The notes beneath the pieces were generated by a model. It ran no database searches. It had not been told where the DNA came from and saw only the letters and a program-made list of their open reading frames with translations. Of a stretch of 64,000 nucleotides of DNA, positions 1 to 64,000 are shown one piece after another. This DNA comes from Oscillospiraceae bacterium (GTDB taxonomy: Bacteria; Bacillota; Clostridia; Oscillospirales; Ruminococcaceae). The position numbers and the translations under genes are program-made. How positions within the stretch are numbered: position 1 is the first letter of the stretch; each line of letters starts with the position of its first letter. The DNA lies in the NCBI GenBank assembly GCA_017848115.1, contig JAGAKZ010000031.1:62001-126000 (forward strand), written 5' to 3'.

Positions 1-235
1 AGAAGCGTTTCTTTTCTTCTTTTGCCATTCTTGCATCTTCACGATTACTTTCTCTTATCAACTTTGTTGCAAATACTTCCTTGCAACGATCACAGGTCAG
101 ATCAACTATGTCCTTCATTTCACCTTCTCTCGTGCAGTTCATGCCTTGCAGTCTAATTCTGCATCCAGTCGTTCTTTCATTGTCTGTGCCATGCACTACA
201 TTGTCTTTGTTTGAGCGAATTAATGTTATCGGCAT
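1..235 (-). CDS. Small CxxC protein, partial (3' end off the window)
   Basis: An open frame runs leftward off the window edge, so only the first 78 codons are seen. The ATG at 235 has a strong GGAGGT site at 246-241 (5-nt gap) and a good promoter further upstream, which supports a real gene. The protein is polar and basic, starts MPITLIRSNKDN, and contains a CDRC motif after an earlier pair of single cysteines, which suggests a small metal-binding fold. It ends in view in a charged helix (ARMAKEEKKRF). I do not recognise the family and assign no function. Confidence 0.6.
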   Translation of the reverse strand, partial: MPITLIRSNKDNVVHGTDNERTTGCRIRLQGMNCTREGEMKDIVDLTCDRCKEVFATKLIRESNREDARMAKEEKKRF

Positions 236-270
236 AATTTACCTCCTATTTTATTTCATTCATTATATAT

Positions 271-299
271 ATTATAAAACAAACTCAAGAAAATTGCAA
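271..299 (-). promoter_or_regulatory. Sigma-A-type promoter for the partial CxxC gene
   Basis: On the minus strand, TTGCAA (299-294), a 17-nt spacer and TATAAT (276-271) lie about 36 nt upstream of the ATG at 235. The rest of 300-465 is AT-rich DNA in which I see no gene. Confidence 0.6.
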
Positions 300-465
300 C
301 TGATTTTATAAAAATTGCGAGAATTGTCTTTAATTTTTTACTTATCCGACAACTTTGAATTATTAAAGTCCATGTTTCAAATAAAAAATCAACAAAAATA
401 ATTCTAGTCAAGAAAAAAATTTGGATAATATTTTAGTTAAATTGTATGCAGTATAAGTACAATAC

Positions 466-494
466 TTGTTTTTATGGACTTTTCATGGTATAAT
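466..494 (+). promoter_or_regulatory. Sigma-A-type promoter for the PD-(D/E)XK gene
   Basis: TTGTTT (466-471), a 17-nt spacer and TATAAT (489-494) are followed by about 34 nt of leader before the TTG start at 529. Confidence 0.6.
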
Positions 495-528
495 GACTAT
501 AGAACAAAATAAGAAAGACGGTGATTGA

Positions 529-1374
529 TTGACTATCTTTGACAACAATATTGATCAGAAGATACTTCGTAATATTGAAAAATTTCGTCCCATAGATGAT
601 GCATTTATGAGAGAACTTTTTCGCAATGACATTCCTCTTGTTCAAAGAATATTGAGAATTATAATGGGTATTGAAGATCTTCAGATCATATCTTCCGAAA
701 CCCAGTATGATTTAAAACGCCTGCTCGGTTCTCGTTCTCTTTGCCTTGATGTAATAGCAACTGACAGTAAAGGAAAAATTTTTAATATCGAAATCCAACG
801 TTCAAATGAGGAAGCAAAACCACAAAGAGCAAGATACCATTCAAGTGCTATTGACATTGAATTTTTAAAAGCAAAATCTGATTTTAAAGAGCTTCCTGTT
901 TCTTATGTCATTTTTATTACTGAAAATGATATAATAGGTGATAACAGGCTTATATATCACTATGAATGGCGAGAAATCGAAACCAATAAACCGCTTAATG
1001 ACGGTGCTCACATTATTTATGTAAACAGTTCATACAATAATAAAGATGACACCTCAGAACTCTCAAAACTAGCACATGATTTTCTATGTGCAGACCCAAA
1101 CAAAATGTATATAAAAGAACTCGCTGATAAAACACGTTATTTTAAAACGACTGTAGAAGGAGTGAATAATATGTGTCAAATAATGGAGGATTTTCGTGAC
1201 GAAATCACTGCTGATGTCACTAAGAAAGTTACAGAAGATGTCACCAAAAAAAACAACTCTCAGACCGCTGTAAAACTTCTTGAGAAAAAGATGGGTACTT
1301 TTGAGGATATTTCAGAAATAACCGGGCTGTCTATTGACGAGATCAAAGAACTTGCAGAAAAAATCAATAACTAA
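529..1374 (+). CDS. PD-(D/E)XK nuclease family transposase-like protein
   Basis: This 281-residue protein resembles the Rpn/PDDEXK_2 group often annotated as a PD-(D/E)XK nuclease family transposase. Those proteins are thought to be DNA nucleases linked to recombination. The nuclease core is visible as LCLDVIATDSKGKIFNIEIQ (about residues 71-90), with a catalytic Asp followed by the ExQ signature. The C-terminus (about 240-281) is a helical region with an EISEITGLSIDEIKEL-like ending typical of the family. The start is a TTG at 529 after a GGTGA site; the nearby GTG at 521 hits a stop at once. It is a single gene with its own promoter and terminator and no inverted repeats, so there is no sign of an intact transposon. 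Confidence 0.7.
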   Translation: MTIFDNNIDQKILRNIEKFRPIDDAFMRELFRNDIPLVQRILRIIMGIEDLQIISSETQYDLKRLLGSRSLCLDVIATDSKGKIFNIEIQRSNEEAKPQRARYHSSAIDIEFLKAKSDFKELPVSYVIFITENDIIGDNRLIYHYEWREIETNKPLNDGAHIIYVNSSYNNKDDTSELSKLAHDFLCADPNKMYIKELADKTRYFKTTVEGVNNMCQIMEDFRDEITADVTKKVTEDVTKKNNSQTAVKLLEKKMGTFEDISEITGLSIDEIKELAEKINN

Positions 1375-1380
1375 ACACAA

Positions 1381-1418
1381 AACAGCACTTAACAAAGTTT
1401 ATTAGGTGCTGTTTTTTA
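1381..1418 (+). terminator. Rho-independent terminator after the PD-(D/E)XK gene
   Basis: The 12-bp stem AACAGCACTTAA / TTAGGTGCTGTT (one G-T pair) is followed by a T-run, starting 6 nt after the stop codon. Confidence 0.75.
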
Positions 1419-1465
1419 TTCAAAAAAAATCGTCACATTAACACATTTGTATACAACACAATCAC

Positions 1466-1494
1466 TTGACTTTAATGTCGATTAAATGTATAAT
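1466..1494 (+). promoter_or_regulatory. Promoter of the metal permease gene with an internal palindrome
   Basis: TTGACT (1466-1471), a 17-nt spacer and TATAAT (1489-1494) form a near-consensus promoter. The spacer holds an inverted repeat, TTTAAT-GTCG-ATTAAA (1471-1486). That placement is typical of a repressor site. A metal-responsive regulator of the Zur/MntR type is a guess from the gene downstream; the site does not match a consensus I can name. Confidence 0.6.
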
Positions 1495-1539
1495 TATAAA
1501 TTGGGTTATGTTATATTTCTAAGGACGTGAAAAAAATAT

Positions 1540-2358
1540 ATGATTGATATAATAAGCGATTTTTTATCGTATGATTTTCTTAAAAAAGCTTTGATAGTCG
1601 GGTTACTTGTGACGCTTTCGGCTTCACTGCTCGGAGTAAGCCTGGTATTAAAAAGGTTTTCGATGATCGGTGACGGGCTTTCTCATGTGGCATTTGGCGC
1701 TATATCGATTGCGGCTGCACTGAATATCGCACCGTTGAAAGTTTCGATACCTGTTGTAGTCATAGCGGCGTTTTTACTGCTAAAACTAAGTCAGAACAGT
1801 AAAATAAACGGCGATGCGGCTATAGCCCTTATTTCAAGCAGTGCGCTTGCAATAGGTGTATTTATCAATTCTCTTTCAACAAATATAAAATCCGATCTGA
1901 CAAGCTATATGTTCGGAAGTATACTTGCGATAAGTGATGAAGATCTGATAATAAGCGTTATTCTTTCCTTTATAGTTATAACGTTGTTTGTTATTTTTTA
2001 TAATAAAATCTTCTCTGTAACATTTGACGAATCATTTGCAAAAGCTACAGGAATAAAATCTGATTTTTATAATATGCTTATAGCTTTTCTCACTGCAATA
2101 ACAACTGTTATAGGTATGCGTCTTATGGGTGCGTTGCTTATGTCAAGCCTTCTTATATTCCCTGCTATTACTTCTATGCGACTCTGCAGAAGCTTCAAGT
2201 CTGTTGTAATATCCTCATCACTTGTTTCTACACTATGCTTTATTGTCGGTCTTGGACTCTCTTACAGTATAGATACTCCTGCAGGTTCTACTATAGTAAT
2301 TATAAATCTCTTCATGCTTATACTGGCTTTTACAATAGAAAAGATACTTAAAAAATAA
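1540..2358 (+). CDS. ABC-3 family metal ion transporter permease (ZnuB/MntB-like)
   Basis: This 272-residue integral membrane protein has about eight hydrophobic segments and the family's ordered features: LVLKRFSMIGDGLSHVAFG near residues 36-54 and GMRLMGALLMSSLLIFPA near 192-209. Members form the channel of zinc or manganese importers and need an ATPase (ZnuC-like) and a binding protein (ZnuA-like). Neither partner gene is next to it: upstream is the PD-(D/E)XK gene and downstream a convergent sugar operon. It has its own promoter and terminator. The start at 1540 is the first in-frame ATG. The best purine-rich site, AAGGA at 1521-1525, is rather far away (about 14 nt). Zinc versus manganese cannot be decided from sequence. 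Confidence 0.85.
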   Translation: MIDIISDFLSYDFLKKALIVGLLVTLSASLLGVSLVLKRFSMIGDGLSHVAFGAISIAAALNIAPLKVSIPVVVIAAFLLLKLSQNSKINGDAAIALISSSALAIGVFINSLSTNIKSDLTSYMFGSILAISDEDLIISVILSFIVITLFVIFYNKIFSVTFDESFAKATGIKSDFYNMLIAFLTAITTVIGMRLMGALLMSSLLIFPAITSMRLCRSFKSVVISSSLVSTLCFIVGLGLSYSIDTPAGSTIVIINLFMLILAFTIEKILKK

Positions 2359-2364
2359 CATTCT

Positions 2365-2396
2365 GACTCTCATCTTTTTTGATGAGAGTCTTTTTT
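2365..2396 (+). terminator. Terminator of the metal permease gene
   Basis: A perfect 10-bp stem GACTCTCATC / GATGAGAGTC with a T6 loop is followed by TTTTTT. Confidence 0.85.
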
Positions 2397-2400
2397 ACAT

Positions 2401-2437
2401 AAAAAAATACGACAGCTTGAACTGTCGTATTTTTTTA
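2401..2437 (-). terminator. Terminator of the sugar ABC operon (bidirectional)
   Basis: TACGACAG / CTGTCGTA with an A7 tract on the left and a T7 tract on the right can work in both directions. It lies 41 bp past the permease stop and backs up the plus-strand terminator. Confidence 0.8.
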
Positions 2438-2478
2438 TAAATAAAATATTATAATCTTCGATTGTTTTTTCGGAAATA

Positions 2479-3360
2479 TTATTCCTTAACGCCACCTTCA
2501 GCAACGCCTTCAACGATAGTTCTTGAAAGAAGAATATAGATAACCATAACAGGTAAGATTGAAAGCATGATAGCTGTATATCTTACACCAAGGTCACTAA
2601 GTTTATCATTAGAAAGAATTGACTGAACCATCATAGGCATAGTATACTGCTTTGGTTCTCTTGATACAAGTATCATAGAAGGTGTATAGAAGTTATTCCA
2701 GTTAGCGATGAAAGCAAATATAGCCTGTACACCGATAGCAGGTTTCATCATAGGAAGACCGATAGTAAGGAATGTTCTGAACTCTCCTGTACCATCGATA
2801 CGTGCCGCTTCAACGATGTCAAGCGGGAATGATGACTTCATGTACTGACGCATATAGAAAACTACCGCAGGAGCTGCTATAGCAGGAACGATAAGCGGAA
2901 TATATGTGTCTGTAAGTTTGATATCGCTCATAAACTGTACAAAACCAACAGAAGTAACCTGAACTGGTACCATCATTACCATAAGAATTATAGTATATGC
3001 AGGACCGCTTGCCTTAAAGTCATATACTACAAGACCGTATGCTGTAAGTGATGAGAAAAATACAGTAAGAACTGTAGCACATATTGTTATAAAGAAGCTG
3101 TTTCTGTAACCTATAAATGCGTCATATGTGATCTTACCTATTTCGTTAAGATGTACAGTTTCTTTTATATTTGCAATAAAATGACCACCAGGTATAAAAC
3201 TGATACCATTATCTATAATATCCTGAGACTCACGTGAAGCATTTACAAAAAGTATCCATATCGGTAATATACAGATAACAGCAAGAATTATAAGAACAAC
3301 CATAACACCGATGGATTTTGCACGCACTTTAGCTGCGTAACTGTCTTTTTTATTATTCAT
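2479..3360 (-). CDS. Carbohydrate ABC transporter permease (MalG-like)
   Basis: This 293-residue membrane protein has six hydrophobic segments. Its EAA loop, EAARIDGTGEFRTFLTIGLP (about 186-205), is where the shared ATPase docks. It belongs to the MalG/AraQ branch of sugar importers and pairs with the permease just upstream. The chosen start is ATG 3360, 8 nt after GGAGGG (3374-3369). An in-frame TTG at 3366 lies too close to that site. The gene starts 2 nt after the upstream stop, so translation is probably coupled. The substrate cannot be read from the sequence. Confidence 0.9.
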   Translation of the reverse strand: MNNKKDSYAAKVRAKSIGVMVVLIILAVICILPIWILFVNASRESQDIIDNGISFIPGGHFIANIKETVHLNEIGKITYDAFIGYRNSFFITICATVLTVFFSSLTAYGLVVYDFKASGPAYTIILMVMMVPVQVTSVGFVQFMSDIKLTDTYIPLIVPAIAAPAVVFYMRQYMKSSFPLDIVEAARIDGTGEFRTFLTIGLPMMKPAIGVQAIFAFIANWNNFYTPSMILVSREPKQYTMPMMVQSILSNDKLSDLGVRYTAIMLSILPVMVIYILLSRTIVEGVAEGGVKE

Positions 3361-3362
3361 AA

Positions 3363-4379
3363 TCAAAACCCTCCAAATGTTGCCTTGTTCTGCTGTTTCA
3401 TTCTCTTCTTAGCTTCTCTTATCTGTTTCTTTCTCTTAGCAGCATCTTTGTCTCTGTTCATAGCAAAGCAGAATGAACCGAGTATAGATGTAACAAAGAA
3501 AAGAAGAACAGAAGCTGCTGCAGAATAACCGTAGTTAGGGTTAAGTGAGTGGAAGTGATTGTATATGTAAACAGCTATTGTCTTGATATCTTCGTTGAAG
3601 TTTGTACCTTCCTTGTAGAGGTAAGGAATATCCCACATCTGGAGACCACCGATCATAGAAGTGATCATTGTGTATACAACCATAGGACGAAGAAGAGGAA
3701 GTGTTACCTTTGTAAATACCTGTCTGCTGTTAGCACCGTCGATATCGGCAGCTTCAAAAAGTGAAGGACTGATACCCATAATAGCAGCCATAAGCATGAT
3801 CATAGTATTACCAAACCACATCCATGTCTGGATAAACATTACGACTCCACGTGAGATCCACTTGTCTCTTATAAAGTTAACTGGTTCATCAAAACCGAAA
3901 GTACCCATAAGAAGTGAGTTGATAGGACCGTATTCTGTTCTTGAGAATAACATCAAGAATAATGCAGCTACTGAAGCAGCTGTAACTATGTTAGGCAGAT
4001 ACATTACTACTTTAAAGAACGTCTTGCCTTTGATTTTTAAATTAAGATCTGTAAACCATACTGCCAAAAGCAATGATAAGCAAATCTGCGGTATAAAGTT
4101 ACCAAACCACAGAATAAGTGTGTTTCCAAAAGCTTTTATAATAGCCTGATGCTGTGCTCTTACCGCTATATTACCTTCACCGAAAAGAAGAATCTCAAAG
4201 TTCTCAAGTCCTACCCATGCTCCGGTGTTATTTCCGTTACCGTAGAGACTGAGTCTGAATGTATTAAAAAGCGGGTAAAGCTGGAATATGAAATACACTA
4301 TAAAAAAAGGCAGTATAAAGAAATATCCATACTTTGCGTAACTTATGGAACGAATTCTATTTTGTGCACTCGATTTCAT
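3363..4379 (-). CDS. Carbohydrate ABC transporter permease (MalF/UgpA-like)
   Basis: This 338-residue protein has six membrane segments. Its EAA loop reads EAADIDGANSRQVFTKVTLP (about 210-229), diagnostic of binding-protein-dependent sugar permeases. The C-terminus ends in an unusually basic tail (RDKDAAKRKKQIREAKKRMK). The start is ATG 4379 with GGAGGG 10 nt upstream; the in-frame TTG at 4385 is less well spaced. It forms the importer core with the MalG-like gene. A hairpin separates it from the binding-protein gene upstream, which probably lowers permease expression relative to the binding protein. Confidence 0.9.
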   Translation of the reverse strand: MKSSAQNRIRSISYAKYGYFFILPFFIVYFIFQLYPLFNTFRLSLYGNGNNTGAWVGLENFEILLFGEGNIAVRAQHQAIIKAFGNTLILWFGNFIPQICLSLLLAVWFTDLNLKIKGKTFFKVVMYLPNIVTAASVAALFLMLFSRTEYGPINSLLMGTFGFDEPVNFIRDKWISRGVVMFIQTWMWFGNTMIMLMAAIMGISPSLFEAADIDGANSRQVFTKVTLPLLRPMVVYTMITSMIGGLQMWDIPYLYKEGTNFNEDIKTIAVYIYNHFHSLNPNYGYSAAASVLLFFVTSILGSFCFAMNRDKDAAKRKKQIREAKKRMKQQNKATFGGF

Positions 4380-4432
4380 TCTCAAAAAGCCCTCCCTAGA
4401 ATTAATTTAGTAGAAAATAGAATTAACACGAC

Positions 4433-4468
4433 ACACACCTATAGAGCAAAATACTCTATAGGTTGTGT
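4433..4468 (-). other. Intercistronic hairpin between binding-protein and permease genes
   Basis: The repeat CACACCTATAGAG / CTCTATAGGTTGTG (one bulge) forms a strong stem. No T-run follows on the minus strand, so this looks like an RNA-stabilising or partial-termination element rather than a full terminator. Such elements commonly keep binding-protein mRNA more abundant than permease mRNA. Confidence 0.55.
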
Positions 4469-4508
4469 GAAGTATGTTAATTTAAAAATTATTTTTATGC
4501 TTTAAAAA

Positions 4509-5939
4509 TTAATCCCAGTTGAGCTGATCTGGAAGAGCTTCAGCAACCTTTGTCTGGAACTGAACCATAGCATCATCAACAGATGAATATGTGCCTTCAG
4601 CATATCCCTGAACAGCGTTTGTGAACTGTTCCTTGATCTTAGCATCGTATGGAGTGATCTTACCAGCCATGTCGATATTCTTAGCTACTCCTTTAAGAAC
4701 TGCGAAGTGGTTCTGTCCGCCGAGAACAGGAGCACCCTTGTATTCACCCTTATCGATTATAGCTTCCATAACCTTTGAGTTGGACATGTATTCGCCCTGC
4801 TTTTCAGCGTAAGCTGTAGCGCCTTCTTCGTTGATTGTGAAGAATTCGATAAATTCCTTAGCAAGTTCCTTGTTGTTGCATCTTGTTGAAGGAGCAAGCC
4901 ATGTACCGCCCCAGTAGAATTCCTGTGGGCCAACTACACATTTCCACTTACCGAATGTTTCTCCGCCTTCGCCACCTGCAGCTTCAGCAAGGATTGTATC
5001 ACCGAAGCCCCATGTTGAAACGAAGAAACCGAGAACGTTGCCTGAGTTACCGAGTGGCTTCCATTCGTTAGCCCACTGAGCAACCTTTGTTACGTAACCG
5101 TTGTTCCAGAGCTTGCTAGCAAATTCAGCATAGTCCTTGCAGTAGTCATCAACAACGAGCTTGTTGTCTGAACCAACCCAAGCTGTATCACGTGAACCTG
5201 CATATACCTGCCATACACCACCGAGTGTAGCAGAGAGAGCAACCTTCTTATCGCCTGAAGCTGTCATAAGTTCTTCAGCTGTTGCGAGGAATGCATCCCA
5301 GTCCTTAACCTTTTCCTGCATCTGTTCAGGTGTTTCTACGCCGAGGTACTCCTTAGCGAGGTCTTCTCTGTAGCAGAAACCGCCTGCTGCTGCCTGCCAT
5401 GAGATACCCTTGAGTGTACCGTCAGTTGTTGACTTACCGATTTCAAGAACGTATGGATATATATCACCGAAATCTCCTTCGTCGATACCGATTTCGCTAA
5501 GAGCCATTGTTGCAGAATCATCGTTGATGTACTTGAGAGCCCAGTCAGCTTCAAGGAATATGATATCTACATCATTATCAGCTTCGCTGAGGTACTGATC
5601 GTAGAGTTCAGCAGCTTCACCGCCCTGACAGTCAAAGTTCTTTATTTCGATTTCTGAAGGATCGTGACCTGTCTTTTCGCAGAAGAGGTCTACCATTGGC
5701 TGGCTGTCGTTAGCGTTCCAGCAAAGGATTGTGAGCTTGTCGCCTTCAGCAGCGTCGCCGTTATCTTCCTTAGATGAGTCATCAGCCTTTGAATCGTCCT
5801 TGGATGCTGAGTCTGAGTTTGAGCTGTTGTTAGCTGTTGATGATGATGATGATTCCTTTTCATCGCCACAACCGTAGAGAGCTGTTGCTGACATTGCAAG
5901 AGCTGCAAGTAATGCTAAAGTTTTCTTTAAATTTTTCAT
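4509..5939 (-). CDS. Sugar ABC transporter substrate-binding lipoprotein
   Basis: This 476-residue extracellular solute-binding protein (family 1, MalE-like) has a lipoprotein signal peptide ending in LYGC, with Cys24 as the lipidated residue. A Ser/Asp/Lys-rich linker of about 50 residues (about 28-70) tethers the binding lobe to the membrane. The fold then starts at KLTILCWNAND. Several exposed Trp and Tyr residues (for example near AQWANEW and EFYWGGTW) fit sugar stacking, but the ligand is unknown. ATG 5939 is chosen because AAGGAGG lies 11 nt upstream and it starts the signal peptide; longer in-frame starts add unrelated residues. The LacI gene lies 65 bp upstream. A 16-bp AT palindrome sits in that gap at 5968-5983. 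Confidence 0.9.
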   Translation of the reverse strand: MKNLKKTLALLAALAMSATALYGCGDEKESSSSSTANNSSNSDSASKDDSKADDSSKEDNGDAAEGDKLTILCWNANDSQPMVDLFCEKTGHDPSEIEIKNFDCQGGEAAELYDQYLSEADNDVDIIFLEADWALKYINDDSATMALSEIGIDEGDFGDIYPYVLEIGKSTTDGTLKGISWQAAAGGFCYREDLAKEYLGVETPEQMQEKVKDWDAFLATAEELMTASGDKKVALSATLGGVWQVYAGSRDTAWVGSDNKLVVDDYCKDYAEFASKLWNNGYVTKVAQWANEWKPLGNSGNVLGFFVSTWGFGDTILAEAAGGEGGETFGKWKCVVGPQEFYWGGTWLAPSTRCNNKELAKEFIEFFTINEEGATAYAEKQGEYMSNSKVMEAIIDKGEYKGAPVLGGQNHFAVLKGVAKNIDMAGKITPYDAKIKEQFTNAVQGYAEGTYSSVDDAMVQFQTKVAEALPDQLNWD

Positions 5940-6004
5940 TTCTAAATTTTCCTCCTTAATGATTGTATTATATTTAAATATAAAATATAATAGGCATATA
6001 AACG

Positions 6005-7021
6005 TCACGTCAGAGCTTTTACCGTCTGACCCTTAAGCAGTCTGGTTTCAACAACCACCTGCCGTTGTATATCGGAAATCTCCTCACCGTTTATCCTCTT
6101 TAGTAAAAGCTCTGCAGCATTCACTCCAAGGAGGTGTGTATCCTGATATACCGTCGTTATACTTGGCTCCATCAACTGACCAATCTTAATGCCGTCATAT
6201 CCCACTACGGACAAATCGTCCGGAAGCTTCAGTCCCATCTCTCCTGCCGCCATAAAAGCTCCGAATGACGCAATATCATCAGGCATTATAAGGCAAGTCG
6301 GCGGTTCATAAAGCGACAACATTTCCTTTGTCAGTTCCTTCGCAAGACCGATATCGTTATATCTTCCCTGTCTGACATAATCAATCTCAACAGCAAGCCC
6401 CAACTGTTTCATCGTTTCGATGTATGTATCAAGTCTCACCGTAGTAACCTGCGAGGTGTCACCGTAAATATAACCTATCTTCCTGTGTCCCATACCATAA
6501 ACATACTCTATGAGATCTCTCATTCCCTGACGGTTATCCGAATAAACGGAATAATCACGCTTTGAAAAAAAGTCGATCGAAACAACCGGAAGATCACTTC
6601 TTAAGAGTGTACATATGTCCCTGTCATAAAAGTCAACACACGCCACAAGCACTCCCTCAACATTTCTGTATCTGCAATGCTCATAATATGAAAGTTTATT
6701 TCCATCGACTGTTTGCGAACCGATAAAAATAATATCATATCCTTTTTTTTCAACAGTTACCTTAAAACTATCAATAACAGAAGAAAAATAGTTGTGACTG
6801 AGTCCGTTGCCAAGCTTATCGGCATAAATAATACCGATGGTATTTGTTTTGCTTGTCTTTAATGCCTTTGCCTGAGAGTTAGGAAAGTAACCAAGTTCCC
6901 TTGCTACATCCCTTACCTTCTTTTTAGTCGCCTGACTGATATCCGAACAATCATTTAACGCCTTGCTCACAGTAGCAACTGACACACCGCATTTTTTTGC
7001 AACATCTTTTATAGAAACCAT
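6005..7021 (-). CDS. LacI family transcriptional regulator
   Basis: This 338-residue regulator has an N-terminal DNA-binding domain, VSIKDVAKKCGVSVATVSKA (about residues 2-21), then the hinge helix NSQAKALKTSKTNTIG and a periplasmic-binding-protein-like sugar-sensing domain. ATG 7021 follows GGAG at a 6-nt gap; an earlier TTG at 7027 is less likely. It is upstream of, and in line with, the sugar importer genes, so it most likely represses or activates them and itself in response to the imported sugar. The importer genes may be read from its promoter or from a weak promoter in the 65-bp gap. I could not identify a clear LacI-type operator with a central CG. Confidence 0.9.
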   Translation of the reverse strand: MVSIKDVAKKCGVSVATVSKALNDCSDISQATKKKVRDVARELGYFPNSQAKALKTSKTNTIGIIYADKLGNGLSHNYFSSVIDSFKVTVEKKGYDIIFIGSQTVDGNKLSYYEHCRYRNVEGVLVACVDFYDRDICTLLRSDLPVVSIDFFSKRDYSVYSDNRQGMRDLIEYVYGMGHRKIGYIYGDTSQVTTVRLDTYIETMKQLGLAVEIDYVRQGRYNDIGLAKELTKEMLSLYEPPTCLIMPDDIASFGAFMAAGEMGLKLPDDLSVVGYDGIKIGQLMEPSITTVYQDTHLLGVNAAELLLKRINGEEISDIQRQVVVETRLLKGQTVKALT

Positions 7022-7065
7022 GTTCAACTCCGGATAAACTTTTTTTAATGTTTATCTTATATAAT

Positions 7066-7094
7066 AATATACGCTGAAATCGAGCGAAAGTCAA
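7066..7094 (-). promoter_or_regulatory. Promoter of the LacI-family gene
   Basis: On the minus strand TTGACT (7094-7089), a 17-nt spacer and TATATT (7071-7066) give a strong promoter about 45 nt upstream of the ATG. Confidence 0.65.
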
Positions 7095-7295
7095 TGAATA
7101 ATACAAAATTGTTATCTTTATTGAATATCTTTCACAACCATTTTATATTTTTTTAGTGCAACATCACAATAAAACGTGAAATAAAAATGAAAAAATAACA
7201 AAACGGTTAAAATTTCTTTGTAATAATGTAACCACTCCGTATTTTTTCAAGTCAGCATTCGTAACAAACTTTATTTTCATCAAAAAGTCCCTTAC
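7095..7295. other. AT-rich spacer between divergent promoters
   Basis: The 335-bp gap between the LacI gene and the small plus-strand gene holds only the two divergent promoters listed. Between them the DNA is AT-rich, with no ORF, RNA gene or strong hairpin that I can support. Confidence 0.5.
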
Positions 7296-7324
7296 TTGAA
7301 TATATACTCTCTTTGTAGTATAAT
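7296..7324 (+). promoter_or_regulatory. Promoter of the DUF2185-like gene
   Basis: TTGAAT (7296-7301), a 17-nt spacer and TATAAT (7319-7324) are followed by GGAGG at 7344-7348. Confidence 0.7.
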
Positions 7325-7356
7325 AGACTTGTATTTTAAAAACGGAGGTACGTAAA

Positions 7357-7677
7357 ATGTCTTATTATCCTTTTTCTGAAAGAAGCGGAATGCTTGTTTT
7401 CACCTGCACTCACGTCCTGGAGGACAACAAACCTATTACGTTTGTAACACATCACTTTGATGATAACAACTGGCAGTTTTCATGCAGCTCAACCCACACA
7501 GACGCCGATGCTGTCATAATAACTATCGGTGAACTATGCGAACTTGATCCCAGCCTTGAAGAGCTTTGTGACATGCCGGTAGGCCACTATGCGAAAAGAA
7601 AGAACAAAAATGCCAAATGGATAATCGCAAGATTGCCTGACGAAAAAGCATATGTAAAAGCAAATCAACAAAATTAA
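7357..7677 (+). CDS. Small conserved-type protein, weakly DUF2185/Imm33-like
   Basis: This 106-residue soluble protein has its own strong promoter, GGAGG 8 nt before the ATG, and a terminator. It starts with an SYYPFSERSG segment, followed by a domain with WQFSC, then LDPSLEELCDMPVGHYAKR and a final KWIIARLPDEK. A tryptophan-containing strand followed by an acidic stretch and a DPSL..L..PVG.YA.R motif recalls DUF2185 proteins, some of which are classed as immunity proteins. The match is by eye and weak. No signal peptide or membrane segment is present, and no toxin-like gene is adjacent. The function is unknown. Confidence 0.65.
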   Translation: MSYYPFSERSGMLVFTCTHVLEDNKPITFVTHHFDDNNWQFSCSSTHTDADAVIITIGELCELDPSLEELCDMPVGHYAKRKNKNAKWIIARLPDEKAYVKANQQN

Positions 7678-7768
7678 TTATATAACATTTTTATAAAATA
7701 GTCAAGTATTTATAATTATTAATTGTGATTTTTTTTGTTTTGTCATCAGTTTGTTACCAATTATGAAA

Positions 7769-7822
7769 AATGCGGAAAATATCATTTACATCGTGTAAAT
7801 CTATTTTCCGCATTGTTTTTTT
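7769..7822. terminator. Bidirectional terminator between convergent genes
   Basis: A long hairpin pairs AATGCGGAAAATA with TATTTTCCGCATT and has an inner stem ATTTACA / TGTAAAT closed by TCG. It has T-rich tails on both strands and serves the DUF2185-like gene and the PBP5-like gene. Confidence 0.85.
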
Positions 7823-7828
7823 ATCTTT

Positions 7829-9205
7829 TTACTTTATGTTTCTTCTCTGAGCCGCACGCATTTCACGACGTTTCTTAGCACGAAGGTTTATTACATAAAT
7901 AACTACAACAATATATATCACAGATAAGCCAAAGGCTATCTTCAAAGCCTGTTTAAAAGCAGATGACTTAAAATATGTTTCTATAACAGCAGTAGCATAC
8001 TTTATCTTTGATACTTCAACGTCACTGTAAGTAACAAGGTCTACCGTCTGTATCTCATTTCCCTGATACTTGAATGTTGCACTGCCTATTACATCACCTG
8101 CTTTTACAGGTGCGTTAAGTTCTTCGTAGTACAGTTTTACATCCCAGTCAATAGTGCTTGTATCTACATTATTCGGCCAGATGCTCCATACTTCTTCTGC
8201 AGGTTTCAGATTTATAAAATCTCTGTCTTTGGCATAGTTTATCTTTACAGTATCTATTTCGTTATTTTCTTCAACTACAACTCTGTAGGTAATAGTTTCA
8301 AAAGCCCAGTTAAATATTTTACGTGCATCAATAAGGTGTGTAAACTTGGTTTCTCCGGACATTTCAAGAGGAGAGTTCATAAGAACAAGAAGATAATTCT
8401 GTCCATCACGCGACGCTCTTGTAATAAGACATCTTCCCGACTGGTTTGAGTTACCTGTTTTTATACCCTTTGTTCCCTGATAGTAGTGCTCACTGTCAGG
8501 ATCCATCATAAGATTTACGTTTTCAAGGTCTATGCCGCTCTCATGTACATTTGTCGCACCGGTATTGAATGAATAAGTAGATGAGATCTCTGAAAATCCA
8601 GGCTGATCAAGTGCATAACGAGTAATGAGCATAAGATCTCTTGCTGTGGAGGTCTGTTTTTCATCATAAAGCCCGTGAGGATTTGTAAAGTGTGTATTTA
8701 CAGCACCTATCTCCTCAGCTTTCTTATTCATCATACTGACAAAATTCTGAATACTTCCGTCACCTGCTACATATGCCAGGGTGCTTGCTGCCTCACAGGA
8801 TGATCTGAGAAGCATTGCATACAGCAGGCTTTCTATTGTAAGCTGTTCTCCATCGTCTATGTAACAGGTAGTAACTTCGCTGTAAGGAAATTCTTCTTCA
8901 GGATATTTTTCACGATAAATATCAAACTCCTCAAAAATTTCCGAAGGAACTTCAACTACCTTTGAGAGATCCTTTTCTTTTTCAAGTACCACTACAGCTG
9001 TCATTACCTGTACCAGCTGTGCGGGAGCCTTTATGTCATCAGCTTTTTTCTCATACACTATCGTTTCTGTGTCAAGATTGTACAGTATAGCAGAGTCACT
9101 GTAAATCGTTTCTGACGGGTTGAAAGATATTGCCTCAGCCGTATCAGCAGGAACCATGCTAAGAAAAATGATAAATACTGTTAAAACGCTTAAAATCTTT
9201 TTCAT
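7829..9205 (-). CDS. PBP5/peptidase S11 family protein lacking catalytic Ser and Lys
   Basis: This 458-residue exported protein has the layout of D-alanyl-D-alanine carboxypeptidases (DacA/PBP5): signal peptide (about 1-25), S11 domain, C-terminal beta domain and a membrane helix near 417-438 with a basic tail. The family SxxK motif sits before MTA. Here it reads PAQLVQVMTA, so the nucleophile Ser is Gln63 and the general-base Lys is Gln66. The SxN motif is SSC (135-137). KTG is intact (249-251, GIKTGNS). It therefore cannot work by the known acyl-enzyme route and is probably a pseudoenzyme that binds or scaffolds peptidoglycan. Nothing else suggests decay: the frame is intact, GGAGAGGG precedes the ATG, and a promoter is present. 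Confidence 0.85.
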   Translation of the reverse strand: MKKILSVLTVFIIFLSMVPADTAEAISFNPSETIYSDSAILYNLDTETIVYEKKADDIKAPAQLVQVMTAVVVLEKEKDLSKVVEVPSEIFEEFDIYREKYPEEEFPYSEVTTCYIDDGEQLTIESLLYAMLLRSSCEAASTLAYVAGDGSIQNFVSMMNKKAEEIGAVNTHFTNPHGLYDEKQTSTARDLMLITRYALDQPGFSEISSTYSFNTGATNVHESGIDLENVNLMMDPDSEHYYQGTKGIKTGNSNQSGRCLITRASRDGQNYLLVLMNSPLEMSGETKFTHLIDARKIFNWAFETITYRVVVEENNEIDTVKINYAKDRDFINLKPAEEVWSIWPNNVDTSTIDWDVKLYYEELNAPVKAGDVIGSATFKYQGNEIQTVDLVTYSDVEVSKIKYATAVIETYFKSSAFKQALKIAFGLSVIYIVVVIYVINLRAKKRREMRAAQRRNIK

Positions 9206-9245
9206 TTATTTCCCTCTCCAAAAAAATAATTTTTCATACATAATT

Positions 9246-9254
9246 ATTATATCA
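9246..9254 (-). promoter_or_regulatory. Extended -10 promoter of the PBP5-like gene
   Basis: TGATATAAT (9254-9246, minus strand) is an extended -10 element about 40 nt before the ATG. The -35 region is weak. Confidence 0.45.
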
Positions 9255-9314
9255 AATTTTTATCTGCATTAAAAGAGGTTTCAATAAAAAAATTCACAAA
9301 TTTCAAATAAAATA

Positions 9315-9343
9315 TTTACGTGAAGTATTTTTTATGTTAAAAT
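9315..9343 (+). promoter_or_regulatory. Likely promoter of the metallophosphoesterase gene
   Basis: TTTACG (9315-9320), a 17-nt spacer and TAAAAT (9338-9343) lie upstream of the ATG at 9400. Confidence 0.45.
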
Positions 9344-9399
9344 ATATTTTAAGGATAATTTTTTCCTATAAAATATTATTTGATAAAACAGGTGGTAAG

Positions 9400-10068
9400 A
9401 TGATATATATTACAGGCGATACGCACGGGGAATTTTCCAGGTTTAAAGATTCCACGACCAGAAAAATAAAAAAAGGTGACACGCTTATAGTGTGTGGCGA
9501 CTTCGGCTTTATCTGGGACGGAAGCAAAACCGAAAAACAGATACTTAAAAAAATAGGAGAACTAAAGTACACCGTTGCCTTTATCGACGGCTGTCATGAA
9601 AATTTTAAACTTCTCTCCGAATATCCCGAAATACAGTGGAACGGCGGAACCGCACGTGCAATCGGCGGAAAGCTTGTGCATCTTAAAAGAGGTCAGGTAT
9701 ATACAATAGAAGGAAAAAAATTTTTTACCTTTGGCGGCGGTCACAGTCAGGATATTGATATACGCCGTGAAACCAACACTTGGTTCGAAGAAGAACAACC
9801 AACTCTCGAAGAAGTAGAAGAAGGTGTTAAAAATCTTCTCGCTCACGACGGAAAGGTTGACTACATAATAACACATGAACCTCCGCATTCGCTGAAAAAA
9901 TGCCTTGATCTTGATATGCTTCACCGTCTTGAAACCGATACTTTTTTTGAACAGATACTTTCTGAGTGTAAATTTAATAAATGGTTTTTCGGAAAATGCC
10001 ACATGAACAAAATCATTCCACAAAAGTTTTACGCACTTTTTGATAATGTAATAAGACTTGAAGAGTAA
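9400..10068 (+). CDS. Calcineurin-like metallophosphoesterase
   Basis: This 222-residue cytoplasmic protein carries most of the metallophosphoesterase metal ligands in order: GDTHG (Asp7, His9), GDFG (Asp34), GCHEN (64-68), ITHEPP (His159) and a terminal GKCH (198-201). Two positions differ from the usual family pattern: the normal GNHE has Cys65 in place of Asn, and the usual GHxH has Lys199 in place of the first His. Activity may be changed or lost. The FFTFGGGHSQD segment is common to a clostridial subgroup of unknown substrate. ATG 9400 is chosen over an upstream start because the beta-strand MIYITGDTHG begins here, with AGGTGG 4 nt upstream. It is a single gene with its own terminator. 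Confidence 0.8.
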   Translation: MIYITGDTHGEFSRFKDSTTRKIKKGDTLIVCGDFGFIWDGSKTEKQILKKIGELKYTVAFIDGCHENFKLLSEYPEIQWNGGTARAIGGKLVHLKRGQVYTIEGKKFFTFGGGHSQDIDIRRETNTWFEEEQPTLEEVEEGVKNLLAHDGKVDYIITHEPPHSLKKCLDLDMLHRLETDTFFEQILSECKFNKWFFGKCHMNKIIPQKFYALFDNVIRLEE

Positions 10069-10074
10069 AATAAA

Positions 10075-10117
10075 ACGCATCGTATCAGAAAAAAAGATAC
10101 GATGCGTTATTTTTATT
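10075..10117. terminator. Terminator after the metallophosphoesterase gene (bidirectional)
   Basis: A 12-bp perfect stem ACGCATCGTATC / GATACGATGCGT with an A-rich loop is followed by TATTTTTATTT. A T-rich tract on the other strand lets it also serve the convergent zinc-ribbon gene. Confidence 0.85.
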
Positions 10118-10850
10118 TGTATGTTTCTACATCAGGTTCTTCTTCTTCCTTGAAGAAATCAACAGTTCTCATGATATACCATTCGTCGTTTATTTCAAAA
10201 ACCTGAAATCCCGGCTCTACTATAGTATTTTTCGCAAGCATACCATCAATATAAAATGTCAGAACCAGTTCATAGCCATCACCAAATACCGTTCCTTCAA
10301 GACCTTCCTTATAAAAGCTTACATACTCATCCTGATACTTCTGAAGTTCTTCCGCAGTATATTGCTTTTCATCGTTGACCTCATATGTTATTTCAACATC
10401 CGTTCCGTACTTAGCAATAAGGTCCTGATAATAAGCGTCCAGATAGAGTATTGCTGCTGTCTGAACTTTCGTATCATCTTCAGGAATTTCGCCCATAACG
10501 TAATAGGAATACTGCTGTGCAAGGAACATTCCCATATATCCTGTAAATGCTGACATATGTTTCTTATAATTATTTTCAACACAGCTTTCAATATATGTTT
10601 CTATAGGCTCTCCGTACAAGTCGGATGGCTTTTTATTAATACTCGTAACTATGACTACAAGTGCAGTTATAATAGCAATTCCGCCAAGAACAATCCCTGT
10701 TGTTATCAGTCTTGATTTTAATTTCTGCTTTTTTTCTATAGCCATTTGTTTTGCCAGAAGTTCCGCTCCGGGAATTTTTTTCAGGCACTCAGGACATTCA
10801 AAAGCCTCATCGCCCATTTCTGCACCGCAAAATTTACAAAGTTTACTCAT
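10113..10850 (-). CDS. Zinc-ribbon, single-pass membrane protein of unknown function
   Basis: This 245-residue protein begins with a zinc ribbon, CKFCGAEMGDEAFECPEC (two CxxC pairs, residues 5-22). A short basic helix, one membrane segment (about 48-68, TTGIVLGGIAIITALVVIVT) and an extracytoplasmic domain of about 175 residues follow. The outer domain resembles NTF2-like or DUF-type domains common behind zinc ribbons in Clostridia, with no motif I can assign to an enzyme. The tail is acidic (FKEEEEPDVETYK). It has its own promoter and lies downstream of another membrane protein with a similar layout. Confidence 0.7.
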   Translation of the reverse strand: MSKLCKFCGAEMGDEAFECPECLKKIPGAELLAKQMAIEKKQKLKSRLITTGIVLGGIAIITALVVIVTSINKKPSDLYGEPIETYIESCVENNYKKHMSAFTGYMGMFLAQQYSYYVMGEIPEDDTKVQTAAILYLDAYYQDLIAKYGTDVEITYEVNDEKQYTAEELQKYQDEYVSFYKEGLEGTVFGDGYELVLTFYIDGMLAKNTIVEPGFQVFEINDEWYIMRTVDFFKEEEEPDVETYK

Positions 10851-10907
10851 AGAATATTTACCCTTTCATTTCAGATAAGTTGCTTTATTTCAACAATTTA
10901 CATATTA

Positions 10908-10936
10908 ATATTAACTTATTTTTTGTACAATGTCAA
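10908..10936 (-). promoter_or_regulatory. Promoter of the zinc-ribbon membrane protein gene
   Basis: TTGACA (10936-10931), a 17-nt spacer and TAATAT (10913-10908) on the minus strand. Confidence 0.65.
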
Positions 10937-10968
10937 CTACTTCACAGCATTTTCATCTTTTACTTTTT

Positions 10969-11868
10969 TTATTTGCTGTATCTTTCGATAAGTTTTTCAA
11001 GTACCTTATATGCTATATCATAATTTTTCTGCATTTCGTCGGTATACTTTAATCCTTCTTTTACTTTTCTTATACCTATATAAATATCATCAGAAAATTT
11101 TTCAGGATATTCTATTTCCTTTGCAAAATCAGTTCCTGACAAGTAGAAACCATAATCTTTTACATTTTCATTTTCAGGGAAATGTTCTGACAAATCTTCA
11201 AGAGTCTGTTCCGGAATAAGTCTCTGTGCTATGACCGGATCAGCTATCACCATCATAGTTTCGCCATCCTGCATCAAAGCAAAAAACTTTGTAGAATTTG
11301 CCTGAAGCGTATAAGGATCAAGATCTTCGGAAACAGGCATATAATAAACTGTTACATGAGCTTCTCCGTTTTCATTTACATCTTCGATATATTCATTCAT
11401 AATAGCTTCTATCTTCTCAGTTCTCAGTGAAAGCTCATAATCATCAACCAACACCATGACAGTCATATCAGGGTTGTCCTTTGTTGCATAGTCGTGCACC
11501 ATAAATCCTATCATACCGCCAAAAACAACAAACATTATGATCCACAGTTTGTTGTGATAAAAAAAGTTTCCTATTTTTTCTTTTAAGGTGTAGTTTTTCT
11601 TTTCCTCTTCCTGTACAGATATACCCTTATTGCTCACACCCTGTTTTATCTTAATAAGCTCAACTTTATCCTGCATAAGCTTACTGGCATAGTTTTCTCT
11701 TTCCTTTTCTTCCTTTTCATGAATTTCTTTCTGCTGCTGAGCCATACGCTGCATTTTTTCCATTTTTTCTTTTTGATTTACTTCTTTTATCGTTTCAAAA
11801 ATACTTTTTTCCTTTTGCTGTACGTTTTCTTTTTCTGTTTCTTTTTTATTATTTTGTTTATCGCTCAT
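10969..11868 (-). CDS. Coiled-coil single-pass membrane protein of unknown function
   Basis: This 299-residue protein has three parts. The N-terminal 100 residues are almost all Lys, Glu, Gln and Met and should form a cytoplasmic coiled coil. One membrane helix follows (about 108-126, KLWIIMFVVFGGMIGFMV). The outer domain of about 170 residues starts with MTVMVLVDDYELS and has alternating strands and helices. I do not recognise the outer domain. ATG 11868 follows an AAAGGTG site at a 9-nt gap. The gene sits just below the lysS terminator with almost no room for its own promoter, so it may be expressed by readthrough from lysS. Confidence 0.7.
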   Translation of the reverse strand: MSDKQNNKKETEKENVQQKEKSIFETIKEVNQKEKMEKMQRMAQQQKEIHEKEEKERENYASKLMQDKVELIKIKQGVSNKGISVQEEEKKNYTLKEKIGNFFYHNKLWIIMFVVFGGMIGFMVHDYATKDNPDMTVMVLVDDYELSLRTEKIEAIMNEYIEDVNENGEAHVTVYYMPVSEDLDPYTLQANSTKFFALMQDGETMMVIADPVIAQRLIPEQTLEDLSEHFPENENVKDYGFYLSGTDFAKEIEYPEKFSDDIYIGIRKVKEGLKYTDEMQKNYDIAYKVLEKLIERYSK

Positions 11869-11884
11869 GCTATAAATCACCTTT

Positions 11885-11927
11885 CTTAAAAAATAAAACA
11901 GGATGGGTTTTCGGTTTCCCCATCCTG
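11885..11927 (-). terminator. Terminator after lysS
   Basis: CAGGATGGG / CCCATCCTG stem on the minus strand is followed by TTTTATTTTTT. The next gene's ribosome site directly follows, which suggests incomplete termination. Confidence 0.7.
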
Positions 11928-11942
11928 CTTTAAATCAAAAAT

Positions 11943-13460
11943 TTACTGTTCAATCGGTTTCATTGTCGGGAAAAGAAGTACATCTCTGATAGAAGCACTG
12001 TCTGTAAGGAGCATAACAAGACGATCAAGACCAAAACCAAGTCCGCCTGTAGGAGGCATACCGTATTCGAGTGCTGTAACAAAGTCTTCATCAACCTGTG
12101 CGTTGTTGCCGCCCTGTGCACGCTTTGCTTCAACCTGTTTAACAAAACGTTCTCTCTGATCGATAGGATCGTTAAGTTCAGAGAAAGCGTTACCCATTTC
12201 TCTTGCATAGATAAAGTATTCAAATCTCTCTGTAAATGCAGGATCTGATGGTTTTCTCTTTGCAAGTGGTGAATTTTCAACAGGATAATCATAGATTATT
12301 GTAGGCTGAATAAGCTTCTTCTCAACAAATTCGTCAAAAAATGCAATAAGAACATGCCCCTTAGTTGCAGATGCGCCTTCTTCAACTTCAACGTTATGAG
12401 CCTTTGCACAAGCTCTTGCTTCTTCATCTGATTTCCAGTCGTTGTAGTCTACTCCTGCGTATTTCTTAACCGCTTCAACCATAGTAAGTCTTTCCCATGG
12501 AGCAGCCATATTGATCTCTGTTCCCTGATATGTAATAACGTCACTGCCGCATATCTTCTTTGTGATCTGTACATACATATCTTCTATAAGATCCATCATT
12601 CCAAAATAATCTGTATATGCCTGATACATTTCTATAGTTGTAAATTCAGGGTTATGTGATGTGTCCATACCTTCATTTCTGAAAATACGTCCAACTTCGT
12701 ATACCTTATTGAAACCGCCTACTATAAGACGTTTTAAGTAAAGTTCTGTTTCAATTCTCAGATACATATCAAGATCAAGTGCGTTGTGATGAGTAACAAA
12801 CGGTCTTGCAGCAGCGCCTATTTCGAGTGTGTGAAGAACAGGGGTATCAACTTCAAGATATCCGAGATTATCAAGGTACTGTCTTACTTCCTTAAGGATA
12901 AGACTTCTCTTTACAAATGTATCCTTAACGCCCGGATTGCAGATAAGATCAACATAGCGCTGACGATATCTCATATCCTGATCTTTAAGACCATGCCACT
13001 TTTCAGGAAGTGGAAGAAGTGACTTTGAAAGAAGAACTATTTTCTGTGCATGAACGGATATTTCACCTTTTCTTGTACGGAAAACAAAACCTTCAACACC
13101 TACGATATCACCGATATCCCATTTTTTGAATTCGGAGAAAACATCTTCACCGATATCGTTCATTCTGATATAAACCTGCATTCTGTCTGTATCATCACGA
13201 ACGTCTATAAAGTTTGCTTTACCCATATCACGCCAGCTCATGATTCTTCCGGCGATAGAAACAGTCTGGTTTTCCATTTCTTCAAACTTTTCTCTGATAT
13301 CTATATTTTTAGCAGTTGTTTCATACTTGGTTATCTCGTATGGATTTTTATTGTTTTTCTTGAGCTCTTCAAGTTTTTCTATTCTTACTTTTTTAAGAAT
13401 ATTTATGTCCTGTTCAATAACTTCTTCCTGCATCTGTTCATTTGTCTGATTTTCGCTCAT
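11943..13460 (-). CDS. lysS: Lysine--tRNA ligase (class II)
   Basis: This 505-residue enzyme charges tRNA(Lys) with lysine using ATP. It has an N-terminal OB-fold anticodon domain (about 65-160) and a class II core with motif 2 at RIFRNEGMDTSHNPEFTTIE and motif 3 at GLGFGLDRLVMLLT near the C-terminus. The length is normal for bacterial LysRS. The stretch before ARPFVTHHN reads LHTLEIGAA where most LysRS have a Pro-x-x-Gly-Gly-Ala pattern, a modest deviation close to the substrate pocket. It starts 21 bp after greA, so the two form a greA-lysS unit as in many Firmicutes. Confidence 0.95.
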   Translation of the reverse strand: MSENQTNEQMQEEVIEQDINILKKVRIEKLEELKKNNKNPYEITKYETTAKNIDIREKFEEMENQTVSIAGRIMSWRDMGKANFIDVRDDTDRMQVYIRMNDIGEDVFSEFKKWDIGDIVGVEGFVFRTRKGEISVHAQKIVLLSKSLLPLPEKWHGLKDQDMRYRQRYVDLICNPGVKDTFVKRSLILKEVRQYLDNLGYLEVDTPVLHTLEIGAAARPFVTHHNALDLDMYLRIETELYLKRLIVGGFNKVYEVGRIFRNEGMDTSHNPEFTTIEMYQAYTDYFGMMDLIEDMYVQITKKICGSDVITYQGTEINMAAPWERLTMVEAVKKYAGVDYNDWKSDEEARACAKAHNVEVEEGASATKGHVLIAFFDEFVEKKLIQPTIIYDYPVENSPLAKRKPSDPAFTERFEYFIYAREMGNAFSELNDPIDQRERFVKQVEAKRAQGGNNAQVDEDFVTALEYGMPPTGGLGFGLDRLVMLLTDSASIRDVLLFPTMKPIEQ

Positions 13461-13481
13461 TAAATAAAACCTTGCCTTTCC

Positions 13482-13955
13482 TTACTTTGAGATTGATAAT
13501 ATTTCAAATTCAAGTTCGCCAACAGGCGCTTCTACTGTGAAAATATCGCCGACTTTCTTCTTCATGGCTGCTTTACCGATAGGTGAATCATCGGATATCT
13601 TGCCCTGAAGCGGATCTGCTTCTGTTGTACCTACAATTTTGAGTTTTTCTATCTTATCTCTGTCAGTTCTTCTTACTTCGATAGTTGAACCGATACCAAC
13701 TTCATTTGTTGAAATATCCTCATCGTCAACAACTTCAGCATTTGCAAGAGTATTTTCCATCTCAGCAATCTGAGCTTCAAGAATACCCTGCTCGTTCTTA
13801 GCTTCATCATATTCGGCGTTTTCAGACAAGTCACCAAACGATCTTGCTTCTTTAAGTTTCTGCGCTACTTCTGCTCTTCGTACAGTAACAAGATACGCAA
13901 GTTCCTGCTCCAGTTTTTCATAACCCTCACGGGACATCTGTTTCTTTTCAGCCAT
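13482..13955 (-). CDS. greA: Transcription elongation factor GreA
   Basis: This 157-residue factor rescues backtracked RNA polymerase by stimulating transcript cleavage. The N-terminal coiled coil carries the acidic tip with DLSENAEYDEAK (about 42-53), the family signature. The C-terminal FKBP-like domain contains ISDDSPIGKAAMKKKVGD. Length and motifs are normal. AGGAG precedes the ATG. The gene is driven by a perfect consensus promoter that contains an 18-bp palindrome, and lysS follows in the same unit. Confidence 0.96.
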   Translation of the reverse strand: MAEKKQMSREGYEKLEQELAYLVTVRRAEVAQKLKEARSFGDLSENAEYDEAKNEQGILEAQIAEMENTLANAEVVDDEDISTNEVGIGSTIEVRRTDRDKIEKLKIVGTTEADPLQGKISDDSPIGKAAMKKKVGDIFTVEAPVGELEFEILSISK

Positions 13956-14028
13956 AATATACTCTCCTCGTACAAGATTTATTTTTTCTTTCTTTATTCA
14001 AGAAAATTATTTTCAGCCATACTATTAT

Positions 14029-14057
14029 ATTATATTACAACATTTAAATGTTGTCAA
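14029..14057 (-). promoter_or_regulatory. Consensus promoter of greA-lysS
   Basis: TTGACA (14057-14052), a 17-nt spacer and TATAAT (14034-14029) on the minus strand exactly match the sigma-A consensus. Confidence 0.8.
14037..14054. promoter_or_regulatory. 18-bp perfect palindrome in the greA promoter (candidate operator)
   Basis: ACAACATTTAAATGTTGT is self-complementary over all 18 bases. It covers the last three bases of the -35 and most of the spacer, so a bound dimeric protein would block RNA polymerase. I cannot name the regulator. Confidence 0.5.
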
Positions 14058-14089
14058 TGGAATTTTGGAAAACTCTTCACCCGAAAATA

Positions 14090-15250
14090 TTACTTTACTA
14101 TCTCGGATTTTAATATTTCAAGTGCTTTGTTAAGCTGTTCATCTTCGACAGACGAACTATCAGTAATACATTCCACATCCGGAACAAGTCCTATTTTATG
14201 GTAGCAGTCTGTTCTGGTAGTTTTGTACTTTGCAACTGTAAGCACCAGCGTACTTTTATCACTGAGAGTAAAAGTATCCTGCATAACACCCTTGCCGTAG
14301 GATGTAGTTCCTACCAGTTTTGCATCTCTGAAATCTCTGAGTGATGCTGCAAAAAGTTCGGCACCACTTGCTGAACCACCGTTAATAAGTACTGTCATAG
14401 GTATATCCAGTTCATTATTATCCGACTCAACTATAGTCGTACTTTCTCCGTTTCTGTAAATTGCAACAGCTATTTCACCTTTGGGAAGCAACGGATCAAG
14501 ACAATCCTCTACTGAATATACAAGACCTCCGCCGTTATTTCTTACATCAAATACAAACCCCTTTGCGCCAAGGCCAAGAAGCTCATCAAGTTTTGCCTGG
14601 AACTGTTCATATGTCTTTCCATTAAATTGTGAAATGGATATATACCCGATATCTTCTTCAAGCATTTCTCCATGAACTGTAACGATATCAAACGTTTTAC
14701 GCACAACTTTATGATCTGTAAATATACCATCACGTTTTACAGTGATCGTAACCTGAGTATTTTCGTCACCTTTTACACTCTGGACCGATTCTTCATAGCC
14801 GACTGTGAGAACATCTTTTCCGTCAATCGCTGTTATGATATCACCAACAAGAAGTCCTGCTTCCAGTGATGGTGAATTTTCAGGTATCTCAATTATCTCA
14901 ATATACCCCTCAGCTGACTTTGTGACAGTAATTCCTATTCCGACATACAGCCCTGCATGGTTTGTACTTGCCTCTTCAGATTCTTCGATGTTATTGTAAC
15001 ATGAATATATATCTCCAAGACCCGATACATACCCTGTCAAAGCCATATTAACAAGCTTCTCCATATCTTCGGGTTCTTCGTAATAATATGTGTCTATCAG
15101 AGTTTCTATCTCCGACATAAGCTCATATGTCTTATATTTTTTATAATAACTTCTGCTCATAAAAAAATATGTCAACGAAAATGTTATCATAACTGCTGCA
15201 GAAACCAACGCCACAACAGTATGAACAGACACTCTTTTTTCATTTTTCAT
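14090..15250 (-). CDS. Carboxyl-terminal processing protease (S41 family, CtpA-like)
   Basis: This 386-residue membrane-anchored serine protease has an N-terminal membrane helix (about 12-31), a PDZ domain (about 100-180) and an S41 catalytic domain. The Ser/Lys pair is visible as NGGSASGAE (Ser295) and SYGKGVMQ (Lys320, with Gln324 four residues on), matching the spacing in Prc/CtpA. Such proteases trim exported or wall-associated proteins. Position in the cluster after ftsE-ftsX and the M23 hydrolases suggests it processes those hydrolases or their partners. ATG 15250 is preferred; the further upstream in-frame ATG at 15292 lies inside the terminator hairpin of the preceding gene. Confidence 0.88.
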   Translation of the reverse strand: MKNEKRVSVHTVVALVSAAVMITFSLTYFFMSRSYYKKYKTYELMSEIETLIDTYYYEEPEDMEKLVNMALTGYVSGLGDIYSCYNNIEESEEASTNHAGLYVGIGITVTKSAEGYIEIIEIPENSPSLEAGLLVGDIITAIDGKDVLTVGYEESVQSVKGDENTQVTITVKRDGIFTDHKVVRKTFDIVTVHGEMLEEDIGYISISQFNGKTYEQFQAKLDELLGLGAKGFVFDVRNNGGGLVYSVEDCLDPLLPKGEIAVAIYRNGESTTIVESDNNELDIPMTVLINGGSASGAELFAASLRDFRDAKLVGTTSYGKGVMQDTFTLSDKSTLVLTVAKYKTTRTDCYHKIGLVPDVECITDSSSVEDEQLNKALEILKSEIVK

Positions 15251-15281
15251 ATTATCAACTGACTTTCCCTGTATTTTTAAC

Positions 15282-15333
15282 AAATACATCATGTCAGCAA
15301 AAATTCTGGTTTCTCTGCCAACATGATGTATTT
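15282..15333 (-). terminator. Terminator after the M23 hydrolase pair
   Basis: A perfect 13-bp stem AAATACATCATGT / ACATGATGTATTT encloses a smaller inner stem and is followed on the minus strand by a T-rich stretch. Confidence 0.7.
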
Positions 15334-15348
15334 TTAGTTTATTGATTC

Positions 15349-16779
15349 TTAATATGGACTTACCACAGATAAAGGATCTATCGTATTACCATTTTTATGG
15401 ATCTCGAAATGGAGATGATTTCCTGTAGAATATCCTGTAGTACCAACATATCCTATAGTCTGCCCCTGTGTAACATACTGTCCTGAAGAAACGCATATGG
15501 ATTCACAATGAGCATACAATGAAGAATATGTACCGTCACTGTGTGCAATAGTTACATAGTTTCCGTATCCACCGCCACAGCCACAGCTGTAGTTTTTACC
15601 CACATTATGTGTACAGCCATTCTTAGCAGTTACAACTACACCATCGGCTATCGCTACTATAGCTGCGCCCGCTATTCCTGCCTGTCCTAAGTCTATACCC
15701 TTATGGAAACTATTATCAAAACTTCTATAACCATAATAACTTGTAGGTGGCAGATAGTAACCCGGAACAGGCCATACAAAACCTTGTGATGACGATACAG
15801 CCTGTGTTGTAACTGACGGTTTCTGACTCTGCTGTGCTGCAAGCTTTGACTCTTCAGCTTTTCTTGATTCCTCTGCACGTCTTGACTCTTCAAGTTTTCG
15901 TGATTCTTCAGCTTTCTTTGATTGTTCAATACGTATAGCTTCCTGTGCCGCTGCTATATCAGCCATGAACTTTTCATGTTCTTTTTCCTTCTGTGCAATA
16001 GCACTTTCTTTAGCTGCTATATCAACCTGTATTTCCTGCTTGTCAGTCTGCAGTGAGTCAAGTTCCTGCTGAGTCTTTTCATTATCCTTTATAAGCTGTT
16101 CAAGTAAAACATCAAACTCTGCTTTTTTATCTTCAGATTCTGCCATACTTGTCTCAAGTTCATTCTGCTTTGCCGCAAGTGCCTTATTAAGCTCATCAAG
16201 TTCTTCAAGCTGAGTACAGAGTATGTCTATCATTTCATCATCACGCTCTGCTATCTTTGACACCAGTTCCATCTTTGCAAGCAAATCATAGAAGTCTGCT
16301 GAACCTGTCAGAACTGCTGCCAGATTATCATTTCCTGACATATATGATACTCTGAGTCTTTTCTTAAAAAGCTGCATACTGCGTTCAATTTCTGCTTTTT
16401 TTATAAATATATCAGACTCTATAACAAGAATACGATTTTTATTTTCTGTTATATCATCATCAATCTGTTTTATCTGATTTACCACATAATCAATATTCTG
16501 ATTTTGCAGTGCTATTTTTTCATTAAGTGTTTCCTGATATTCAAGTTTGGCTTTCTCATCTTCTACGATCGTCGCATACTTTTCCTGAGATTTTTTTATC
16601 TCTTCCTGCAATTGCTTGATTTTCTTTTCATTTTCAGTCTTTAATACCTCAAGTTCTTCTATCGTCTGTGTTGCGTTGATATAATCAGTACTTTTGATAT
16701 CATTTTGTATAAATGAATTAACCCAAACAAGCCCTATAACTGAAAATGCCAGTAACTTAGCCTTTAAACTTTTGTTCAT
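15349..16779 (-). CDS. Coiled-coil M23 peptidoglycan hydrolase (EnvC/PcsB-like), copy 1
   Basis: This 476-residue exported protein has a hydrophobic N-terminal signal or anchor, a long coiled coil (about 35-280), a charged repeat region, a short linker and a C-terminal M23 (LytM) domain. The zinc and catalytic residues are present: His359 and Asp363 in HKGIDLG, His424 in YAH, and His455/His457 in HLHFE. An insert before GNYV has CTH..SCGC cysteines, unusual for an exported domain and perhaps a disulfide. Proteins of this shape are activated by FtsEX through the coiled coil to cut wall at the septum. It lies 33 bp after copy 2 and is clearly its paralogue. Confidence 0.9.
   Translation of the reverse strand: MNKSLKAKLLAFSVIGLVWVNSFIQNDIKSTDYINATQTIEELEVLKTENEKKIKQLQEEIKKSQEKYATIVEDEKAKLEYQETLNEKIALQNQNIDYVVNQIKQIDDDITENKNRILVIESDIFIKKAEIERSMQLFKKRLRVSYMSGNDNLAAVLTGSADFYDLLAKMELVSKIAERDDEMIDILCTQLEELDELNKALAAKQNELETSMAESEDKKAEFDVLLEQLIKDNEKTQQELDSLQTDKQEIQVDIAAKESAIAQKEKEHEKFMADIAAAQEAIRIEQSKKAEESRKLEESRRAEESRKAEESKLAAQQSQKPSVTTQAVSSSQGFVWPVPGYYLPPTSYYGYRSFDNSFHKGIDLGQAGIAGAAIVAIADGVVVTAKNGCTHNVGKNYSCGCGGGYGNYVTIAHSDGTYSSLYAHCESICVSSGQYVTQGQTIGYVGTTGYSTGNHLHFEIHKNGNTIDPLSVVSPY
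15845..15930 (-). repeat. 18-bp coding repeat in M23 copy 1 (four units)
   Basis: The repeat encodes KAEES, RKLEES, RRAEES, RKAEES, a six-residue unit ending in EES. It forms a highly charged spacer between the coiled coil and the catalytic domain. Confidence 0.7.
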
Positions 16780-16812
16780 TTTTTTCTGTAAACCCCTTTA
16801 ATATACCATATA

Positions 16813-18330
16813 TCAATAAAAATTCATAGGATCAACTGTACTTCCGTTTTTGATGACTTCAAAATGAAGATGATTTCCTGTTGAATATCCTGTTGTTCCT
16901 ACGTATCCTATTGTCTGCCCCTTTGTTACAGACTGTCCTGCTGATACACAAACTGATTTACAATGAGCATACATCGTGGAATATGTACCATCAGAATGTA
17001 CTATACTTACATAATTTCCATATCCTCCACCGCAACCACAGCTTGAATATTTTGAATAATTATGTGTACAACTATTAACAACTCTTGCTACAACACCATC
17101 ATCTGCTGCAACAATAGCAGTTCCTGCAATTCCCCCACCTGCAATATCTATTCCTTTATGGAAACTGTTATCAAAACTTCTATATCCATAGTTACTTGAT
17201 AATGAATAAAATCCCGGAACTGGCCATGCATAACCGTCCGAAACTGACGGTGCCTGAGTAGTAGTAACCGGTGGCTGTGTCGCTGCTGTAGTAGCCGGAG
17301 GAGCTGTAACAGCGGGAGCCGACGTTACTGACGGTTGCTGACTTTGCTGTGCTGCAAGCTTAGATTCCTCAGCTTTTCTTGATTCTTCTGCACGTCTGGA
17401 TTCCTCAACACGTTTTGACTCTTCAATTCTTTTGGATTCTTCAAGTCGCTTGGATTCCTCAGCTTTTTTTGACTGTTCGATACGCAAAGCTTCCTGTGCA
17501 GCCGCCAAATCAGCAAGAATCACTTCACGTTCCTCTTCTTTTTGAGCGATTGCCTTTTCTTTCGCTTCAATATCTACTATAATTTCATTCTTATCACTGT
17601 TAAGCACTTCAAGTTCTCTCAATGTATCTTGATAGTCAATTGAAAGCTGTTGCAGTACAACATCAAATTCTTCCTTTTTTGCCTCAGCATCAGCCATACT
17701 TATATCCAGTTCATTCTGTTTTGCAATAAGTGTCTGATTGAGTTCATCAAGTTCTTCCAGCTGTGTGCGAAGTGTATTAACTATTTCATCATCACGCTGA
17801 GCTACCTTTGAAACAAGTTCCATTTTTGCAAGCAGGTCATAAAAATCAGCACTTCCTGTAAGAACTGCTGCAAGGTTATCATTTCCTGACATATACGAAG
17901 CTCTGAGTCTTTGTTTAAAAAGCTCCATACTGCGTTCTATCTCGGCATTTTTTATAACTATATCGCTCTCTATAACGAGAATACGATTTCTATTTTCTTC
18001 TATATCTTCATCAAGCTGATTTATCTGACCAACAACATAGTTTATATTCTGATTCTGCAGCTCTATCTTCTCATTAAGTGCATTTTGATACTCAAGTTTT
18101 GCATTCTCATCTTTTAAAATGCTGTCATACTCTGCCTGAGATTTTTTTATTTCTTCCTGTAACTGCTCAATTTTTTTGTTATTCTCAACTTTGAGAGTTT
18201 CAAGCTCTTCTATTGTCTGTGTAGCTTTAATGTAATCAGTATCTTTAGTGTTGTTATGTATGCAAGAATTAATTGAAATAAGTCCTATAATCGAAAACGC
18301 CAATAACTTAGCTTTTAAGCTTTTATTCAT
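16813..18330 (-). CDS. Coiled-coil M23 peptidoglycan hydrolase (EnvC/PcsB-like), copy 2
   Basis: This 505-residue paralogue of copy 1 shares its first 20 residues almost exactly (MNKSLKAKLLAFS), the same coiled coil and the same M23 domain. Metal and catalytic residues are His391, Asp395, His456, His487 and His489. It differs in having six rather than four charged repeat units and a Thr/Pro/Ala-rich linker (VTAPPATTAATQPPVTT) before the catalytic domain. It follows ftsX by 98 bp, fitting the FtsEX-activated septal hydrolase role. A weak promoter (TTGCTC, 17 nt, TAATAT) may lie in that gap. The duplication is recent enough for strong similarity but both copies look intact. Confidence 0.9.
   Translation of the reverse strand: MNKSLKAKLLAFSIIGLISINSCIHNNTKDTDYIKATQTIEELETLKVENNKKIEQLQEEIKKSQAEYDSILKDENAKLEYQNALNEKIELQNQNINYVVGQINQLDEDIEENRNRILVIESDIVIKNAEIERSMELFKQRLRASYMSGNDNLAAVLTGSADFYDLLAKMELVSKVAQRDDEIVNTLRTQLEELDELNQTLIAKQNELDISMADAEAKKEEFDVVLQQLSIDYQDTLRELEVLNSDKNEIIVDIEAKEKAIAQKEEEREVILADLAAAQEALRIEQSKKAEESKRLEESKRIEESKRVEESRRAEESRKAEESKLAAQQSQQPSVTSAPAVTAPPATTAATQPPVTTTQAPSVSDGYAWPVPGFYSLSSNYGYRSFDNSFHKGIDIAGGGIAGTAIVAADDGVVARVVNSCTHNYSKYSSCGCGGGYGNYVSIVHSDGTYSTMYAHCKSVCVSAGQSVTKGQTIGYVGTTGYSTGNHLHFEVIKNGSTVDPMNFY
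17360..17475 (-). repeat. 18-bp coding repeat in M23 copy 2 (six units)
   Basis: Six units of a six-residue repeat ending in EES (KAEES, KRLEES, KRIEES, KRVEES, RRAEES, RKAEES). This is two units longer than in copy 1, consistent with slippage-driven length change. Confidence 0.7.
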
Positions 18331-18383
18331 ATTTCTTTATATCCTTTCAGTTTCCCTAATTTTTACCTAATAATATTATTTTA

Positions 18384-18421
18384 GTGTTACTGTATGAGCA
18401 AAGCGACTACAACAGTAACAC
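18384..18421 (-). terminator. Hairpin after ftsX (possible weak terminator)
   Basis: A perfect 10-bp stem GTGTTACTGT / ACAGTAACAC lies 8 bp after the ftsX stop. The tail on the minus strand is AT-rich but lacks a clean T-run, so termination may be partial. Confidence 0.5.
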
Positions 18422-18428
18422 CGAATAT

Positions 18429-19328
18429 TTACACTTTAAGATGCTTTGATGTGCTTACAACACTTCCTATAGCACCAATAACAGAACCAATACATAAATA
18501 AACCGCAAAAACAATATATTTTATATTGTCAAACGGCAACGGTTCAACAACTCCGATTATCTCCCAGAATGATATATCATTTGTAATGATATCCATAAGA
18601 GCCGTATATCCGAAATATGTAATGACTGATGCACCAACACCTGAAACAAGACCTGTGAAAAGTCCTTCGAAGAAAAACGGTGTACGAATAAATGAGTTTG
18701 TAGCACCTACATACTTCATAATATTTATTTCTCTTCTTCTTGTGTACACGCTGGCTTTTGTAGAGTTTGATATCATTATTATCGAAACTGCCACAAGAGC
18801 AACCAGAAGTACTATAGATATAACAGAGACTACATTTTTAAGTTTGTTGAGAATCGTTGCAAAATCAGTCGGTGCCTTTACAGAATCCGTAAATTCAAAT
18901 GAAACCATCTGATCTACTGTTTCTGTTATAAGTGATGTATCTTTAATCTGAATATTAAAAGCATTTGGCAACGGGTTATCATCCCTGAGCTCTTCAAAAA
19001 CACTCTCATAGCCCTCCATCTGCTTTATATAATCCTCAAGAGCCTGTTCTCTGGGGTAATATTCAACAACCGCTATATTTTTCAGATTTTTTATAGCCTG
19101 CTCGGCTGAAATAATATCATCACCGACAACGTCATCCTTTAAAAATAATACTATCTCATTTTTACTTTCTATTGAAGTAAGGAGTATTTCGACATTCATC
19201 GCAAACAGGGAAAATACGCCTACCAACAGTAATGATACAGTAAGCACACAAGTTGTTGCTATTCCCATTACTCTGTTATGCCATATGTTTTTAAACCCCT
19301 GTCCGATAAGATAAAATAAACTACCTAT
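18429..19328 (-). CDS. ftsX: Cell division protein FtsX (non-standard start inferred)
   Basis: FtsX is the membrane half of FtsEX. It has four membrane segments and a large outer loop that activates wall hydrolases. The frame from ATG 19268 gives 279 residues, but in-frame upstream codons encode GSLFYLIGQGFKNIWHNRV, which matches the conserved FtsX N-terminus. There is no ATG, GTG or TTG in that stretch before the stop TGA at 19337-19335. The best-placed start is ATA at 19328, 12 nt after AGGAG, giving 299 residues, the usual family length. A sequencing slip or a true non-standard start are both possible. ftsE lies upstream and the M23 hydrolases downstream. Confidence 0.8.
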   Translation of the reverse strand: MGSLFYLIGQGFKNIWHNRVMGIATTCVLTVSLLLVGVFSLFAMNVEILLTSIESKNEIVLFLKDDVVGDDIISAEQAIKNLKNIAVVEYYPREQALEDYIKQMEGYESVFEELRDDNPLPNAFNIQIKDTSLITETVDQMVSFEFTDSVKAPTDFATILNKLKNVVSVISIVLLVALVAVSIIMISNSTKASVYTRRREINIMKYVGATNSFIRTPFFFEGLFTGLVSGVGASVITYFGYTALMDIITNDISFWEIIGVVEPLPFDNIKYIVFAVYLCIGSVIGAIGSVVSTSKHLKV

Positions 19329-19352
19329 ACAAAATCACTTCTCCTCTCAATC

Positions 19353-19438
19353 AAAAAAAACACACGTATAAATTTTTAAAGATCTCACTATGCTATTGAA
19401 AAAACAGAACACAATCTGCCCAAACTAAATTTATACGT
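19353..19438 (-). terminator. Long inverted repeat plus T8 between ftsE and ftsX
   Basis: ACGTATAAATTT (19364-19375) and AAATTTATACGT (19427-19438) are perfect 12-bp arms with a 51-nt loop. On the minus strand the stem is followed by GTG then eight T residues, just before the ftsX ribosome site. It could act as an attenuator or terminator within the operon. Confidence 0.45.
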
Positions 19439-20129
19439 CTTCCTCCATATATGAGTCGTCACCGTCTATTATATCATCATAAATGACAGTACCTTGATTA
19501 ATATTTATCAGACGACCTCCAAAATGCTTAACAAGCTCATGCTCATGTGTAACCATGACAACAGTTGTACCGCATTGATTTATCGCTTTGAGAAGACCTA
19601 CTATTTCATGCGAAAGCTCAGGGTCTACATTTCCTGTTGGCTCATCTGCTATAAGCAGTTTCGGGTCATTTACAAGTGCTCTTGCAAGTGCGACACGCTG
19701 CTGTTCACCGCCGGAAAGCTCCGTAGGATATGATTTTGTTTTATTCTGCAGTCCTACAAGACCGATAACATAGGAAACTCTCTTTTTTATGTACGATCTC
19801 GGTGCATTTATAACCCTGAGAACAAATGCAATATTTTCATACACTGTCATGGTAGGTATGAGTCTGAAATCCTGAAATACAACTCCTATCGTTCTTCTGA
19901 ACTTTGGAATACGATTTCTTTTCAAGGTTCTGAGATTATATCCATTTACCATAACCGACCCGTCGGAAGCATCCACTTCCTTCAAAAGCAATTTTATCAG
20001 CGTACTTTTACCTGCACCCGACGCACCAACAATAAACGTAAAATCACCGTCTTCTATTTTTATGTCAATGCCTTTTATGACATTCTGACCTTTGTTATAT
20101 GCGACAGATACGTTTTTAAGTTCAACCAC
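19431..20129 (-). CDS. ftsE: Cell division ATP-binding protein FtsE
   Basis: This 232-residue ABC ATPase drives FtsX. Walker A is GASGAGKST (about 35-43), the Q-loop FQDF, the signature LSGGEQQR and Walker B LLIADEPTGNVD, with the switch His in VTHEHEL. The C-terminus has an acidic tail (DGDDSYMEEDV) longer than in many FtsE proteins. The start is a GTG at 20129, with GAGGCGG 7 nt upstream; an ATG two bases upstream is out of frame. A hairpin separates it from the regulator gene upstream and another from ftsX downstream. Confidence 0.95.
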   Translation of the reverse strand: MVELKNVSVAYNKGQNVIKGIDIKIEDGDFTFIVGASGAGKSTLIKLLLKEVDASDGSVMVNGYNLRTLKRNRIPKFRRTIGVVFQDFRLIPTMTVYENIAFVLRVINAPRSYIKKRVSYVIGLVGLQNKTKSYPTELSGGEQQRVALARALVNDPKLLIADEPTGNVDPELSHEIVGLLKAINQCGTTVVMVTHEHELVKHFGGRLININQGTVIYDDIIDGDDSYMEEDV

Positions 20130-20158
20130 ATGAACACCGCCTCATAAATATTTTTACT

Positions 20159-20201
20159 AATGCAAATGCCTAACATTTTTTTATAATGTCAGGCAAGCAT
20201 T
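20159..20201 (-). terminator. Hairpin between the CdaR-like gene and ftsE
   Basis: A two-part stem, AATGC / GCATT outside and TGCCTAACATT / AATGTCAGGCA inside, lies between the genes. No clear T-run follows, so it may stabilise RNA or terminate only in part. Confidence 0.45.
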
Positions 20202-20258
20202 TTAGTACGATAACAATTTTATATCCTTAGAAGTTGTCTGAAATCATCTTCATATTTA

Positions 20259-21344
20259 TCAGAACTTTATAGGATTTGCAGAGAGGTATTTCTTAACCAT
20301 AAGTGCAATTTTGAAAATGATAGCATGGTCAAATTCTCTGAGGTCAAGTCCTGTAAGTTTCTTGATCTTTTCAAGTCTGTAAACAAGTGTATTTCTGTGT
20401 ACAAAAAGCTTTCTTGATGTTTCAGAAACATTGAGGTTATTTTCAAAAAATCTCTGTATAGTAAAGAGTGTTTCATGATCGAGAGATTCTATACTGCCTC
20501 TCTTGAATACTTCGTGAAGAAATGTTTCGCAAAGCGTTGTAGGAAGGTGGTAAACAAGTCTTGCTATACCAAGGTTGTCATAGCTTACGATAACCTTATC
20601 TGTATCAAATACCTTACCTACCTCGAGTGCAGTCTGCGCTTCCTTGAAAGAACGAGCCAGATCCTTTACGCCCACTACAACATTTCCTATACCAACATTT
20701 ACTCTTGTATAGAACTCACCACTGAGAGTATCAGCGATAGAACGAGCAAGCTTTTCAAGATCCTTGGAATCCACACCGCTCTTTACTTCCTTTACAAGAA
20801 CTATATCAGTTTCTGTTATATTGAACACAAAATCCTTGCTCTTGTCAGGGAAGAGATTCTGTATTACGTCATATGCGGAAATATCATTTGCCGATACTAT
20901 ACGGATAAGAAGAACCACTCTGCTTATCTCGGCATTAAAATGAAGCTCTCTTGCCTTAATAACGATATCACCAGGCAGAACGTTGTCAAGAACAACATTT
21001 TTTATAAAGTTATTTCTGTCATACTTCTCATCATAGTACTGCTTGATATTTGTGAGAGTAATTGACAGGATATTTGCGTACTTTGCCGCTGTATCATCAG
21101 TTCCTTCAACAAAAACAGCATAATCATGCTTGATATTTGAGCCAAAAGGTTTGTATGTGAAACCGTCACGTACAAACACATCAGACGAACCGTTGAGATC
21201 GAGAGATACAAATTCATTTGTAGTACCTATCTTTGTAAAGTCACTGCAGGCAATAATTGTTGCTGTTTCATCAACAACACCGATGGTTGCACCTATTGTT
21301 TCGTACATCTGATGAACCAAGCCCTGAAATAATCTATTAGCCAT
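20259..21344 (-). CDS. CdaR/PucR family transcriptional regulator
   Basis: This 361-residue regulator has a middle GGDEF-like CdaR domain and a C-terminal PucR-type helix-turn-helix (about 305-350), seen as NVSETSRKLFVHRNTLVYRL followed by TGLDLREFDHAIIFKIAL. The N-terminal 100 residues form a sensor-like domain. The ligand is unknown; family members respond to small organic acids or purines. ATG 21344 has AAAGGG about 9 nt upstream; the longer in-frame start lacks a ribosome site. It lies just upstream of ftsE in the same direction, so a link with FtsEX expression is possible but unproven. Confidence 0.88.
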   Translation of the reverse strand: MANRLFQGLVHQMYETIGATIGVVDETATIIACSDFTKIGTTNEFVSLDLNGSSDVFVRDGFTYKPFGSNIKHDYAVFVEGTDDTAAKYANILSITLTNIKQYYDEKYDRNNFIKNVVLDNVLPGDIVIKARELHFNAEISRVVLLIRIVSANDISAYDVIQNLFPDKSKDFVFNITETDIVLVKEVKSGVDSKDLEKLARSIADTLSGEFYTRVNVGIGNVVVGVKDLARSFKEAQTALEVGKVFDTDKVIVSYDNLGIARLVYHLPTTLCETFLHEVFKRGSIESLDHETLFTIQRFFENNLNVSETSRKLFVHRNTLVYRLEKIKKLTGLDLREFDHAIIFKIALMVKKYLSANPIKF

Positions 21345-21425
21345 AACATTATCCCTTTCTGCATTTGATTTTTGAATTTTTTTCGCGAACAATTGATAAA
21401 ATATATCAAACTACTATTATAACAG

Positions 21426-21434
21426 ATTATACCA
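21426..21434 (-). promoter_or_regulatory. Extended -10 promoter of the CdaR-like gene
   Basis: TGGTATAAT (21434-21426, minus strand) is an extended -10. The -35 is weak. Confidence 0.4.
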
Positions 21435-21584
21435 CGTATTTGCGTTATAGTTGTTAATAAACTGTGAACATTAGCACTTTTCGAGCAATTTCTTGTTTAT
21501 TATTCACAAGCAAATTCTTTTAAAACCAAAAATTACGAGTGTCTGGCAAGGTTTTTTTGTAACCTATACCAAAAATAATACAAA

Positions 21585-22019
21585 TTACAATTTTTTTATA
21601 TCCATAAAAATCTCATTGTCAGAAACATATGAAGAATTTATATCTATTGTATACTTCATATAAAGACGACCACCTGTTATGTCAAGCTGATTTTTTATTT
21701 TATGCGTGTAAACCCCTACCATCATATCACCATAAGGTGTTTCATAGTGACAATGATGTTTCTTTCCTGCTTCTATAACAAGATTTGAAGAAGTTTTTCC
21801 TGTTCTTTTTATAGTTGCTATATTTTCATTCTCCACTTCGATAGAAGTGACAGAATCTTCAAATCCGGTAGCTTCCGAATCATTATACTCAATTATGCAT
21901 TTGTCGCCTGAATATATGTATCTGCCTTCTGTTATAAGTTCCAGACCATTTGTGTCATCACTGTCTGTCTGTGTACTTTTCATTTCTATAATAACATTGT
22001 CAAATTTTTCTTTTAACAT
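21585..22019 (-). CDS. DUF1934 family protein (YwiB-like beta-barrel)
   Basis: This 144-residue cytoplasmic protein fits DUF1934, a small calycin-like beta-barrel family common in Firmicutes. Visible are the alternating strands with GLELITEGRYIY, TIKRTGKTSSNLVIEAGKKH, YETPYGDMMVGVYTHKI and the closing GRLYMKYTIDIN, which is the family ending. No catalytic role is known. ATG 22019 is chosen; an in-frame GTG at 22031 has no space for a ribosome site. It begins 23 bp after the MurI-like gene and is surely co-transcribed with it and the Ddl-like gene. Confidence 0.8.
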   Translation of the reverse strand: MLKEKFDNVIIEMKSTQTDSDDTNGLELITEGRYIYSGDKCIIEYNDSEATGFEDSVTSIEVENENIATIKRTGKTSSNLVIEAGKKHHCHYETPYGDMMVGVYTHKIKNQLDITGGRLYMKYTIDINSSYVSDNEIFMDIKKL

Positions 22020-22042
22020 ACTCTGTCTCACTTCTTTCAGAT

Positions 22043-22837
22043 TTAATTTACCAGCATAAATTTTGTAGCCCTTTTAAGAAAAGCTGAGGCTGCTTTTTTA
22101 TGAAGCGTTTCATCTTCGCTAAAATAAATTATATTTTCAGATGTTTCTTCCCTGTCAGTCAGCAGATCAGAGCCAAGCAAATCATTATATACCTTTTTAG
22201 CAGTTTCTTCATAAGGAGAAATAATTATAAAAGAATCTCCCGCAAGACTGTGAATCTCATCTCTTATAAGCTGATAATATCCGTCAGCCACTATAATGGT
22301 ATCCACTTTTTCTTCACGCAATTTTTCAAATATATCTGCTGTTGATTTTAAAAATTTTTCTTTACTTATGATACTGTCTTCTGTAGTCTGAATATCACTG
22401 AGATACGGACACGCCACACCTGTAACCGTAATATTTGACCTTATATTTTTTAAAATCTTTGCATAGGCACCTTTTTTCACTATGGACGATGAACCGATAA
22501 CTGCTATTCGGTTATTTCTGGTAGATGCACTTGCAGCCTGCGATGCAGGAAGAAATGTGCCGGAGTATGTTATATCCGTCTGCGGAATTTTCATACCCCA
22601 TGCATAATTTATTTCATTGCAACACGATATAACTGCTTTTACACAGTATTTTTTTATAAATTCTATCTTATCTGCTGTATACGCTTTTATTGCTTCCTTA
22701 TCATCAGCATTGATATCTTTTTCCGGATTTTCTGAAAAATATATCACTTTTTCTGAAGGCAACAGTAAATTCAACTCATTTACAAGAGCAAGACCACCTG
22801 TTCCGCAATCAAATACTCCGATGGAATGTTCTTTCAT
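22043..22837 (-). CDS. Glutamate racemase-like protein with a broken second active site
   Basis: This 264-residue protein is homologous to MurI, which makes D-glutamate for peptidoglycan using two cysteines. The start IGVFDCGTGGLALV keeps the catalytic Asp10. The first cysteine motif is C73-N74 but followed by Glu where Thr is usual. The PYG substrate loop is gone. The second motif, normally GCTHYPL, is ADGYYQL (184-190), so the second Cys is Asp185 and the partner His is Tyr187. Racemisation needs both cysteines, so this protein is unlikely to be an active glutamate racemase. It is 28 bp downstream of a Ddl-like gene that also has substitutions. Confidence 0.85.
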   Translation of the reverse strand: MKEHSIGVFDCGTGGLALVNELNLLLPSEKVIYFSENPEKDINADDKEAIKAYTADKIEFIKKYCVKAVISCCNEINYAWGMKIPQTDITYSGTFLPASQAASASTRNNRIAVIGSSSIVKKGAYAKILKNIRSNITVTGVACPYLSDIQTTEDSIISKEKFLKSTADIFEKLREEKVDTIIVADGYYQLIRDEIHSLAGDSFIIISPYEETAKKVYNDLLGSDLLTDREETSENIIYFSEDETLHKKAASAFLKRATKFMLVN

Positions 22838-22865
22838 AAAAATTTTTCCCTCATTTTTTTAAAAT

Positions 22866-23936
22866 TTACACTGACTTACCTTCATAGTTGACAATAGCCT
22901 GTGTTATAAGCTCTGTTATGAGCTGTGTAAAATCATATCCTGAAAGCTGCATAAGTTTTACAAACATACTTGATTCCGATATCTCCGGTACTGTGTTTAT
23001 CTGACTTATTATGATCTCACCGGAATCTGTTGTGTAAAAATCTATACGAGCCATTCCCGTACAACCCATAAGTCTGTATACCTTTACAGAAAGTTGTTTT
23101 AGGCTTTCGGCTGTTTCACTGCTTATATCCGCCGGAACGACATACTCTCTGCGGCTGAAAATATTGTTAAAATCAAAGTCATCTTTTTTTACCATAACTT
23201 CACCCGGCTCGGACACGACCAGTTTTTCGTATCCCATAACCGCAACCTGCAATTCTTTTCCCTTTACATATTCTTCAATAACAACTTTATCATCCTGTGC
23301 AAGAGCAAGTTTTATTGCATTTTTTAAAGTATCATGATCATTGGCTGTACGCAACATCTCAGATGAACCAAAGTTTGCAGGCTTTACCATAATCGGATAG
23401 GAAAGTTCTTCACAGTACTGACGACATCTTTCATCAAGAACGCAAAGTTCATTTCTGAACATCATACGCCAGTTTGAAGTCTTTATTCCGTTGTAACCTA
23501 AAACCATTCTGGTATATGTCTTGTCCATACAAGCTGCTGATGCCATAAGCTCACTTCCGACAAAAGGAATACCTGTACACCTGAGTATTCCTGCAATTGT
23601 TCCGTCTTCACCGTTTTTGCCGTACAGCAAAGGAAAAATAACATCAACTTTTGAAAATGATGCTTCTCCGTTCTCAAGCTTTATGATACCTTTTCTGTTC
23701 GGATCAGGTGAAATAGCTACAGGTATACAATCAGAGTTCTCACTCCATCTGTCATACTGTATTTCTTCTGCTGTACCCGGATAATAAAGCCATCTGCCCT
23801 TTCGGGTTATTCCTATGCAGATCGTTTCATATTCTTCTTTATCAATATTATTTATAACTGACGACGCCGCCAGAAGCGATGTTTCATATTCATTTGAAAC
23901 TCCGCCGAAAATTACAGCCACTCTTATTCTGGACAT
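22866..23936 (-). CDS. D-alanine--D-alanine ligase-like protein with altered active site
   Basis: This 356-residue ATP-grasp protein is related to Ddl/VanA ligases. Conserved parts are GGVSNEYETS (Glu16), GEDGTIAG, MDK (Lys139), VKPANFGSS (Lys185) and ARIDF (Arg297, Asp299). Changes fall at key places: the metal ligand Glu in the normal ENT motif is Gln312 (QINT), the following PG is PE, the HG of the HGxxGEDG loop is YG (Tyr105), and the loop Lys-Tyr pair (KY) reads Ile-Phe. Asn314 is retained. It may have a different substrate or reduced activity. ATG 23936 follows AGGGGGG closely. It heads a unit with the MurI-like and DUF1934 genes. Confidence 0.82.
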   Translation of the reverse strand: MSRIRVAVIFGGVSNEYETSLLAASSVINNIDKEEYETICIGITRKGRWLYYPGTAEEIQYDRWSENSDCIPVAISPDPNRKGIIKLENGEASFSKVDVIFPLLYGKNGEDGTIAGILRCTGIPFVGSELMASAACMDKTYTRMVLGYNGIKTSNWRMMFRNELCVLDERCRQYCEELSYPIMVKPANFGSSEMLRTANDHDTLKNAIKLALAQDDKVVIEEYVKGKELQVAVMGYEKLVVSEPGEVMVKKDDFDFNNIFSRREYVVPADISSETAESLKQLSVKVYRLMGCTGMARIDFYTTDSGEIIISQINTVPEISESSMFVKLMQLSGYDFTQLITELITQAIVNYEGKSV

Positions 23937-23977
23937 CGGAGTCCCCCCTATCTTTATCAATAACAATTTATTTATTT

Positions 23978-24006
23978 ATTTTAACATATTTTCAGTTAAA
24001 CTGCAA
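23978..24006 (-). promoter_or_regulatory. Promoter of the Ddl-like/MurI-like unit
   Basis: TTGCAG (24006-24001), a 17-nt spacer and TAAAAT (23983-23978) on the minus strand. Confidence 0.55.
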
Positions 24007-24068
24007 GTCTATTTTAACAAAAAATATGATTTACAGTTTGTGTAGTGTCAATATTTGTCAAAAAAAAT

Positions 24069-24110
24069 TCTAAAAAAATAAAACGGACACATTAAACATC
24101 CGTTTTATTT
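24069..24110 (-). terminator. Terminator after the dockerin-bearing esterase
   Basis: A perfect 12-bp stem AAATAAAACGGA / TCCGTTTTATTT is followed on the minus strand by a T7 run. Confidence 0.85.
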
Positions 24111-24144
24111 GAAGATATAAAATATTTTTTGTTTTCTGTATTTA

Positions 24145-26058
24145 TTATCTGATAACGCCTATTCCAAGAAGTTCAAAATCACTTGATACAGACTCAAGAG
24201 ATATAGATACATTAAGAGTTTCAGACTTGTCCTGAATATACGCAAGATCTGCATCAGGTCCGCCCCATGTATATAATTTATTACTGCTTACTTTTGATTG
24301 TTTGCCGTTTACATCAACTATCGCTGTTCCCATAGATGCTGTCTGATTTGACTTGAACATCAGGAATATTCCTCTGCCTTCCACACTGAACGTCATTGGT
24401 GTATTTCCATTTTTACTGTGTGTCCAGCCGTCTCTGAATGACATTATGCTTGTTCCGCTTCTGAATGAACCTGCATTGAAATCTTTAAGTTCTGATACAC
24501 TTACCATTTCAGCAGTTGCATATTCATCACCATATACTACAGTTGATGGTATTTCATATGATGTACTGCGATTTTTGCTAAGCTGTGCCTGTCGGTAGTA
24601 ATACCCTATAAATTCTGCAACAAGCTTGTGTCCCTCTTTATGCGGATGATACTGGTCACTTGCATAATCGCCCCATGTCATAACACCTGTTTTAAGAGCA
24701 TTTGAAACAGCATTGTCAACACTTATTACACCAAGGTCATAATTTTCTGCTACTGCAACCATCTGAGGCTGACATGAACCACCACTCTGAGAACGTGTAA
24801 CAAGTACTATAACAGCCGGTTCATTTTCCTGCATAAGACATTTTTTCACAAGTGACTCAAACGATTTCTGATATGGCAGACTTCCCTGATCGTTTACAGA
24901 ATACTCAACAAATATCACATCAGGAGATTTTGACAGAAGATCTCTCTTTGCTCTGAGTACTCCAAGAACTGAAGAAGTACCTGATAATCCTGCATTTACA
25001 TATCCGACATTACTTCCTGTTCCGAATGTATCTGCAAAATACTGATGGGAAAGTTTAGCGTAGCAAAGCTGTGCTCCGGCATTTGAGCCTTCTGTTATTG
25101 ATCCGCCTATATAACCTACTGTCACATTTTCTCCTGATTTTGCTTTCTGTATCTTATCAAGAAGTCTTTTGGTATTACCTACACGGTAAAGGGAATCCTG
25201 ACACATCTTCAAAGTCTTTGCATCAAGATTTTCAGAATAACTGTCATCATAATTATCATCAACCGGCGGTTCATTTCCGGGCATAGACGTTGCAGGGAAC
25301 TCCGATATCTGACCGAAAAGATACTTCACCATATAAGTCATATCTGCTGAGCTTATAATTTTATTTCCGTCAAGGTCAGCATAATAACTGAAATCAGCAA
25401 AACTCAATTCACCTATGATACCTTGTTTTAAATAAATAAGATCAACTATATTTATATATCCGTCACCGTTTATATCTCCGGGACCTCTCTTAGTCGGTGT
25501 AACCGACTGAGACTTTTCACCATATGCAGCTACTTCATCAATGTAAAAATCTATAGTGCTTTCAGGAGTTTCAAAGTACAATATAATATCAGTTGCACCC
25601 GAAGGAACAGTATAGTTCTCTGCAAGAACAGTTGTCCATTTATTTTTTTCCACACTGACTGTAGCAAGATGATCGTATATCACTTCACCTGACGCATTGT
25701 TATACTGCATAGTCATAGAAATTTCTTCAGTTGCTTCACCTGTATCATACATAACAGCACCGCTGAAATCATAAGACTTTCCTGCCTTAAAATCAGCACC
25801 AAGCCCGATCATAGCACCATTCCATGAGGCAGTTCTTCCGGATACATATAACGAATAACCGCCCTCATACGCTGTTTTGTTGGTATATTCCACTGTTGCG
25901 TTTCCACGGGCAGTCCAGCCATCATTATTTCCCTCAAATGTACTTCTGAGTAGTTCAGATGATGCACTGACATTTTCGACCTGAATAAAGCATGACATAT
26001 TAACAGCAGTAATCATTGCCAATAATCCGCTTATCATTCGTTTCGCTTTCTTTACCAT
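24145..26058 (-). CDS. Cellulosomal CBM22-dockerin-SGNH hydrolase (likely acetylxylan esterase)
   Basis: This 637-residue secreted enzyme has four parts. After a signal peptide (about 1-33) comes a CBM22-type xylan-binding domain (about 36-180) with the hallmark YSLYVSGRTASWNG. A type I dockerin follows (about 194-251), with Ca-binding repeats GDINGDGYINIVDLIYLKQG and ADLDGNKIISSADMTYMVKY. The SGNH/GDSL esterase (about 300-490) has nucleophile Ser320 in GGSITEG, VEYSVND, and the Asp468/His471 pair in DQYH. A C-terminal beta domain of about 130 residues closes it. The dockerin is internal rather than terminal. A role removing acetyl groups from xylan on a cellulosome is inferred. ATG 26058 lies 8 nt after GGAG. 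Confidence 0.9.
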   Translation of the reverse strand: MVKKAKRMISGLLAMITAVNMSCFIQVENVSASSELLRSTFEGNNDGWTARGNATVEYTNKTAYEGGYSLYVSGRTASWNGAMIGLGADFKAGKSYDFSGAVMYDTGEATEEISMTMQYNNASGEVIYDHLATVSVEKNKWTTVLAENYTVPSGATDIILYFETPESTIDFYIDEVAAYGEKSQSVTPTKRGPGDINGDGYINIVDLIYLKQGIIGELSFADFSYYADLDGNKIISSADMTYMVKYLFGQISEFPATSMPGNEPPVDDNYDDSYSENLDAKTLKMCQDSLYRVGNTKRLLDKIQKAKSGENVTVGYIGGSITEGSNAGAQLCYAKLSHQYFADTFGTGSNVGYVNAGLSGTSSVLGVLRAKRDLLSKSPDVIFVEYSVNDQGSLPYQKSFESLVKKCLMQENEPAVIVLVTRSQSGGSCQPQMVAVAENYDLGVISVDNAVSNALKTGVMTWGDYASDQYHPHKEGHKLVAEFIGYYYRQAQLSKNRSTSYEIPSTVVYGDEYATAEMVSVSELKDFNAGSFRSGTSIMSFRDGWTHSKNGNTPMTFSVEGRGIFLMFKSNQTASMGTAIVDVNGKQSKVSSNKLYTWGGPDADLAYIQDKSETLNVSISLESVSSDFELLGIGVIR

Positions 26059-26108
26059 ATTTTTCACTCCTAATTTTAAATAAGTTGGAAACTATAATCA
26101 CTGTATTA

Positions 26109-26137
26109 ATTATATCAATAAAATTATAATTAATCAA
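26109..26137 (-). promoter_or_regulatory. Promoter of the dockerin-bearing esterase
   Basis: TTGATT (26137-26132), a 17-nt spacer and TATAAT (26114-26109) on the minus strand. Confidence 0.65.
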
Positions 26138-26153
26138 TACCTTTTTTATAAAA

Positions 26154-26197
26154 AAACAAACCGTCTGTATAACCAATAGATTATACAAACGATTTGT
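26154..26197 (-). terminator. Terminator after the transketolase genes
   Basis: A long imperfect stem with AAACAAA / TTTGTTT outside and TGTATAA / TTATACA inside is followed on the minus strand by a T-run. Confidence 0.7.
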
Positions 26198-26215
26198 TTT
26201 ATTTAAACTATATTT

Positions 26216-27169
26216 TTATTTTTTGAACTTCTCAACAGCTTCTTTTGTCTTGGAAACGATATTGTCTGCGCAAAGTCCGAATTTTTTGAGAAGGTCTACA
26301 GCAGGTCCGCTGTATCCGTATTCATCATTTACACCGATCTTTATAACCGGAACAGGACAGCACTGTGTTACAGCTTCTGATACAGCTGAACCGAGTCCGC
26401 CGATAACGCTGTGTTCTTCTGCTGTTATGATAAGACCTGTTTCTTTTGCAGCCTTGCAAACTATCTCTGTATCAAGTGGTTTTATAGTATGGATATTTAT
26501 TACTCTTGCATTGATACCATCTGCTTCAAGCTGTTTTGCTGCCTGCATAGCTTCATTTACCATAAGGCCTGTTGCGATTATAGTAACATCATTGCCTTCT
26601 TTGAGAGTAATGCCTTTGCCTATTTCAAACTTGTATGAAGCTTCGTCATTGAATATAGGTGTTGCGAGTCTGCCAAAACGAAGGTATACCGGACCGTTGT
26701 AAGCAGCTGCTGCTTTTACAGCGGCTTTAGCTTCAACACCGTCAGCAGGATTTATGATAGTCATTCCCGGAATAGTTCTCATAAGAGCTATATCTTCGTT
26801 ACACTGATGTGTTGCACCATCTTCACCAACAGATATACCTGCGTGTGTTGCACCTATTTTAACGTTAAGATGAGGATAACCGATAGAGTTTCTTACTATT
26901 TCAAAAGCACGTCCTGCTGCAAACATTGCAAAACTGCTTGCAAAAGGAATTTTCCCTGATGCTGCAAGACCGGCTGCAACACCCATCATATTTGCTTCTG
27001 CTATACCGCAGTCAAAAAATCTTTCAGGATATGCCTTTTTAAACATTACTGTCTTGGTAGCTTCTGCAAGGTCAGCATCAAGAACTACGAGATCTTCGCA
27101 TTCAGCGGCAAGTTCTTTAAGAGCCTCTCCGTAGCTTTCACGTGTAGCTTTTTTAATTACTTCTGCCAT
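26216..27169 (-). CDS. Transketolase, C-terminal subunit
   Basis: This 317-residue protein is the second half of a split transketolase, holding the pyrimidine-binding and C-terminal domains. The catalytic Glu is in DCGIAEANMMG (about 53-63), and GATHAGISVGEDGATHQ marks the substrate-side histidines. With the N-terminal subunit it transfers two-carbon units in the non-oxidative pentose phosphate pathway. It starts 27 bp after the N-terminal gene and ends the transcription unit. Split transketolases are frequent in Clostridia, so this is not a frameshift. Confidence 0.92.
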   Translation of the reverse strand: MAEVIKKATRESYGEALKELAAECEDLVVLDADLAEATKTVMFKKAYPERFFDCGIAEANMMGVAAGLAASGKIPFASSFAMFAAGRAFEIVRNSIGYPHLNVKIGATHAGISVGEDGATHQCNEDIALMRTIPGMTIINPADGVEAKAAVKAAAAYNGPVYLRFGRLATPIFNDEASYKFEIGKGITLKEGNDVTIIATGLMVNEAMQAAKQLEADGINARVINIHTIKPLDTEIVCKAAKETGLIITAEEHSVIGGLGSAVSEAVTQCCPVPVIKIGVNDEYGYSGPAVDLLKKFGLCADNIVSKTKEAVEKFKK

Positions 27170-27196
27170 AACTTATTCTTTCCTTTCTCCGTATTA

Positions 27197-28036
27197 TTAT
27201 GCTTTTAGTTCAGCAAGACGAGCGTTGAGTTCTTCCATAGCCTGATCGTACTGTTCCTTGTTTGGTGCAGTTCCGTGCCATGAACACTTGTTTTCCATAA
27301 ATGAAACGCCCTTGCCCTTTGTACTCTTCTGAACGATAACAACCGGTTTTCCGGAAATCTTTTCAGCTTCATCAAATGCTTTTTCGATACTGTCAAAATC
27401 ATGTGCGTCCATTGTAATTACGTGCCAGCCAAATGCTGCAAATTTGTCTGTTATAGGTTCAGGTGAGCATACTTCGGAGATAGGTCCGTCTATCTGAAGT
27501 CCGTTATTGTCAACAATTGCAACAAGATTGTCAAGCTTATAGTGTGCTGCAAACATAGCAGCTTCCCATACCTGACCTTCTTCGATTTCACCGTCACCGA
27601 GAACTGTATATACCTTATAGTCAGCGTTGTCAGTCTTGCCTGCAAGAGCCATTCCGCATGCAACTGAGATTCCCTGACCGAGTGAACCACTACTCATATC
27701 AACACCCGGAATATGAATACATGGATGTCCTTGAAGAAGTGCACCGATATGTCTTAATGACTTCAGTTCTTCTTTATCGAAAAAGCCCTTATTTGCAAGT
27801 GTGGAATAAAGTGCAGGAGCACAATGTCCCTTTGAGAGAACAAATCTGTCTCTTTCTTTCATATCAGGATCTGATGGATTTACATTCATCTTTACCCAGT
27901 AAAGATATGTGAGAAGATCACATATTGAAAGAGATCCGCCCGGATGTCCGGACTTCGCATTAAATGTTCCTTCAATAACACCCATTCTTATTTCTGTGGC
28001 TGTTATCTCAAGCTGTTTTTTTATTGTAGCGTCCAT
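27197..28036 (-). CDS. Transketolase, N-terminal subunit
   Basis: This 279-residue protein is the thiamine-diphosphate (PP) half of a split transketolase. It shows the SGHPGGSLSICDLL substrate motif (about 29-42) and the ThDP motif GDGEIEEGQVWEA through IVDNNGLQ. AAGGAG lies 8 nt before the ATG. It follows rluD by 27 bp with no terminator, so it may be expressed from the long upstream cluster. The C-terminal subunit follows directly. Confidence 0.92.
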   Translation of the reverse strand: MDATIKKQLEITATEIRMGVIEGTFNAKSGHPGGSLSICDLLTYLYWVKMNVNPSDPDMKERDRFVLSKGHCAPALYSTLANKGFFDKEELKSLRHIGALLQGHPCIHIPGVDMSSGSLGQGISVACGMALAGKTDNADYKVYTVLGDGEIEEGQVWEAAMFAAHYKLDNLVAIVDNNGLQIDGPISEVCSPEPITDKFAAFGWHVITMDAHDFDSIEKAFDEAEKISGKPVVIVQKSTKGKGVSFMENKCSWHGTAPNKEQYDQAMEELNARLAELKA

Positions 28037-28063
28037 AAAAAAAATCTCCTTGTGATAAATTTT

Positions 28064-28978
28064 TTAAATATTTTTTAATTTATTTAGTATATTGTCGAAA
28101 TACTCCGGCAATTCACTGTCAAATTCAAGATATTCATTTGTTACAGGATGAATAAAACCTATTTTTTTGGCGTGCAGACACTGGCCTTGTATTCCCTTAT
28201 ATTCTGTTCCATATACATCATCACCAAGAACGGGATGTCCGATATATTTCATATGAACTCTTATCTGATGAGTACGTCCTGTTTCAAGACGAAGCCTCAA
28301 ATGAGTATATCTCTCATACTCACTGATAACACTGTAATGCGTTACCGCTTCTCTTGAATTTAGATCAGTGACACACATTTTCTTACGATCTGTCTTATGT
28401 CTGCCGATAGGCGCATTTACTGTACCTTCATTTTCTTTGAACTTTCCGCAGACTACAGCTTCATACTCTCTGGTAAATGAATGTTCTTTTATCTGTGCGG
28501 CAAGTCCTGCATGAGCAATATCATTTTTGGCAACTATAAGAAGTCCGCTGGTATTTTTATCAATACGATGAACTATACCGGGTCGTATAACTCCGTTAAT
28601 AGAAGAAAGTCTGCCCTTACAATGATACATGAGTGCATTTACTAAAGTTCCGTTATAGTTTCCGGCTGCCGGATGAACTACCATTCCTTTGGGTTTGTTT
28701 ACAACAAGAAGATCATCGTCTTCATAAACTATATCAACAGGAATATTTTCAGGTTCTGCCGAAAGTTCCTTAGGCTCAGGTACATTCAGCACAACTTCAT
28801 CATTTGATGATATTTTATAATTTTTAGACACCGGTTTTCCGTTTACAATAACCATATTTTCGGATATCATTTTCTGAACTGCACTGCGTGTTATATCATC
28901 ACACTGAGCACATATCCATTTATCTATCCTCTCTCCTGCAGCATTGTCAGATACCATATAAATTCTTTCTGATGACAT
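28064..28978 (-). CDS. RluA-family 23S rRNA pseudouridine synthase (RluD-like)
   Basis: This 304-residue enzyme has an N-terminal S4 RNA-binding domain (about 12-75, with RIDKWICAQCDDITRSAVQK) and a catalytic domain containing VHRIDKNTSGLLIVAK (catalytic Asp). Its place after lspA matches the Firmicutes ylyB/rluD position. The ATG at 28978 overlaps the lspA stop by one base (TGATG), and GGAGAAG lies 7 nt upstream, so translation is coupled. The exact uridine target cannot be read from sequence. Confidence 0.92.
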   Translation of the reverse strand: MSSERIYMVSDNAAGERIDKWICAQCDDITRSAVQKMISENMVIVNGKPVSKNYKISSNDEVVLNVPEPKELSAEPENIPVDIVYEDDDLLVVNKPKGMVVHPAAGNYNGTLVNALMYHCKGRLSSINGVIRPGIVHRIDKNTSGLLIVAKNDIAHAGLAAQIKEHSFTREYEAVVCGKFKENEGTVNAPIGRHKTDRKKMCVTDLNSREAVTHYSVISEYERYTHLRLRLETGRTHQIRVHMKYIGHPVLGDDVYGTEYKGIQGQCLHAKKIGFIHPVTNEYLEFDSELPEYFDNILNKLKNI

Positions 28979-29490
28979 CAATATCTTCTCCTGCCCGGTT
29001 TTCTGCTTTTAAGCTTGTCCTTCTCAGGTTCCTGAAAAAAGAGAAAATAAATCACCAAAAGGAAAACTCCTACTGTAACACATACATCCGCAAAATTAAA
29101 TATAGCAAAATCAAACAGTTTTACTTCAAAATAATCAACCACATATCCACATCGTATTCTGTCTATAAGATTTCCTATACCACCACTTATAACAACAGCA
29201 CTTACGATCATGGCAAATTTTGATTCTCTATAGCACTTTAACATATATATGGTAAACAATATAAGTCCAACCGATGCAACACCGATTGTAAACCATTGTT
29301 TATCACTCATTATGCCAAATGCTGCTCCGGTATTTTCGGTATAGGTAAAATCAATTATTTCTGTATCTCCGAATTTTATAAACGGCTTTGATATTCCATT
29401 TGTAGCTAACTCGCCGACAGCCCATAATTTTATCATCTGATCTATACAGACAAGTATTGCTGCAACAATTATCATAAAAATTATTATCAT
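28978..29490 (-). CDS. lspA: Lipoprotein signal peptidase (signal peptidase II)
   Basis: This 170-residue membrane aspartyl protease cleaves lipoprotein signal peptides before the lipidated Cys. It has four hydrophobic segments and both catalytic aspartates: GNLIDRIRCGYVVDY and FNFADVCVTVG. The C-terminus is a basic tail after the last membrane helix. It serves proteins such as the sugar-binding lipoprotein in this window. It follows ileS after about 100 bp holding a hairpin and overlaps rluD by one base. Confidence 0.95.
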   Translation of the reverse strand: MIIIFMIIVAAILVCIDQMIKLWAVGELATNGISKPFIKFGDTEIIDFTYTENTGAAFGIMSDKQWFTIGVASVGLILFTIYMLKCYRESKFAMIVSAVVISGGIGNLIDRIRCGYVVDYFEVKLFDFAIFNFADVCVTVGVFLLVIYFLFFQEPEKDKLKSRKPGRRRY

Positions 29491-29534
29491 TTATCCACCT
29501 CATCTGTCCGGATATAAATCATATAACATCATCT

Positions 29535-29584
29535 GCAAAAGAAGCTTGCCGCTCTTTGATTATACAAAACGACAAGCTCTTTGC
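29535..29584 (-). terminator. Hairpin after ileS (weak terminator or processing site)
   Basis: GCAAAAGAAGCTTGCCG pairs imperfectly with CGACAAGCTCTTTGC just past the ileS stop. The minus-strand tail lacks a long T-run, so readthrough to lspA is likely. Confidence 0.4.
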
Positions 29585-29592
29585 AAAAAAAT

Positions 29593-32403
29593 TTATTTTA
29601 CAACTGCTGCACAACGTGCACAAAGAGTTGCGTGTTCTGCACATTTTCCTACTGTTTCGGAATATGTCCAGCATCTTTCACATTTTTCACCTGTTGCCTT
29701 TTCAACAGTTACTGTGATATCTGATGCCTGTCCGCTTGCACCAAGTGTCTGTGCATCAAACTCTCCGTTTCCGTCTGCAAATACTTCTACTTTTGAAACG
29801 ATGAATATCTCAGCAAGTTCACTTACCATAGCGTTTACAGTTTCAAAGTTACTTCCACAGTAAAGCTTAACGGAAGCTTCAAGTGATTTACCTATAACCT
29901 TTTCGTTTCTCTTGATTTCAAGTGCCTTATTTACAGACTGACGAAGATCATAAATAAGATTCCACTTTGCTTCAAATTCAGGTGTAACTTCTATACCGCT
30001 CTTTGCAGGCATCTGATTAAGGTAAATACTTGTTGTATCTTCGCCTTCACAATGTGGCATATAGCTCCAGATTTCCTCTGCTGTAAATGATGTGATAGGT
30101 GCAACAAGTCTTGCAACACCGCTGAGTATTCTGTACATAGCAGTCTGTGCTGCACGTCTTTCTTCTGACTTCTCACCTGTACAGTAGAGTCTGTCCTTGA
30201 TAATATCAAGATAGAAGTTGGACATTTCAGTTACACAGAAGTTATGGATAGCATGGAATACTATGTGGAATTCAAAACTTTCATAACCTGCATTTACCTT
30301 ATCAATAAGTGCATCAAGTCTTGTAATTGCCCACTTATCTATTTCTGTAAGCTTATCATCGGAAACTGCATCAGTATCAGGATCGAATCCGTCACCGTTT
30401 GAGATGTTACCGAGAATAAATCTTGCTGTATTTCTTATTTTCTTATAAGCTTCTGAAAGCTGTTTTAAAATATCCTTGGATATTCTGATATCTGAATGGT
30501 AGTCTGAAGATGCTACCCAGAGTCTTAAAATATCTGCACCAAATTCTTTTACGATTTCATCAGGCATGATACCGTTGCCGAGTGACTTGGACATCTTCTT
30601 GCCCTGACCGTCAACGACCCAGCCATGAGTGCACACGTTTTTATAAGGAGCCTTGCCCTTATATACAACTGAAGTAAGAAGTGATGACTGGAACCAGCCT
30701 CTGTACTGGTCTGCACCTTCAAGGTAGAGATCAGCAGGCCACTGAAGTTCGTCATATTCTTCCATAACAGCAGAATGTGAAACACCACTGTCAAACCATA
30801 CGTCCATGATGTCATATTCCTTTGTAAACTCGGAACAACCGCACTTACACTTTACAGTTGAAGGAATTATTTCGGAAACTTCCTTTGTCCACCATGAATC
30901 TGCGCCTTCTTTTCTGAATGTATCAGAAATAGCTGCAATAGTTTCTTCTGTTACTATTGGTTCATTACATTCTTTACAGTATATGATCGGAATAGGAACG
31001 CCCCATGTTCTCTGACGTGAGATACACCAGTCACTTCTGTCACGTACCATTCCCTTTATTCTTTCTTCGCCCCAGCCAGGGATCCAGTTTACGTCTTCGA
31101 TAGCCTTTATAGCTTTATCCTTAAAGCCGTTTACTGAACAGAACCACTGTGAAGTTGCTCTGAAGATTATCGGGCTGTTACATCTCCAGCAGTGTGGATA
31201 CTGGTGAACGATCTTTTCAATAGCCAGAAGTGCATTTACTTCTTCAAGCTTTGCTGCGATCGCCTTGTTTGCTTCATTTGTGTCCATTCCGCTAAACTCG
31301 CCTGCTTCATCTGTAAGCTTTCCGTTTGCGTCAACAGGAACTATTATTCCGATTTCAGGATAGTTACGGCATACTTCATAGTCTTCTACACCGTGACCAG
31401 GTGCTGTGTGAACACAACCTGTACCACTTTCAAGAGTTACGTGATCGCCTACGATAATAGGAGAAACTCTGTCAAAGAGAGGGTGCTTTGTCTTTATGTA
31501 TTCAAGTTCTTTACCTGTAAATCTGCCCTGAGTTTCGTATTCTTCAATACCTGCAGCTTTCATTGTAGCAGCAACGAGTTCTTCTGCCATTACATAGTAC
31601 TCATCGTTTACCTTTACAAGTGTATAGTCATATTCAGGTCCGAGACAAACTGCAAGGTTACCAGGAATAGTCCATGTAGTTGTTGTCCATATTACAAAAT
31701 AAACCTTTGAAGGATCAACACCTGCAGCTGAGAAAACACCCTTGTCATCTGTAACATTGAACTTTACATAGATTGAGTGACAATCATCATTTGAATATTC
31801 GATCTCTGCTTCTGCAAGAGCTGTCTTACAGTCAGGACACCAGTAAACAGGCTTAAGACCCTTGTACATATATCCTTCTGTAGCCATCTTTCCAAAGACT
31901 TCTATCTGTCTTGCCTCGTACTCAGGCTTGAGTGTAAGGTATGGATCGTCATAATTACCGATGCTACCGATTCTCTTGAACTGGTTCATCTGGTTCTTTA
32001 CATGACTCATGGCAAAGTCTCTGCAGTGTTTTCTGAGTTCTGCCGGAGAAACCGCACCATTTTCAACGCCAATAGCTTTGAGTGCCTTGAGTTCGATAGG
32101 AAGTCCGTGAGTATCCCAACCGGGAACATATGGAGCGCAGAAACCGCTCATATTTTTGTACTTTATTATAAAATCCTTGAGAATCTTGTTAAGAGCTGTT
32201 CCAAGGTGGATCTCACCGTTTGCATATGGAGGTCCGTCATGAAGTATGTAAAGTGGCTTACCTTCATTTTTCTCAATCATTTTGTAGTAAAGTCTTTCAG
32301 ACTCCCACTTTTTCAAAGTTTCTGGTTCTTTTGTAGGCAGATTTCCTCTCATAGGGAAGTCTGTCTTAGGTAAATTTAAAGTATTGTTATAATCCTGAGA
32401 CAT
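29593..32403 (-). CDS. ileS: Isoleucine--tRNA ligase
   Basis: This 936-residue class I synthetase charges tRNA(Ile) and edits valine. The HIGH motif is HLGT in PPYANGEIHLGTALN (about 57-71), the KMSKS motif is GKKMSKSLGN (about 600-609), and a C-terminal zinc finger reads CERCWTYSETVGKC then CARC. The zinc-ending form of about 930 residues is the bacterial type. It lies between divIVA and lspA, as in Bacillus and Clostridia. Only 41 bp separate it from divIVA, with no T-box leader, so it depends on the cluster's upstream promoters. Confidence 0.97.
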   Translation of the reverse strand: MSQDYNNTLNLPKTDFPMRGNLPTKEPETLKKWESERLYYKMIEKNEGKPLYILHDGPPYANGEIHLGTALNKILKDFIIKYKNMSGFCAPYVPGWDTHGLPIELKALKAIGVENGAVSPAELRKHCRDFAMSHVKNQMNQFKRIGSIGNYDDPYLTLKPEYEARQIEVFGKMATEGYMYKGLKPVYWCPDCKTALAEAEIEYSNDDCHSIYVKFNVTDDKGVFSAAGVDPSKVYFVIWTTTTWTIPGNLAVCLGPEYDYTLVKVNDEYYVMAEELVAATMKAAGIEEYETQGRFTGKELEYIKTKHPLFDRVSPIIVGDHVTLESGTGCVHTAPGHGVEDYEVCRNYPEIGIIVPVDANGKLTDEAGEFSGMDTNEANKAIAAKLEEVNALLAIEKIVHQYPHCWRCNSPIIFRATSQWFCSVNGFKDKAIKAIEDVNWIPGWGEERIKGMVRDRSDWCISRQRTWGVPIPIIYCKECNEPIVTEETIAAISDTFRKEGADSWWTKEVSEIIPSTVKCKCGCSEFTKEYDIMDVWFDSGVSHSAVMEEYDELQWPADLYLEGADQYRGWFQSSLLTSVVYKGKAPYKNVCTHGWVVDGQGKKMSKSLGNGIMPDEIVKEFGADILRLWVASSDYHSDIRISKDILKQLSEAYKKIRNTARFILGNISNGDGFDPDTDAVSDDKLTEIDKWAITRLDALIDKVNAGYESFEFHIVFHAIHNFCVTEMSNFYLDIIKDRLYCTGEKSEERRAAQTAMYRILSGVARLVAPITSFTAEEIWSYMPHCEGEDTTSIYLNQMPAKSGIEVTPEFEAKWNLIYDLRQSVNKALEIKRNEKVIGKSLEASVKLYCGSNFETVNAMVSELAEIFIVSKVEVFADGNGEFDAQTLGASGQASDITVTVEKATGEKCERCWTYSETVGKCAEHATLCARCAAVVK

Positions 32404-32444
32404 TTTATAATCTTCCTTTACTGGTTATCATATATAAATTTATG

Positions 32445-33164
32445 TTACTTATTATTATTCTGCTGTCCGAACTGAAGTTCAGCATACTTGTTATCGCCTG
32501 TACCTGCGCCTATTACAGGTATAGACTGTGTTCTGAACGGATCAGGTTTTTCAACAGGTTCCTGATTTTCAGGTGCATAAGAAGGTGAAGGTGAAGGTGA
32601 TGACGGCTGTACAGGAATATCAACTTTTACAGCTTCTTCTTCCTGCACTGCTACTTCTACTTCATCATCTTCTTCGTCTTCGTCCTCATCTACCTGTGGC
32701 ATAGATGATATCATTTCAAGATGCGACTTATACATATCAAAAAGATTTTTCTTAAATTCGGAAACCTGCTTTTGCATATATGAAAGGTTATCCTGTTCTT
32801 TTTTCAACTCTGCCTTTACTTCTTCAACGGCTTTTTTTGAATCCATTGTCGCATCGCTTATTATTTTTTCGCTTTCACGCTTCGCTTTTTCTATTATTTC
32901 CTCAGCTTTTGTATTTGCTTCGGTAACAACACGATGTCCTTCTTTTTGTGCAAAAAGAAGTGCGTCTTTTACTGCATCTTCATCTTTTCTGTATTCTCTT
33001 ACTTTGTCAGCAAGAACCTGAAGTTTTGTGTTTATCTCTTCATTATCCTTTTCAAGTTGAGAATAATCAGCAGCCAGTTCATTCAGAAATCCGTCAACAT
33101 CTTCCTGCTTATATCCGAACGCTGCCTTTTCGAATTTTTGACTGTTTATGTCACTTGCCTTCAT
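32445..33164 (-). CDS. divIVA: Cell division initiation protein DivIVA
   Basis: This 239-residue coiled-coil protein marks negatively curved membrane at poles and septa. The N-terminal membrane-binding domain is present: INSQKFEKAAFGYKQEDVDG (about 6-25) followed by FLNELA. A long coiled coil runs to about 150. The C-terminus is a disordered acidic then Pro/Ser-rich tail (EDEDEEDDEVEV, QPSSPSPSPS), longer than in Bacillus. ATG 33164 follows GAGGTG at a 9-nt gap; the in-frame GTG at 33176 overlaps that site. It sits between sepF and ileS. Confidence 0.93.
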   Translation of the reverse strand: MKASDINSQKFEKAAFGYKQEDVDGFLNELAADYSQLEKDNEEINTKLQVLADKVREYRKDEDAVKDALLFAQKEGHRVVTEANTKAEEIIEKAKRESEKIISDATMDSKKAVEEVKAELKKEQDNLSYMQKQVSEFKKNLFDMYKSHLEMISSMPQVDEDEDEEDDEVEVAVQEEEAVKVDIPVQPSSPSPSPSYAPENQEPVEKPDPFRTQSIPVIGAGTGDNKYAELQFGQQNNNK

Positions 33165-33232
33165 CAACTCTATCACCTCTTAAAATAATACTATTTCCGT
33201 CTGCGTAGGAAACTCCAAAAATATTATGTAGC

Positions 33233-33697
33233 TTAAATAATTACCCCGTTATTTTCAAGCTCGCCCACCAGATCTTCACCTATAAAACCAACATTGTAAG
33301 GTGTAATGATATAAGTAAGATTTGCTACCGGCTTAAGGCTTCCGCCATTTGCATATGCAACACCAACAAGAAAATCTATGATTCTTCTCTTGTTTTCAGA
33401 AGATGCTGTTTCAAGGTTAAGAACAACTGTCTTCTTTGCTATAAGGTGATCTGCTATCTGTTTTGCATCTGTAAATACTTCCGGTTTAACCAGAACTACC
33501 TGTAACTGTGCTGTCGCTTGAATATTCACTACTTTATTCCTCTTCTCATCAGGTGTTTCTATCATCTCGCTTGGCTGTGGCTGGTGTATCTGATGTGTTG
33601 CTACCGGCTGCATCTCCTGCTTTGGAGCTTCAGGCTGATAATCATCCTCCTGTTCCGGTGGTAAAAAGAAATCCTTCAAACTATCTAAAAGCTTCAT
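33233..33697 (-). CDS. sepF: Cell division protein SepF
   Basis: This 154-residue FtsZ-binding protein helps shape and anchor the division ring. An N-terminal amphipathic helix (MKLLDSLKDFFLPP) should bind membrane. A Gln/Pro-rich linker with His follows, then the SepF domain from about residue 70 with VVLNLETASSENKRRIIDFL and GVAYANGGSLKPVANLTYII. The start ATG 33697 has AAAGGAAAAA upstream. A separate ATG immediately followed by a stop (ATGTAATG) sits just before it. A long structured leader lies upstream. Confidence 0.93.
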   Translation of the reverse strand: MKLLDSLKDFFLPPEQEDDYQPEAPKQEMQPVATHQIHQPQPSEMIETPDEKRNKVVNIQATAQLQVVLVKPEVFTDAKQIADHLIAKKTVVLNLETASSENKRRIIDFLVGVAYANGGSLKPVANLTYIITPYNVGFIGEDLVGELENNGVII

Positions 33698-33714
33698 TAC
33701 ATTTTTTCCTTTCC

Positions 33715-33783
33715 TCGCACATAAAATAAATAGAGAATTTATAACCTGCTTTTATCATCATGTGCGACCAAATGATAAAAAGC
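33715..33783 (-). promoter_or_regulatory. Candidate pseudoknot in the sepF 5' leader
   Basis: On the minus-strand RNA, stem 1 pairs 33783-33772 with 33758-33748 (11 bp, one bulge). Its loop holds TCGCACAT (33767-33760), which is perfectly complementary to ATGTGCGA (33722-33715) just upstream of the sepF ribosome site. The geometry (4-nt and 25-nt loops) fits an H-type pseudoknot that could gate translation. No known riboswitch class is recognised. Confidence 0.4.
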
Positions 33784-33805
33784 CATACAAACAATTTTAA
33801 AAATG

Positions 33806-34501
33806 TCACTTATACACTCTTGCACCGAAAAGTGCACTGCCGATACGAATCATTGTAGAACCATATCGAACTGCTGTTTCATAATCACCTGACATTCCCA
33901 TAGACAAATGACTCATATTAATATTATCTATTTTTTTCTCTGAAATGTCAATATATATTTTTTGCATATTATATAAAAATTTTTCAGACTCAAAAACAGG
34001 CGGAACTGTCATAAGTCCACAAACTTTGATATTTCTTAACTCTGAAAGCTCATAAAGCATTTCTGTAAGCCTGTCCGGTGATACGCCGCCTTTTGCTTCC
34101 TCCCCGGCGATATTCACTTCGACAAGTACGTTTTGTACTTTTTTTGCACGTTCTGCGTGCTTATCAATTTCAAGAGCAAGTTTTACACTGTCCACTGACT
34201 GTATCATATCAACGCTGTCTACTATGTATTTAACTTTATTTGTCTGTAACTGACCGATAAAGTGAACCGATGCAGGAGAATAAAACTCTTTTTTTGAAAG
34301 ATACTCCTGTACCCTGTTTTCTCCGAGTATTTTTATACCGCATGAAGATATCGCATAATTCACAACTTCTGGAGATATTGTTTTGGTGACTGCCATTATA
34401 TCAATATTTTCTCCGGAACGATTGTATTTTTCTTTAGCTTCATTAAGATTAAATACTATCCTTTTATAGTTTTCATCAATATAATCAAACTGTGTTCTCA
34501 T
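33806..34501 (-). CDS. PLP homeostasis protein (YggS/YlmE family)
   Basis: This 231-residue protein is a PLP-binding alanine-racemase-fold barrel that carries and balances pyridoxal phosphate rather than catalysing a reaction. The PLP lysine is in IMAVTKTISPEVV (about residue 40), and HFIGQLQTNK and LSMGMSGDYETAVRYGSTMIRIGSALFG form the phosphate-binding end. Its ATG overlaps the HlyD-like stop by four bases (ATGA), so translation is coupled. It is upstream of sepF, matching ylmE in the Bacillus division cluster. Confidence 0.94.
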   Translation of the reverse strand: MRTQFDYIDENYKRIVFNLNEAKEKYNRSGENIDIMAVTKTISPEVVNYAISSCGIKILGENRVQEYLSKKEFYSPASVHFIGQLQTNKVKYIVDSVDMIQSVDSVKLALEIDKHAERAKKVQNVLVEVNIAGEEAKGGVSPDRLTEMLYELSELRNIKVCGLMTVPPVFESEKFLYNMQKIYIDISEKKIDNINMSHLSMGMSGDYETAVRYGSTMIRIGSALFGARVYK

Positions 34502-35736
34502 CTCAAGGACATACCTCCAACAATAGTATCATCATAGAGCTGAACATATTCGCTGTCCGAAACTATTTTTGAAACAACGTAATCATCGGCACTGAAAACA
34601 GGATCAATCTTTTTGAAGTCTACTTTTTCGCCGTGTTTTACATACACACCCTTTACCGGAACAGTCTGAACCGATGTAACACCGTTTTCAGTTACTTCCT
34701 GTTCCATGTCTCTTATCTGTATCGCTTCTCGTGAAATCCTGATCCCTTTATATTCCTCGCCCTGAATTTCTACATTTTCAACTCTGTGCTGTACAAAATC
34801 ATGCGACATATCTGTGCATACAAGCGTTATAATTTTTTCATTTCCATCATCACTGTCACGTATGCTTTCTATCTCAGCTACAAGTGTATTGTCACTTGAT
34901 GGAAAGTATAGATCAACTGTATCCCCAAGTGAGAGCCAGTCAGTTTTTTCAACAACGCCTACAATATACCACTTGTATCCGCTTATCAATTTTCCTACCG
35001 GCGTTCTTCCGTCACTGGTTTCATTTGTATCACTTATACTTTTTATCTGTGAAGAAGTAAGCTCCTGAGATTTATTATAATCAAGATATCCCTCATATCC
35101 GTCAACCCTGCTCGTAAAATATGCAGAGTACGGAACTTCTATGCTGTCACGCGGAGGTTCAAGCTTACTTTCAAGCTCATATTTTTCTGCTTCAAGCCCG
35201 GCTATCTTATCCGACAGCGAATCTATCTCATCAGTTACATACTGAAGAGTACTCATGTATATCAGTATTTCTTGCTTTGCATCAAAAAGAGCAAGAAAGT
35301 CTTTTTTCTCTTTACCAAACATTATATCCTGATATGCCTGTTCAATCAGCGAAGATAAATATGCCGGCTGAGATATTTCCTGAGTTCCCGGATTTTGTAT
35401 CTTGTTAAGTATTGCAATCTCGGAATCTATAGCTTCTATTCTTTCGTTTAATTGTATCTGCTTATCATCAGCATAAATATATGCCGCTGTCTCGCCTATA
35501 CTGAGTCTTCCGCCATCATCTACCGCATAGCCCACAACACCGTCTCCGTCATAATAAAGGACTTCTTCATCTCTGACATATACGCCCTTAAAAGAAATTG
35601 AGTGTGATGCCGAAACAGCTACAGCGGTTTCTGTTACATAGTCATTTTCAAAAAGATGAATTATAACATTTATCACAGTCAACGTCATAAACAAGACAAG
35701 AATCGCTAAAAGCAGCTTTGCAGTACGGGTATTCAT
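34498..35736 (-). CDS. HlyD-like membrane adaptor protein
   Basis: This 412-residue protein has an N-terminal membrane helix (about 7-28), a split beta-barrel/lipoyl region (about 38-90), a coiled-coil hairpin (about 90-200) and a C-terminal beta domain, the layout of HlyD or membrane-fusion adaptors. No ABC exporter or outer pump gene is beside it. In Clostridia related genes commonly sit before yggS in the division cluster, so a role in wall or septum biology is possible but unproven. It starts at the last base of the hfq stop (TAATG) and overlaps yggS by four bases. Confidence 0.75.
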   Translation of the reverse strand: MNTRTAKLLLAILVLFMTLTVINVIIHLFENDYVTETAVAVSASHSISFKGVYVRDEEVLYYDGDGVVGYAVDDGGRLSIGETAAYIYADDKQIQLNERIEAIDSEIAILNKIQNPGTQEISQPAYLSSLIEQAYQDIMFGKEKKDFLALFDAKQEILIYMSTLQYVTDEIDSLSDKIAGLEAEKYELESKLEPPRDSIEVPYSAYFTSRVDGYEGYLDYNKSQELTSSQIKSISDTNETSDGRTPVGKLISGYKWYIVGVVEKTDWLSLGDTVDLYFPSSDNTLVAEIESIRDSDDGNEKIITLVCTDMSHDFVQHRVENVEIQGEEYKGIRISREAIQIRDMEQEVTENGVTSVQTVPVKGVYVKHGEKVDFKKIDPVFSADDYVVSKIVSDSEYVQLYDDTIVGGMSLR

Positions 35737-35987
35737 TATTCTGCCTTTTCAGCCTGTGAAGCGCTACTGTCAAGTATTGAAATATGTCTTGAAGGCATAA
35801 TGGTCGATATAGCATGCTTATAAACCATCTGCTGTCTTCCGTCACAGTCAAGAATAACAATATAGCTATCAAAGCCCTTTACTACACCCTTAAACTGAAA
35901 ACCATTTGTAAGATAAATTGTGATCATTATCTTTTCTTTTCTTGCCTGATTCAAAAAAACGTCTTGTAAGTTCAACTGTTTATTCAT
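35736..35987 (-). CDS. hfq: RNA chaperone Hfq
   Basis: This 83-residue protein forms hexameric rings that bind small RNAs and mRNAs. The Sm1 motif is visible ([35 protein letters not shown]) and the Sm2 motif ends in YKHAIST, all in the right order for Hfq. The short C-terminal tail ([10 protein letters not shown]) is typical of Gram-positive forms. It follows miaA, the same order as in many bacteria, but after a 138-bp gap with a terminator-like hairpin, so it may have its own weak promoter. Confidence 0.95.
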
Positions 35988-36061
35988 AATATAACTCCAT
36001 TCTTTGCAGATAAAATAAAATAAATAAAATCAAAAATCACGTCCTCTGCAAAAGACTGATT

Positions 36062-36099
36062 TAAAAAAACTTATCAAAGAAATCAATAAATTTTCTTTG
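36062..36099 (-). terminator. Terminator-like hairpin after miaA
   Basis: CAAAGAAA / TTTCTTTG (8 bp) is followed on the minus strand by a T7 run. A second inverted repeat, TTTGCAGA / TCTGCAAA (36003-36052), lies closer to hfq. Confidence 0.55.
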
Positions 36100-36125
36100 T
36101 TTATAATTACGCATCTTTTATTATA

Positions 36126-37067
36126 TCATATATTTCTCTGTTTGGCTATAATATTTTCACATTTTTTTATAAAAAAATTTATATCTGAATTTTCGTCCGC
36201 TTCTATCCAGTTCACATCAGGTTTATTTCGAAACCATGTAAGCTGTCTTTTGGCGTATCTGCGTGTTTCCTGCTTTATCTTTTCTATACACTCATCAAGA
36301 GTCGCAGTATTTTCAAAATATGGTATCAATTCCTTGCAACCTATCGCCTGATGTGCAGTTTTTATTTTTCCGCTCTCTTTATAAACTTCATATGCCTCAT
36401 CAAGCAGACCGTTTTCAAGCATGATATCGACACGTCTGTTTATTCTGTCATACAGATGCTGACGGTCGGTGTAAGTAAGTGCGGTCACTGTAAAATCATA
36501 TGGTGATTTTTGTGAAAGGCTCTCTTTTTTGTAGTCACTGAGTTTCTTTCCTGTAACTTCATATACTTCAAGAGCACGTATAACTCTTGAAAGATTATTA
36601 TGATGCAGTTCAGATGCAGTTTCGGGATCGCACTCTGAAAGCTTGCTTAAAAGATATTCGTTTCCGTAAAGCTGTGCCTCTTCTTTTAAACGTGCCCTTA
36701 CACTTTCATCACTTTTTATATCGGCAAACTGAACATTATTTATAAATGATGAAATATAAAGCCCTGTTCCGCCTACGATTATCGGCTTTTTACCTCTTGA
36801 AATAATATCTTCTGCCACAGCATTTGCCATTTCCACATAATCAGCAACAGAAAAACTTTCTGTCCTGTCAAGAAAACCTATAAGATGATGAGGCACTTCA
36901 CTCATCTCATCTTTTGTAGGCTTTGCGGTAGCTATATCCATACCCTTGTATATCTGCATAGAATCAGCTGATATAACTTCACCGTCAAGTCTTTTTGCCA
37001 TTTCTACTCCGAGAGCAGTCTTTCCTGAAGCTGTAGGCCCTGTTATAACAAGTATATTGGTTTTCAT
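36126..37067 (-). CDS. miaA: tRNA dimethylallyltransferase
   Basis: This 313-residue enzyme adds dimethylallyl to A37 of tRNAs that read UNN codons. Walker A is ITGPTASGKTALG (about 7-19), DSMQIYKGMDIATAKP holds the catalytic Asp, and VGGTGLYISSF is the family motif. The C-terminal QLTWFRNKPDVNWIE is typical. MiaB, which acts on its product, is encoded earlier in the same cluster. It starts 11 bp after mutL. Confidence 0.96.
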   Translation of the reverse strand: MKTNILVITGPTASGKTALGVEMAKRLDGEVISADSMQIYKGMDIATAKPTKDEMSEVPHHLIGFLDRTESFSVADYVEMANAVAEDIISRGKKPIIVGGTGLYISSFINNVQFADIKSDESVRARLKEEAQLYGNEYLLSKLSECDPETASELHHNNLSRVIRALEVYEVTGKKLSDYKKESLSQKSPYDFTVTALTYTDRQHLYDRINRRVDIMLENGLLDEAYEVYKESGKIKTAHQAIGCKELIPYFENTATLDECIEKIKQETRRYAKRQLTWFRNKPDVNWIEADENSDINFFIKKCENIIAKQRNI

Positions 37068-37078
37068 AAAAAAGCCTC

Positions 37079-39103
37079 CTACACTTTTCGTCTGAACTGT
37101 TTTTCAAGTTCATATTTTGTTATCACAAACATTACCGGTCTGCCATGAGGACAATGTCTTATATTTTCATCGTTATACACATCATTTACCAGTTTTTCAA
37201 GCTCAAGAGAACTGTTTTTGTCATTCATTTTTATTGCGGCTTTGCAAGCTACTGTATGAAGTATATCATCTATAGCTTCGGGACGCGGGTCAAGCTTGTT
37301 TTTTCTGAAGTTTTCCGCAAGTTCAGGAATAAGCTCATCAGGATTCAGATGCGCGATGATAGACGGTAAAGCCTTGACTGTTACATACGGACTGTTTGTA
37401 AGATCAAGAGAAAATCCCATTTTTTCAAGTAGCTCGCGATTTTCAGAAAGTGCATCTGCTTCATCAAGCGACAGCAGTATGCCTTCCGCACACATTATAA
37501 GCTGACTTGACTCATATCCCTGTTTTTTGAGTCTTTCAAATATTATACGTTCATGAGCCGCATGCTTGTCAACGATAACTATTTTGTCATCTATTTCCGA
37601 AATAATATATCCTTTAAAAGCCTCGCCTATATAACGAAGTTCTTTTTTCTCCTCAGCCGGCTTAACAATTTTTTCAGGTTCAGGCTCTGTTTTTTGAAGT
37701 GATGCTCTGTTTATATAGCTAAAGTTTTCAACTTTTTCTTCATTTTTTACAGGTTCTTCTATACGGCTGTGAACAATCGGTTTTATGGGAGAGTTTTCTT
37801 TTATAACAGCTGTATATGCAGGTACTGCCGAAAGATTTTGTGGTCTGACATTATTATTTTCAAACAGGTTTTCAGGCTTTTCGGGCTTAGTATTATTGCA
37901 TACAAAAACTTCATCAACAGTCTGCTGTGACTGCTCTGCCTTATTTTCTTTGAAAACTTCTTTTGAAATATCAGAAACAACATTCTGTAAAGGCGGTTTT
38001 TCAGATTTTTCAGGTACTACAGGAATTTCCGGCTGATAAACTTCTTCTTTTTCACTCTCGCTTGCAGAGCTTTTTGAAAATGCGGTCTTTTCAAGTTCAA
38101 AATCATATATCATACCTGCCTTCATAAGTGCTGACTTTACAGCAAAATAAATGCAGTTATAAATAGGCTTATCATCTGAAAAACGCACTTCAACCTTTGC
38201 AGGATGAACATTTACATCTACCGTATCGGGTGCAAGCCCTATTTTCAGTACACAAGCAGGAAATTTTCCCACCATTATGACGCCTTTATATGCTTCCTCA
38301 AGCGCTGATGCACACACCTGTGATTTTATATATCTCTCGTTTACAAAAAAATTCTGAAAAACTCTGTTTGCCTTGGAATACAGTGGTTTTACACAATAAC
38401 CGCTCACTCTTATACCATCAAGTTCATAATCCACTTCTATCATATCTGCCGCAAAATTTTTTCCGTATACGGCAAATATAGACGAATACAGATTTCCGTC
38501 ACCTGACGTACTGAGTTCTGCTTTGTTGTCCCTTATCATACGAAATGATATTTCGGGGTGGGAAAGTGCTATCTTGTCAACTATACTGCTGACCATGTTT
38601 CCCTCAACAGTGTCCTTTTTCATAAATTTCTGTCTGGCAGGAACGTTGTAGAAAAGATCACGTATTATTATTGTCGTACCGTCAGGACAGCCTGTTTTTT
38701 CATGCATAACTTCCTGTGAACCTTCTGTTATGTAATGTGTTCCGAGTTCATCATCTTTTTGTTTTGTCATTATCTCCACTTTTGATACGGCACACACCGA
38801 TGCAAGCGCCTCGCCTCTGAAACCAAGAGTAAGAATACTGTTAAGATCTTCTCTTGATGTTATCTTGCTTGTCGCATGTCTTAAAAATGCCTTCGGAACA
38901 TCATCAAATGCTATACCGCAACCATCATCCGTAACTCGTATAAAAGTAGAACCGCCACGTTTTATCTCAACAGTTATATGCCTCGCACCTGCATCTATGG
39001 AATTTTCGATAAGTTCTTTTATAACAGATGACGGTCTTTCAATAACTTCACCTGCTGCAATAAGTTCGGAAATTTCTTTGCTTAAAAGATTTATTGCCGG
39101 CAC
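37079..39103 (-). CDS. mutL: DNA mismatch repair protein MutL (endonuclease type)
   Basis: This 674-residue protein couples mismatch recognition by MutS to strand nicking. The GHKL ATPase motifs are ELIENSIDAGA, DDGCGI and TLGFRGEAL. A long, poorly conserved linker (about 340-490) follows. The C-terminal endonuclease metal motif is present as DKHAAHERIIFE (usual first residues DQHA), with CPHGRP near the end, so this is the nicking form used by bacteria without MutH. The start is a GTG at 39103 after GGAGTGAG. It follows mutS by 28 bp. Confidence 0.96.
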   Translation of the reverse strand: MPAINLLSKEISELIAAGEVIERPSSVIKELIENSIDAGARHITVEIKRGGSTFIRVTDDGCGIAFDDVPKAFLRHATSKITSREDLNSILTLGFRGEALASVCAVSKVEIMTKQKDDELGTHYITEGSQEVMHEKTGCPDGTTIIIRDLFYNVPARQKFMKKDTVEGNMVSSIVDKIALSHPEISFRMIRDNKAELSTSGDGNLYSSIFAVYGKNFAADMIEVDYELDGIRVSGYCVKPLYSKANRVFQNFFVNERYIKSQVCASALEEAYKGVIMVGKFPACVLKIGLAPDTVDVNVHPAKVEVRFSDDKPIYNCIYFAVKSALMKAGMIYDFELEKTAFSKSSASESEKEEVYQPEIPVVPEKSEKPPLQNVVSDISKEVFKENKAEQSQQTVDEVFVCNNTKPEKPENLFENNNVRPQNLSAVPAYTAVIKENSPIKPIVHSRIEEPVKNEEKVENFSYINRASLQKTEPEPEKIVKPAEEKKELRYIGEAFKGYIISEIDDKIVIVDKHAAHERIIFERLKKQGYESSQLIMCAEGILLSLDEADALSENRELLEKMGFSLDLTNSPYVTVKALPSIIAHLNPDELIPELAENFRKNKLDPRPEAIDDILHTVACKAAIKMNDKNSSLELEKLVNDVYNDENIRHCPHGRPVMFVITKYELEKQFRRKV

Positions 39104-39131
39104 AAACTCACTCCCTTTTTCTTAACTTTTC

Positions 39132-41759
39132 TTAACTGAGCATAGTATACATATCTTCAAGAAGTTCACGGCACTCACTGTCGGAAAGTTCTGCTATATT
39201 CGTCTTTTTCAGCCTGTCAAGTGCATTTTCCCTGTTTATACTGTCAAAACTTATCTGCTGATCCTGACTGCTGTACTTCTCCATTATTTCCTGCTGTTTT
39301 TTTGTATTCTGCTCAAGTTCGGAAAGCAATGCCTTTGCTCTGTTTATTACCTTTGACGGTACTCCTGCAAGCCTTGCAACTTCTATACCGTAACTGTCAT
39401 CAACTCCACCGGGAACTATTTTTCTTAAGAAACGTATGCTGTCGCCATGTTTTCTTACAGCTATACTATAATTTTTCACTCCGTCAAGCTCATTTTCAAG
39501 TCCTATAAGTTCATGATAGTGTGTTGCAAACAATGTCTTACAGCCAAGATTTTTTCCTGTACAGATATGCTCGGCAACTGCTCTTGCAATACTTATTCCG
39601 TCAAAAGTTGACGTACCTCTGCCTACTTCATCAAGTATAACAAGGCTCTGCTTTGTTGCGTGTTTTAAAATTTCTGCGACTTCCTTCATTTCAACCATAA
39701 ACGTACTCTGGCCTGAAGTAAGGTCATCAGATGCTCCTATTCGGGTAAATATTTTATCAACAACAGATACTCTCGCATATGCCGCAGGTACAAAAGAACC
39801 CATCTGAGCCATAAGAGTTATCAGCGCTACCTGTCGCATATATGTAGATTTACCTGACATATTAGGACCTGTTATAACAGACATACGGTTAGACTTTGTA
39901 TCTATGTATGTATCATTAGGAACAAACACTTCATCACAAAGCATAAGTTCAACAACAGGGTGTCTGCCGTCTTTTATTTCGATAGTTCCGTCTATGGCTA
40001 TATCAGGCTTGGTATATCTGTTATCTATAGCTGTCTGTGCAAAAGAACACATTACATCGAGTACAGCTACAGCTGACGCAGTTTTCTGAACTTCATCAAG
40101 CTTTGACGCAACAAAATCCCTTATTTCATTGAATATATCCGCTTCAAGAACAAGTATCTTGTCCTTTGCTCCGAGAATGGTATTTTCAACATTTTTAAGT
40201 TCCTGTGTTATAAATCTCTCGCAGTTTGTAAGCGTCTGCTTTCTTATATAATCATCAGGAACAAGTTTATAATAAGAACGGGTAACTTCGATATAATATC
40301 CGAAAACTCTGTTATAACCGATCTTAAGGCCCTTTATTCCTGTACGTTCTTTTTCTCTTTCTTCTATTCCGCTTATTATATCCGTTCCGCCTGACATTAT
40401 CCCTCTTAACTCATCAAGCTGAGCATTAAAGCCGTCCTTTATTACTCCGCCGTCCTTTACAGCGACAGGAGGCTCGTCAACTATTGAGTTTTCTATAAGA
40501 TTTGCTATTTCATCAAGAGTAAATATATCTTTATTAAGAGAACTGAGAAGCTTTGAATCAGACACATTTTCAAGCTGTTTTTTTATATCGGGAAGCATGA
40601 GCGATGTAGCTGACAATGCTTTAAGGTCACGAGGCGTAGCAGTCTTGTACATTACCCTTGTCATAAGTCTTTCTATATCATACACTTTATCAAGAAGGTC
40701 ACGCAGTTCCATAAGTGTAAGTGAATTTTTGGTAAGTATCTCAACTGCATCAAGTCTTTCTATGATACGTGCAGGACTGAGAAGAGGCTGTTCTATATAG
40801 GACTTGAGAAGTCTTTTTCCCATCGAAGTTTCGGTTTTATCCATTACCCAGAGAAGTGAACCTTTTTTCTCCTTATTTCTTAGTGTTTCGCAGAGTTCAA
40901 GATTTCTTCTTGCAGAAAGATCAATACCCATATAGGCATTTTCGCCGACTATATCTATTTTAGTAAAACGTCCTGTAAGTGAGCGTTGTGTCTCATAAAA
41001 ATAATCAAAAAGTCCGCATACGCTCTTTACACGTATATCATTTTTTTCAAGATAAAGCTCTTCAAAAGATGAAACTGAAAACTGTGCAAATACGATCTCT
41101 TCTTTCATATCAGGCTCAAAACATTCATCTTTGCGAACAGAAAAAGCACATTCGAGTTTATCTTTTATAAATTCATTTACTGATTTAAGTCCGGCAAAAT
41201 CATGATTGAAGATCATCTCTGAGGGATGATATCTTGAAATATCATTTATTATATCATTTTCAAGTTCTTTTCCGCTTTTTAACGATACAGCCGCTTCGCC
41301 TGTCGAAAGGTCGGCAAAACACAGAGCACACTCACCATCACTGTAAAAAGCACAACCTATGTAGTTATTTGCCGAATCATCAAGCATACTGCTCTCTATA
41401 AGTGTTCCGGGGGTTACTATACGAACAACATCACGTACAACTATTCCCTTTGATTCTGAAGGATCTGTAAGCTGTTCGCATATAGCTACCTTATATCCTG
41501 CTTCTATAAGCTTTTTGGTATAAACATCACTGCTGTGAAAAGGCACTCCGCACATAGGAGCTCTTTCTTCAAGTCCGCAGTCTCTGCCTGTAAGTGTGAG
41601 TTCCAATGCTCGTGAAACAGTTATTGCGTCATCAAAAAACATCTCGTAAAAATCACCGAGTCTGAAAAAAAGTATATAATCGGGATACTTATCCTTAATA
41701 TCACAGTACTGACGCATCATTGGCGATATTTTTTCTCTGTCAATATCTTTTAATAGCAT
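39132..41759 (-). CDS. mutS: DNA mismatch repair protein MutS
   Basis: This 875-residue mismatch-recognition ATPase has the N-terminal mismatch-binding motif FFRLGDFYEMFFDDA (about 30-44, with the Phe-x-Glu pair), the core lever and clamp domains, and the C-terminal ABC-type ATPase with GPNMSGKSTYMRQ and VILDEVGRGTSTFDG. Length is normal. The ribosome site is weak (AAAGAAAG), and a terminator-like hairpin separates it from ylbF upstream, so it may rely on readthrough or an unseen promoter. Confidence 0.97.
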   Translation of the reverse strand: MLLKDIDREKISPMMRQYCDIKDKYPDYILFFRLGDFYEMFFDDAITVSRALELTLTGRDCGLEERAPMCGVPFHSSDVYTKKLIEAGYKVAICEQLTDPSESKGIVVRDVVRIVTPGTLIESSMLDDSANNYIGCAFYSDGECALCFADLSTGEAAVSLKSGKELENDIINDISRYHPSEMIFNHDFAGLKSVNEFIKDKLECAFSVRKDECFEPDMKEEIVFAQFSVSSFEELYLEKNDIRVKSVCGLFDYFYETQRSLTGRFTKIDIVGENAYMGIDLSARRNLELCETLRNKEKKGSLLWVMDKTETSMGKRLLKSYIEQPLLSPARIIERLDAVEILTKNSLTLMELRDLLDKVYDIERLMTRVMYKTATPRDLKALSATSLMLPDIKKQLENVSDSKLLSSLNKDIFTLDEIANLIENSIVDEPPVAVKDGGVIKDGFNAQLDELRGIMSGGTDIISGIEEREKERTGIKGLKIGYNRVFGYYIEVTRSYYKLVPDDYIRKQTLTNCERFITQELKNVENTILGAKDKILVLEADIFNEIRDFVASKLDEVQKTASAVAVLDVMCSFAQTAIDNRYTKPDIAIDGTIEIKDGRHPVVELMLCDEVFVPNDTYIDTKSNRMSVITGPNMSGKSTYMRQVALITLMAQMGSFVPAAYARVSVVDKIFTRIGASDDLTSGQSTFMVEMKEVAEILKHATKQSLVILDEVGRGTSTFDGISIARAVAEHICTGKNLGCKTLFATHYHELIGLENELDGVKNYSIAVRKHGDSIRFLRKIVPGGVDDSYGIEVARLAGVPSKVINRAKALLSELEQNTKKQQEIMEKYSSQDQQISFDSINRENALDRLKKTNIAELSDSECRELLEDMYTMLS

Positions 41760-41783
41760 ATTTCACATTCTTTCTTTAAATAC

Positions 41784-41832
41784 TTTATAAAAATACAAAT
41801 GAGTACATGGATAAAAAATCCCCGTACTCATT
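41784..41832 (-). terminator. Terminator-like hairpin between ylbF and mutS
   Basis: A 9-bp stem AATGAGTAC / GTACTCATT with an inner GGAT / ATCC is followed on the minus strand by TTGTATTTTTAT. Confidence 0.6.
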
Positions 41833-41853
41833 GCCAAATCTGTAAACTAGATC

Positions 41854-42258
41854 TTAATGACAGCCGCTGCATGATGCACAGCTTCCGCTGCATGACTGTT
41901 CCGGCATACATGTATCCGGATCTTCTCCGTTTGCACACATAGTGATTATGTTGTTTATTTCTGAAAGAAGTGCATCCATATCATTTTTAGCTATGTTAAA
42001 CGCCATCATACTTTCATTTCCCATTATCTTTGTGTACATATCCTTTATAGTAACATCAAGTTCCTTGAGCTTCTCTGCGTCCTTGTCGTCTTTGGTCATT
42101 TCGTTGTTAAGTTCCAGACGCTTTATATTAAACTCACCGATAAGCTTCTGAAGATCTGAATCCTTGTCGTTCTTATCCTTGGCAGCAAAATATGCGATAT
42201 ATCTTTCATCCTGCTGTATCGCTTTTCCGAGTTCTCTTGTCATCTTGATTATATCCAT
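41854..42258 (-). CDS. YlbF/YmcA family protein with a cysteine-rich tail
   Basis: This 134-residue helical protein belongs to the YlbF (RicF)/YmcA family. In Bacillus those proteins form the Ric complex that adjusts mRNA processing by RNase Y and carries Fe-S clusters. The first 100 residues form the helical domain. The tail (108-134) has six cysteines (108, 117, 123, 127, 130, 133) in a C..C..CSGSCASCSGC pattern, which could bind a metal or cluster. The partners YmcA and YaaT are not encoded in this window. It follows miaB and has CCGGAGG upstream. Confidence 0.85.
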   Translation of the reverse strand: MDIIKMTRELGKAIQQDERYIAYFAAKDKNDKDSDLQKLIGEFNIKRLELNNEMTKDDKDAEKLKELDVTIKDMYTKIMGNESMMAFNIAKNDMDALLSEINNIITMCANGEDPDTCMPEQSCSGSCASCSGCH

Positions 42259-42332
42259 TTTTTATTTCCTCCGGTTTTACTTTATTTTCAACTCTTTTAA
42301 TGATATCACGAGGTTTCTTTCTTGTCAAGTTT

Positions 42333-43706
42333 TTATGTGGTACATATTTTTCCGTCAACTGCCCAGTTCCTTGCACCTGTTACTTCAACATTTACAAAAG
42401 TACCTATAAGCGAGCTGTCGCCGTCAAAGTTTACTATGACAAATTCACTGCTCTTTCCTGTAAGCGTACCCTCTCCGCCTTTTGAGTTTGCTTCAACAAG
42501 TACTCTGAGTTTTTTACCCACCAGTTTTTTATAATCTTCTGTGGTTATCTCACGTTGCAGATCAAGCAGCCTCTGCATACGGCCCTGTTTTTCCTCATAT
42601 GTTATCTTATCATCGATAAGTGCCGCTTTTGTACCTGTTCTTTTTGAATATATAAAACTGTAGATATTGCTGTACCTTACTTTTTTTACGATGTCAAGTG
42701 TATCAAGAAATTCTTCTTCGGTTTCATTCGGAAATCCGATAAGTATATCACTTGAAAATGAAAAATCAGGCATTTTTTCTCGTGCATAAGAAATTATCTC
42801 AAGATATTTCTGCGCTGTATATTTTCTGTTCATGCGATTTAAAACATCGTCATTTCCCGACTGAACAGGAAGATGCAGATGTTTTCCGACTTTTTCACAT
42901 TCGTAAATAGCATCAATAAGCTCTTTGCTTGCATCTTTAGGGTGCGATGACATAAATCTTATGATAAAGTCACCCTCTACCGCATTTATCTGTCTTAAAA
43001 GCCATGGGAAATTTATATCTTTGTCAAGGTCATTTCCGTATGAATTTACGTTTTGTCCCAAAAGCATTATTTCCTTACAACCGTCATTTACAAGACTGCG
43101 TACTTCGTCAAGTATAAGTTCAGGCGCACGACTGCGTTCACGTCCTCTTACGTATGGCACTATACAATAAGTACAGAAGTTGTTACAGCCATACATTATC
43201 GGAACAGATGCTTTGAATTTACAACTGCGTACCTGAGTAAGTCCTTCATGAATCGTCTCGTCAGGTCCTGAGGTATCATAGACACGCTTTTGTCCTTCGA
43301 TTATATTATACACATATGAAGGAAATTTATCAAAAGCATTTGTGCCGAAAACTATATCAACATATTTGTATGAACTTTTTATTTTTTCAACTATACACGA
43401 CTGTTCTGTCATACAGCCACAGACGCATATTATCATTTCCTTATTCTTTTCCTTGTATTGTTTTAAAAAGCCGAGATTTCCAAAAACACGTTCCTCGGCA
43501 TTTTCACGAACCGCACAAGTATTGAAGATAACGAGATCGGCCTGTTCGGGAATTTCGGTAATGCCATATCCCATATTCAACAATAAACCTTTGAGTTTTT
43601 CACCGTCTGTTACATTGAGCTGACACCCGTAATTATGAATATGTGCAAGTGGCGGTGCTTCTCTTTTCTCATTTAAAGCTTTTATTTTTTCTATATAAGA
43701 TGACAA
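42333..43706 (-). CDS. miaB: tRNA-2-methylthio-N6-dimethylallyladenosine synthase
   Basis: This 457-residue radical-SAM methylthiotransferase acts on the A37 base already modified by MiaA. The N-terminal UPF0004 domain has the first cluster cysteines, beginning with NYGCQLN. The radical-SAM cluster is GCNNFCTYCIVP. A C-terminal TRAM domain ends the protein. The start is taken as TTG 43706 because GGAGG lies 7 nt upstream; the longer frame upstream encodes unrelated residues. It is the first gene of the long leftward series and has a good promoter. Confidence 0.95.
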   Translation of the reverse strand: MSSYIEKIKALNEKREAPPLAHIHNYGCQLNVTDGEKLKGLLLNMGYGITEIPEQADLVIFNTCAVRENAEERVFGNLGFLKQYKEKNKEMIICVCGCMTEQSCIVEKIKSSYKYVDIVFGTNAFDKFPSYVYNIIEGQKRVYDTSGPDETIHEGLTQVRSCKFKASVPIMYGCNNFCTYCIVPYVRGRERSRAPELILDEVRSLVNDGCKEIMLLGQNVNSYGNDLDKDINFPWLLRQINAVEGDFIIRFMSSHPKDASKELIDAIYECEKVGKHLHLPVQSGNDDVLNRMNRKYTAQKYLEIISYAREKMPDFSFSSDILIGFPNETEEEFLDTLDIVKKVRYSNIYSFIYSKRTGTKAALIDDKITYEEKQGRMQRLLDLQREITTEDYKKLVGKKLRVLVEANSKGGEGTLTGKSSEFVIVNFDGDSSLIGTFVNVEVTGARNWAVDGKICTT

Positions 43707-43754
43707 AAAAATTCCTCCAGACAAATCAATAGTATTCAAATCACTAACACTACA

Positions 43755-43783
43755 ATCATACCACAAAATCACTGCATTTACAA
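43755..43783 (-). promoter_or_regulatory. Promoter at the head of the miaB series
   Basis: TTGTAA (43783-43778), a 17-nt spacer and TATGAT (43760-43755) on the minus strand; a TGG just before gives an extended -10. Confidence 0.65.
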
Positions 43784-43785
43784 TA

Positions 43786-43827
43786 GAAAAAAATAATACA
43801 GCCAGATTTTTTTACGTCTGACTGTAT
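43786..43827 (-). terminator. Terminator after the sensor-GGDEF gene
   Basis: An 11-bp stem ATACAGTCAGA / TCTGGCTGTAT (one G-T pair) on the minus strand is followed by TATTTTTTT. It sits directly before the miaB promoter. Confidence 0.85.
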
Positions 43828-43839
43828 GTTCTGATATAT

Positions 43840-45768
43840 TTATTTTTCATTACGCTTATGATCAAAACCTGTTTTTTTCTTGACTTCAATTTTATTTTTG
43901 ATCATACGTTCATCGGCTGTAATTATAAATTCGTTGAGAGATTCTATCTTATCAGCGTCATCTATGGCATATCCCATACTTACTATGACAGGATATTTTA
44001 CATCACTTCTGTTATTTCTCTTTGCAAGATATTTATTTACTTCTTTTATACATTCTTCCACGTCTTCACCGCTTATATCACCGACTATGATCTTCAGATA
44101 TTCGTCACCGCCCATACGGAAGTTTCTTTCCTTTAAGGCTTTCGGACAAGTCGAGTATGATATTGCCTTGCCTGCTGTACATATAGCATCGTCACCTGCA
44201 TAATGCCCGAATACGTCATTTATGTATTTAAGGCAGTTAAGATCTGCCATAATCACCGCAAATTTTCGTTTTTCCGCTACAGCATCATCAAGTAATTCTT
44301 TAGAATACATATTAAAACCATTTCTGTTGTACAGACCTGTCATAGAATCAATAACTGCATTTTTCTCCATTGCAGAATACAAAAATTTTATCTCCATAAA
44401 TCTCCTTTGCGACTCAAGAGCAAGCTGAAAATTTCTCAACCAGAACTTATGCACAAGGCCGTCTATTATGTAGCCGTTTCCATAAGATAAAACTATATAT
44501 CCATAGCTCCTTTTCTTTGTGAAAACAGGAAAAAAATAAAATACAGTAGGTTTCTTTGATTCTTTCCAGAGTGCAGGCGACATCTCAGAAACATGAAACG
44601 TTCTCTCAAAGTCAACTGATCTTGCGTATTCATCACCATCTACTCTGTCGCTTTCATAAATCAGATGAATCGTTTCAGTAAGTTTTGAATTATCCTGCGA
44701 TTTGTCCCAGCCTTCACACAAACATACATTCATATGCTCAAAAGGCTTTATAAACATCGTATACCAGTCCATTTTCCAGAAGAAATCATTAAATCCGTCC
44801 ACTTCATGCAAATGTTCAGACATTTTATTATAAGGTGAAAAAAATCCGCCGGATTCTTCAAATATATCGAGAACTGCACCGAGCATCATTTTTGAACTTT
44901 CGTCCACACAACCACAGCTGTATGATATATTTTTGCTCGCATCACACTCTACATAGTATGTATCTTTCTTATATTCTTTCCCTCTTGCTATTTCGCATAT
45001 CATTTCCACGGCTCTGTATCCGACGGTTGCCGTATCTTTTCCCATTCCTGTAATGTATGACAGTTTTGGATCATTTTCACAGTACCCTGTAACAAGTATG
45101 TCTCCAGGAACACTATATCCAAGGCTTTTTAGTGCCTCGCAGACACTATGCGCCATTCTGTCACTTGCACATGCTATAGCCTGCGGAAGACCTTTCTGAC
45201 TTTCAAGTAGCTGTTGTACAAATTCTCCGCCTTTATTATACCAGAAGTCACCGTAAAAAATCCTGTCCTCAGTGACATTAAGCCCTAGGTCACGCATTGC
45301 GTCACGATAACTCTGGAGTCGCATCTCTGCATGAGGATGATCTTTTATTCCTGTCATATAAGCTATATCACGACAGCCATGTTCGTAGTACAGATGATTT
45401 ATAGATTCACGCACAACTCTGTCATCTGATCCGATAAGATTTATAAAGCCTTCTTTTTCAACATCGACACATATCACAGGACAACCTGCATTTCTGCAAC
45501 GTTCTGTTATCTTATCTATACCTGCAAATGATATCATATCCGGAGCGTATACAATACCATATAATTTATCAAAATCAGGTATATAATATACCTGCTCTTC
45601 CGTCTCACTATACTCCTCGAAACAACTGTTGTTAGTAGCAGTACAAAAAACCGCAACATTCATATTTTCTTCAAAAGCTTTATCACGAACCCCTTTTATA
45701 AGCCTCTGCTGACATTTTCCGTCCGGCTCTGCTGTAATGACAGCTATACACTTTCTTTGTTCCAACAT
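43840..45768 (-). CDS. Diguanylate cyclase with LacI-type sensor domain
   Basis: This 642-residue cytoplasmic protein joins a periplasmic-binding-protein-like (LacI/PurR sensor) domain without a DNA-binding helix (about 1-290), a middle region of about 170 residues, and a C-terminal GGDEF domain (about 465-635). GGDEF starts at DSMTGLYNRNGF and its catalytic loop is GGDEY (553-557), a tolerated variant. The inhibitory RxxD site before the loop is not seen. There is no signal peptide or membrane helix, so it should sense a cytoplasmic ligand, perhaps a sugar, and make cyclic di-GMP. It has a perfect consensus promoter and GGGAGGG before the ATG. Confidence 0.88.
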   Translation of the reverse strand: MLEQRKCIAVITAEPDGKCQQRLIKGVRDKAFEENMNVAVFCTATNNSCFEEYSETEEQVYYIPDFDKLYGIVYAPDMISFAGIDKITERCRNAGCPVICVDVEKEGFINLIGSDDRVVRESINHLYYEHGCRDIAYMTGIKDHPHAEMRLQSYRDAMRDLGLNVTEDRIFYGDFWYNKGGEFVQQLLESQKGLPQAIACASDRMAHSVCEALKSLGYSVPGDILVTGYCENDPKLSYITGMGKDTATVGYRAVEMICEIARGKEYKKDTYYVECDASKNISYSCGCVDESSKMMLGAVLDIFEESGGFFSPYNKMSEHLHEVDGFNDFFWKMDWYTMFIKPFEHMNVCLCEGWDKSQDNSKLTETIHLIYESDRVDGDEYARSVDFERTFHVSEMSPALWKESKKPTVFYFFPVFTKKRSYGYIVLSYGNGYIIDGLVHKFWLRNFQLALESQRRFMEIKFLYSAMEKNAVIDSMTGLYNRNGFNMYSKELLDDAVAEKRKFAVIMADLNCLKYINDVFGHYAGDDAICTAGKAISYSTCPKALKERNFRMGGDEYLKIIVGDISGEDVEECIKEVNKYLAKRNNRSDVKYPVIVSMGYAIDDADKIESLNEFIITADERMIKNKIEVKKKTGFDHKRNEK

Positions 45769-45783
45769 ACAACCCTCCCATCA

Positions 45784-45815
45784 TAATTATATCAACTATT
45801 ATATTAATTATATCA
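45784..45815. promoter_or_regulatory. 11-bp direct repeat over the GGDEF promoter start site
   Basis: TAATTATATCA occurs at 45784-45794 and 45805-45815, 21 bp (two helix turns) apart. One copy covers the -10 and the other the start region, as expected of an operator, though the AT-rich make-up weakens the case. Confidence 0.35.
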
Positions 45816-45835
45816 TTTATTTATAATTGTGTCAA
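45807..45835 (-). promoter_or_regulatory. Consensus promoter of the sensor-GGDEF gene
   Basis: TTGACA (45835-45830), a 17-nt spacer and TATAAT (45812-45807) on the minus strand match the consensus exactly. Confidence 0.8.
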
Positions 45836-45965
45836 TAAAGAATGTTCCATTTTATATGATATAAACAAAAAAATTAAAGATTATAAACGAGTATTACAAA
45901 ACATTTTTCATTTATCTGAAAATTCACTCCATATTTTTTACCTGTTTCACACCACATTACGCCCC

Positions 45966-45994
45966 TTGTTTTTAGCCAAAAAATATGTTATTCT
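45966..45994 (+). promoter_or_regulatory. Likely promoter of the DnaD/DnaC-like pair
   Basis: TTGTTT (45966-45971), a 17-nt spacer and TATTCT (45989-45994). Confidence 0.45.
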
Positions 45995-46042
45995 TATTTT
46001 ATGGATTTTTTAAAATGACTTTATTTTTTTGGAGAAATGAAT

Positions 46043-47071
46043 ATGGATTACTTCTTAAATGCAGGCCCGTGGGGGTCTATATTTGCCGTACCAAATGCCG
46101 TTGTTGACAACTATATAAAACTTGCATCGGGAAATGCAGTAAAAGTACTGCTCTACATACTCAGAAACAACGGAAAGCAAATCAACATCTCTGAAATATG
46201 CACCGCTATAAATATAAACGAAGATGATGTAAAAGACGCTTTTAACTTCTGGCAGGAAGTCGGTATCCTCGGCACTCTTACTAACGAAAAGAAAGAAAAT
46301 AAATCAGACATACAAGTTCAGTCCCCTGCTCCTGTTACCGAAAAAACAGAAAAACAGGAAATAAAGGAAAAAACGGAAGAAGCACAAAAAACACCACCAA
46401 AACAAGCCCCTGTAAAACTTTCAAGCTCAACTTTTAACATACTGCCGTCAGAAATAGAAAAAATGAAAAACGAATCAAAAGAAATTAAAAATCTGCTTGA
46501 AGTAGCACAAAGTTGTCTTGGTGGAATGATAAACAACACCATGACACGTTCACTTATATGGCAACACGAATACTTAGGGCTTAATATTGATGTAATACTT
46601 ATGCTTCTCACATACTGTTCATCAGTTCAGAAAGCAAATATTGCCTACATAGAAACTATAGCAATAGACTGGTATAAAAATGATATCAACACTCTTGAAA
46701 AAGCACAGAATGAAATCGAACGCATTTCAAAAGTAAACACTTTCAATCGTGAAGTATACAAATCATTCGGACTCACAAGAGAGCCTACTGAAAATCAGAA
46801 GAAATTTTTTGACCAGTGGCGTATGAAAGGCTACAGCACCGACCTTATCAACTTTGCCTGCGAAAAAATGATAGACACAGGAAAAAAACTTACTGTAAAC
46901 TATGTAAACGGAATACTTGAAAACTGGCGTAAAAAAGGAATTACCACACTTGAACAGGCTCAGCAGGAAAACAAAAATTTCAAAAAGAAGCCTGAATCCC
47001 AGTATGACGTTTCCGAATTTACAAAAGATCTCGCCATTACGCTCACCGAAAATACAAATAAAGGAATCTAA
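46043..47071 (+). CDS. DnaD domain protein (primosome component)
   Basis: This 342-residue protein has an N-terminal winged-helix-like part (about 1-80), a low-complexity Lys/Glu/Pro linker (about 83-125) and two DnaD/DnaB_2-type domains, the second around FFDQWRMKGYSTDLINFACE and ILENWRKKGI, which carries the family's YxxxIxxxW-like signature. DnaD proteins bridge origin DNA and the helicase loader in Firmicutes. It is 5 bp upstream of a DnaC/DnaI-like ATPase gene, supporting a joint role in helicase loading. ATG 46043 is 8 nt after GGAG; the ATG at 46037 is too close. Confidence 0.88.
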   Translation: MDYFLNAGPWGSIFAVPNAVVDNYIKLASGNAVKVLLYILRNNGKQINISEICTAININEDDVKDAFNFWQEVGILGTLTNEKKENKSDIQVQSPAPVTEKTEKQEIKEKTEEAQKTPPKQAPVKLSSSTFNILPSEIEKMKNESKEIKNLLEVAQSCLGGMINNTMTRSLIWQHEYLGLNIDVILMLLTYCSSVQKANIAYIETIAIDWYKNDINTLEKAQNEIERISKVNTFNREVYKSFGLTREPTENQKKFFDQWRMKGYSTDLINFACEKMIDTGKKLTVNYVNGILENWRKKGITTLEQAQQENKNFKKKPESQYDVSEFTKDLAITLTENTNKGI

Positions 47072-47076
47072 TACAA

Positions 47077-48084
47077 ATGAATAAAAATATATTTGCCAGA
47101 GCATCAGAAATGATGAATACACGCCGTCTTTCAGCTATAGCCGAAAATGACAGACGAAACGCCGAAATAGAACAGAAAATCCCCGAAATAGCAGAAATAA
47201 ACCGTATACTTTCTACTACAGGAATAAATCTCATCAAAATTATACGCAAAGGCGAAGATATCCAGCAAAAAATAAAAAGTCTTGAAAATCAGAACAGACA
47301 AGCACAGGAAATGATAGCCTCTCTCCTTGTCAGAAACGGATATCCGCATGACTACCTTGAACTCAGATACAATTGCGAAAAATGCAGTGACACAGGATAT
47401 CACAACGGAAAAATGTGTAACTGCTTTGAAGAACTTATCGGAAAAATATCTGTAGACCAATTAAATGCGTCTTCACGCATTACACTCTGCAGTTTTGATT
47501 CTTTTGATCTTTCGTACTATAAAAATATAATTTCTGAGGAAAACGAAAACTGCTTTGTTACCATGTCAAAAAATCTCGAATACTGCAAGCAGTACGCAAA
47601 TACATTTTCTCAAGATTCAAAAAATCTTCTTATGTACGGAAATCCGGGTCTTGGCAAAACACATCTCTCACTTGCGATAGCAGAACAACTTCTTAACAAG
47701 GGAGTAAACGTTCTTTACGACTCTACTGTAAACTTTCTTATAAAAATAGAAAAAGAACATTTCGGACGTATCGAAACAGACATAGACACATATGAAACTG
47801 TTGTAAATGCAGACCTTCTGATACTCGATGACCTTGGCACAGAAAATACAACTGATTTTTACAGGTCAACTCTCTACAACATACTCAATACCCGTATAAA
47901 CAAAGGAATCCCTACCATCGTAAGCACAAACCTTACACCTGATGAGATATCTGCAAAGTATGAACCGCGTATCACCTCAAGAATAGTCCTCACTTATACA
48001 CATCTTAAATTTATAGGCAAGGACATACGTGGTATAAAATCATCGCAGGAAGCCAAAAATTACAGAGCCAATAATACATTTTAA
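47077..48084 (+). CDS. DnaC/DnaI-like helicase loader ATPase
   Basis: This 335-residue AAA+ protein has an N-terminal coiled part, a zinc-binding cluster YNCEKCSDTGYHNGKMCNC (about 99-117) as in DnaI, then the ATPase core with Walker A YGNPGLGKTHLS (about 187-198) and Walker B LLILDDLGTE. The end has the arginine-rich RITSRI sensor. DnaI-type proteins load the replicative helicase onto DNA. Its pairing with the DnaD-like gene supports this. IstB, a transposon helper, shares the core but lacks the zinc cluster and no transposase is nearby. Confidence 0.9.
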   Translation: MNKNIFARASEMMNTRRLSAIAENDRRNAEIEQKIPEIAEINRILSTTGINLIKIIRKGEDIQQKIKSLENQNRQAQEMIASLLVRNGYPHDYLELRYNCEKCSDTGYHNGKMCNCFEELIGKISVDQLNASSRITLCSFDSFDLSYYKNIISEENENCFVTMSKNLEYCKQYANTFSQDSKNLLMYGNPGLGKTHLSLAIAEQLLNKGVNVLYDSTVNFLIKIEKEHFGRIETDIDTYETVVNADLLILDDLGTENTTDFYRSTLYNILNTRINKGIPTIVSTNLTPDEISAKYEPRITSRIVLTYTHLKFIGKDIRGIKSSQEAKNYRANNTF

Positions 48085-48113
48085 CCTTTTATACCGATAA
48101 ACTGAAAAAGCCC

Positions 48114-48142
48114 TTGACATTATCATGGGTTTGTGCTACTAT
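48114..48142 (+). promoter_or_regulatory. Promoter of tyrS
   Basis: TTGACA (48114-48119), a 17-nt spacer and TACTAT (48137-48142). The leader to the ATG at 48191 is short and has no T-box. Confidence 0.65.
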
Positions 48143-48190
48143 TTTAATGTTATTGACGAAAGTTTTTATTATTTTGGAGGAAGAATTTTT

Positions 48191-49408
48191 ATGACATTAT
48201 TTGAAGAACTTAAAAGAAGAGGTCTTCTTGCACAGCTTACTGATGAAGATGAAATCAAAAATCTTATAAATGAAGGAAAAGCTACTTTTTATATCGGATT
48301 TGACCCTACAGCTGATTCTCTCCATGTAGGACACTTTATGGCTCTCTGTCTTATGAAAAGACTTCAGATGGCAGGAAACAAGCCAATAGTTCTTATCGGT
48401 GGCGGTACTGCAATGATCGGAGACCCTTCCGGTAAAACAGATATGAGAAAAATGATGACAAAAGAAACTATCGACCACAACGTTGAATGTTTCAAAAAAC
48501 AGATGAGCAACTTTATCGACTTTTCGGAAGACAAGGCTATCGTTGTAAACAACGGTGACTGGTTACTTGACCTCAACTATGTAGATGTACTTCGTGAAGT
48601 AGGTGCATGCTTCTCAGTAAACAAGATGCTTACTTTTGAATGTTACAAGCAGAGAATGGAAAGAGGTCTTACTTTCCTCGAATTTAACTACATGATAATG
48701 CAGAGTTATGACTTCTATATGCTTTACCAGAAGTACGGCTGTAATATGCAGTTCGGAGGAGATGACCAGTGGGCAAATATGCTCGGCGGTACAGAGCTTA
48801 TCAGAAAGAAACTCGGAAAAGACGCACACGCAATGACTATTACACTTCTTCTCAACTCAGAAGGTAAGAAGATGGGTAAAACAGAAAAGGGTGCTGTATG
48901 GCTTGATCCTGCAAAGACAAGCCCGTATGACTTCTACCAGTACTGGAGAAATGTAAGTGATGCTGACGTTATCAAGTGCCTTAAGATGCTCACTTTTGTT
49001 CCTGTTGAAGAAATAGAAGAAATGGAAAAAACTATGGAAGGCGCTCAGTTCAACAAAGCAAAGGAACTTCTTGCTTATGAACTTACAAAACTTGTTCACG
49101 GCAAAGAAGAAGCGGATAAGGCTGACGCAGCAGCAAAGGCTGTATTCTCAGGAAGCGGTAACAGTGCTGATATGCCAACAACAACACTTGGCGAAGAAGA
49201 CCTCACAAACGGCGAGATCGGTGTTCTCACACTTATGGTAAAGACAGGACTTGCTACTTCAAACGGTGACGCAAGAAGAACAGTTACTCAGGGTGGTCTT
49301 TCAGTAAACGATCAGAAAGTAACTGATCCGTCAGCCCTTATAAAGATCGATGGTGATGTTATCCTCAAAAAAGGTAAGAAAACATTCCACAAGGTTGTAA
49401 AAGGATAA
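48191..49408 (+). CDS. tyrS: Tyrosine--tRNA ligase
   Basis: This 405-residue class I synthetase charges tRNA(Tyr). The HIGH motif is HVGH in DSLHVGHFMAL (about 41-51), the tyrosine pocket shows YMIMQSYDF and GGDDQWAN, and the KMSKS motif is KMGKT. An S4 RNA-binding domain closes the protein (about 340-405, LATSNGDARRTVTQGGLSVN). ATG 48191 follows GGAGG; the longer frame upstream overlaps the promoter. The gene is monocistronic with its own terminator. Confidence 0.97.
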   Translation: MTLFEELKRRGLLAQLTDEDEIKNLINEGKATFYIGFDPTADSLHVGHFMALCLMKRLQMAGNKPIVLIGGGTAMIGDPSGKTDMRKMMTKETIDHNVECFKKQMSNFIDFSEDKAIVVNNGDWLLDLNYVDVLREVGACFSVNKMLTFECYKQRMERGLTFLEFNYMIMQSYDFYMLYQKYGCNMQFGGDDQWANMLGGTELIRKKLGKDAHAMTITLLLNSEGKKMGKTEKGAVWLDPAKTSPYDFYQYWRNVSDADVIKCLKMLTFVPVEEIEEMEKTMEGAQFNKAKELLAYELTKLVHGKEEADKADAAAKAVFSGSGNSADMPTTTLGEEDLTNGEIGVLTLMVKTGLATSNGDARRTVTQGGLSVNDQKVTDPSALIKIDGDVILKKGKKTFHKVVKG

Positions 49409-49430
49409 AAACTTTTTATATGTACAAAAG

Positions 49431-49461
49431 CAAGGCCTTCACTATGAGGGTCTTGTTTTTA
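49431..49461 (+). terminator. Terminator after tyrS
   Basis: A 10-bp stem CAAGGCCTTC / GAGGGTCTTG (two G-T pairs) is followed by TTTTTAT. Confidence 0.75.
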
Positions 49462-49510
49462 TAAAGCAGAAAAATCATCACAACATTTATTTTCAAAGGA
49501 GAATTTGCTG

Positions 49511-51226
49511 ATGAAAAGTTTACTAAAATATTTTGACGGATATAAAAAATACCTCTTTCTCGGCCCTTTCTTTAAACTGCTCGAAGCGATATTTGAGCTG
49601 ATAGTTCCTCTGGTAACCGCTAAGATCATTGACACAGGTATCGGAAACAATGACAAGGATTATATAATAAAAATGGGCGGAATCATGATACTCCTCGGAA
49701 TATCGGGACTTGCTTTTGCCCTCACATGCCAGTTTTTTGCTGCTAAATGTGCATACGGATATGCAACGTCACTCAGAAAATCTCTTTACAAACATATAAA
49801 TACTCTCTCCCATGCAGAAATAAACAAACTCGGTGCATCGACACTGATAACACGACTTACAAATGATACAAATGCTGTACAGACCGGTGTAAATATGGGC
49901 ATACGACTTGCTACTCGTTCTCCTTTTCTGATTATCGGTGCTGTCATAATGGCTGTATCAATAGACCTGAAACTCTCGCTTATACTCATTGGTGCCGCTC
50001 CAATAATAGCTTTTATCGTATACAAAGTAATGTCAAAATCTATTCCGATGTATAAGCAGAATCAGAAAAGACTCGACAAAGTATCGCTTCTTACAAGCGA
50101 AAATCTTGAAGGAACCCGTGTTATAAGAGCATTTTCAAGACAAAAAGAAGAAATAGACGAATTTTCCTCAACAGCGGATGATCTGAGCAAACACGCTGTC
50201 ATAGTAAGCAAAATATCCGCAGTTTTAAACCCTGCAAACTTTATGATACTTAATCTTGCCGCCGCATTGATAATATGGTTTGGCGGAATACGAGTAGATA
50301 CAGGCAGTCTGACACAAGGTGAAATAACTGCCCTGATAAACTACATGACACAGATCTCACTTTCACTCGTTGTACTTGCAAATCTTATCGTATTTTTCAA
50401 CAAAGCCGCAGCAGGCGCTAACCGTATAACTGAAATTTTCAATATAAACTCCTCACTTACTGACGGAAAGGAAGATATCGTTGCGACAGGTGACACTGTA
50501 CTTGAATTTTCCGATGTATCATTCAGATATCCCGACGCTTCGGAAGAATCTGTAAGCAATATATCATTTACACTAAAAAAAGGAGAAACTCTTGGAATTA
50601 TCGGTGGTACAGGCAGTGGTAAAACTACTATAGCAAATATCATTCCAAGATTTTTTGATGTAACAAGCGGAGAAATAAAAATCTATGGAAAAAATATAAA
50701 AGAATACAAGATAAGCAGTATTCGTAAAATGATCGCTTCTGTTCCTCAGAAGGTATCCGTTATTTCGGGAACAGTAGCCGAAAATATAAGAATGGGAAAC
50801 AAATCTGCAACAGATGACGAAGTGATAGATGCACTTAAAACCGCTCAGGCATACGAATTTATAGAAAAGCTTCCTGACAAAATAAATGCACCTGTACTCC
50901 AGGGCGGAAAAAACTTTTCGGGCGGACAGAAACAGCGTCTTACGATTGCCAGAGCCATTGCCGCCAAACCTAAGATACTTATACTTGATGACAGTACAAG
51001 CGCACTTGATATGACAACTGACTTAAATCTCAGAAGAGCTATTGCAGACCTTCCCGAAAATCCGGTTGTCATAATGATATCCCAGCGTGCCACTTCACTG
51101 AAAAATGCAGATAAGATCCTCGTTCTTGAGGACGGTAAAGCAGTAGGATTTGGTACTCACGATTATCTCTGCGAAAACTGCGAAGTCTACAGCGAAATAG
51201 TTGAAATACAGAAAGCCGGTGAATAA
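49511..51226 (+). CDS. Heterodimeric ABC exporter, subunit with degenerate ATP site
   Basis: This 571-residue half-transporter has six membrane helices (about 1-310) and an ABC ATPase domain with Walker A GGTGSGKTT and signature NFSGGQKQR. After Walker B, ILILDDSTSALD has Asp where the catalytic Glu is normally found, as in the TM287 or LmrC-like partner of heterodimeric exporters. It starts 9 nt after AAGGAG and is 3 bp upstream of its partner gene. The substrate could be a drug, peptide or lipid; sequence does not say. Confidence 0.9.
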   Translation: MKSLLKYFDGYKKYLFLGPFFKLLEAIFELIVPLVTAKIIDTGIGNNDKDYIIKMGGIMILLGISGLAFALTCQFFAAKCAYGYATSLRKSLYKHINTLSHAEINKLGASTLITRLTNDTNAVQTGVNMGIRLATRSPFLIIGAVIMAVSIDLKLSLILIGAAPIIAFIVYKVMSKSIPMYKQNQKRLDKVSLLTSENLEGTRVIRAFSRQKEEIDEFSSTADDLSKHAVIVSKISAVLNPANFMILNLAAALIIWFGGIRVDTGSLTQGEITALINYMTQISLSLVVLANLIVFFNKAAAGANRITEIFNINSSLTDGKEDIVATGDTVLEFSDVSFRYPDASEESVSNISFTLKKGETLGIIGGTGSGKTTIANIIPRFFDVTSGEIKIYGKNIKEYKISSIRKMIASVPQKVSVISGTVAENIRMGNKSATDDEVIDALKTAQAYEFIEKLPDKINAPVLQGGKNFSGGQKQRLTIARAIAAKPKILILDDSTSALDMTTDLNLRRAIADLPENPVVIMISQRATSLKNADKILVLEDGKAVGFGTHDYLCENCEVYSEIVEIQKAGE

Positions 51227-51229
51227 AAT

Positions 51230-52954
51230 ATGGATATACTAAAGAAAATCTTCTCTTACACAAAAAAATACAGCAAAGACCTTGCTGTTACAATAATCTT
51301 TGCTGTTATCGGTGTAGCCGGTTCACTTATAACACCTATCCTTACAGGTAAAGCTATAGACTATATCATTGGAAAGGGAAATGTTGACTTTAAGTCAGTT
51401 TCAAAAACACTCATATTTTTATGTCTTGCAGTAATAATAAGTGCATTTTCACAATGGATCATGACAAGAAGTACAAATCGTCTCTCATATCTCACTTCAT
51501 GCGATATACGAAAAGATTTCTTTGTAAAGCTTAATAAAGTACCTATAAGCTTTATTGACAAACATTCAAAAGGTGACCTTATCAGCCGTGCAACAAATGA
51601 TATAGAAACTGTCTCAGACGCTCTTACACAGTGTTTTACACAGTTTTTTACCGGTATAATAACCATTCTCGGAACACTCATTCTGATGCTGATAATAGAT
51701 GTCAAGATAGCTCTCATAGTTATTCTTCTTACCCCACTCTCTCTTGTAGCCGCTGCAGGTGTAGCAAAAGCTTCACATAAGGCATTTACCGAACAATCCG
51801 AAATAAGAGGAAAACTTTCGGGATTTACAGATGAGATGATAAAAAACCAGTCAATAGTAAAAGCTTTTTCATACGAAGATGACGCACAGGAATACTTTGA
51901 TAAGCTCAACTCACAGTACAGAGCAAGCGGTTTTAAGGCAACATTTTTCTCATCTGTTTCAAATCCGCTCACAAGATTTATAAACGGAATAATCTATGCC
52001 TTTGTAGCAATGTACGGTGCAAGCAGAGTTATAAACGGACACATATCGGTAGGTACTCTTGTAAGTTTTCTGTCATATGCAAATCAGTACACAAAACCCT
52101 TCAATGAGATCTCAGGCGTTATATCAGAACTGCAGAACGCCCTTGCCTGTGCCCGCAGAGTATTTGATGTAATATCAGCTGAAAATGAAAGTGACGACAG
52201 CAAACTTGCTGTAATCGAAAAATCAGACGGTTCTGTACGCTTTGAAAACGTAAGCTTTTCATATGTACCGCAAAAACCTTTGCTTCAGAATATCAACATC
52301 AGCATAACGCCCGGTCAGCGTATTGCCATAGTCGGACCTACAGGTTGCGGAAAGACAACTCTTATAAATCTTCTGATGAGATTTTACGATACTACTGACG
52401 GCGATGTAGTGATTTCCGGACATGATGTCAGGGAAGTTCAGAGAAACAGTTTAAGAAGCTGTTTCGGAATGGTACTGCAGGAAACATGGCTTTTCAAAGG
52501 AACGGTATCTGACAATATTTCTTACGGAAAACCTGATACAACAGAAAGTGAAATAATAGAAGCTGCAAAAGCTGCTCATGCACACAGCTTTATAAAAAGA
52601 CTACCTGGCGGATACAACACCATCATAGATGAAAACGGCGGAAACCTTTCACAAGGTCAGAAACAGCTTCTCACCATAGCCCGTATAATGCTCACAAATC
52701 CCCCTATGCTCATACTTGACGAAGCAACAAGTAACATAGATATCCGTACTGAAGTACAGATCCAGAAAGCTTTTGAAAAACTCATGAAAGGTAAAACCAG
52801 CTTTATCATAGCACACCGACTTTCCACTATAAGAAACACAGACCTTATACTTGTTATGAAAGACGGTAATATAATCGAACAAGGCAACCATAAAGAATTA
52901 ATGAAGAAGCAGGGATTTTACTATAATCTTTATGCTTCGGCTTCAAATGCGTAA
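51230..52954 (+). CDS. Heterodimeric ABC exporter, subunit with canonical Walker B
   Basis: This 574-residue half-transporter has six membrane helices and an ABC domain with Walker A GPTGCGKTT, Walker B MLILDEATSNID (canonical catalytic Glu) and switch His in IIAHRLST. Its signature NLSQGQKQL has Gln in place of the second Ser/Gly, which is common in these heterodimers. It complements the degenerate upstream subunit, so the pair should have one working ATP site. It converges on rpoC and shares the terminator between them. Confidence 0.92.
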   Translation: MDILKKIFSYTKKYSKDLAVTIIFAVIGVAGSLITPILTGKAIDYIIGKGNVDFKSVSKTLIFLCLAVIISAFSQWIMTRSTNRLSYLTSCDIRKDFFVKLNKVPISFIDKHSKGDLISRATNDIETVSDALTQCFTQFFTGIITILGTLILMLIIDVKIALIVILLTPLSLVAAAGVAKASHKAFTEQSEIRGKLSGFTDEMIKNQSIVKAFSYEDDAQEYFDKLNSQYRASGFKATFFSSVSNPLTRFINGIIYAFVAMYGASRVINGHISVGTLVSFLSYANQYTKPFNEISGVISELQNALACARRVFDVISAENESDDSKLAVIEKSDGSVRFENVSFSYVPQKPLLQNINISITPGQRIAIVGPTGCGKTTLINLLMRFYDTTDGDVVISGHDVREVQRNSLRSCFGMVLQETWLFKGTVSDNISYGKPDTTESEIIEAAKAAHAHSFIKRLPGGYNTIIDENGGNLSQGQKQLLTIARIMLTNPPMLILDEATSNIDIRTEVQIQKAFEKLMKGKTSFIIAHRLSTIRNTDLILVMKDGNIIEQGNHKELMKKQGFYYNLYASASNA

Positions 52955-52982
52955 AGATATCGTGTAAAATAACCTTAACATC

Positions 52983-53022
52983 AAAAAAATGTCCTCCGGA
53001 TTTTCGGAGGACATATTTTTTT
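52983..53022. terminator. Bidirectional terminator between the ABC exporter and rpoC
   Basis: A perfect 10-bp stem ATGTCCTCCG / CGGAGGACAT has an A7 tract before and a T7 tract after, so it works on both strands. Confidence 0.9.
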
Positions 53023-53033
53023 GATATCTTTTA

Positions 53034-56000
53034 TCAGATCACATTATCAGCTGAAAATGTTTCAGGCTTGTCGTTTTTAACAACCTTAACCTTATTATAC
53101 ATTTCCATACCTGTTCCGGCAGGAACAAGCTTACCGATAATAACATTTTCTTTAAGTCCGAGGAGATTATCGCTCTTTCCTCTGATAGCTGCATCTGTAA
53201 GAGCCTTTGTAGTTTCCTGGAATGATGCTGCTGAGAGGAAGCTGTCTGAACTTGAAGATGCCTTTGTGATACCCTGAAGAACAGGAACAGTTGTAACGAG
53301 TGAAATACCAAATTCACCGGCATCGATTCTTTCCTGAAGTTCTGCATTGATAGCATCAATTTCCTTCTTGTCAACAAGTGAACCTGGAAGGAGATAGCTG
53401 CTACCACTGTCTTCAACCTTTATCTTTCTGAGCATCTGTCTTACGATAACTTCGATATGCTTATCGTTGATATCAACACCCTGCAAACGGTATACTTTCT
53501 GTACTTCGCTGATTATATAGTTCTGTACACATTCTGTTCCCTGTACTGCAAGTATATCTGCAGGATAGCAGTTACCTTCTGTGATTCTTGTACCCTTTTC
53601 GATCACGATGCCTTCTCTGACATCCTTATCCTTGATTCTGAGGTTCCAAGGAATCATATATGTTTCCTGCTCGCCTGTTTCTTCGTCTGTAATTATTACA
53701 TTCTTTGTAGTCTTTACTTCTTCAATATGAACACGTCCTGCAATTCTTGCGATTATAGCTGCATTCTTAGGACGACGGCTTTCGAAAAGTTCTTCAACTC
53801 GAGGGAGACCCTGTGTAATATCTTCTGCTGAAGCGATACCACCTGTATGGAACGTTCTCATTGTAAGCTGTGTACCAGGTTCACCGATAGACTGAGCTGC
53901 AATGATACCAACTGCTTCACCGACAGATACGAGATTTCCGTTAGCAAGGTTTGCACCGTAACACTTAGCGCATACACCCTGCTTTGATTTACAGTGGAGA
54001 ACTGAACGGATTTTGATACGTTCTACGCCAAGATTTACAACCTTGTTTACATCTTCTTCTGTCATGAGCTTTGTCTTAGGTACTACTACCTCACCCGTCT
54101 GAGGATCGCAGAGATTTTCAACAAGATAACGACCGAGAAGACGCTCTGAGAGTGGTTCGATCTTTTCGTTTCCTTCTCTGATTTCATATATTTCAAGACC
54201 TTCATTTGATTCACAATCTGTTTCATGAATGATAACATCCTGTGATACGTCAACAAGACGTCTTGTAAGGTAACCTGAGTCGGCAGTTCTGAGCGCTGTA
54301 TCGGCAAGACCTTTACGAGCACCACGAGATGAGATGAAGTATTCGAGAATGTTAAGACCTTCACGGTAGTTAGCTCTGATCGGAATTTCGATAGTTGTAC
54401 CTGATGTATTGGCGATAAGTCCACGCATACCAGCGAGCTGTCTTATCTGGTTGATACTACCACGGGCACCTGAGTCAGCCATCATGAAGATAGGATTGTA
54501 TTTATCAAGATTTGATTTAAGTGCATCCGTTACATCATTTGTAGCCTTGTTCCATATATCAATTACCTTCTTGGACTTCTCAGCGCCTGATATATATCCG
54601 TATTCATACTGTTCTGTGATAACATCAATCTTACCCTGAGCTGTGTCAAGAATTTCTTTTTTCTGTGGTGGAATTACCGCATCACATACAGCAACCGTAA
54701 TAGCAGCCTTGGTAGAATACTTAAATCCAAGTGCTTTAACCTTATCAAGAACTTCAGAAGTAGTTGTCGTGCCATGTATTCTGATACAACGTTCTATGAT
54801 ATCAGAAAGCTGTTTCTTACCTACAAGGAACGCTATTTCAAGATCGAACTGCTTGTCAGAATCAGTTCTGTCAACATAGCCGAGATCCTGAGGAATATTT
54901 TCATTGAATATAAGTCTGCCGACTGTACAATCAACAATTTTTGAAACTTTTCTTCCTGCAATTTCCTTTGTAATTCTTACCTTGATCGCAGCGTGAAGTG
55001 ATACAATGTGCTCGTTATAAGCCATGAGAGCTTCGCTTTCATCTCTGAACACCTTACCCTCACCCGGTTCACCCTCTTTAAGCATTGTGAGATAATAAGA
55101 ACCGAGTACCATATCCTGTGAAGGAACAGCAACAGGCTTACCATCTGAAGGCTTGAGAAGGTTATTCGCAGCAAGCATAAGGAATCTTGCTTCTGCCTGT
55201 GCTTCTGCTGAAAGCGGAAGATGTACAGCCATCTGGTCACCGTCAAAGTCAGCGTTATAAGCTGTACATACGAGAGGATGAAGCTTTAATGCACGACCTT
55301 CAACAAGAACCGGCTCGAATGCCTGAATACCAAGTCTGTGAAGTGTGGGGGCACGGTTAAGAAGAACCGGGTGATCCTTGATTACATTTTCAAGAGCATC
55401 CCATACTTCTGTTCTTGCTCTGTCAACGAGTTTTCTTGCACTCTTTATATTAGCAATTACCTTTGTATCAACAAGTCTCTTTAAAACAAAAGGTTTGAAA
55501 AGTTCAAGAGCCATTTCCTTAGGAAGACCGCACTGATACATCTTGAGTTCAGGTCCTACAACGATAACTGAACGTCCTGAGTAGTCAACACGCTTACCGA
55601 GAAGGTTCTGTCTGAAACGACCCTGCTTACCTTTGAGCATATCAGAAAGAGACTTTAATGCTCTGTTATTAGGACCTGTAACAGGTCTGCCGTGTCTGCC
55701 GTTATCTATAAGTGCGTCTACAGCTTCCTGAAGCATACGTTTTTCATTTCTGATGATGATATCAGGAGCTTCAAGAGTAAGCATTCTCTTAAGACGATTG
55801 TTTCTGTTTATAACTCTTCTGTAAAGATCATTGAGGTCTGATGTAGCATATCTACCACCATCAAGCATAACCATAGGACGGATATCCGGAGGAATTACCG
55901 GAACAACATCAAGTACCATCCAGTGAGGTTTGTTACCTGAAAGTCTGAATGCTTCTATTATTTCGAGTCTTTTGAGAAGCTTTATCTTCTTCTGACCTGC

Positions 56001-56942
56001 CGGAAGATCCTTAAGCTCAGCCTTAAGCTCATCTGCAAGCCATACAAGACTGTTTATCCAGTTGTCTTTATTTGCTATTTCATCAAATTCGCCGTTTACG
56101 TTTGCATCTGCGATATTCTGATTAAAAAGTTCTTCGATATACTCAGAACCCGTCTTTACTTTGATTCTGAGAGGGCTACCGTATTCTTCCTGTTCTCTGT
56201 TGTAACGCATTACTTTCTGGAGGAATACAGATCTTTTTACTACCTGGCCTTCCTGATAATCAGGATTTCCGCCGTTATCTGTGATGAGATAAATTCTCTT
56301 GGAGAGATAATCTATAATTTCTCTTTCACTTATACCGGTTACTTTAGCGAACTGTTCGATGTGCTGTGTGATGTATTCATCATATCTGCCCGGATCGTAC
56401 TCTTCAAGAAGTTCCTTAATTGCTTCGGCACCCATATCAGCGTAGAAATCATCGCCGTATTTTTCAAGTGCGTCAAGATATTCCTTTTCTGAAAGGAGCT
56501 GCTTTTTAATAAGCTCTGTTGTATTACCCGGATCGACAACTATATACTTGGTAAAGTAAAGTATTTCTTCAAGACGTTTCTGTGAAACTTCAAGCACCTG
56601 ACCTATTCTGGAAGGTGTACCTTTGAAGTACCATATATGTGAAACCGGTGCCGCAAGCTCTATGTGGCCCATTCTTTCACGTCTTACTTTCGCTCTGGTA
56701 ACTTCAACACCACAGCGGTCGCAGACTTTACCTTTGAATCTTATTTTCTTGAACTTACCACAGTGACATTCCCAGTCCTTTGTAGGTCCGAAAATCTTTT
56801 CGCAGAAAAGACCGTCACGTTCAGGTTTCTGTGTTCTGTAGTTTATAGTTTCAGGACGTTCAACTGCACCATATGACCATGTACGAATCTGTTCAGGTGA
56901 AGCAAGCCCTATTTTTATTGATTTGAATTCGTTAAATTCCAA
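53034..56942 (-). CDS. rpoC: DNA-directed RNA polymerase subunit beta'
   Basis: This 1302-residue subunit holds the polymerase active site. The catalytic magnesium motif is [14 protein letters not shown] (three Asp). Two zinc sites are seen: [20 protein letters not shown] near the N-terminus and a later set ending in [13 protein letters not shown]. The start is taken as TTG 56942, 8 nt after GGAGG. The longer frame from TTG 56969 adds PPVWEDNA with no ribosome site, and an ATG in between is out of frame. It lies about 104 bp after rpoB with no terminator, so they form one unit. Confidence 0.97.
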
Positions 56943-57046
56943 AGCATTATCCTCCCACACCGGAGGCAAGATGCAAAGAGAAGAAAAACTATCTTCCCTC
57001 CGCTACTTAACTCCTAGTCTTAAACTATAAGCAAATATTACTATAA

Positions 57047-60000
57047 TTAAAATTCATCTTCGTCAGAAGTCAGATCATCATAATTGAAGTCGCCTTCATC
57101 ATCCATATCGGTAAATGAATCATCATCCATATCGTCCATATCAGCATCATCACCGTTTTCTATACCCATACCTGAATCAGCTGCTTCATCCAAATCATAA
57201 TAATTGTCAGTTACCGGCATTGATGTATCATCCGGTGCTGAAACCGGCTGAGGTATGATATCATCATCATCAAAAGTCTGTTTAAGATCTATTTCATTTT
57301 CTTCAGCATCAAGAACTCTTACATCAAGACCGAGTGACTGGAGTTCCTTGATAAGAACCTTGAATGCTTCAGGGAAGCTCGGCTTAGGAACGTTCTGTCC
57401 CTTAACAATAGCTTCATATGTGTTTACACGTCCTACAGTATCGTCAGATTTAACTGTAAGAATTTCCTGAAGTGTATATGCAGCACCATAAGCTTCAAGT
57501 GCCCAAACTTCCATTTCACCGAATCTCTGTCCACCGAACTGTGCCTTACCGCCAAGAGGCTGCTGTGTAACAAGTGAGTAAGGACCTACTGAACGTGCAT
57601 GGATCTTATCGTCAACGAGGTGATGGAGTTTGAGGTAATACATATAACCAACTGTAACCTTGTTATCAAAAGGTTCACCTGTTCTTCCGTCATAAAGCGT
57701 AAACTTACCGTCTTCGTTGAAGTCAACGCCGTTAAAGAGCATATCAGGATCATCAACCTTCTTGAGATGTTCATCAGCTGCTCTGAAACAAGCACGTATA
57801 TCTTCTTCATGCGCACCGTCAAATACAGGAGTCATTATCTTCCAGCCAAGTGCCTTAGCTGCAATACCAAGATGTACTTCAAGTACCTGTCCGATGTTCA
57901 TACGTGAAGGAACGCCGAGAGGGTTAAGAACGATATCAAGTGGTGTACCGTCAGCAAGGAATGGCATATCTTCCTGAGGGAGTATACGTGAAACGACACC
58001 CTTGTTACCATGACGACCGGCCATCTTGTCTCCGACAGAGATCTTTCTCTTCTGAGCGATATAGCAACGAACGAGCATATTTACACCGGGACTGAGTTCA
58101 TCACAGTTTTCTCTTGTAAATATCTTTACGTCAACAATAACACCGGCTTCACCATGTGGTACTTTAAGAGAATTATCACGTACTTCTCTTGCCTTTTCAC
58201 CGAATATTGCTCTGAGAAGTCTTTCTTCTGCTGTAAGTTCAGTTTCACCCTTAGGTGTTACCTTACCAACAAGTATATCACCTGCATGAACTTCAGCACC
58301 GATACGGATAATACCGTTTTCGTCAAGATCCTTGAGAGCGTCATCGCCTACGTTAGGAATATCTCTTGTGATCTCTTCAGGTCCGAGTTTTGTATCTCTT
58401 GCTTCTATTTCATATTCTTCAATATGGATAGATGTATATATATCTTCACGTACAACTCTTTCGTTAAGAAGTACGGCGTCTTCGTAGTTATAACCTTCCC
58501 ATGTCATAAATCCGATGAGAGCGTTTTTACCGAGTGATATTTCACCATCACATGTAGCAGGACCGTCAGCAAGAACCTGACCTGCTGTGATTCTTTCACC
58601 TGTACTTACTATCGGGCGCTGGTTTGTACATGTACCCTGGTTTGAACGCTTGAACTTTGTAAGTTTATACTTATGTTCAATCAGGTTATCGTCCTTTATG
58701 ACAATTTCGTCTGCACAAACAGAAGTAACTACACCATCACAATCTGCAACTATACATACACCTGAGTCAACCGCTGCCTTGTATTCCATACCTGTTCCTA
58801 CGATAGGACTTTCTGTCTTGAGAAGCGGCACAGCCTGTCGCTGCATGTTTGAACCCATAAGTGCACGGTTAGCGTCATCGTTCTCAAGGAACGGAATCAT
58901 AGCTGTAGCAACAGAAACAACCATCTTAGGTGAAACGTCCATGTAGTCAACGATTTCTCTTTCACATTCGAGGATCTTGTCTCTGTAACGTGCATTTACT
59001 CTTACTCTTGCAAATTTTCCTTCTTCTGTAAGCGGTTCGTTAGCCTGTGCAACTACAAAGTTGTCTTCAACATCAGCTGTCATATATACAACTTCATTTG
59101 TAACCACACCTGTCTCTTTATCAACTTTACGATAAGGAGCTTCGATAAATCCGTATTTATTTATTCTTGCAAATGTAGCAAGATATGAGATAAGACCGAT
59201 GTTAGGACCTTCAGGTGTTTCGATAGGACACATTCTTCCGTAGTGGCTGTAGTGAACGTCACGAACCTCAAATCCGGCTCTGTCTCTTGAAAGACCGCCA
59301 GGACCGAGAGCTGAAAGACGTCTCTTATGTGTAAGTTCAGCCAGAGGGTTTGTCTGATCCATAAACTGTGAAAGTGGTGATGAACCGAAAAATTCTTTTA
59401 TAGCCGCTGTGATAGGACGGATATTTACAAGCGACTGAGGTGTTATTGTATCAACATCCTGAGTCTGAAGGTTCATTCTTTCACGGATAACTCTTTCCAT
59501 TCTTGCAAAACCGATTCTGAACTGGTTCTGGAGAAGTTCACCTACAGAACGGATTCTTCTGTTTCCAAGATGGTCGATATCGTCAACTGTTCCTATACCT
59601 GAACAAAGGTTGAGGAAATAGCTTATTGTAGCGTATATATCATCGAGAATAATGTGCTTAGGAACGAGTTCTTCCACTCTCTTCTTTACATTTTCTTCGA
59701 TTTCTTCGTCATTAGCAGAATTTTCAAGGATATCCTTGAGAACTTTGAAGTAAACTTTTTCATTGATATCATACTTTTCTACATCAAAGTTTACATACTT
59801 TGTGATATCAACCATACCGTTACCGATGATCTTTACTTCTTTTTCAACAAGTCTTGTTTTCTTTTCACCTAAAGGAGTTGTGTAATCTTCCTTTACCTCA
59901 ACTTTTACAAAAGCTTCGGACACACCTGCCTGTTCAATTTCACAAGCCTTCTCGTAGTTTATAAATTCACCTTCATCAGCCATAAATTCGCCTGTAAGAG

Positions 60001-60895
60001 AATTAACAACCGGTCTTGAAAGTCTGTGACCTGCAAGTCTTGAAGCGATACCAAGCTTTTTGTTGTACTTGTATCTACCAAATTTGCAGAGATCGTATCT
60101 CTTTGCATCAAAGAAAAGATTGTTGATATGAGAAAGTGCACTTTCAACTGTCGGCGGCTCACCCGGACGGAGTTTCTTGTAGACGTCTATAAGTGCATCT
60201 GAATTATTTTTTGTACCGTCTTTCTGGATAATAGTCTGATTAAGTCTTTCGTCAAAACCGAACATATCTTCGATTTCTTCGTCAGTACTTACACCGAGTG
60301 CTCTTATGAATGTAGTAAGCGGTATCTTTCTGTTTTTATCTATACGTACATATATTACGTCATTGGAGTCCATCTCGTATTCAAGCCATGCACCGCGGTT
60401 CGGAATAACAGTGGACTTGTAAAGGTTTTTACCTGTTTTATCCTTTTCAAATGAATAGTAAACACCAGGAGATCTGACAAGCTGGGAAACGATAACACGT
60501 TCCGCACCGTTGATTACAAAGGTACCGCTGTCTGTCATAAGCGGGAAATCGCCCATAAAAATTTCGCTTTCCTTAACATCGCCGGTTTCCTTGTTCCACA
60601 GTGTTGCAGTAACTCTCAAAGGTGCTGCATAAGTAACATCACGCTCTTTACATTCAGCAATAGAATATTTAGGCGTTTCGTCAATTTTATATCCTGTAAA
60701 ATTCAGAACTAAATTTCCGTTGTAGTCAGTAATAGCTGCTACATCATGAAAAACCTCTTTGAGTCCCTCCTCTTTGAACCATTTGTAGGAATTTTTCTGC
60801 ACTTCAATAAGATTTGGCATCTCTAAAGCCTCGTTTATTTTACCGAAGCTCATTCTTACATTTTTTCCGAGCTGTTTAGGCTTGACATTCACCAT
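57047..60895 (-). CDS. rpoB: DNA-directed RNA polymerase subunit beta
   Basis: This 1282-residue subunit forms the other jaw of RNA polymerase. Recognisable blocks are the rifampicin region ([20 protein letters not shown], with [19 protein letters not shown] after it), [15 protein letters not shown] and the C-terminal [20 protein letters not shown]. The sensitive-type residues are present in the rifampicin region. A very acidic tail of about 70 residues (many Asp) ends the protein, longer than in Bacillus. It is the first gene of its unit with a consensus promoter; rplJ and rplL are not upstream. Confidence 0.98.
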
Positions 60896-61057
60896 AGGTG
60901 TCTGGTCCTCCTTTTTGTTGATGGAGTGTTTTTGTCACTGTAAAAAATGACAATCACACAGGAATTAATCTGAAACTATTGCTATTTTAATACTTATGTG
61001 TTATACTGATACTGTTATAAAACAGGTATACAAATAGCCATTTTGATACATTATATT

Positions 61058-61086
61058 ATTATACTACAATCATTTCAAGGTGTCAA
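61058..61086 (-). promoter_or_regulatory. Consensus promoter of rpoB-rpoC
   Basis: TTGACA (61086-61081), a 17-nt spacer and TATAAT (61063-61058) on the minus strand match the consensus exactly and leave a leader of about 155 nt before the rpoB ATG. The leader holds only a small CTGTT / AACAG hairpin. Confidence 0.8.
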
Positions 61087-61185
61087 TGGCTTAATTAATT
61101 TTTGTAACAACAAACGGTTTTTTTAGCAAATCAACCATCTTTTTTGATTTATCGGATAGATAAAAAATTTTTAAATATTTCACAT

Positions 61186-61236
61186 CTCATCAACGCATTA
61201 TTTTTCATTTTACGATGATGAGTTTTTTTATTTTTC
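61186..61236 (+). terminator. Orphan plus-strand terminator in the rpoB-comM gap
   Basis: CTCATCA (61186-61192) pairs with TGATGAG (61216-61222) and is followed by TTTTTTTATTTTTC. No gene lies upstream of it on the plus strand, so it may end an antisense or small RNA, or shield the comM promoter. The remaining 455-bp gap holds no ORF that I can support. Confidence 0.5.
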
Positions 61237-61267
61237 AATTTTTTTCAAAAATGTTTCTTTACAACTA

Positions 61268-61296
61268 TTGATTTTTAATCCATAATATGTTATAAT
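61268..61296 (+). promoter_or_regulatory. Promoter of the ComM-like gene
   Basis: TTGATT (61268-61273), a 17-nt spacer and TATAAT (61291-61296). Confidence 0.65.
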
Positions 61297-61351
61297 TATT
61301 ACATAAATATGGATTTTCAAAAATATATAGTCAGGAAAGGACAATAAAATT

Positions 61352-62884
61352 ATGTTTTCTAAGGTAAATACTCTGGGTTTATTTGGTCTTAATGCTTTTC
61401 CGGTAGATGTTGAAACTGACATCAGCATGGGACAACCATCATTTGAAATAGTCGGTCTTCCGGATATGGTAGTAAAAGAAAGTCGTGAACGTATAAAATC
61501 TGCAATGAGAGCCGGCGGAATAAAATTTCCGAACGCCCGTGTCATGATGAATCTTGCTCCTGCAGACACAAAAAAAAGCGGATCTGTTCATGATCTGGCT
61601 ATTTTTATGGGAATTTTAAAATCAATGGAATATATAACAGAAAATACGGATGACTGCTGTTTTATCGGCGAAGTTTCATTAAACGGAAATATCAGACATG
61701 TAAACGGAGTGCTGCCTATGATACTTGTAGCACAGAAAAATAACATCAAGCATGCTTTTGTTCCGTACGATAATGCATTTGAAGCATCAGTAGTTGACGG
61801 AATCAGTGTTTATGGTGTAAAATCTATTATGGACGTCATCAGCCACTTCAAAGGCGGAAAAAAAATCCCGGTTCAGAAAAAATATGAGCCTCAGGCAGCG
61901 CAATACTGCTCTATGGCTGATTTTAGTGATATCAAGGGACAACACGCAGCCAAACTTGCTCTCGAAATTGCTGCAGCAGGAGGTCATAACGCCCTGCTTA
62001 TCGGCAGTCCGGGAAGCGGAAAAAGTATGCTTTCAAAAAGACTTCCGTCAATTCTTCCGCTGATGACATTTGAAGAATCAATTGAAACAACTAACATTCA
62101 TTCTATTTCAGGACTTCTTGACAAGGATACTCCGCTTGTAACCGTAAGACCTTTCCGTTCTCCGCATCACACCATTTCTTCGGCAGGCCTTGCAGGAGGC
62201 GGTTCTGTACCACATCCGGGAGAAATCTCTCTTGCACACAACGGTCTTTTATTTCTAGATGAACTCGCCGAATTTGACCGACGTACACTTGAAATATTAA
62301 GACAGCCTCTCGAAGATCAGAAAGTCACTATTTCCCGTTCGGCAGGAACCATAACCTATCCCTCATCAATCATGCTGATAGCAGCGATGAATCCTTGTCC
62401 ATGCGGTTTTTACGGCCATCCTAAGAAAAAATGTATATGCTCACAAAAGCAGGTTTCAAACTATCTTTCAAAAATTTCCGGTCCTCTGCTCGACAGACTT
62501 GATCTTCACATAGAAGTTGCGCCGGTTGAATTTGAACATTTGTCATCACAGACAAAGGAAGAAAGTTCCGAAACTATACGTATGAGAATTCAGAAAGCAC
62601 GTGAAGTACAACTTGAAAGATTTAAAGGGACTTCTATTTCATGCAACGCAAGAATTACATCATCAAAACTCCACGAGTTCTGCCCGCTTGATGATAACGC
62701 AAGAACATTTCTCGGAAATGTTTTTGATAAAATGGGACTTTCGGCAAGAGCATACGACAGAATACTGAAAGTATCACGCACAATCGCTGATCTGGACGGT
62801 AAGGACGTTATAAACAAATCACACATATCTCAGGCTGTACAATACAGATCTCTCGACAGAAAATACTGGAATCAGGGTGAATGA
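61352..62884 (+). CDS. YifB/ComM family Mg chelatase-like ATPase
   Basis: This 510-residue AAA+ protein has an N-terminal ChlI-like domain (about 20-140), a central ATPase with Walker A LIGSPGSGKSML (about 215-226) and Walker B LLFLDELAEFD (about 298-308), and a C-terminal helical Mg-chelatase-like domain. Cys residues in MNPCPCGFYGHPKKKCIC are typical of the family. ComM acts as a branch-migration helicase during transformation. No other competence genes are in the window, so the physiological role here is open. AAAGGA lies about 10 nt before the ATG. Confidence 0.92.
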   Translation: MFSKVNTLGLFGLNAFPVDVETDISMGQPSFEIVGLPDMVVKESRERIKSAMRAGGIKFPNARVMMNLAPADTKKSGSVHDLAIFMGILKSMEYITENTDDCCFIGEVSLNGNIRHVNGVLPMILVAQKNNIKHAFVPYDNAFEASVVDGISVYGVKSIMDVISHFKGGKKIPVQKKYEPQAAQYCSMADFSDIKGQHAAKLALEIAAAGGHNALLIGSPGSGKSMLSKRLPSILPLMTFEESIETTNIHSISGLLDKDTPLVTVRPFRSPHHTISSAGLAGGGSVPHPGEISLAHNGLLFLDELAEFDRRTLEILRQPLEDQKVTISRSAGTITYPSSIMLIAAMNPCPCGFYGHPKKKCICSQKQVSNYLSKISGPLLDRLDLHIEVAPVEFEHLSSQTKEESSETIRMRIQKAREVQLERFKGTSISCNARITSSKLHEFCPLDDNARTFLGNVFDKMGLSARAYDRILKVSRTIADLDGKDVINKSHISQAVQYRSLDRKYWNQGE

Positions 62885-62914
62885 TACAACCACGCAAAGG
62901 AATGAAACCCCAAT

Positions 62915-63718
62915 ATGATAAAACTTATAGCAAGCGATATGGATGGTACACTGCTCGATCCGCAAAAAAACTTTCCTCCGGATTTTTTCACTATACTTGA
63001 CAGACTCGAAAAAAAAGACATCAGGTTTATAGTAGCCAGCGGCAGATCATATTCTGCTTTGGAACCACTTTTTAAAGAACGTTGTGATAAAATGACTTTT
63101 ATCTGTGACAACGGTGCTTTTGTTGTAATAAACGGAAAAATCGCAAGTATAAACGGAATTAAACCAAATAAATTAAAAGAAATAATAACTGTATGTAAAG
63201 AACAACTTCCGGATGTCTATCTTGTCTTATGCGGATTGAACGGTACATATATTTCTTCAAAATTTAACGAACAGTCTGAGGAAGAACTGGGATTTTATTA
63301 TTTTGTACGAACAGTATATGATGATCTTCTTGATGTTGACGACACAATTTTCAAAATAGCTATATTTGATAAAAAAAATCCTGCTGAAAACTCTTTTCCT
63401 GTATTGAACAGGTTTTTCGGTGATTGTATGGAACTACAGATATCAGGAAGTTGCTGGATGGACATAATGAACAAAGGCGTGTGCAAAGGAACAGGTCTTG
63501 CCACTATTCAGGAAGAACTGGGTATAAGCAAAGCTGAAACGATGGCCTTTGGCGACTTCTACAACGACATTTCCCTGCTAAATCAGGCAGAGTACAGTTA
63601 TGTAATGGAAAATGCAAATGATGATATGAAAAAGCATGGTAAATACATAGCTAAAAGCAATGCCGAATATGGTGTTACAAAAACTATATCCGAATATCTT
63701 TCAAATCTAGAAAAGTAA
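62915..63718 (+). CDS. HAD-superfamily hydrolase, Cof subfamily
   Basis: This 267-residue phosphatase has all HAD motifs: DMDGTLLD (catalytic Asp pair, residues 8-15), ASGRS, the Lys of motif III in NKGVCKGTGL, and GDFYNDISLL (about 207-216). The cap between motifs II and III places it in the Cof/IIB group, which dephosphorylates sugar phosphates or cofactors such as flavin mononucleotide. The substrate is unknown. It follows the ComM-like gene by 30 bp and probably shares its transcript. Confidence 0.9.
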   Translation: MIKLIASDMDGTLLDPQKNFPPDFFTILDRLEKKDIRFIVASGRSYSALEPLFKERCDKMTFICDNGAFVVINGKIASINGIKPNKLKEIITVCKEQLPDVYLVLCGLNGTYISSKFNEQSEEELGFYYFVRTVYDDLLDVDDTIFKIAIFDKKNPAENSFPVLNRFFGDCMELQISGSCWMDIMNKGVCKGTGLATIQEELGISKAETMAFGDFYNDISLLNQAEYSYVMENANDDMKKHGKYIAKSNAEYGVTKTISEYLSNLEK

Positions 63719-63741
63719 ATTTTTTCAGAAAGGAATGCACC

Positions 63742-64000
63742 ATGAAAAATATTTTTAAAGCTGTAGCAAAATATTTTAAACAACTTGACAAACTGCTGCT
63801 ACTTGCAGTATGTCTTTGCACAACTCTCGGTATAGTTCTTCTGTACTCTCTCGGACAAACCGATTATCTTCACCCTGACACCTTCAAAACTCAGCTTTTC
63901 TCCATGCTTGCCGGTATTGCTGCAAGTCTTGTCATAGCAGCTATTGACTATAAAAAAATCTCAAAACTATGGTTTTTATATGTACCTGCCGCACTTGTAC
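63742..64000 (+). CDS. RodA/FtsW/SpoVE family protein, partial (3' end off the window)
   Basis: Only the first 86 codons are present. After a short cytoplasmic start (MKNIFKAVAKYFKQLDKL) there are two hydrophobic segments with GIVLLYSLGQTDYL between them and AAIDYKKISKLWFLYVPAAL at the edge, matching the start of SEDS glycosyltransferases that polymerise peptidoglycan. AAAGGA lies 6 nt before the ATG. Whether it is RodA, FtsW or SpoVE cannot be told from this fragment. It follows the HAD gene by 23 bp. Confidence 0.7.
   Translation, partial: MKNIFKAVAKYFKQLDKLLLLAVCLCTTLGIVLLYSLGQTDYLHPDTFKTQLFSMLAGIAASLVIAAIDYKKISKLWFLYVPAALV

Follow-up and report, generated by a model that had tools for sequence, protein, structure and literature searches.

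Penicillin-binding proteins are defined by acyl-serine chemistry. In active PBP5-type enzymes, the Ser of the SxN motif and the Lys and Thr of the KTG motif position the substrate and its C-terminal carboxylate. An S11 domain followed by a C-terminal domain and a C-terminal membrane attachment is the layout common to DacB from Bacillus subtilis, PBP5 (DacA) from Escherichia coli and the protein described here. For PBP5, one report lists Ser44, Lys47, Ser110 and Lys213 together as active-site residues (PMC3394801). The Streptomyces K15 D,D-transpeptidase has Ser-Gly-Cys in the place of SxN (PMC12073871). In the same source, the group of inactive beta-lactamases that includes 5IHV from Burkholderia ambifaria is described as having Gly and Ala in the place of Ser and Lys, with preserved fold and catalytic-core geometry (PMC12073871). 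In the same way, Csd2 from Helicobacter pylori and degenerate LytM factors are reported to be wall-hydrolase homologues without catalytic activity, which cooperate with active hydrolases or regulate them (PMC9507126, PMC8416486).

The window analysed here is a stretch of 64,000 nucleotides from an Oscillospiraceae bacterium (assembly GCA_017848115.1, contig JAGAKZ010000031.1, positions 62,001 to 126,000). It carries an S11 gene in which the codons of both the catalytic Ser and the catalytic Lys encode Gln.

The S11 Gene and Its Protein

The features of the gene are collected in Table 1. The matches of the 458-aa protein to Peptidase_S11 (137.3 bits for a cut-off of 27.6) and to PBP5_C (38.4 bits for a cut-off of 21.2), together with its N-terminus and C-terminal helix, make it a member of the S11 family by descent. 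These two domains are its only Pfam matches at E 0.001, and it does not fall within the class A beta-lactamases. The first-pass annotation, made from the sequence of the window, had proposed that the KTG motif, the domain layout and the membrane anchor are kept; Peptidase_S11, PBP5_C, KTG at residues 249-251 and a hydrophobic C-terminal helix are all present.

Table 1. Positions in the window of the S11 gene, its motifs and its divergent neighbour.
Feature	Positions	Strand	Basis
S11-family (PBP5-type) D,D-carboxypeptidase homologue, 458 aa, predicted catalytically dead by sequence	7829..9205	-	ORF and Pfam
Q63-L-V-Q66 replacing the SxxK catalytic motif	9008..9019	-	codons read and S11 alignments
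SxN-equivalent Ser135-Ser136-Cys137	8795..8803	-	alignment
KTG motif Lys249-Thr250-Gly251	8453..8461	-	alignment
Signal-peptide-like N-terminus, residues 1-25, hydrophobic core ~4-22	9131..9205	-	hydropathy; cleavage site judged by eye
Peptidase_S11 domain, residues 32-278	8372..9112	-	Pfam
PBP5_C domain, residues 310-397	8015..8278	-	Pfam
C-terminal hydrophobic (membrane) helix, ~residues 423-441, ahead of a basic tail	7883..7939	-	hydropathy
Ribosome-binding site GGAGAGGG, spaced 6 nt from the ATG of the S11 gene	9212..9219	-	direct reading
Calcineurin-like metallophosphoesterase, divergent from the S11 gene	9334..10068	+	recurrent neighbour

The in-frame ATG found at position 9400 may be the true start of the metallophosphoesterase. 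A cell-wall cluster (14090-20129), separated by a few genes from the S11 gene on its upstream side, comprises an ftsE-like ABC ATPase, ftsX, a tandem pair of PcsB/EnvC-like M23 peptidases (of which one was scanned) and an S41 PDZ peptidase. A promoter scan gave 16 sites against 10.3 +/- 3.1 expected by chance, which is uninformative, and no tRNA gene was found in the window.

Absence of the SxxK Motif

The reverse complement of positions 9008-9019 reads CAG CTG GTA CAG, that is, codons 63-66 (Q-L-V-Q). In S11 alignments, Q63 falls on the column of the nucleophile Ser and Q66 on that of the base Lys, so that the codons and the alignments both bear out the two replacements announced by the first-pass annotation. 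An active D,D-carboxypeptidase needs a nucleophile Ser, a general-base Lys and an SxN (or its variant SxC) with a KTG; the window protein has Gln63 and Gln66 for the former two and carries SSC and KTG for the latter. An alternative Ser-x-x-Lys was looked for in its catalytic domain and none was found, as S399-KIK and S415-AFK both lie beyond the domain.

It should be emphasized that SSC had also been taken for a degenerate SxN, and this does not hold. Among the SxxK-intact orthologues, the third residue of the motif is most often Cys (40/58), and K15, with its SGC, indicates that an SxxK active site tolerates SxC (PMC12073871).

The two Gln residues are shared by the whole genus as far as orthologues were found. 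QxxQ, SSC and KTG occur in 10/10 genus orthologues (53-100% identity), which come from 10 of the 11 genus genomes, the window's own included; the eleventh, G009 (87% complete), has only paralogues of the S11 gene. Because these ten orthologues in 11 genus genomes are all QxxQ, a single-strain error is ruled out, and the loss of both catalytic residues is confirmed as real at the sequence level. With nucleophile and base both gone, the window protein should be unable to carry out acyl-serine catalysis, judging from the missing residues.

The Lys-Less Clade in the Bacterial Family

Of the 297 genomes of the family, 281 gave a match with an E value of 1e-30 or below. The 130 read (five of the genus and 125 others) were taken with the most window-like first, and relatives from named contigs were added to the genomes read beyond the genus. 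The sample leaves out 151 matching genomes, among which further losses may exist; G029 and G182, two genomes of Lys-less genera, are also outside it.

In most of the family orthologues read, SxxK is intact, generally accompanied by SAC or SAN and by KTG. Nested among these intact orthologues, 37 that lack the Lys form a single clade, with an SH-aLRT of 99 in the 112-row and 149-row trees and a bootstrap of 100 (SH-aLRT 99) in a 62-row tree built from these 37 and 25 chosen others. The motif columns were excluded from all three trees. The truncated L242, devoid of the motif region, was dropped, and the second tree (149 rows) also omits the long-branch L002 and L044 (4557). In this 149-row tree, no SxxK orthologue lies inside the 37-row clade. 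In the sample read, the clade spans nine genera (g1, g6, g20, g28, g29, g56, g86, g108 and g117), and L036-L038, from named contigs, are three further rows of it.

Residues 63/66 of the Lys-less proteins are QQ, PN, QN, SD, SN, SQ, AQ, HQ or AN. At least 5 changes have occurred at position 66, where only Q, N and D are found, and at least 10 at position 63, which takes Q, S, P, A or H. The simplest reading of these sequences is that the Lys was lost once, in the ancestor of this Ruminococcus-type clade, and the Ser later and repeatedly. L145 is also QxxQ and belongs to a different subclade of the 62-row tree, so that QxxQ probably arose at least twice.

Seven scattered orthologues outside the clade have also lost SK: L196, L198, L200, L246, L247, L249 and L258, which carry GA, EQ, AD, AA, ST, PK and SM at these positions. 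In four of the seven, KTG is altered as well (KSG, KLA, IVG, KAA). The seven amount to repeated losses outside the main clade.

Conservation of the Pocket and Selection on the Gene

As a reference, 58 SxxK orthologues were used, among which 33 positions are at least 95% invariant. The 58- and 93-row SxxK counts and the seven scattered losses exclude 13 distant or paralogous loci, including the degenerate L044. In the Lys-less clade, the least retained of the 33 positions are Lys66 (0/37) and Ser63, which eight of the 37 members retain. After these rank Glu120, replaced mostly by Asp, Ala62, which is Ala or Gly, and Gly251, where small residues occur. The latter, the third residue of KTG, is relaxed, being kept in 22/37 rows and replaced by A, S or C in 15/37. 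Ser135, Lys249 and Thr250 are invariant, both in the Lys-less clade (37/37) and in the SxxK orthologues (93/93). With Lys66 gone, Ser63 mostly gone and these three residues invariant, the chemistry appears to be lost, whereas the pocket keeps its opposite wall. However, the scattered non-SK orthologues keep Ser135 in 7/7, Lys249 in 6/7 and Thr250 in 3/7; since these dead proteins mostly keep the first two, Ser135 and Lys249 may be maintained for folding only.

Two new residues are nearly invariant in the Lys-less clade, Ser136 (35/37) and His290 (36/37). They belong to five clade-specific constraints (S136, H290, A294, E316 and W343), compared with 27 and 7 in two 18-row control clades, the second of which includes two non-SK rows. 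An entropy comparison had hinted at a new interface in the C-terminal domain; this candidate was rejected, as clade-specific residues are at least as numerous in the control clades.

In the dN/dS analysis (NG86), many pairs are saturated at silent sites (dS > 1) and give rough values. The values range from 0.02 to 0.10 for Lys-less pairs (10 of 12 pairs gave a value) and from 0.02 to 0.07 for SxxK pairs (7 of 10). Among pairs with dS < 1, values are 0.03-0.09 for four Lys-less pairs versus 0.02-0.06 for four SxxK pairs. In sequence terms, the Lys-less gene behaves as one under purifying selection similar to that of its SxxK relatives, and its reading frames are intact.

Paralogues, Sporulation and Gene Neighbourhood

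All 11 genus genomes contain an S11 paralogue of the SxxK type, and so do 24/24 Lys-less genomes outside the genus, for which the best-scoring further S11 match per genome was considered (L036-L038, from named contigs, lie outside this check). Four S11 proteins were found in the window's own genome (81% complete), two SxxK, the QxxQ protein described here and one AxxK. Compensation by extra S11 copies was rejected, the excess being slight (102 matches in 24 Lys-less genomes versus 87 in 24 SxxK genomes, a few of them fragments).

A second odd S11 subfamily occurs in the same genomes: L002 (window's own genome, G000:C63:58669-59337), L023, L033, L233, L236 and L237. Its members show AxxK, TxxK or SxxK, with NAN for SxN and KAS, KAG or KAC for KTG; some of them are devoid of the nucleophile Ser. 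Furthermore, a Ruminococcus MAG carries two adjacent S11 frames (L044:4557-5927 and 5923-7245), degenerate as GxxE/SGS/KYS and AxxK/RGN/QNG.

A SpoIVA match was found in 29/34 Lys-less genomes versus 40/46 others. The five Lys-less genomes without such a match retain the S11 gene, and four of them belong to the genus: G001, G002, G005 and G008, three of which are at least 97% complete. The other six genus genomes searched have a match, a possible sign that part of the genus has lost sporulation. Three pairs among the four genomes without a match gave dN/dS values of 0.02-0.05, with dS > 1.8 in two of them.

Neighbours were counted for loci with about 0.9 kb or more upstream, a rule that sets aside 6 Lys-less and 5 SxxK loci; the counts leave out the locus of the window as well. 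The metallophosphoesterase lies upstream in 23/30 Lys-less and 23/60 SxxK loci and is always divergent where found. Being common to both sets, this neighbour supports the orthology of the SxxK and Lys-less genes. Within the genus, the gene order is largely conserved (lysS, two proteins of no Pfam family, metallophosphoesterase, S11).

Possible Functions of the Lys-Less Protein

The clade-wide loss, the low dN/dS, the kept domain layout and anchor and the recurrent neighbour all argue for a conserved S11 pseudoenzyme, as the first-pass annotation had suggested; by these sequence criteria, this reading is well supported. The Lys-less protein probably has a new, non-catalytic job in the cell wall. 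Two explanations that deny this do not fare well. A normal, active carboxypeptidase, its motif unrecognised or its two codons wrongly assembled, could invoke the otherwise canonical layout and nothing beyond; it is very improbable, given the agreement of ten orthologues from 10 separate genus genomes, the 37 rows without Lys and the domain devoid of any further SxxK. Still harder to credit is a decaying relic of a sporulation-type carboxypeptidase whose function is lost. DacB is indeed the best profile match among solved structures, and the catalytic residues have gone. However, dN/dS stays at about 0.02-0.10 with intact frames, and this candidate was rejected because Lys-less and other genomes have a SpoIVA match about equally often and the S11 gene survives without one.

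Among the non-catalytic roles, we give roughly even chances to a membrane-anchored S11 protein whose groove would hold a D-Ala-ended stem peptide or a partner and so guide wall substrate. According to this model, the gene product would be an extracytoplasmic, membrane-anchored S11 protein devoid of acyl-serine catalysis. The Lys would have been lost first, in the ancestor of the Ruminococcus-type clade, with the Ser drifting later, while the fold, the anchor and the substrate-positioning half of the pocket were kept. This half-pocket could bind D-Ala-ended stem peptides non-covalently, or a partner docking in the same groove. The bound wall substrate might then be steered towards active enzymes or protected for them, for example the cell's own S11 paralogues of the SxxK type. 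Stem-peptide binding or regulation of a carboxypeptidase fits the invariance of Ser135, Lys249 and Thr250. Points that weigh against this model are the possible role of Ser135 and Lys249 in folding, the relaxed Gly251, the Ser63 retained by eight members, a number of clade-specific constraints no higher than in the control clades, and the silent-site saturation of many dN/dS pairs. In a narrower version, which we put forward tentatively, the protein of this Lys-less clade of gut bacteria would be a non-hydrolysing membrane receptor for D-Ala-ended stem peptides that reports on pentapeptide-containing wall or shields it, on behalf of other enzymes; the swap of Lys66 for an amide or carboxylate residue would let the pocket hold the peptide uncut.

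The chief rival to groove binding is a pure scaffold, a pseudoenzyme that would act as a structural or allosteric partner through its surface, its PBP5_C domain or its membrane helix, with an empty pocket whose residues merely hold the fold. We regard it as a serious if lesser possibility. It accounts for the retention of the C-terminal domain and membrane helix and for the drift of position 63 among Q, S, P, A and H, where bulky residues could block the pocket, and Ser135 and Lys249 mostly survive in the scattered losses too. It accounts less well for Thr250 and for a position 66 limited to Q, N or D, both of which hold in 37/37 Lys-less rows, whereas the seven scattered losses keep Thr250 in fewer than half and have A, Q, D, A, T, K and M at position 66. 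The few clade-specific constraints also speak against it. A repurposed catalysis, in which Ser135 (or the new Ser136) and Lys249 would form a shifted Ser-Lys pair for another reaction, seems improbable. The equivalents of Ser135 and Lys249 adjoin each other in PBP5-type active sites, both residues are present in every Lys-less row, and the new Ser136 and His290 are nearly as constant. However, the SxxK orthologues keep Ser135 and Lys249 just as invariantly (93/93), so that no new role is needed to explain them, and we know of no precedent for such a shifted pair. Groove binding by a non-catalytic protein is the reading preferred here.

A long-conserved S11 lineage without the base, and mostly without the nucleophile, would mean that the fold was retained for another cell-wall purpose. 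The Lys-less proteins are probably mislabelled when automatic annotation calls them D-Ala-D-Ala carboxypeptidases, which are beta-lactam targets. Furthermore, intact and dead orthologues, together with several intermediate states (SxxD, SxxN, SxxQ, AxxQ, AxxN, HxxQ, PxxN, QxxN, QxxQ), form a natural series in which the passage from wall hydrolase to non-catalytic protein can be tested.

Comparison with Known Systems

Csd2 and the LytM factors are metallopeptidases (M23), whose fold is unrelated to that of S11, the family of the window protein. The best solved relative of the latter is DacB (PDB 3mfd; profile E 5.5e-60), homologous over most of its length, and PBP5 (1nzo) is also a homologue (profile E 3e-45). 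DacB has an SxxK (ASITK in the alignment) where the window protein has Q63 and Q66. In the same way, PBP5 keeps Ser44 and Lys47 (PMC3394801), and K15 (1es5, the structure of an S216A mutant), another S11 relative, keeps its SxxK (TGSTTK). The 5IHV group resembles the window protein in belonging to the same superfamily and in having both nucleophile and base replaced. However, 5IHV is a class A beta-lactamase and not an S11 protein, and its SxN and KTG are also altered (GDK, KAG).

No report of an S11 pseudoenzyme or pseudoenzyme clade was found in the open-access literature, the broader searches covering titles and the starts of abstracts. Inactive members of the superfamily and degenerate wall hydrolases are already known; within that literature, as far as these searches reach into it, an S11 pseudoenzyme clade would be new. 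A further comparison lies within the bacterial family, where SxxK-intact orthologues such as L039, L130 and L131 are the same gene according to the tree (38-39% identity to the window protein): they carry SxxK, SAC and KTG, whereas the window protein carries QxxQ, SSC and KTG.
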